A stretch of DNA of 22,025 nucleotides. Origin: Allomyces macrogynus ATCC 38327 (Eukaryota > Blastocladiomycota > Blastocladiomycetes > Blastocladiales > Blastocladiaceae). The number at the start of each line of letters is the position of its first letter. Within the stretch, counting starts at the first letter, position 1. The position numbers and the translations under genes are program-made. The stretch spans positions 1,515,724 to 1,537,748 of the forward strand of contig GG745333.1 in NCBI GenBank assembly GCA_000151295.1, in the 5' to 3' direction. The notes under the pieces are model-generated. The model ran no database searches. It was not told where the DNA came from and worked only from the letters and a program-made list of their open reading frames with translations. This document shows, in pieces, positions 1 through 22,025 of this stretch.

Positions 1-1760
1 TTCAAATCCGCCACATCCGCATCCGGGTTCGTCGCCGACAGCGGCAACAGCGCCGACGAAAACCACGTATCGAGCACGTCCTCGTCCTGCACCCACACCC
101 CACTGCCCTCCCTCTTCGGCACATCCTTGGCGACCACCCACTCGCCCTCCCCACCCGCGCGAAATGCCGGAATCCGATGCCCCCACCACAACTGCCGCGA
201 AATACACCAATCGTGCATATTCTCGAGCCACGTCCGCAACTCGCGGTCGGCCCAGGCATCCGCCAGCGTCAATTCGCCCGCATCGAGCTTAGCCAACACT
301 TTCTGCGCCATCGGCGCACACCGGACATACCACTGCGGGACGACGCGTGGCTCGAGAATATCGCCGGACCGGGAACATACGGCGAGCCGCATCGCGTGCG
401 GCTCAACGCGGTCGTACACGCCCGCCGTGGTCAACAATTCCACGACGCGCGACCGCGCCGCGAACCGGTCGATACCGACCAAGTCCGGCACGCCACACGC
501 GGGCGTCAGTCGGCCTTTCCCGTCAAACAAGTCGATCCAGGTGGTTTCGGCAATCGCATGCCGTTTCGCAATCTCATAGTCGTTGGCGTCGTGCGCCGGC
601 GTGATTTTCACCGCGCCCGTCCCAAACTCCGGGTCGACGTGGTCGTCAGCGACGACCGGGATTCGGCGGCCGGACAGCGGGTGGACCAAGTCGCGCCCAA
701 CGAGGTGCGCGTACCGTGCGTCCGTCGGGTGCACGGCGACCGCCGCGTCGCCCAACATCGTCTCGACACGCGTCGTCGCGACCGTCACGAATTCCCCGCC
801 ATTGGCACCGTCCGCGACGGGGTACCGGAAATAATGCATTTCGCCGACTTGCGCACTATGCCCGCTGGGGGTGGGCACGGCCGTCGGACCGTCAATTGTC
901 AGGTACTCGACTTCCATGTCGGAAATGGCCGTTTCGAGTGCCGGGCACCAGTGCACGAGCCGCGTCGCGCGGTAGATGAGCCCGCGGCGCGACAGTTCGA
1001 GAAACGCGTCGGTGACAATTCGGGACCGAGGGGTGTCGAGCGTGAAGTAGGCGTCGGACCAGGAAAACGAGGCGCCGAGCGCACGCAGCTGGTGGTGGAT
1101 GTGGTCGCCGTGTGCGTCTTTCCAGGACCAGACGCGCGAGAGGAAGGCGTCGCGGCCGAGCTCGTGGCGCGTTTTCTGGAGAAACGAAATGTTGATCAGC
1201 CTACGAGCGCGCCTTGCGAAACAAAGCACCAAGCGCACCCCTTCCGTCTTGGCCAACTGCTTCTCGACGACTGTTTGCGTCGCGATCCCGGCATGATCGG
1301 TGCCCGGGATCCACCGCACCGATTTCCCGTGCATATGGTGGTACCGCGCGATCGCGTCCTGGATCGCGGTCGTCAGCGCGTGGCCGCAGTGCAGTCGGCC
1401 CGTCACGTTGGGCGGCGGGAAGACCATGACAAAGTCGTCGTTATCCGTCGATGAACGTGGTGGGGTCGGGTCCTGCGCCCAGATCTGCTGCCATTTGGCC
1501 TCGATCGCGAGCTACGAACATGAGATCAGCATGGTCGAGGTGGTCGGTGGGTGATCGGTGTTGATTGAAGACCATACAGCTTGGTACGGCCCCTGGAGCG
1601 GGGAAACGGGCTCGGGGCTGGTCGTGCTGGTCCATCGTGCTGATGCGCATCGCCATGGTGCGGATCGGACGAGCGAGATGGCGGTGCAGCGCGTGGTTGG
1701 GCCGCGAGATGCCGAAGTTTGGCCCCGAACGGCCGATGCTGGTAACCTGCCGAACCACAT
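1..1760 (-). CDS. Valine--tRNA ligase, 5' part (3' end beyond window)
   Basis: Class I aminoacyl-tRNA synthetase that charges tRNA-Val with valine. Proposed exons on the minus strand are 1760-1578, 1511-1239 and 1175-<1, with introns of 66 and 63 nt; all joins are phase 0, and about 543 residues are present. The HIGH-type site reads PPPNVTGRLHCGHAL. It is followed by WIPGTDHAGIATQTVVEKQL, the editing-domain segment ITPAHDANDYE, and the hallmark blocks WCISRQLWWGHRIPAF and DVLDTWFSSALLPLS. The KMSKS loop and anticodon-binding domain would lie beyond the left edge. Exon 1 codes for about 60 residues rich in Arg, Ser and Thr with few acidic residues, which looks like a mitochondrial presequence. 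The start at 1760 was chosen because it gives a 61-codon exon in phase with a typical 66-nt intron. Identity is very secure; the exact start is inferred. Confidence 0.95.
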
Positions 1761-2049
1761 CTTGAACAGCTTGTGTTGGCCGCCAAAAATGGTGCTAGTC
1801 GTTATTGATCCAAAGCGACCAGTGCCGTCGTGGTAGTGCTCGAAATTTGGTACTTCTTTGTGCAGCTAGTAGAGCAGTTGTTGGTGGGGAGCAGGATTGC
1901 TGTGATCAACGGAGATCACCACACAAACTTGCAGATCAGCGCGGCTCTGCCAGAAAATACCATCAAAATCACCAAGTTGGACCGAGTTGGACCTCTCCAA
2001 CGGGAATCCAAACGCGCACATTCGCAGCGGGGTAGGTATAAGCATGTAC

Positions 2050-3333
2050 TCAAATTAAGCTGTCCATGCGCGCAAATACACTCAACACCGCGGCCACCAC
2101 CTCGAGCTGCGACACGCCATTGATCCGACACTCCTGGCCCGCGACCACCGAATCGTCCCACCGCGAAAACGCCGCCAACACGTCCTCGGCACGGGACCAC
2201 GCCGATTCCCGCTCCCCGAGCGTCGGCAATCGCGCGAGCACATTCTCCAAGACGTTCCCCGCATGCGCTGCCGCGACCAACGCAATCGTGCGCAACGGGT
2301 GCTCGCGGGCAGGCCAGTTCGCCGATCCGGGGTTCGTGCGCAGACAGGTGACGACACGGGCAACGACAGTTTCCTTGGCGGTCGCGTCGGCGACCGGGTG
2401 CGTGGCCATGTCGAAGAGGACGAAATTGCGTTTTTCGGTGCGCAGCACGCCCTTGTCGACGAGGCCCTTGGCAAGCCGTTCGCGCACTTGCCGCAGCTGG
2501 TAGGAGACGCGTAGAATGTTCCATGTTTCGCCTATGTGGAGACACCAGGGCAGGTGAGCGGGGGGCGGACACGGTCAGATTCAGATTCATACAGTACCAC
2601 TGAGCAGGTCCATCCAAGTCGCGACACCCCACGTCTCGCCGCGCGGTAAGCCCGCTGGTCCTGCTCCTGATGGTGCCGCCGCGCCATTGCTCGCCGGCGT
2701 CGTTGTCGCGGCGACAGGTTGGCCAGTAATTGCCGCGAACCCGGCCGTGACGGTGCCCGTGGCCCCACCGGTATAATTCCCGTCCTGCGTCTGCCGCATG
2801 AGCCTGAGCGTCTCGTCCAACAGCACCTCCCCCGTGGGACGCGTCGAAATGACGACAATCGGGCGGTCCTGGAGTGCGAGAAACCGGCGTTCGGGTGCAA
2901 GCACCATGGCAATTCGTCCACGCAGCGCAAGTTCCATGAGAATGCATCCGCGCAAAACGTAGGACAACGAGTCGTTCCAAAACGACAGATAACCCTGCTT
3001 ATCCTTGAGCCCGAGCAGCAACACTTCTTCCATGAGCGTGAGCCGTGGCGGGCGCGCGCCATCGTAGTCGAGATCGTCGCCCGCGAGGACCTCTGTCGGG
3101 TCGTAGGCGACGCGCTTGCCGTCGGCGGTCACGGCGGTGACAGACATGGCGCGCGCCGGGTGTGGTGCGGTTGAAGGGGCCGCGGAAGCGGAAAAGCCGG
3201 GACTCGACGCGGCGGAAGGGGTCGTCAGGTCCGGCTCGCTGCGGGTGCCGTCGCTCGTGAGCGCCGACAGGCCGCCGTAGCTGCCGCTGCCGCCGGCGCC
3301 GGTCCTGCGGCGGTGCGTGAGGCCGGCCGACAT
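2050..3333 (-). CDS. VPS74: Vps74/GOLPH3-family Golgi phosphoprotein
   Basis: Peripheral Golgi protein that binds PI4P and links Golgi glycosyltransferases to COPI for retention. Exons are 3333-2598 and 2531-2050, with one 66-nt intron splitting the Gly codon of LLSGETWN; the product is 405 residues. Family blocks are LTLMEEVLLLGLKDKQGYLS (98-117), SFWNDSLSYVLRGC with the Trp119 and Arg128 expected in the PI4P pocket, QLRQVRERLAKGLVDKGVLR (257-276) with the start of the beta hairpin, and NFVLFDMATHP. The start MSAGLTHRRRTG resembles the Arg-rich COPI-binding N-terminus of yeast Vps74, which supports Met1 over a later Met63. The end FARMDSLI resembles the yeast C-terminus. At 405 residues it exceeds the yeast protein (about 345) because of a disordered segment at 11-70 and a low-complexity insert at about 184-238. 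It lies downstream of no other gene on its strand except ValRS, 289 nt away. Confidence 0.96.
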
Positions 3334-3963
3334 GGTTGTGGTGCGCGTGACTCGTGACGGGGTTGGTCGAGGTGCGGATCAGGGCACGCAGTGCGGGCGG
3401 GCCGGGTGGGGCGATCCGAGGCGAGCGAGCGGGCGGGTGCGGCTGCAGCAACGGGTGCGCGTCAGGTGCAAATTGTGCGGGTGCGGCGGTCGCGACGGTG
3501 CAGGTCGCGGTAGGTGCTGGTGGTGGGTGGTACAGCGCCGTGGTGTCGACTCTCTTCCGTCGCGTCGGCCAGCGCAGCGTGGTGCAGCGAAGTGTGCCGC
3601 AAAAGGTGGCTGTCGTTGGCGGTTTGCGGCGGTTTGCGAAGGCCAAAATCCACTTTGGCTCGGTCACGTCACGACACGCGTTAGTCGAGTGCAACATGTG
3701 TGTCTGTTCCACGCTGTCTCGCACGCTCCCACGCGTCAGCCTGGCCGCTTGTCCGCGTCTTCACCCGCAAGCACGCCTGCCGGTCGAAGCCGACGACGAC
3801 GACAACGACAACGACGACAACGACGACAACAACAACGACGACAACGACAACGACGACAACGACGCCCTCGTCGCTCCCCGTTCCTTCTCTCCAGCTCGCT
3901 GCAAAGCACCCGCACTCAAGAGCCCCTGCTGCCCCAACTCACCCCCAACTCACCCCGACGACA
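3334..3963. promoter_or_regulatory. Divergent intergenic region between Vps74 and the M28 peptidase
   Basis: The two start codons face away from each other, so this 630-nt spacer must hold both promoters and both 5' leaders. I see no convincing TATA box. Its half next to the peptidase carries a CGA/CAA repeat followed by a C-rich stretch. The frame of the peptidase remains open back to an ATG at 3700, so part of this spacer could be coding in a longer isoform; I regard that as unlikely because the extension lacks domain character and would bury the signal peptide. Confidence 0.5.
3791..3864 (+). repeat. Imperfect CGA/CAA trinucleotide repeat
   Basis: About 74 nt made only of GAC and AAC-type triplets (units such as cgacgacaacgacaa). 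In the frame of the downstream peptidase it reads as uninterrupted Thr; in another frame as Asp/Asn. It lies about 100 nt before the chosen peptidase start, so it is most likely in the 5' leader. Such repeats are expected to vary in length between strains. Confidence 0.85.
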
Positions 3964-5742
3964 ATGTCCCGACGCCGTCAGTTCCCGCTCCTGGCGCTGC
4001 TCCTCGCCTTCGCCTTCCTGGGCCTCCAGGCCGCCGTGCCCGCGACTGCGCGCCATGCCGCGGCTCCGCTCGGCAACTACGGCGCGCTCGGTGACCAAGT
4101 CACCATCGCGCTCGCGTCTCCGAAGCAGCTGCTCGTCAACGGGCTCGCCATCTCCGACGTCGACCCGGCCGATACGACGCTCCTGGTCCTCGAACATGTG
4201 CCAATTGACGGCTCCGGCGCTCCTGAGCTCGTGAGCGCTGCTGCGTGGCACGACCAGACCGTGGCCGTGCTCGACCAGGCCACCGAGATGCTCGCGAGTC
4301 GTGAGCGCACGGAATCGCTTGCTCTGCAGTCGGGTGTCGAGACGTGGACGGCGGCACCGCACGTGCGCGTCGTTGCTGCGTCAGCCAACCGTGCGACGCT
4401 GGTCGTTGCTGTGCCCAAGGCCCGTGTCGCCCTGACTGAAGGTCGCGAAGTGGATCTCTCCGACCTTCTCCCGACGGCGGTCCTGCCCAACACGCGCGTG
4501 ACGCGCGTTGACGCCGACTCAGCCGCGACGACCGTGCGCTCGGCACCCGTGCCCGACCGGCTCGTCGAAGTGTTGCGCAAGCACAAGAAGCCGACCAAGG
4601 GGGATAAGCGAATTCGCGCGATGCTCAAGAAGACCACAATTCCGGAAATGCGCGCCGACGTTGAGTGGTTGACGGGCGAGGACCCAAACTCGCCGCTGAC
4701 CACACGGCATTCATTGAGTGAGGGCCATTTGGTCGCGGCAAAATGGATGCGCGAGCAAATGACCAAGTACGGGTGTGATCAAGTCGAGTTTATGGAGTTC
4801 CGCGACGGGTATGGACCGAATGTGATTTGCACGATTGAGGGCACGGATTTGCCGGACGAGCATGTGGTGTTGGGCGCGCACTTGGATTCGCGCGGGTCGG
4901 TGTTTTGGCCGTATAGCCGCGCGCCGGGTGGGGATGACGACGGGTTCGTGTTTCTCTTTTCGTCTTCATTTGTTGAGCCGTTCCTGACCGCACTGGGGAA
5001 ATCCAACAGGAGCGGCACGGCCATGATTCTCAACTTCATGCGCGTCTTGCACTCGAGCAGGCTACGTCTGCGCCGCACCCTCAAGGTCATCTCCTTTGCA
5101 GGCGAGGAGCAGGGGCTGATTGGATCCAAGGCCTACGCGCGCGCCGCTCGCGAGCGCGGCGATCGGATTACGTGGATGTTGCAGGGCGACATGCTCGCCT
5201 ACCGCAAGCCGGGTGAACCGCTGCAGTGCGGGTTGCCCGACCGGTACATGACGCCCGAGGCCAACTTGATCGTGCGCAAAGTATGTGGGGATGTTTGGCT
5301 CCTCGTTTCCGAGCGCGAATGCTAACCAGCATGAATTACGTATGTAGGTCGCGGAGGCGTACGTGCCTGAAGTGCAAGTCGGATCGACATCGGCGTGCTG
5401 CTCGGATCACCAGAGGTGCGTGGCGACCCTTGGATTGGTGCGACCCAGGACAATGTACTTACCGACGCGCGTGCTGCAGTTTCTTTGAGAACGGGTTTGC
5501 GAGCACGCAAATCTTTGAGCGCAACGGGCCGATTGCCGACCCAATGTACCACAACTCGGGCGACCTGGTGTGTCTTCCTCCCTGGTACCTTGTTTTCACG
5601 CATATTTTGCGGCAACTGATCGACATGGGACCGATTCTTGGTGTAGTCGCGCCGCACCGGATACGACTACGAGCAGTTGCAGGCGCTTGCGCGCGTCGCG
5701 CTGGCCACGACCATGGTCGTTGCCGAGATTGCCGAGCCATAG
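3964..5742 (+). CDS. Secreted M28-family zinc aminopeptidase
   Basis: Extracellular or vacuolar metallo-exopeptidase that removes N-terminal residues from peptides with two bound zinc ions. Exons are 3964-4943, 5010-5280, 5348-5415, 5480-5567 and 5647-5742; introns of 64-79 nt, one with a GCTAACC branch site; the product is 500 residues. Residues 1-29 form a signal peptide (basic start, hydrophobic core, AVPATAR). A weakly conserved pro-region of about 200 residues follows. The catalytic part has the zinc ligands and active-site residues in the M28 order: His306/Asp308 in GAHLDSR, an Asp in GGDDDGSGTA, Glu359/Glu360 in FAGEEQGLIG, Asp387 in LQGDM, and His438 in CSDHQSFFENGF. The end HNSGDLSRRTGYDYEQLQAL is typical of the family. 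The start at 3964 was preferred to an in-frame ATG at 3700 because it begins the signal peptide. It stops at TAG. Confidence 0.95.
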
Positions 5743-6265
5743 ATTTCCGCGTGCACGGGCAGTGCTCTCCACCCGTCAGTTTTGCTAAGTGGTGGATGCC
5801 GCCGCTTTCTTTGCGCATCGTGTCCGGTCACGTTATGACAGCAGCCAGCCAGCTGGTCTTGCATTGCAGTATTGACCGCCCCCAAGTGAAATGGATCTTT
5901 ATTGCGTTGCTGACATTCTCTTCAGTGCCTCGAGGAGACCTTGGTCGCGGAAGTGGAGAACGGCGAGCGAAGAGAAAAAGAATGAGCAAGGCAAAACATT
6001 GTCTCCGTTGTCCACGTCACTGATGCCCCAGACGCTGACATGAGCCGAGCCACCTGGAAATGGCGCCGCTGACCCCACGTGGCCGACCCAAACACCAACG
6101 TGAGCGCGAATGCGATGCGATCAACCAACCACCTTCGCCACCATCAACCGCACCACCACCACGTCCGCCACCCCCGCCCTGGTAGTTGGTAACCGCGCAT
6201 CCCAGCTTGCTGCAACAAACCGCGACTGCCCGCATTCGGCAGGACCCGACGCACCAAGCTCTATC
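5743..6265. other. Intergenic region, peptidase to Tom20-SET
   Basis: A 523-nt spacer between two genes on the plus strand. It should hold the peptidase 3' UTR and the promoter and leader of the next gene. The last 150 nt are rich in CAC/CCA triplets (about 6119-6180). I see no gene, RNA or clear promoter motif in it. Confidence 0.5.
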
Positions 6266-8474
6266 ATGTCCGGCACCTCGGCTCCGTCGTCCACCGCGAC
6301 CCCGGTCCTGCAGCGCCCCTGGGTGCTCGCGACGCTCGCCGTCGCCGCCGTCGGAATCGGGTACGCGGCCTTCTTCGACTACAAGCGCCGCGCCGACCCG
6401 TCGTTCCGCCGCAACCTGCGTATGTTGCTGCCTCCCGTCCCCGAGTCATCACGCGGCACGATGATTGACGTGACGACTTGCAATCAACAGGCAAGCAGCG
6501 CAAGCGCGTCGAGAAGAAGAAGACCGAGGAGGACTCCGCCAAGGCGCGCGATGTTGCCGCGTCGGGCGGCGCGGCCGACGGGCTCGAGGCCGAGATTGAG
6601 GCCCTCTTGAACGAGCCGCTGCCGACGACGCCCGAGGCCAAGGAAGCGTTTTTCATGGAGCAGCTGTCCAAGGGTGAGACACTCGCCAAGAACGGTACGG
6701 CGGCACGCCCCCAGTTTTTCATCACCTGCCGGATCCTCGGTGCGCCCCCCTAACCCCATCATTTTCCCGCTGATTGCAGGCCCCGAGTTCTTCAAGCTCG
6801 CCGCGGCTTTCTTCTACAAGGCGCTCAAGGTCTACCCGGCGCCCGCCGAGCTCGTCATGCTCTACCAGAAGACGCTGACGGAGCCCGTCTTCAACCTGGT
6901 CATGGGTTTCATCTCGTCCGAGGTCAAGAAGCGGCAGGAACAGTACTTTGTCTCGTTCCCGGACGCGTCAATGAACGTGCGTGTCGGTGAAGAGCCCGAC
7001 CCGAAGCGCAAGGCGCCCGACGGTACCCCGCTCAAGCGGCGCACGCTGATTGCCGCCAAGGACTTTGAGGCCGGCGAGACGATTTACGAAGAGGAGCCGA
7101 TTGTCGGCACGCTGAACCCGGCGTTCTTGCAGGTACGTGGTGCATTTACACGATCTCGCCGCTGATACGCGAGGCGCTCACGCTGACTCGGTGCCCATGT
7201 AGTCGGGCGAGCACTGCGCGCACTGCTTCAAGCCGACCGCGTGCGACGGCAAGGTCGAGTCGACGCGCACGGGCGCGACTTACTGCAGCAAGGCCTGCGA
7301 GGACATTGCCTGGGAAACCTACGAGTCCCTGCTCTTTGCCGACTACGCGCGTCCCGGCGGTTCCACCACGACCACCCTCGTCGCCGAATGCGCGACCGAC
7401 GGCGTGATCGTGCCGCTGCACATGGCGCGGTTCCTTGCCTACATGGTGCACGAAGACACCAAGAAGGCCGAGAACCCGGACGCCGACGGGTTTGGTGTCT
7501 GGGACCACATCGAACGGCTGCGGTACCTCGAGCTCACGCCCACGGCGATCGATGCCAAGTACATCACGATGCTGCAGACGCTGCTCGGCGAAAAGGTGCC
7601 CGGGCTCGAGGATTTCTTGACGCTCGAGCGGTACTTGCTGCTCAAGGGCAAGTTCCTCTACAACCAAATGGCTGTCGCTACGCGGCAGGTCGAGGCGCTC
7701 GTCGCCGCCGAGGCCGCTGCCGAGGCCGAGACCACCGCCGAGGCCAAGCCCGAGGAACCCGCGGCTGAGGAGGCCGAGAAGCCTACGGAGGTAATTGCTG
7801 CTGCTGCTGATCCGGCTCCGGAATTGGACGTGGAATCGCTCGCTGACGACGCCGACGATCAACAGGCTGATGACTCGCCGGCCGCCCTCCTCGAGGAAGA
7901 GGATACCAGTTCGGCGATTGTCGTCGAGGTCGAAAAGTCCGAGGACGATGAGTCCGCCGCGTCGGGCGACGCACAGGACGTTGCTGCCGACGCGGCCGAC
8001 GCCGAGACCCCCGCCGCCGAGGAGCCCGCCGCCGCGGAGGAGACCCCTGACGCGTCGACGGATGCGATCCCGGAGGCCACGGTCGAGGAGGCTGAGGAGG
8101 AGGAGGAGGTCAAGTCCAAGGAGGACGAGGAGAAGCCTAAGGTTGCGGTCCTCGAGCCGGAGCGGTCCGCGTCGGCCGCGGCCGCATCGACGGCTGCCGC
8201 GCTCTACCCGGTCTCGGCTTACCTGACGCACTCGTGCACGCCCAATGTCGAGGCCACGTTCCCGCGTAAGTCGCGCACGCTCGCGCTGGTTGCCAAGACC
8301 CCCGTGCGTGCCGGCGATGTGCTCATGACGGCGTTTGTGGATCTTGCATTGCCGTACGCTGACCGCAAGGCGGCGCTCGGCGCGGGCTGGCGCTACACGT
8401 GCGAGTGCGGGCGGTGCGCGGCGGAGGCGCCCAAGGAGGAGGAGGCGGAGGAGGAGGCCAAGGTCGACGAGTAA
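6266..8474 (+). CDS. Tom20-SET domain fusion protein
   Basis: Exons are 6266-6419, 6491-6694, 6780-7132 and 7203-8474, introns of 70-85 nt, product 660 residues. Residues 1-165 are a complete Tom20, the mitochondrial outer-membrane receptor for presequences: a membrane anchor at about 19-37, the FFDYKRRADPSFRRNLR segment, a basic/acidic helix, and the TPR-like core GPEFFKLAAAFFYKALKVYP (120-139). The frame then runs on into a split SET domain: GTPLKRRTLIAAKDFEAGET (201-220), a four-Cys zinc-finger-like segment (Cys242, Cys245, Cys265, Cys269), LTHSCTPNVEATF (578-590), AGDVLMTAFVDL, and the post-SET Cys cluster CECGRC. An Ala/Glu-rich insert (about 399-560) divides the SET halves. Fungal Tom20 is normally about 150-190 residues. 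The membrane anchor predicts that the SET part faces the cytosol. Exon 3 encodes both the Tom20 core and the start of SET, so the fusion does not rest on one predicted splice. Confidence 0.93.
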
Positions 8475-8689
8475 CGGTCAGTGAGAGGGAGGGAGGGGAG
8501 GGGGGTGATGGTTGGTGTGATTCGGACCGGCGTCGGGGCCGTGTGATTTCTTTCGTTGTTGTGGTTGTTATTGTGGTTTTGTTTGTGCGGCGGCTCGTGC
8601 CGGCAGTGCTGCCTCAATGTAATCGAATGCCCAAATGTCATCAACCTCAGTTCGTGCTATCAAGTTGGCCGACCCCCTGTCCGCTGCTT
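8475..8689. other. Shared 3' region of two convergent genes
   Basis: The Tom20-SET and Bzz1 genes end facing each other only 215 nt apart. The spacer has a GT-rich stretch (about 8544-8590) as expected for 3' UTR and polyadenylation signals of the plus-strand gene. No gene seen. Confidence 0.5.
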
Positions 8690-11600
8690 TCAGTCCATCG
8701 CGAGCACCGTCGCGTACGAGGTCGGAATCTGGCCAATGCGGCCGTTGACCGAGACTATGAGAGACGACGCGGAATGAGTGAGCAAAGAGAGCAAAGGGGA
8801 TGATCATGTTGCCGAGGCGAACGCGACGTCAACTAAGGGACAAAACACGAACCTTCCATCCACCCGTCCACGTCCTTCTTGAGCACCTCCATCAAGTCGC
8901 CTTCCTGCACCGACACTTCCTCGTCGTTTTGCGCTTGGTACGCGAAGAGCGCTTGGGCGAATGCTACGTACGGAACGGGCAGAGTTCGTGAGGGGTGCTG
9001 GAACCAGTCTCAATTGCGTCGAGTCAGATACGTACCCGTATCGGGTCCGACAGCACCAAAAACTTGAACGTAATTATGCGGGACAAAACCCTGCCGGCTG
9101 CCATGACGGACCTACGCGAAGATTTGACATGTCAGCTCACGCACGCCGGTGCTTTCGACAGGCACGAACGACAATACCTTGATCCACCCGTCACTCGGCT
9201 CGCCGCCATCGTCCGGGACCAAATGCACGACCTGGCCCTTGCGCAAATCGAGTTCGCTGCCGTCGGTCGCCTGGTACTCGTACAGTGCGACCGCACACGC
9301 CTCGGTCTTGCGCGGGGCCATCGCCGCCGCGTCCACCGTCTCGGTGAGCACTGGCGCTGACGCAGGCGCGGGCACATCGTCCACTTCGGATGGCGCGGCC
9401 GGTGCGGATGCGGTCGTGTAGTTCTCTCCACCCACTGCCGCCGTTGGTGCTGACGGACTCGCCACGGGCGTCGACGTGATTGCGACAGGCGCGGACGGAA
9501 TCGGCACGGGCGCCGAAATCGAAATCGATCCCAAACTCGACGAACTCGCATCGTCGCCGGCCGCGCGCGACGACGACCCTCCGCCGCGCAAGAACGCGCT
9601 CGCCTTATTCAAAAACTTGCTCCCGGACCCGGACGGCGACCGCTTGATCCCGGCATCGGCAGGGGCGGTGGGCGTGCTTCTGCCCGACGCCATCGACTTG
9701 GCCAGGACCGACTCGCCCTCGGGCTGGACGGATGCGGGTAAGACGACGGTTCTCGCGTCGATCGACATGTCGAGGCTCGGCGACTGCGCAATCGCGGGGA
9801 GAGTGAAACTCGGTTCCTTGCGCACGGGCGAGGACGGGGAGGAGAGGGTGTCGGCCGTGGAAATGACAGATTCGGGCCGGTTGATGGAGGGGACGGTGGC
9901 GAACGGGGTGGTCACGGTGGTCGGGGAGACGGGTTCGCTCGGGCCGCTCGGGGTGCCGGCTTTGGACCCAGGGCAGTTGGCGGGGACCTTCATTTCGCAT
10001 TTGGCGTGGCATGCAAAGCCGCAGTCTGGTGTCGGCAGCGGTGGGCGCGTCAGTACCGAGCAAATCCGGGTTGGCGAACGGAAAGCGTTGTGCAGTACCT
10101 TTGCATGAGAAGCCTTGCTTGGAGAGCCCCCAAATCGAGTTTTGGCAGTACCCGCACGTCGTCGGCAGCGTGAACCCGGTCGCCTTGAACGCGTGCGGGC
10201 GCTCGTGGCTCTGCTCTGAATCCACGATCAAGATCTGAATCAGTGCCTCAAACCGGGACCAAAACGGCACTCATCAACGCACCTCCAATCACGGCCGAAA
10301 TGGCTTCGATCACAGCCTCGCTGCGCTTGATGGAGCCTTGCGTCATGATCGCTTGGCGCTTGGCCTCCCACATTTCCTCGCGCGGTTCCGTCGGATCGCC
10401 GAGCCGCGGATCGTCCGTGTAGACGTTGGTCAGCTTGACGAGACCCGCGACCTTTTTGTCAAGCTGGTTCAGCGAATCGGTCTGCTCGGTGCGCGTCTTG
10501 AGGAGCTTGACGCGCTGGTTGCTCAGAACGACCCGGCAGTAATCGTCTTCGACGAGGTCGCTCTACAATGCACGACAGCCGTGTCAGAATCGCGTTTCAC
10601 TTCTCATTGCGTGGGTCAAAATTTGCGCACCGTATCACGCCAGAGCGTCGTCGGTTCAAAGTGCAAGTCGGCAATCTCGTGCCAATCCGACTTGTTGGCC
10701 TTGACAAACAGGTCGAGGTCGGCCTGCACGTCAATCGCCGCGACTTTGGCCCCAAGGTCGGTGAACTGCGCAGCAATCTTTTCGTTGGCCGCGGCCTCGA
10801 GCTTGGCGTGCGTCGCCATCACGTCCTTGAACGCCTTGAGCCGGATCGACTCGAGCACCTCCATTTCCTGCCGGTGGAGAAGTGTGAGAAGAGTGTTGCA
10901 AACACGTCTTCGACGGGAAGAAAAGGGGAAGGGGCGTACGTCGAGAACCCACGGAATGTCGGCGTTTTGGTGCGACCTGCGGTGCGCGTTGGCGACGGCG
11001 AGCGAGAGAATGTAGCCGTTCTAGAGTGGGATCGCGTCATGATGAGCGAGCTCCGTCACGCGAGTTGATGCGCGGAAAAGGTGCCGGAGAACACACCTTG
11101 GCGTTGTTCATTTCCAAGATTTGCTGGTGCCAGATTTTCTTGAGCTACACGTCGTCCGCCATCAGGAAAGAGCTGGCGGTCCGAGCACGACAAAATTGAA
11201 AACCGAATGGCTCCGCACCTTTTCCTGGCTCTTCTCGTCGGCGCGCTCGTACTTGAGCTTGGCGGCCTCGACGTCCTCGCACGCCTGCAAGTACTTGATT
11301 TTGGCCTGGTCAAAGTGGAAACGAGCAAGGTCGATGAGGTTCTTGGGTGTAGGGTGAAATGATCGCATCCAAGACGGCACGGACCTTGTCCTTTTCTTGC
11401 AGCGACCGCTCCTGCTCGGAGATCAGCTTGGAGGCAAAGGAGATGTGCTGGGTCGTTTGCAACATGCAACGTGAGTCGCATCGCACAATCGACCGATAAT
11501 CGCGAGCCGAAGCATGTGCACCTTGCGCCGGCTATCCTCGGTCCGCGTGCAAACGGTCTTCAATTGATCTGCGGGGTGGGCACGGCCTTCGTCGTCAGTA

Positions 11601-12045
11601 AAAGAGTCCATCGCGCAATACCTCTGGGCAAAGCGTACCCGATACTTGCGCCACCAACTGATCCGCCAAATCCGACCGGTCCTTGGCCGTCGCCTCTATG
11701 GTCTGCAAGTACGCCGACCACATGGACATGGTCGAGCTACATACACACGGGGCAAGGTCAATTCCGAACCATCCATCCACACTCGCACGCCCACACACTC
11801 CCGCACCTGATCGCCGACTCGGTCACGCGCGACGCCGCCGTCGCGCCAATGCTTAAATCGCGCAACTTCTTTTCCAGCCGCGTACTCGCGCGCCTCGCGA
11901 GATTATCCAGACATTTCGCGTGTTCGCGCTCGATGACGGCTTGTTCCTTGACGAGCTCGCGCACTTCCTGCATGAACGCGACGCCCGCGGCAATGTGCGC
12001 GCCGACAAGGGGCACGGCGTCGGGTAACGCGGTGCCGAACGTCAT
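8690..12045 (-). CDS. BZZ1: Bzz1-like F-BAR/C1/SH3/SH3 protein
   Basis: Adaptor that binds curved plasma membrane at endocytic sites and recruits actin-nucleation factors (WASP/Las17, type I myosin) through its SH3 domains. I splice 14 exons: 12045-11807, 11736-11639, 11568-11522, 11447-11385, 11305-11219, 11144-11097, 11020-10940, 10867-10631, 10562-10283, 10215-10099, 10025-9178, 9111-9036, 8963-8853 and 8754-8690. Phases agree at every join; the product is 798 residues. The F-BAR domain begins at MTFGTALPDAVPLVGAHI, the usual start of the family. The C1 domain matches the full zinc pattern: His401, Cys414, Cys417, Cys431, Cys434, His439, Cys442, Cys450. A Ser/Pro/Ala-rich linker follows, then SH3-1 (about 676-732, ALYEYQATDGSELDLRKGQ and GFVPHNYVQV) and SH3-2 (about 744-795, ALFAYQAQNDEE and GRIGQIPTSYA). 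The acceptor at 11306 was chosen over a closer one because it gives EKDKAKIKYLQACEDVE, a good F-BAR helix. Confidence 0.94.
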
Positions 12046-12767
12046 GGTGTGTGGATGTCGGAAACGTCGGTGTTGACGTGCAGGCTGATTGGCCGAAGGA
12101 GCTTGTGACTGCAGGGTGGTTGGATCGCGCCGGAGCGGTTATGGCCGGTTGCCCATGGATTTACGTGGGGGTACGGCTCGGTTGCAGCTGGTCTTGGTCG
12201 CCTGTTGGGTTAGTTTCGATCTGGGATTCAAGACGCGGCGGCGCGGCCAAGAAAAGCACCACGAAGACGTCGCAATGCAAGAAGACTCGGTAACGGTCAT
12301 GTGATTTGCGATCAAACGTTTGCGTGGCCCTTTGCGACGCTTGACCCACCACGTCAAATGCTCCGAGAAAGTGACTCAAAAGCGCAGATTGGCTGCCTCA
12401 AGGCGTTCGAGCGCGCGTGTCATTGTTCCCTGTCATTGTGACTCTCTCTTGTCTGCTCATTGATCACCAACTGATCACACACCCTTCACCTCCCAGTCCT
12501 CACTGGACTTTTGGGGCACTGGTGGGCAAGGCTTAGGCGTACAGGCGCTCCATGTCTGCCTTGACACTGGCCAGTCACTTGGCCAAGCAATTTAGCGGTT
12601 ATAGAGTTCTGGCGGCCCACTGTAGTTGATCAGGTGATGTATCCCATCAAACGGATCATCTCGGCTCATGGCGACACGAAGAAATCGAAGAAGCAATCAG
12701 TTGCAAAGTTTAGCAAACGGATTATAAAGACCCGCCGTGCAGATTATGCATTCTCCTGCGGAGAACC
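12046..12767. other. Intergenic region, Bzz1 promoter to tRNA
   Basis: A 722-nt spacer that must hold the Bzz1 promoter and leader (the start codon side is at the left). GC content is lower than in the genes, especially after about 12300. An ATTATAAAG box at 12721-12729 lies about 45 nt before the tRNA. Near 12533-12590 the minus strand reads like the last codons of a protein (see findings), but with an internal stop. No intact gene seen. Confidence 0.5.
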
Positions 12768-12849
12768 GGATCGATGACCGAGTGGTCTAAGGTGCTGCAC
12801 TCAAGTTGCAGTCTCGAAAGAGGCGTGGGTTCGAACCCCACTCGATCCA
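12768..12849 (+). tRNA. tRNA-Leu (anticodon CAA), without intron
   Basis: The 82-nt sequence folds as a class II tRNA. The acceptor stem GGATCGA (12768-12774) pairs with TCGATCC (12842-12848); the discriminator is A12849, as expected for Leu and not Ser. The D arm is ACC/GGT around GAGTGGTCTAA. The anticodon stem CTGCA/TGCAG encloses CTCAAGT, with CAA at 12802-12804. A long variable arm (12812-12824, TCTC-GAAA-GAGG) and the T arm GTGGG-TTCGAAC-CCCAC follow; GGTTCGAAC is the internal B box. It decodes UUG. Confidence 0.96.
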
Positions 12850-12859
12850 TTGAGTTCGA

Positions 12860-12863
12860 TTTT
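12860..12863 (+). terminator. Pol III terminator (T4) of tRNA-Leu
   Basis: A run of four T begins 11 nt after the last base of the tRNA, the usual distance for RNA polymerase III termination. A longer T run follows at about 12891-12898. Confidence 0.6.
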
Positions 12864-13335
12864 ACTGTGACTCTCCATGTCAATAATCTTTATTTTTCCT
12901 GTGTATTGTTACTATTTGGCTGCAATGGGAGCCTGTCTTTGTTCCCCCGCCTTCACGAGGGTGGCAAAGGTCTTACGTTTCTGCACTCACCCAACCTGTC
13001 AGGACTCAGGAACGCTCTTGCCCAAGAGCTCTTGCCCTTGCGATCATGTACTGGGCGGACCTGCTTGTGCAAAGTCGCGCAACAGTGGGGTGATACACAG
13101 ACGCATTTTGCAGTGGTTACAAACGGTGCAGCACAGTTTTATGAATGCGGCAGGATGTCACATTCGAGTTGTGATACTTTGTCAAGGCCTTGAACAAAAT
13201 CGAATCCGACCATTTTCGTGAAGTGTGCAATTTCCCGTGTGCGTCTCAAACGCATCGTGTCCCTTGTTCGCCTTTCTGGCAGCTTGACTGCCTCACACAT
13301 GCATCTTAATCTCTCACCTGTCGAATCGCATAACA
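12864..13335. other. Intergenic region, tRNA to PRPP synthetase
   Basis: About 470 nt of lower-GC sequence. It must include the 3' UTR of the PRPP synthetase gene at its right end. A short stretch (12960-13190, plus strand) has a faint resemblance to RCC1-type repeats in shifting frames, too weak to call. No intact gene seen. Confidence 0.45.
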
Positions 13336-15221
13336 TCAACGCACAATTGGCACCACATCAAACAAAAACGACACCGACTCGCCATAATGAATCCGGCGAA
13401 TCGTCTCTGCAAACAGCGGCGCGACATCGAACACTTGGAACTTGTGGCTCGCCGCGGCCTTGCCCATGTGGCCCGCGTGAATTGCGGCGCGCAAATGGTC
13501 GGCTTGTGGGACCGTGTTGGACACGACGACGCGGTCAAGCGGCGCCGCCATGAGCCGCTCAATCGCATCGCTCGAGAAAATCCCATGCGTCACGACCGCA
13601 TATACCTTGGCCGCACCGTGTCGGACGAGCAGTTCGCTCGCGGTCGCGATCGTGTGGCCCGTGTCGATCATGTCGTCAATGACGATGGTCGCCTTGTCAG
13701 CGACGCTGCCTACAAGCGTCGGTTCGGCGGTCGCGTGCCGCCGGTCGTTGTGGATCAGGGCAAAGGGCAGCTCAAGCGCGTCGGCGATGGTCGTTGCGCT
13801 ATCCACGGCCAAAGCAAAGGTGAGTCCACCGGAAAGCGTTCTGCGAAAAGATCAACAAAAAAAGGAGACGTACCGCTTGGCACCACCCGAATCGGGTGAC
13901 ACAATAACCGCGTCCTGCCACGCCGGAATATGCTCGACAATGTACTTGTGCATGAGCGGGTAACTCGACAAGTTATCAAACGGAATGTCGAACAAACCCA
14001 TAAACTGCGGGTGGTGCAGGTCCATCGTGATAATCTGGTCAGCACCCGCCGATACGAGCATATCCGCAATCAGCGTCGCCGGTTTCGCGTTCCACACCTG
14101 GTACTCGGGCCCACCCTTCCCACCCGCAGCGCGCCCACGGTCCATGGACCCGACCGACATGCCGCGGATCGGCGACGGCGCACGCGACGGTGCACGCGAT
14201 TGCGCCCTCGACGGCGCGCGCGAATTGGCGCGCGATGCCGGGACCGATACCGGGTGCGGGAACGGCACGCCACCCTGCATCTCAACGAGTTTCGCGCACG
14301 CGTCGTTCGAGAGCCGCGCGATCGGCATGCCGTTGCGCATGTAGGGCGTCTCCGGCTGCCGCGCGTACGGGAACAACGGCATCACGACCGTGACGCGGCG
14401 CGCCGATGCCGTCTTGCACGCCGCGAGCAAGATCAGCAGCTCAATGAGCTGGTCGTTAACGGTGCCGCACGCCGATTGCACGACGAACACGTCCATGCCT
14501 CGCACCGATTCCTGGATTTCGACGCGCGTCTCATTGTTGGAGAATTTGGCGCGTGTCACGTCGCCCGGGCGTAGGCCGAGACGGTCGCAAATGGCCGCGG
14601 TCAGGTCTGGGTGCGACGAGCCGGAGAGAACGATCAGGTCGCGCATGCGCGTCGGGCGGAGCCGTTTTTCCGGTTCTGCTGCTGCAGCGGCTGCAGCGGG
14701 CGGTGGGGAGGAGCGATTATCGGCTCGCGGTTCGGGTGTCACGGGTTGAGGGGCAGGAGTCGCGGTCTGCGGTTCAGATGTGGAATCCTTGGTCGGAAGT
14801 GGTACGGCTGGTGCTTGGACTGGAGCAGGTACATCGATCAAACGGCCGGCCCCAGCACCAATGGGATCCTGATGCATCGTTGCAATCCTCATGGTGAGCG
14901 AATCGACTCATGTTTGAGTGATCGGATATGAGATCTACGCACAAAACTCGCCGGTGCTGGTTCATGCTGCACCGCTGCAGATTCCGCGGCCTTGGTCACG
15001 GCGGGCGCAAACGTTGGTGCGGTTGGCGACGATGATGGGCTCGTCGTGAGCTCAATCGACCGGACACTGTGCGCTGGCTGCACGACTTCAATACTGATCT
15101 CGCTTGATGGCTCGTCGAGCACTTCCTTGATGGACGCGGGAGGGCTCGGCGTGCCAAACTGGTCGACTGATTTCCAGCGCGAAATATTCAAGAGCAACTT
15201 CTTGACAAACTTGGGCTTCAT
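13336..15221 (-). CDS. Ribose-phosphate diphosphokinase (PRPP synthetase) with long N-terminal extension
   Basis: Transfers diphosphate from ATP to ribose 5-phosphate to make PRPP for purine, pyrimidine, His, Trp and NAD synthesis. Exons are 15221-14943, 14868-13874 and 13798-13336, introns 74 and 75 nt, product 578 residues (typical about 320-430). The catalytic part starts near residue 168 (DLIVLSGSSHPDL) and has the family blocks KFSNNETRVEIQESVRGMDV, SACGTVNDQLIELLILL, VMPLFPYARQ, TMDLHHPQFMGLFDIP, IVSPDSGGAKR and the PRPP loop IVIDDMIDTGHT (463-474). The end IRRIHYGESVSFLF is typical. An insert of about 89 residues (264-352) follows FPYARQ and contains an SRAP-type repeat; fungal heteromeric Prs subunits are known to carry inserts. 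The first exon, starting MKPKFVKKLLLNISRW, is joined because the frame, branch site and splice sites agree; a shorter start inside the second exon cannot be excluded. It stops at TGA. Confidence 0.95.
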
Positions 15222-16029
15222 GGTCGTCGTGCGAGAGCAGGATGTTGGTGCAAACGGGTGCTGGGTGCGCGCCGGTTGAGCTGCCGACAGGATGCAGAGC
15301 GCGCGCGTGCTTGTCGTCAACGAAAGCGTGCTCGACGTCAAATCTCCACCAGAGAGATTGAGAATGGAGAGAAAGGATGGGGCCGCTGCCGTGATGCATG
15401 ATGATATCGGTGCGCCCAAACGCGGACGAAGATCTTGCAGCGGATCATCGCCGCTGCAGAATGGGTGGCGCCCCGCGTGGGCCCGCGCTCATTTACCACG
15501 GTCCACGGCGTGTGCGCCGACGCCTTGTTGAGGTGGGTGGCGCTCATCGCCAGGAAGTGGTTTGGTGGTCGGGCATTGGGTCGTCGGTTGGAAGTGGCCG
15601 GTCGGCCGGATCTCGAGGCGGTGGTCCGGCCCAGCCAGTTTCCAACGGAATGTGGCGCAGTATGGGTGCGCACGTGGGTCGTGAAGCAAACTGTTCCTCA
15701 CGTGGATTCCGATCAGAGACGCGATCCCAGTCAGAAACGAATGAAGGTCGACTGGGTCGACAGTCGACTCCTTGACCACACTCGTCGACCGTCGTCGTCC
15801 TCAACCCTTCATCGTCGCTTCCTGCCAAGGGCGCTCATAAATAGCAGCAACCAACGAGCAAGGCCAGTTGCGACAGGACCTGCCAGCTTTGAACCTGCCT
15901 CGTCTCTCTGCTCCAGCAACCCAGACGACTACCAGACCAGTTTTTGATTTACCACACCAGCTGCAAGGTCTTCCTGCCGCCAATTCACTCTCGTATCAAC
16001 CGTGTGACAAGGACCAAAACTCCCTCGCA
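15222..16029. promoter_or_regulatory. Divergent spacer between PRPP synthetase and the ABC1-like pseudogene
   Basis: An 808-nt region with promoters expected at both ends. It contains a perfect 8-bp inverted repeat, GTCGACTG/CAGTCGAC with a 6-nt loop (15747-15768), and a TATA-like box. Several open frames cross it, but none resembles a known protein. Confidence 0.5.
15836..15845 (+). promoter_or_regulatory. TATA-like box before the ABC1-like pseudogene
   Basis: CATAAATAGC lies about 190 nt before the pseudogene start codon, in otherwise GC-rich sequence. It would fit a core promoter that outlived the reading frame. Sequence match only. Confidence 0.4.
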
Positions 16030-18060
16030 ATGTTGACAGTATTGCACTTGGCGCGACGCACCGCGCCGCAAGCTGCCAAACAGTCGCTCTTCCGGCGTTC
16101 CAAGGGCGTTACGGGCCGCATCATTGCCGATGTCGGTCTGTTTGGCGTCGGTTACGCAGGGCACCAGTACTATGTCGCGCAGGACCCCAAGTTTATGGCG
16201 ACCATGGCGCGCCTGAACCGGCCGCTCACGATTTACAAAAGTACGTTTGTGCGCATCACACAAAATGGGCATTTTCGTTTCACGAAGTTGACCACCGTTT
16301 ACTCGAAAATTGATAGAGGTCGGGCCCATTTATCTGCACTACGAGTGGGTCAACTTCAAGCTGTGCAACGCGTCCGAAGAAGAGCGCGACGCAGCGTTCG
16401 TGGCGCTGCACAAGTAGTACGCGCCGACCGCGCTCGACTTGATCCTGCAACTGCGCGGTTTACACGTCAAAATTGGCCAAGTCATGACGGCGCGGTCGGA
16501 TATGGTCTGGCAAGCCTACCGCGACGCTCTGGCCCCGCGGCTCGACCAAGTGCCGAGCGCATTGCCCAACGACTAGGTCGCCGAGATTGTGCGCAAGGAA
16601 CTCGGCGTGACCAACTTGCACGAGGTCTTTTCCGAATGGGACGCGAATCCGCTCGGCGCGGCTCAAGGATGGGCGCGAAGTGGTCGTGAAAGGGCATTGC
16701 CCGGGCACGCGCGAGATTTTCGAGCAGGATTTCAAGACATCGCGGCAACTGGCTAAACTGATTCAGCCGGAACAGCTGATGGTGCTAGACGAAATGCAGG
16801 CGCAGTTCCTGACCGAGTTTGATTTTTAGCGCGAGGCCTGGGCACTCGAAACGATTCGTGGCAGCTTGGTCGAAGGCGGAAAATATCGCGCCTGACGCCA
16901 AGTGGGGGACGGGGGTTGGGTCGTACCCGATGACAGGACCGCTCGCGCACGTCAAGGTGCGGCTCGCGATGCCGCGCACGGTCCCGGACCTGTGCACGCC
17001 GCGCGTGATTGTCATGGAGCGGTTGCCCGGCGAAAAACTCGTGGGCGCGGTCATGCGCTATTACCGGCAAATCGCAGAATCTCGACGAGATTGCGCCGGT
17101 GATGGGCCAAGCAGGTCGCCACCCGCCGACGCCCGTTGAAGGTGGTGCTGGTGGCGTATTCACCAAGGGCGAGACGTCGCCGTCGCCGCCGATGCGGTTG
17201 TCGCCCGAAGCGCTGAAAAGGCCGACGAGTTAATGAGGCCGAGCTGGCGTATGAAGCTCAATATGGCGCGCGCTGCGGTTGTGATTTTCTGGCACAACTA
17301 TGTCGGCTGGTCGGCCGTGTGGGCGTGGAATCACTCGATTGGGTGGGTCTTCTTGCGCGCGGCGCTGCCATACCAGCGCGTGCTCCAGTCGGTCGGTGGA
17401 CCCGATATGGTGCGGCTGCTGCTGGACGTGCACGGATACCAGATGCTCGTCAATGGCTTGTTCAATGGCGATCCGGATCGTCATTTTTTGCTTCCTTTAA
17501 GACCGCCTCTTTTTCATCAACACTCACTTCTCCACTTGTAGCATCCGGGCAACCTCCTCCTCTACCATGGCGACGACGGCACCCCCGTGGCCGGCCTCAT
17601 CGACTACGGCTAAGTCAAGTCCCTGACCAATGAGGAACGCCTGAACCTGGCGCGACTCATGACCGCGCTCGCGAGCGACGACAACGCCCGGATCGCGCAA
17701 ATCATGACCGACCTCGGCGTGCGGTCACGCCACATGTACCAGGACACGCTCGCCGCGGCCGGCCAGATCCTATTCAACTGCGACGACCTCGTCACGCGGA
17801 ACCCGGACGGCTCGCGCGTGTCGATGGCCGAGAACCGTGACAAAATGTTGGCGTTGGGCGCGCGCGACCCTTGGGAGGATTTGCCAGGTTGGCTCGTGAT
17901 GCCGATGCGCACGAGTATGGTGTTGCGCGGGCTCGGGACGTTGCTCTCGCCGAGGGATCGGGTCAAGGCCGCGGTCGCGTGGCGCGAGCATGCGGAGTTG
18001 CGCGAGTTTGGCGAGGGTGAGGTTGAGGCCGAAGCCCTTGCGGAACCAGTGCCCGTTTAA
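16030..18060 (+). pseudogene. ABC1/ADCK (UbiB-family) atypical kinase, decayed
   Basis: Relative of the mitochondrial ABC1/ADCK atypical kinases, some of which support ubiquinone metabolism. Exon 1 is 16030-16240, intron 16241-16316. Recognisable blocks are LDLILQLRGLHVKIGQVM (KxGQ motif), ARSDMVWQAYRDALAPRLDQ, the VRKELGVTNLHEVFSEW stretch, KDGREVVVK, FLTEFDF, DLCTPRVIVMERLPGEKLVG, LFNGDP/HPGN and GLIDYG-x-VKSL. Damage: in-frame TAG at 16415, 16574 and 16827 and TAA at 17611; a loss of about 29 nt at 16658-16661 that removes the SIGQVH loop and shifts the frame; at least one further frameshift near 16880-16892; and, where an intron is needed (17476-17541), the donor reads GA instead of GT. 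The last 150 codons are clean and end in TAA. The local GC and codon character match the neighbours, so it looks native. Sequencing error is unlikely to cause all of this but cannot be excluded. Confidence 0.88.
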
Positions 18061-18888
18061 GGGCCGGGAAACGAGAATCGGACTCGTTGTATAGTGCTAT
18101 TTGCTGTTTTGTTGGGTTTTTTGGTTTACTTTTGGATTTCGAACGTAGAACCCGGTTGAAATGGTGATAGACTTGGAAGAGTTTACTCTCGGCCCTGTCT
18201 CGTCTTGCGTCGCCGATGGCGATACCCATTGCCCATGAGATCGGGTGGAGAAGAGAGATTGACACAATTCCACATTGATTCCGGCCTGGCTCGTCTCCAA
18301 GGAGAGCTCAAACGTGGCGAAAGTTGCCGAGCGGACACGAGCATCAAGGACTTGCGCACAATCCCAGCTTCGGCTCTTCCGCCAAGCCAGTTCCAGAGTG
18401 GGTGGAGAAAAGCTTTCTCCGCTCTCGGACGTTCCTGACGACGAGGAAGAGGTCGGCATGGGTCTTGGCGCGTTTACGTTCAGCAGGGACCTGGGGCATC
18501 ACAGCCGCGTGGGGGAACGGCTCCGGGTCTTGGCGTTTTTCAGCGTGCTCAAATGGCATTTGGATCGGCAACACGGGATCCTCAAGAGGCGTTACGCGCG
18601 ATCGAAGCGGGCAAGTTCAGCTCCGCTGCTCTTCTTTGGTGCGGCGGCCAAGTCGGCGCCGTTGGTCAGCTTCGCAAACGCCGCTCGTCCTGCTCAAAAC
18701 TTCATCTTTTTGCACACGACGGCGTGCCCGTGCACGACTGCCCGCAACCGATAAAGCCCACGGCGCCCGCGCGCTGCTGTCGCCTGCTGCTCGCTTGCCG
18801 ACGTTCAACTGCTCCCCGTCAACTTTTGACCAGCGACCTCTACACTGAATTCGAGCCGTTTCTCGACCAAACGAACAATCAACCCGCC
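18061..18888. other. Intergenic region, pseudogene to DOMON/b561 gene
   Basis: An 828-nt spacer. The first part is T-rich (18095-18130), fitting the 3' UTR of the upstream locus. The rest is GC-rich with several open frames on both strands, for example one on the minus strand from 18459 starting MPTSSSSSGTSESGE; none resembles a known protein and their composition follows the GC bias. ATAAAGC at 18751-18757 is a weak TATA candidate for the downstream gene. Confidence 0.45.
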
Positions 18889-20935
18889 ATGTCGACCACC
18901 GCCGCGCGCTTTGGCCGCGCTGTCGCCGTGGCCATGGTCGCGACGCTCGCGCTCTTCCTACTCGCAAGTTCAACCGCCTCTGCGCGCCCGGCGTCACGCC
19001 CAAGCGGATCTTCCGCGACGTCCGGCGTGGCCGGCACGCCCGTCTGCGTCGACTCGAAGCTCTGCGTCTCCATGGTGCCCGCCAACAACGGCGCGAGCGT
19101 TGACGTGACGATCAACACGACCGTGGCCGGGTGGGCCGGGATTGGGCTCGGGTCGTCCATGAGCAACGCCGACTGCCTCGTGCGTCTTTTCTTCCTGTGC
19201 TCCGCCCACGTGGGAAACGGCCCATCCTGACACCAGCTGGAATCGCGCCGATGTAGATGGTCTGGAAGGACAGCTCGGGCAAGTGGACCGTCTCGCGGCG
19301 GTACGCGACATCGCACGACCTGCCCACGGCTGCGTCCTCGCAAAACGTGCAAATCGTGGCCAGTTCCGCGTCGTCCGTGACGGTCCGCCGGCCGGCGACG
19401 CTCTCGGCAAGCGCAAAGGACCAGTCGTTCTCGAATAGCTCGCAGTCGTTTATTTGGGCCTATGCGACGTCGGCCGTCTCCGGGTCGAATTTCGCGCGGC
19501 ATGTCGCCGAGGGGTCGTTCTCGTATAATGCCCTGACGGCTGACGCGTCGGGGTCGGACGCCAAGGCGGCCAGTGATACTTCGGTGACGGGGTCGGCGAC
19601 AGGGTCCAATGCGACAGCGGCGTCGTTAAGCGGAATGCCCGTCGTGTGCCCGTCGTCGAAATTGTGTGTGGCCATGGGGATCGTGCCGGGGAACACGTCG
19701 TTCGTGGACGTGTTGCTCAACACGACGATTTCGAGTGGGTGGATTGGGATCGGGATCGGGTCGAGTATGAAGAGTGCCGATGTTTTGGTTCGTATTTTTG
19801 CACGTTCCGCTTCCTCGATGGGCTTAACTGACTCTCCAACCACGCGTTCAACAGATGGCGTGGCGCGAAAACAATCAGTGGGTCGTCTCGCGCCGGCACT
19901 CGACGGGCCACGACACGCCGTCGCCCGCGACCAAGCAAGCGATTCAGGTTGTCGCGAGTACCGCGTCGACCGTGACCGTGCGCCGGCCCGTGACCCTGAC
20001 CGCCAGCTCAGGCGACCAGTCGTTTACGAATTCGTCGCAAACGTTCATTTGGGCGGTCGCTGACGGCGTGGCCGCGTCGACGGGTAACCTGGGTATGCAC
20101 CGGTCCGAGGGCACGTTTGTGTACAATGCGTTTTCGGCCGAGGGGACGGCGGCGAGCGCGGATCAGCGCTCGACGATGATTGCGGTGCACGGCATTTTGA
20201 TGGCGGTTGCGTGGTCGTTTTTGTCGTTCATGGGGTACGTTTTCAAGAGATCGGGTGGCAACCGTGCGGAGATCCTAACCAGCGCGCCCAATGTCTTGCA
20301 GAGTCTTTGCCGCGCGCTTCCTCAAGAACAAGTGGCCCAAGACGTGGTTCCCTGTGCACCGCGCGCTCCTCGGTCTCGCCGTCCTGCTCACGATTATCGG
20401 GTTCGCCGTCATGGTGGTCGCAACCGACGGCAACCACTTTGGCGGGCTCCACGGCAAGATTGGGCTTGCCGTCACGGCCGGTTGCTTGGCGCAGGGCATT
20501 CTCGGGTTCTTGATTGACCGGTGGTTTGATGCGAACCGCACCGAAGTGCCGTGGTGGGACAAGCTTCACTGGTACCTCGGATACCTGGTCGGGCTCGGTG
20601 GCCCCGTGAACGTCGTCCTGGGTCACTTGAAGAACGACACGGCGACGTGGCTGCTCACGGTGAATGTGGCGGTCATGGGCGTGTTTGTGATTGCGTTTAT
20701 CTGGGGGCAGGTCACGCTTGGCCAGGTGCGTCTTTCTTTCGTTTACCGCACACGGACTCGAACTTGAGCTGATCAAGTCTGTTCTGTGTTCCATGTGTAG
20801 CAACACGAACACCAAGCAATGCCGCTCGTCGACAAGAATGGGTCGGCCGACCGCGACCAGCTCGGCGCGAACGCTGCGGCAGGACCAACTGGTGACCAGC
20901 ACGGTTCGACCGACGTGATTGCGCCGCGGCCGTGA
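18889..20935 (+). CDS. Two-DOMON cytochrome b561 membrane protein
   Basis: Probable transmembrane electron-transfer protein (CYBDOM type): extracellular DOMON domains that can bind haem, followed by a cytochrome b561 core. Exons are 18889-19179, 19257-19787, 19855-20234, 20302-20725 and 20801-20935, introns 67-77 nt, product 586 residues. Residues 1-33 form a signal peptide. DOMON1 (about 49-215) has GIGLGSSMSNAD and FARHVAEGSFSYN; DOMON2 (about 228-366) has GIGIGSSMKSAD and GMHRSEGTFVYN; the Met and His are the expected haem ligands. The b561 part has five hydrophobic helices between 382 and 536 with His386, His420, His451 and His490 in positions suited to two haems. The tail (543-586) is hydrophilic and ends at TGA. 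A similar gene follows directly, so this is one member of a tandem pair. Confidence 0.93.
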
Positions 20936-20984
20936 TTTCCACCCGTGCGTTGTGCGCGATGCGCGCGACCCCTCGCGCGTGGAC

Positions 20985-21008
20985 GCCTGCCTGCACGCCT
21001 GCCTGCAC
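20985..21008 (+). repeat. Perfect 12-nt tandem duplication
   Basis: GCCTGCCTGCAC occurs twice with no spacer, about 50 nt after the stop codon of the first DOMON gene. Confidence 0.85.
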
Positions 21009-21237
21009 ATCTTACCCATTTGCATCATTGTCGTCCATTGTTCAACTTCAAGCACCTCATGAATACATTGCGAATTGGTAGTCAAGAGGGGGACTTGCTT
21101 GTCTAGGCGCGCCCGCACGCCCCTTTCTGGGCCGCCCGCCGGGGAGCAAGCCGGGGCGCGATTGGCACGCGCTCCACGTCCCTGCCCGCCCGCTTCGTTG
21201 CCGCCGTCCTGTCCGGTACGGGGGCGCCGAGGCCGTT

Positions 21238-21260
21238 CCCGCTCCCGCTCCCGCTCCCGC
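21238..21260 (+). repeat. CCCGCT hexamer repeat
   Basis: Nearly four perfect copies of CCCGCT (23 nt) about 200 nt before the start of the second DOMON gene, probably in its promoter or leader. Confidence 0.85.
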
Positions 21261-21455
21261 GACTCGTATCGCGCAAGGAAATTGGTTGCTCGCGACTTGT
21301 TCCACCGCCGTCCCTTCCCTCGTCTCGACACCTTGCCTGTGCCTTCGTCCTCGTCCCTGCCTCTCTCGCCGACCACCACGATGCGCGCACGGCCATTACG
21401 AACTACACTCGCGCAGCCCACCTCCTTCCCGCGCACCGGCCCATCCACCACCACC

Positions 21456-22025
21456 ATGCCCTCGACCGCGCTCACGCTCCTCGCCTCCGCCCTCGTCCTG
21501 CTCGCGTGCACGCCCGGCCCGCCGGGCATCTTGGCCCTGCGCGTCGCGCGGCGACAAGTCGCACCTGCGTCCGGGTCGGCGGGCGTGCGCACTTGCGTCG
21601 ACGGCACGCTGTGCGTGACCATGGCGCCCGCGAATATTGGCGCCAGCGTGGACGTGACGACCGCGACCACGGCGGCCGGGTGGACGGGGATCGGGATTGG
21701 CGAGGGCATGACGAACGCCGACTGTCTGGTACGTTGCGATGGCTCCATTTTGGGCGTCGGTCGGGATTCTCGAAACGGGCCGGCGTGCCAAGATCGAGAC
21801 CAGGGAGGGGATGTGACGCGGACGAAGGACCCGCGCCACCGCCACCCCCACATGCGTGCCGATCTGTTTTTGGATCAAGCAATTAATCACCAACCCGAAA
21901 CCCTTTGCCGGCACTTCATGGTCGCACCTTACATTCCCCTTGATCCAAATCCAGATCGTCTGGCAACAAGCCGGCCAGTGGACCGTTTCGCGGCGGTACG
22001 CGTCGGGCTACTCACCCCCGGCCAT
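21456..22025 (+). CDS. DOMON-domain protein, 5' part (3' end beyond window)
   Basis: Tandem relative of the preceding gene. Exon 1 is 21456-21728 (91 codons); exon 2 starts at 21955 and runs off the right edge. The start MPSTALTLLASALVLLACTP is a signal peptide. The mature part, TCVDGTLCVTMAPANIGASV and GWTGIGIGEGMTNADCL, then IVWQQAGQWTVSRRYASGY after the intron, lines up closely with DOMON1 of the gene before it, including the candidate haem-ligand Met in EGMTNAD. The proposed intron (21729-21954) is 226 nt, about three times the usual length here, and has no stop in the frame of exon 1. Whether a second DOMON and a b561 core follow cannot be seen. Confidence 0.88.
   Translation, partial: MPSTALTLLASALVLLACTPGPPGILALRVARRQVAPASGSAGVRTCVDGTLCVTMAPANIGASVDVTTATTAAGWTGIGIGEGMTNADCLVRCDGSILGVGRDSRNGPACQDRDQGGDVTRTKDPRHRHPHMRADLFLDQAINHQPETLCRHFMVAPYIPLDPNPDRLATSRPVDRFAAVRVGLLTPGH

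What the first reader, a model, noticed from the sequence alone, without database searches (positions are those of the whole stretch)
6266..8474. Tom20 fused to a SET domain
A complete Tom20 (anchor, linker and TPR-like core) runs in one open gene model into a SET domain with zinc-finger and post-SET cysteines. This would anchor a methyltransferase-like domain on the cytosolic face of the mitochondrial outer membrane, at the protein import gate. It might modify import substrates, ribosomes or TOM subunits. I do not know how widespread the fusion is in fungi; exon 3 spans both parts, so it is not an annotation join across an intron.
Basis: partly seen in the sequence, partly recalled or inferred. 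Interest (0 to 1): 0.75.

Follow-up and report, generated by a model that had tools for sequence, protein, structure and literature searches.

The report
Tom20 fused to dead SET domain
In this water mould the gatekeeper receptor for importing proteins into mitochondria carries a large extra part shaped like a protein-methylating enzyme, which looks chemically dead but is still preserved by selection, and the same joined protein occurs in several early-diverging fungal groups.

The parts
6266..6419 (+). exon 1: N-terminus and transmembrane anchor (helix about residues 18-43)
6491..6694 (+). exon 2: basic linker and start of the Tom20 core
6780..7132 (+). exon 3: rest of the Tom20 TPR-like core (MAS20 to residue 161), connecting helix 154-178, and SET-N
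7203..8474 (+). exon 4: last residues of SET-N, half-MYND finger, SET-I, acidic linker, SET-C and post-SET, stop
6338..6904 (+). MAS20 (Tom20) domain, residues 25-161 (introns at 6420-6490 and 6695-6779 lie inside)
   Evidence: (123.8 bits), coordinates
7028..7048 (+). SET-N cofactor loop PLKRRTL (residues 203-209), where SMYD2 has GKGRGL: the first two glycines replaced by Leu and Arg
   Evidence: SMYD3 G15/G17 changes abrogate activity
7206..7361 (+). MYND-type finger, 4 of 8 zinc-ligand places kept (C242, C245, C265, C269)
7362..7691 (+). SET-I helical region with conserved H339, G371, Y381, K385, N391
   Evidence: dN/dS 0.017
7692..8171 (+). acidic linker, residues 401-560 (56 D/E, 8 K/R of 160), mostly low-confidence in the model, splitting SET-I from SET-C
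   Evidence: dN/dS 0.27
8172..8426 (+). SET-C and post-SET: THSCTPN 579-585 in place of NHSCxPN, TAFVD 613-617 (Phe for catalytic Tyr), CECGRC post-SET
   Evidence: dN/dS 0.062

Best explanation
The gene encodes the Tom20 import receptor of Allomyces macrogynus with a SMYD-type split SET domain fused to the C-terminal end of the receptor core. Shown: one reading frame, SMYD fold (in predicted models), the same join in several early fungal lineages, loss of residues needed for methyl transfer in SMYD2/3, purifying selection on the SET pieces. Inferred: the protein sits in the mitochondrial outer membrane as other Tom20s do, the SET part is a pseudo-methyltransferase in the cytosol, and it works by binding rather than catalysis, most likely as a docking surface beside the presequence groove for precursor segments or a cytosolic partner such as a chaperone or nascent-chain complex.
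Against: No ligand, partner or location was tested. Many members outside Allomyces keep the Tyr (42 of 63 with a letter), the His (44 of 61) and Cys (42 of 61), so some could still be enzymes. The Arg that binds the cofactor carboxylate in SMYD2 is kept in 64 of 67, so cofactor binding is not excluded. Some SET enzymes (PRDM9; recalled, no call) work without NHSC. The dN/dS rests on one gene pair; the SET value overlaps that of the Tom20 part (0.122, 0.024-0.303), the MYND piece is looser (0.22, 0.043-0.803), and SET-C dN (0.027) is above that of Tom20 (0.016), its ratio being low because dS is high. K385 is only nearly invariant once two Rhizopus members are added. In this genome 6 of 20 other SET matches covering the motif also lack NH, so its loss is not unique.
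Confidence: 0.7

Rival explanations
1. Active methyltransferase: the SET part methylates import substrates, ribosomes or TOM subunits, using a non-canonical cofactor site.
For: Fold kept; cofactor-carboxylate Arg kept in 64 of 67, post-SET cysteines kept in 41-43 of 67, Tyr kept in 42 of 63 with a letter; chytrid members P0066 and P0067 keep everything scored except the Asn and the glycine loop. Low dN/dS on SET-N, SET-I and SET-C.
Against: In the window's protein the Asn, two loop glycines and catalytic Tyr are replaced, and the second Tyr is Trp; the same Tyr-to-Phe change is the laboratory-made dead mutant of SMYD2 and SMYD3.
Confidence: 0.13
2. Evolutionary relic: the SET part is a passive C-terminal extension left from an old fusion, tolerated and slowly eroding.
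For: Progressive loss: of the Mucorales rows most lack the motif His, none keeps its Cys and none keeps the post-SET cysteines; some of these species also hold short Tom20s without SET; the Ascomycota Tom20s among the 120 listed hits are short. The third Allomyces copy looks disturbed at its SET end.
Against: SET-N, SET-I and SET-C have far lower dN/dS than the linker; five SET-I residues invariant in 54 of 54; predicted fold retained even after motif loss.
Confidence: 0.13
3. Two separate products: the joined model is wrong and Tom20 and SET are made from different transcripts.
For: No RNA data for Allomyces were available here.
Against: Exon 3 spans both parts; the same join in several early fungal lineages; the same splice structure fits the second copy.
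Confidence: 0.03

Closest known systems
Fungal Tom20 (MAS20, PF02064), e.g. Chaetomium thermophilum Tom20 (PDB 9i7s_K) and Neurospora crassa Tom20 (P0156)
   Different: Those are 185 and 181 aa and end after the receptor core; here some 480 residues follow it
SMYD1/2/3 split SET-MYND lysine methyltransferases
   Different: No C-terminal TPR-like domain; catalytic and cofactor residues replaced; half of the MYND ligand places empty in Allomyces; membrane anchor and Tom20 core in front
Group 25 fungal SET genes of Ding et al. 2022 (PMC9692433)
   Same: MAS20 upstream of SET; none found in Ascomycota
   Different: The section on it gives the fusion one sentence; 'import receptor' does not occur and 'mitochond' occurs once in its main text; active-site loss was not mentioned in the sections and passages read

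Membership tests
Tom20 (MAS20 import receptor) | MAS20 profile match over anchor, linker and core | tested here: met
   123.8 bits, profile positions 3-131 of 132; 161 bits of the family profile to Chaetomium Tom20
Tom20 (MAS20 import receptor) | N-terminal transmembrane helix | tested here: met
   Predicted helix 18-43 of hydrophobic make-up at its start; no topology program was run
Tom20 (MAS20 import receptor) | Location in the outer membrane and binding of presequences | not testable with these tools
   needs tagging and import assays
SMYD methyltransferases | SET domain split by a MYND finger | tested here: met
SMYD methyltransferases | Complete MYND zinc finger (8 ligand places) | tested here: not met
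   4 of 8 in the window's protein; all 8 in 47 of 67 family rows (counted from its table)
SMYD methyltransferases | NHSCxPN motif and catalytic Tyr | tested here: not met
   THSCTPN and Phe in the window's protein; NH kept in 0 of 61 rows with letters there
SMYD methyltransferases | C-terminal TPR-like domain after post-SET | tested here: not met
   the protein ends 18 residues after the last post-SET Cys; the best SMYD2 row aligns only to its residue 293, the SMYD2 chains having 414-438 residues
SMYD methyltransferases | SAM-dependent methyl transfer | not testable with these tools
   needs biochemistry
Group 25 of Ding et al. 2022 | MAS20 domain upstream of SET | tested here: met
   against the statement read; their Table S1 was not readable, so listing of this very gene is unconfirmed

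The most novel reading that the evidence does not exclude
Early fungi ran mitochondrial import with a two-headed Tom20: the usual presequence groove plus a dead SMYD whose peptide groove and partly kept cofactor pocket (Arg kept in 64 of 67; invariant SET-I residues) bind precursor segments or a SAM-like ligand and so tune import, a receptor design given up in Ascomycota and by one of the two Tom20 forms of Mucorales.
Probability: 0.12. Interest if true: 0.8.

Novelty: new variant of a known kind. Interest (0 to 1): 0.5.

Why it matters
Tom20 structure and function are known from animals and Ascomycota, where it is a small receptor. If an older fungal Tom20 carries a SMYD-derived pseudoenzyme under selection, the yeast and Neurospora TOM complex may be a reduced version and not the fungal norm. 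It also offers a natural pseudo-methyltransferase series, from nearly intact (chytrids P0066, P0067) to heavily eroded (Mucorales), in which loss of catalysis and gain of a binding role can be tested. Some members carry names such as SET domain-containing protein or histone-lysine methyltransferase (e.g. P0039), which this evidence argues against as a functional label.

Tried and rejected

Results against or weakening my reading: short Tom20s of Mucorales nest inside the fused Mucorales clade in an LG+G4 tree (bootstrap 97) and in a mixture-model tree with lower support (92/77). An AU test does not reject all short forms being one clade (p 0.245). The trees hold 41 of the 170 proteins in hand and no animal outgroup. 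So 'SET was shed within Mucorales' is favoured, not shown, and the time of the fusion is not settled. Basidiomycota were not resolved: only 120 of 531 hits were listed, and I saw no named basidiomycete among them. All three protein searches scored only the roughly 8000 candidates sharing most words, so 67 is a lower bound. Of the 67, 6 rows had no letter at the Asn place (partial or diverged) and are not in the 61; in Mucorales the motif is so eroded that its alignment is uncertain. Restricting to the 44 rows that keep the His, none has the Asn.

Led nowhere: wrong frame; a redundant alignment. The literature listings (several capped at 6-15 rows of longer lists) showed nothing on the fusion beyond. 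An equivalence of invariant H339 with SMYD2 His137 (ribose contact) was suspected from recall, but no call aligned that region, so it is not claimed. The third Tom20-SET copy (C37) was read in frames only; whether it is spliced or decaying is open. The regular-expression look missed motifs and was replaced. No model coordinates were available for measuring the pocket.

Full report
What is there. The window lies in a 54-Mb genome, and its gene product is identical to Allomyces macrogynus AMAG_04388; A. macrogynus is a blastocladiomycete. Exons 6266-6419, 6491-6694, 6780-7132 and 7203-8474 on the + strand give 660 residues and a stop, with GT..AG introns. Pfam finds MAS20 at 25-161 (123.8 bits) and SET at 560-609 (26.4 bits).

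Is it a real fusion? A six-frame family search of the whole genome gives eight MAS20 matches at three loci: the window, a close copy on C30, and a divergent copy on C37. Translated comparison finds the SET part behind Tom20 at both other loci, weakly for the last piece on C37. I call the C30 copy the close copy; it may be a homeolog, but that Allomyces is polyploid is recalled, not tested. Its locus fits the same four-exon structure. Protein searches with the window protein and then with family profiles gave 21, 49 and 531 hits (120 listed), each scoring only the candidates that share most words. From these, 67 distinct proteins longer than 300 aa are of the fused type, some of them partial or without SET-C. 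By the names listed they come from Blastocladiomycota (Allomyces, Blastocladiella, Catenaria, Sorochytrium, Paraphysoderma), chytrids (Fimicolochytrium, Phlyctochytrium, Rhizophlyctis), Zoopagomycota (Syncephalis, Smittium) and Mucoromycota-type fungi (Mortierella and allies, arbuscular fungi, Mucorales, Calcarisporiella, Bifiguratus); the assignment to phyla is from my own knowledge except for Allomyces.

Is it an enzyme? In SMYD2 the cofactor analogue is held by residues that include Lys17, Arg19, Asn206, His207, Tyr258 and Phe260 (passages of PMC3125274). SMYD2 Y240F and SMYD3 Y239F are inactive (passages of PMC1524980), and changes at SMYD3 G15, G17 and H206 abrogate activity (passages of PMC3136521). 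In the window's protein the equivalents are Thr579 for Asn206, Phe615 for Tyr240, Trp633 for Tyr258, Tyr635 for Phe260, and Leu and Arg for the two glycines; the places of Lys17, Arg19 and His207 keep Lys, Arg and His. Across the family, 61 of 67 rows have a letter at the Asn: Gly 18, Ser 15, Met 9, Thr 6, Ala 5, Leu 2, and one each of Gln, Trp, Tyr, Val, Cys and Asn. The single Asn (P0043) is followed by Asn instead of His, so Asn-His is kept in 0 of 61. As a yardstick, 14 of 20 other SET matches in the same genome that cover this place keep NH. For that, 20 regions were fetched, covering 21 of the 26 matches; one match does not reach the motif, and several are near-identical pairs, so they are not independent. 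Loss is therefore uncommon here but not unique.

Evolution. Of the 120 listed hits, 17 are fused-type and 103 are short Tom20s (161-195 aa). The short ones with names are mostly Ascomycota by my knowledge, and they include Mucorales. Four Mucorales species show both forms: Apophysomyces ossiformis, Gongronella butleri, Cunninghamella blakesleeana and, judging by a name cut short and an equal contig length, Radiomyces spectabilis. Trees of the MAS20 region place the short Mucorales forms with the fused Mucorales forms, but the AU test does not reject a single clade of all short forms (p 0.245). At least three Mortierella-type species (Dissophora ornata, Gamsiella multidivaricata, Lunasporangiospora selenospora) hold two fused proteins, one with MHSC or WHSC and one with SHSC.

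Mechanism. In solved fungal TOM the Tom20 receptor domain lies at the C-terminus and binds targeting sequences in a hydrophobic pocket (passages of PMC12305020). A domain added after it would stand in the cytosol beside that pocket. Since Tom22, Tom70-like and Porin_3 (Tom40 or VDAC) genes were found in Allomyces, it looks like an addition and not a substitute. I judge a non-catalytic docking or precursor-binding role most likely, catalysis unlikely in Allomyces and undecided in chytrids and Mortierella.

Prior knowledge. Ding et al. 2022 (PMC9692433; outline with abstract, section 25, figure legends and search passages seen) sorted 3816 fungal SET genes and state that their Group 25 has MAS20 upstream of SET and is absent from Ascomycota. 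'Import receptor' does not occur and 'mitochond' occurs once in the main text. Ten literature searches (open-licence papers only, several listings capped) showed no other account of the fusion. So the architecture is known; the loss of catalytic residues, the constraint and the Tom20 context appear not to be described in what I could search.

Noticed in passing
L009 about 1656-3110 (genome C37): A third, divergent Tom20-SET copy (30-46% identity by piece) whose SET end is spread over several frames; spliced or decaying, not settled.
   Followed up: partly
protein P0035: A Tom20-SET filed under the plant Anthurium amnicola is 81% identical to the arbuscular fungus Funneliformis mosseae protein P0040: most likely fungal material in a plant sample.
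   Followed up: yes
protein P0004 (AMAG_20465): The public model of the C30 copy is 633 aa; my splice model of the locus gives 658 aa, so the public model seems to drop part of the acidic linker (gap seen).
   Followed up: partly
protein P0056 (Smittium simulii): A very long acidic, Ser-rich insert sits inside the MYND finger of this Tom20-SET.
   Followed up: no
window 2590-3333 (-): Golgi phosphoprotein 3 (GPP34) domain, 83.7 bits.
   Followed up: no
window 3700-5322 (+): Peptidase M28 domain, 65.5 bits.
   Followed up: no
window 9115-9993 (-): SH3 domain, 27.2 bits.
   Followed up: no
window 13855-14892 (-): N-terminal domain of ribose-phosphate pyrophosphokinase, 121.8 bits.
   Followed up: no
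window 19257-20060 (+): Weak DOMON / cellobiose dehydrogenase cytochrome match, just below the Pfam cut-offs.
   Followed up: no
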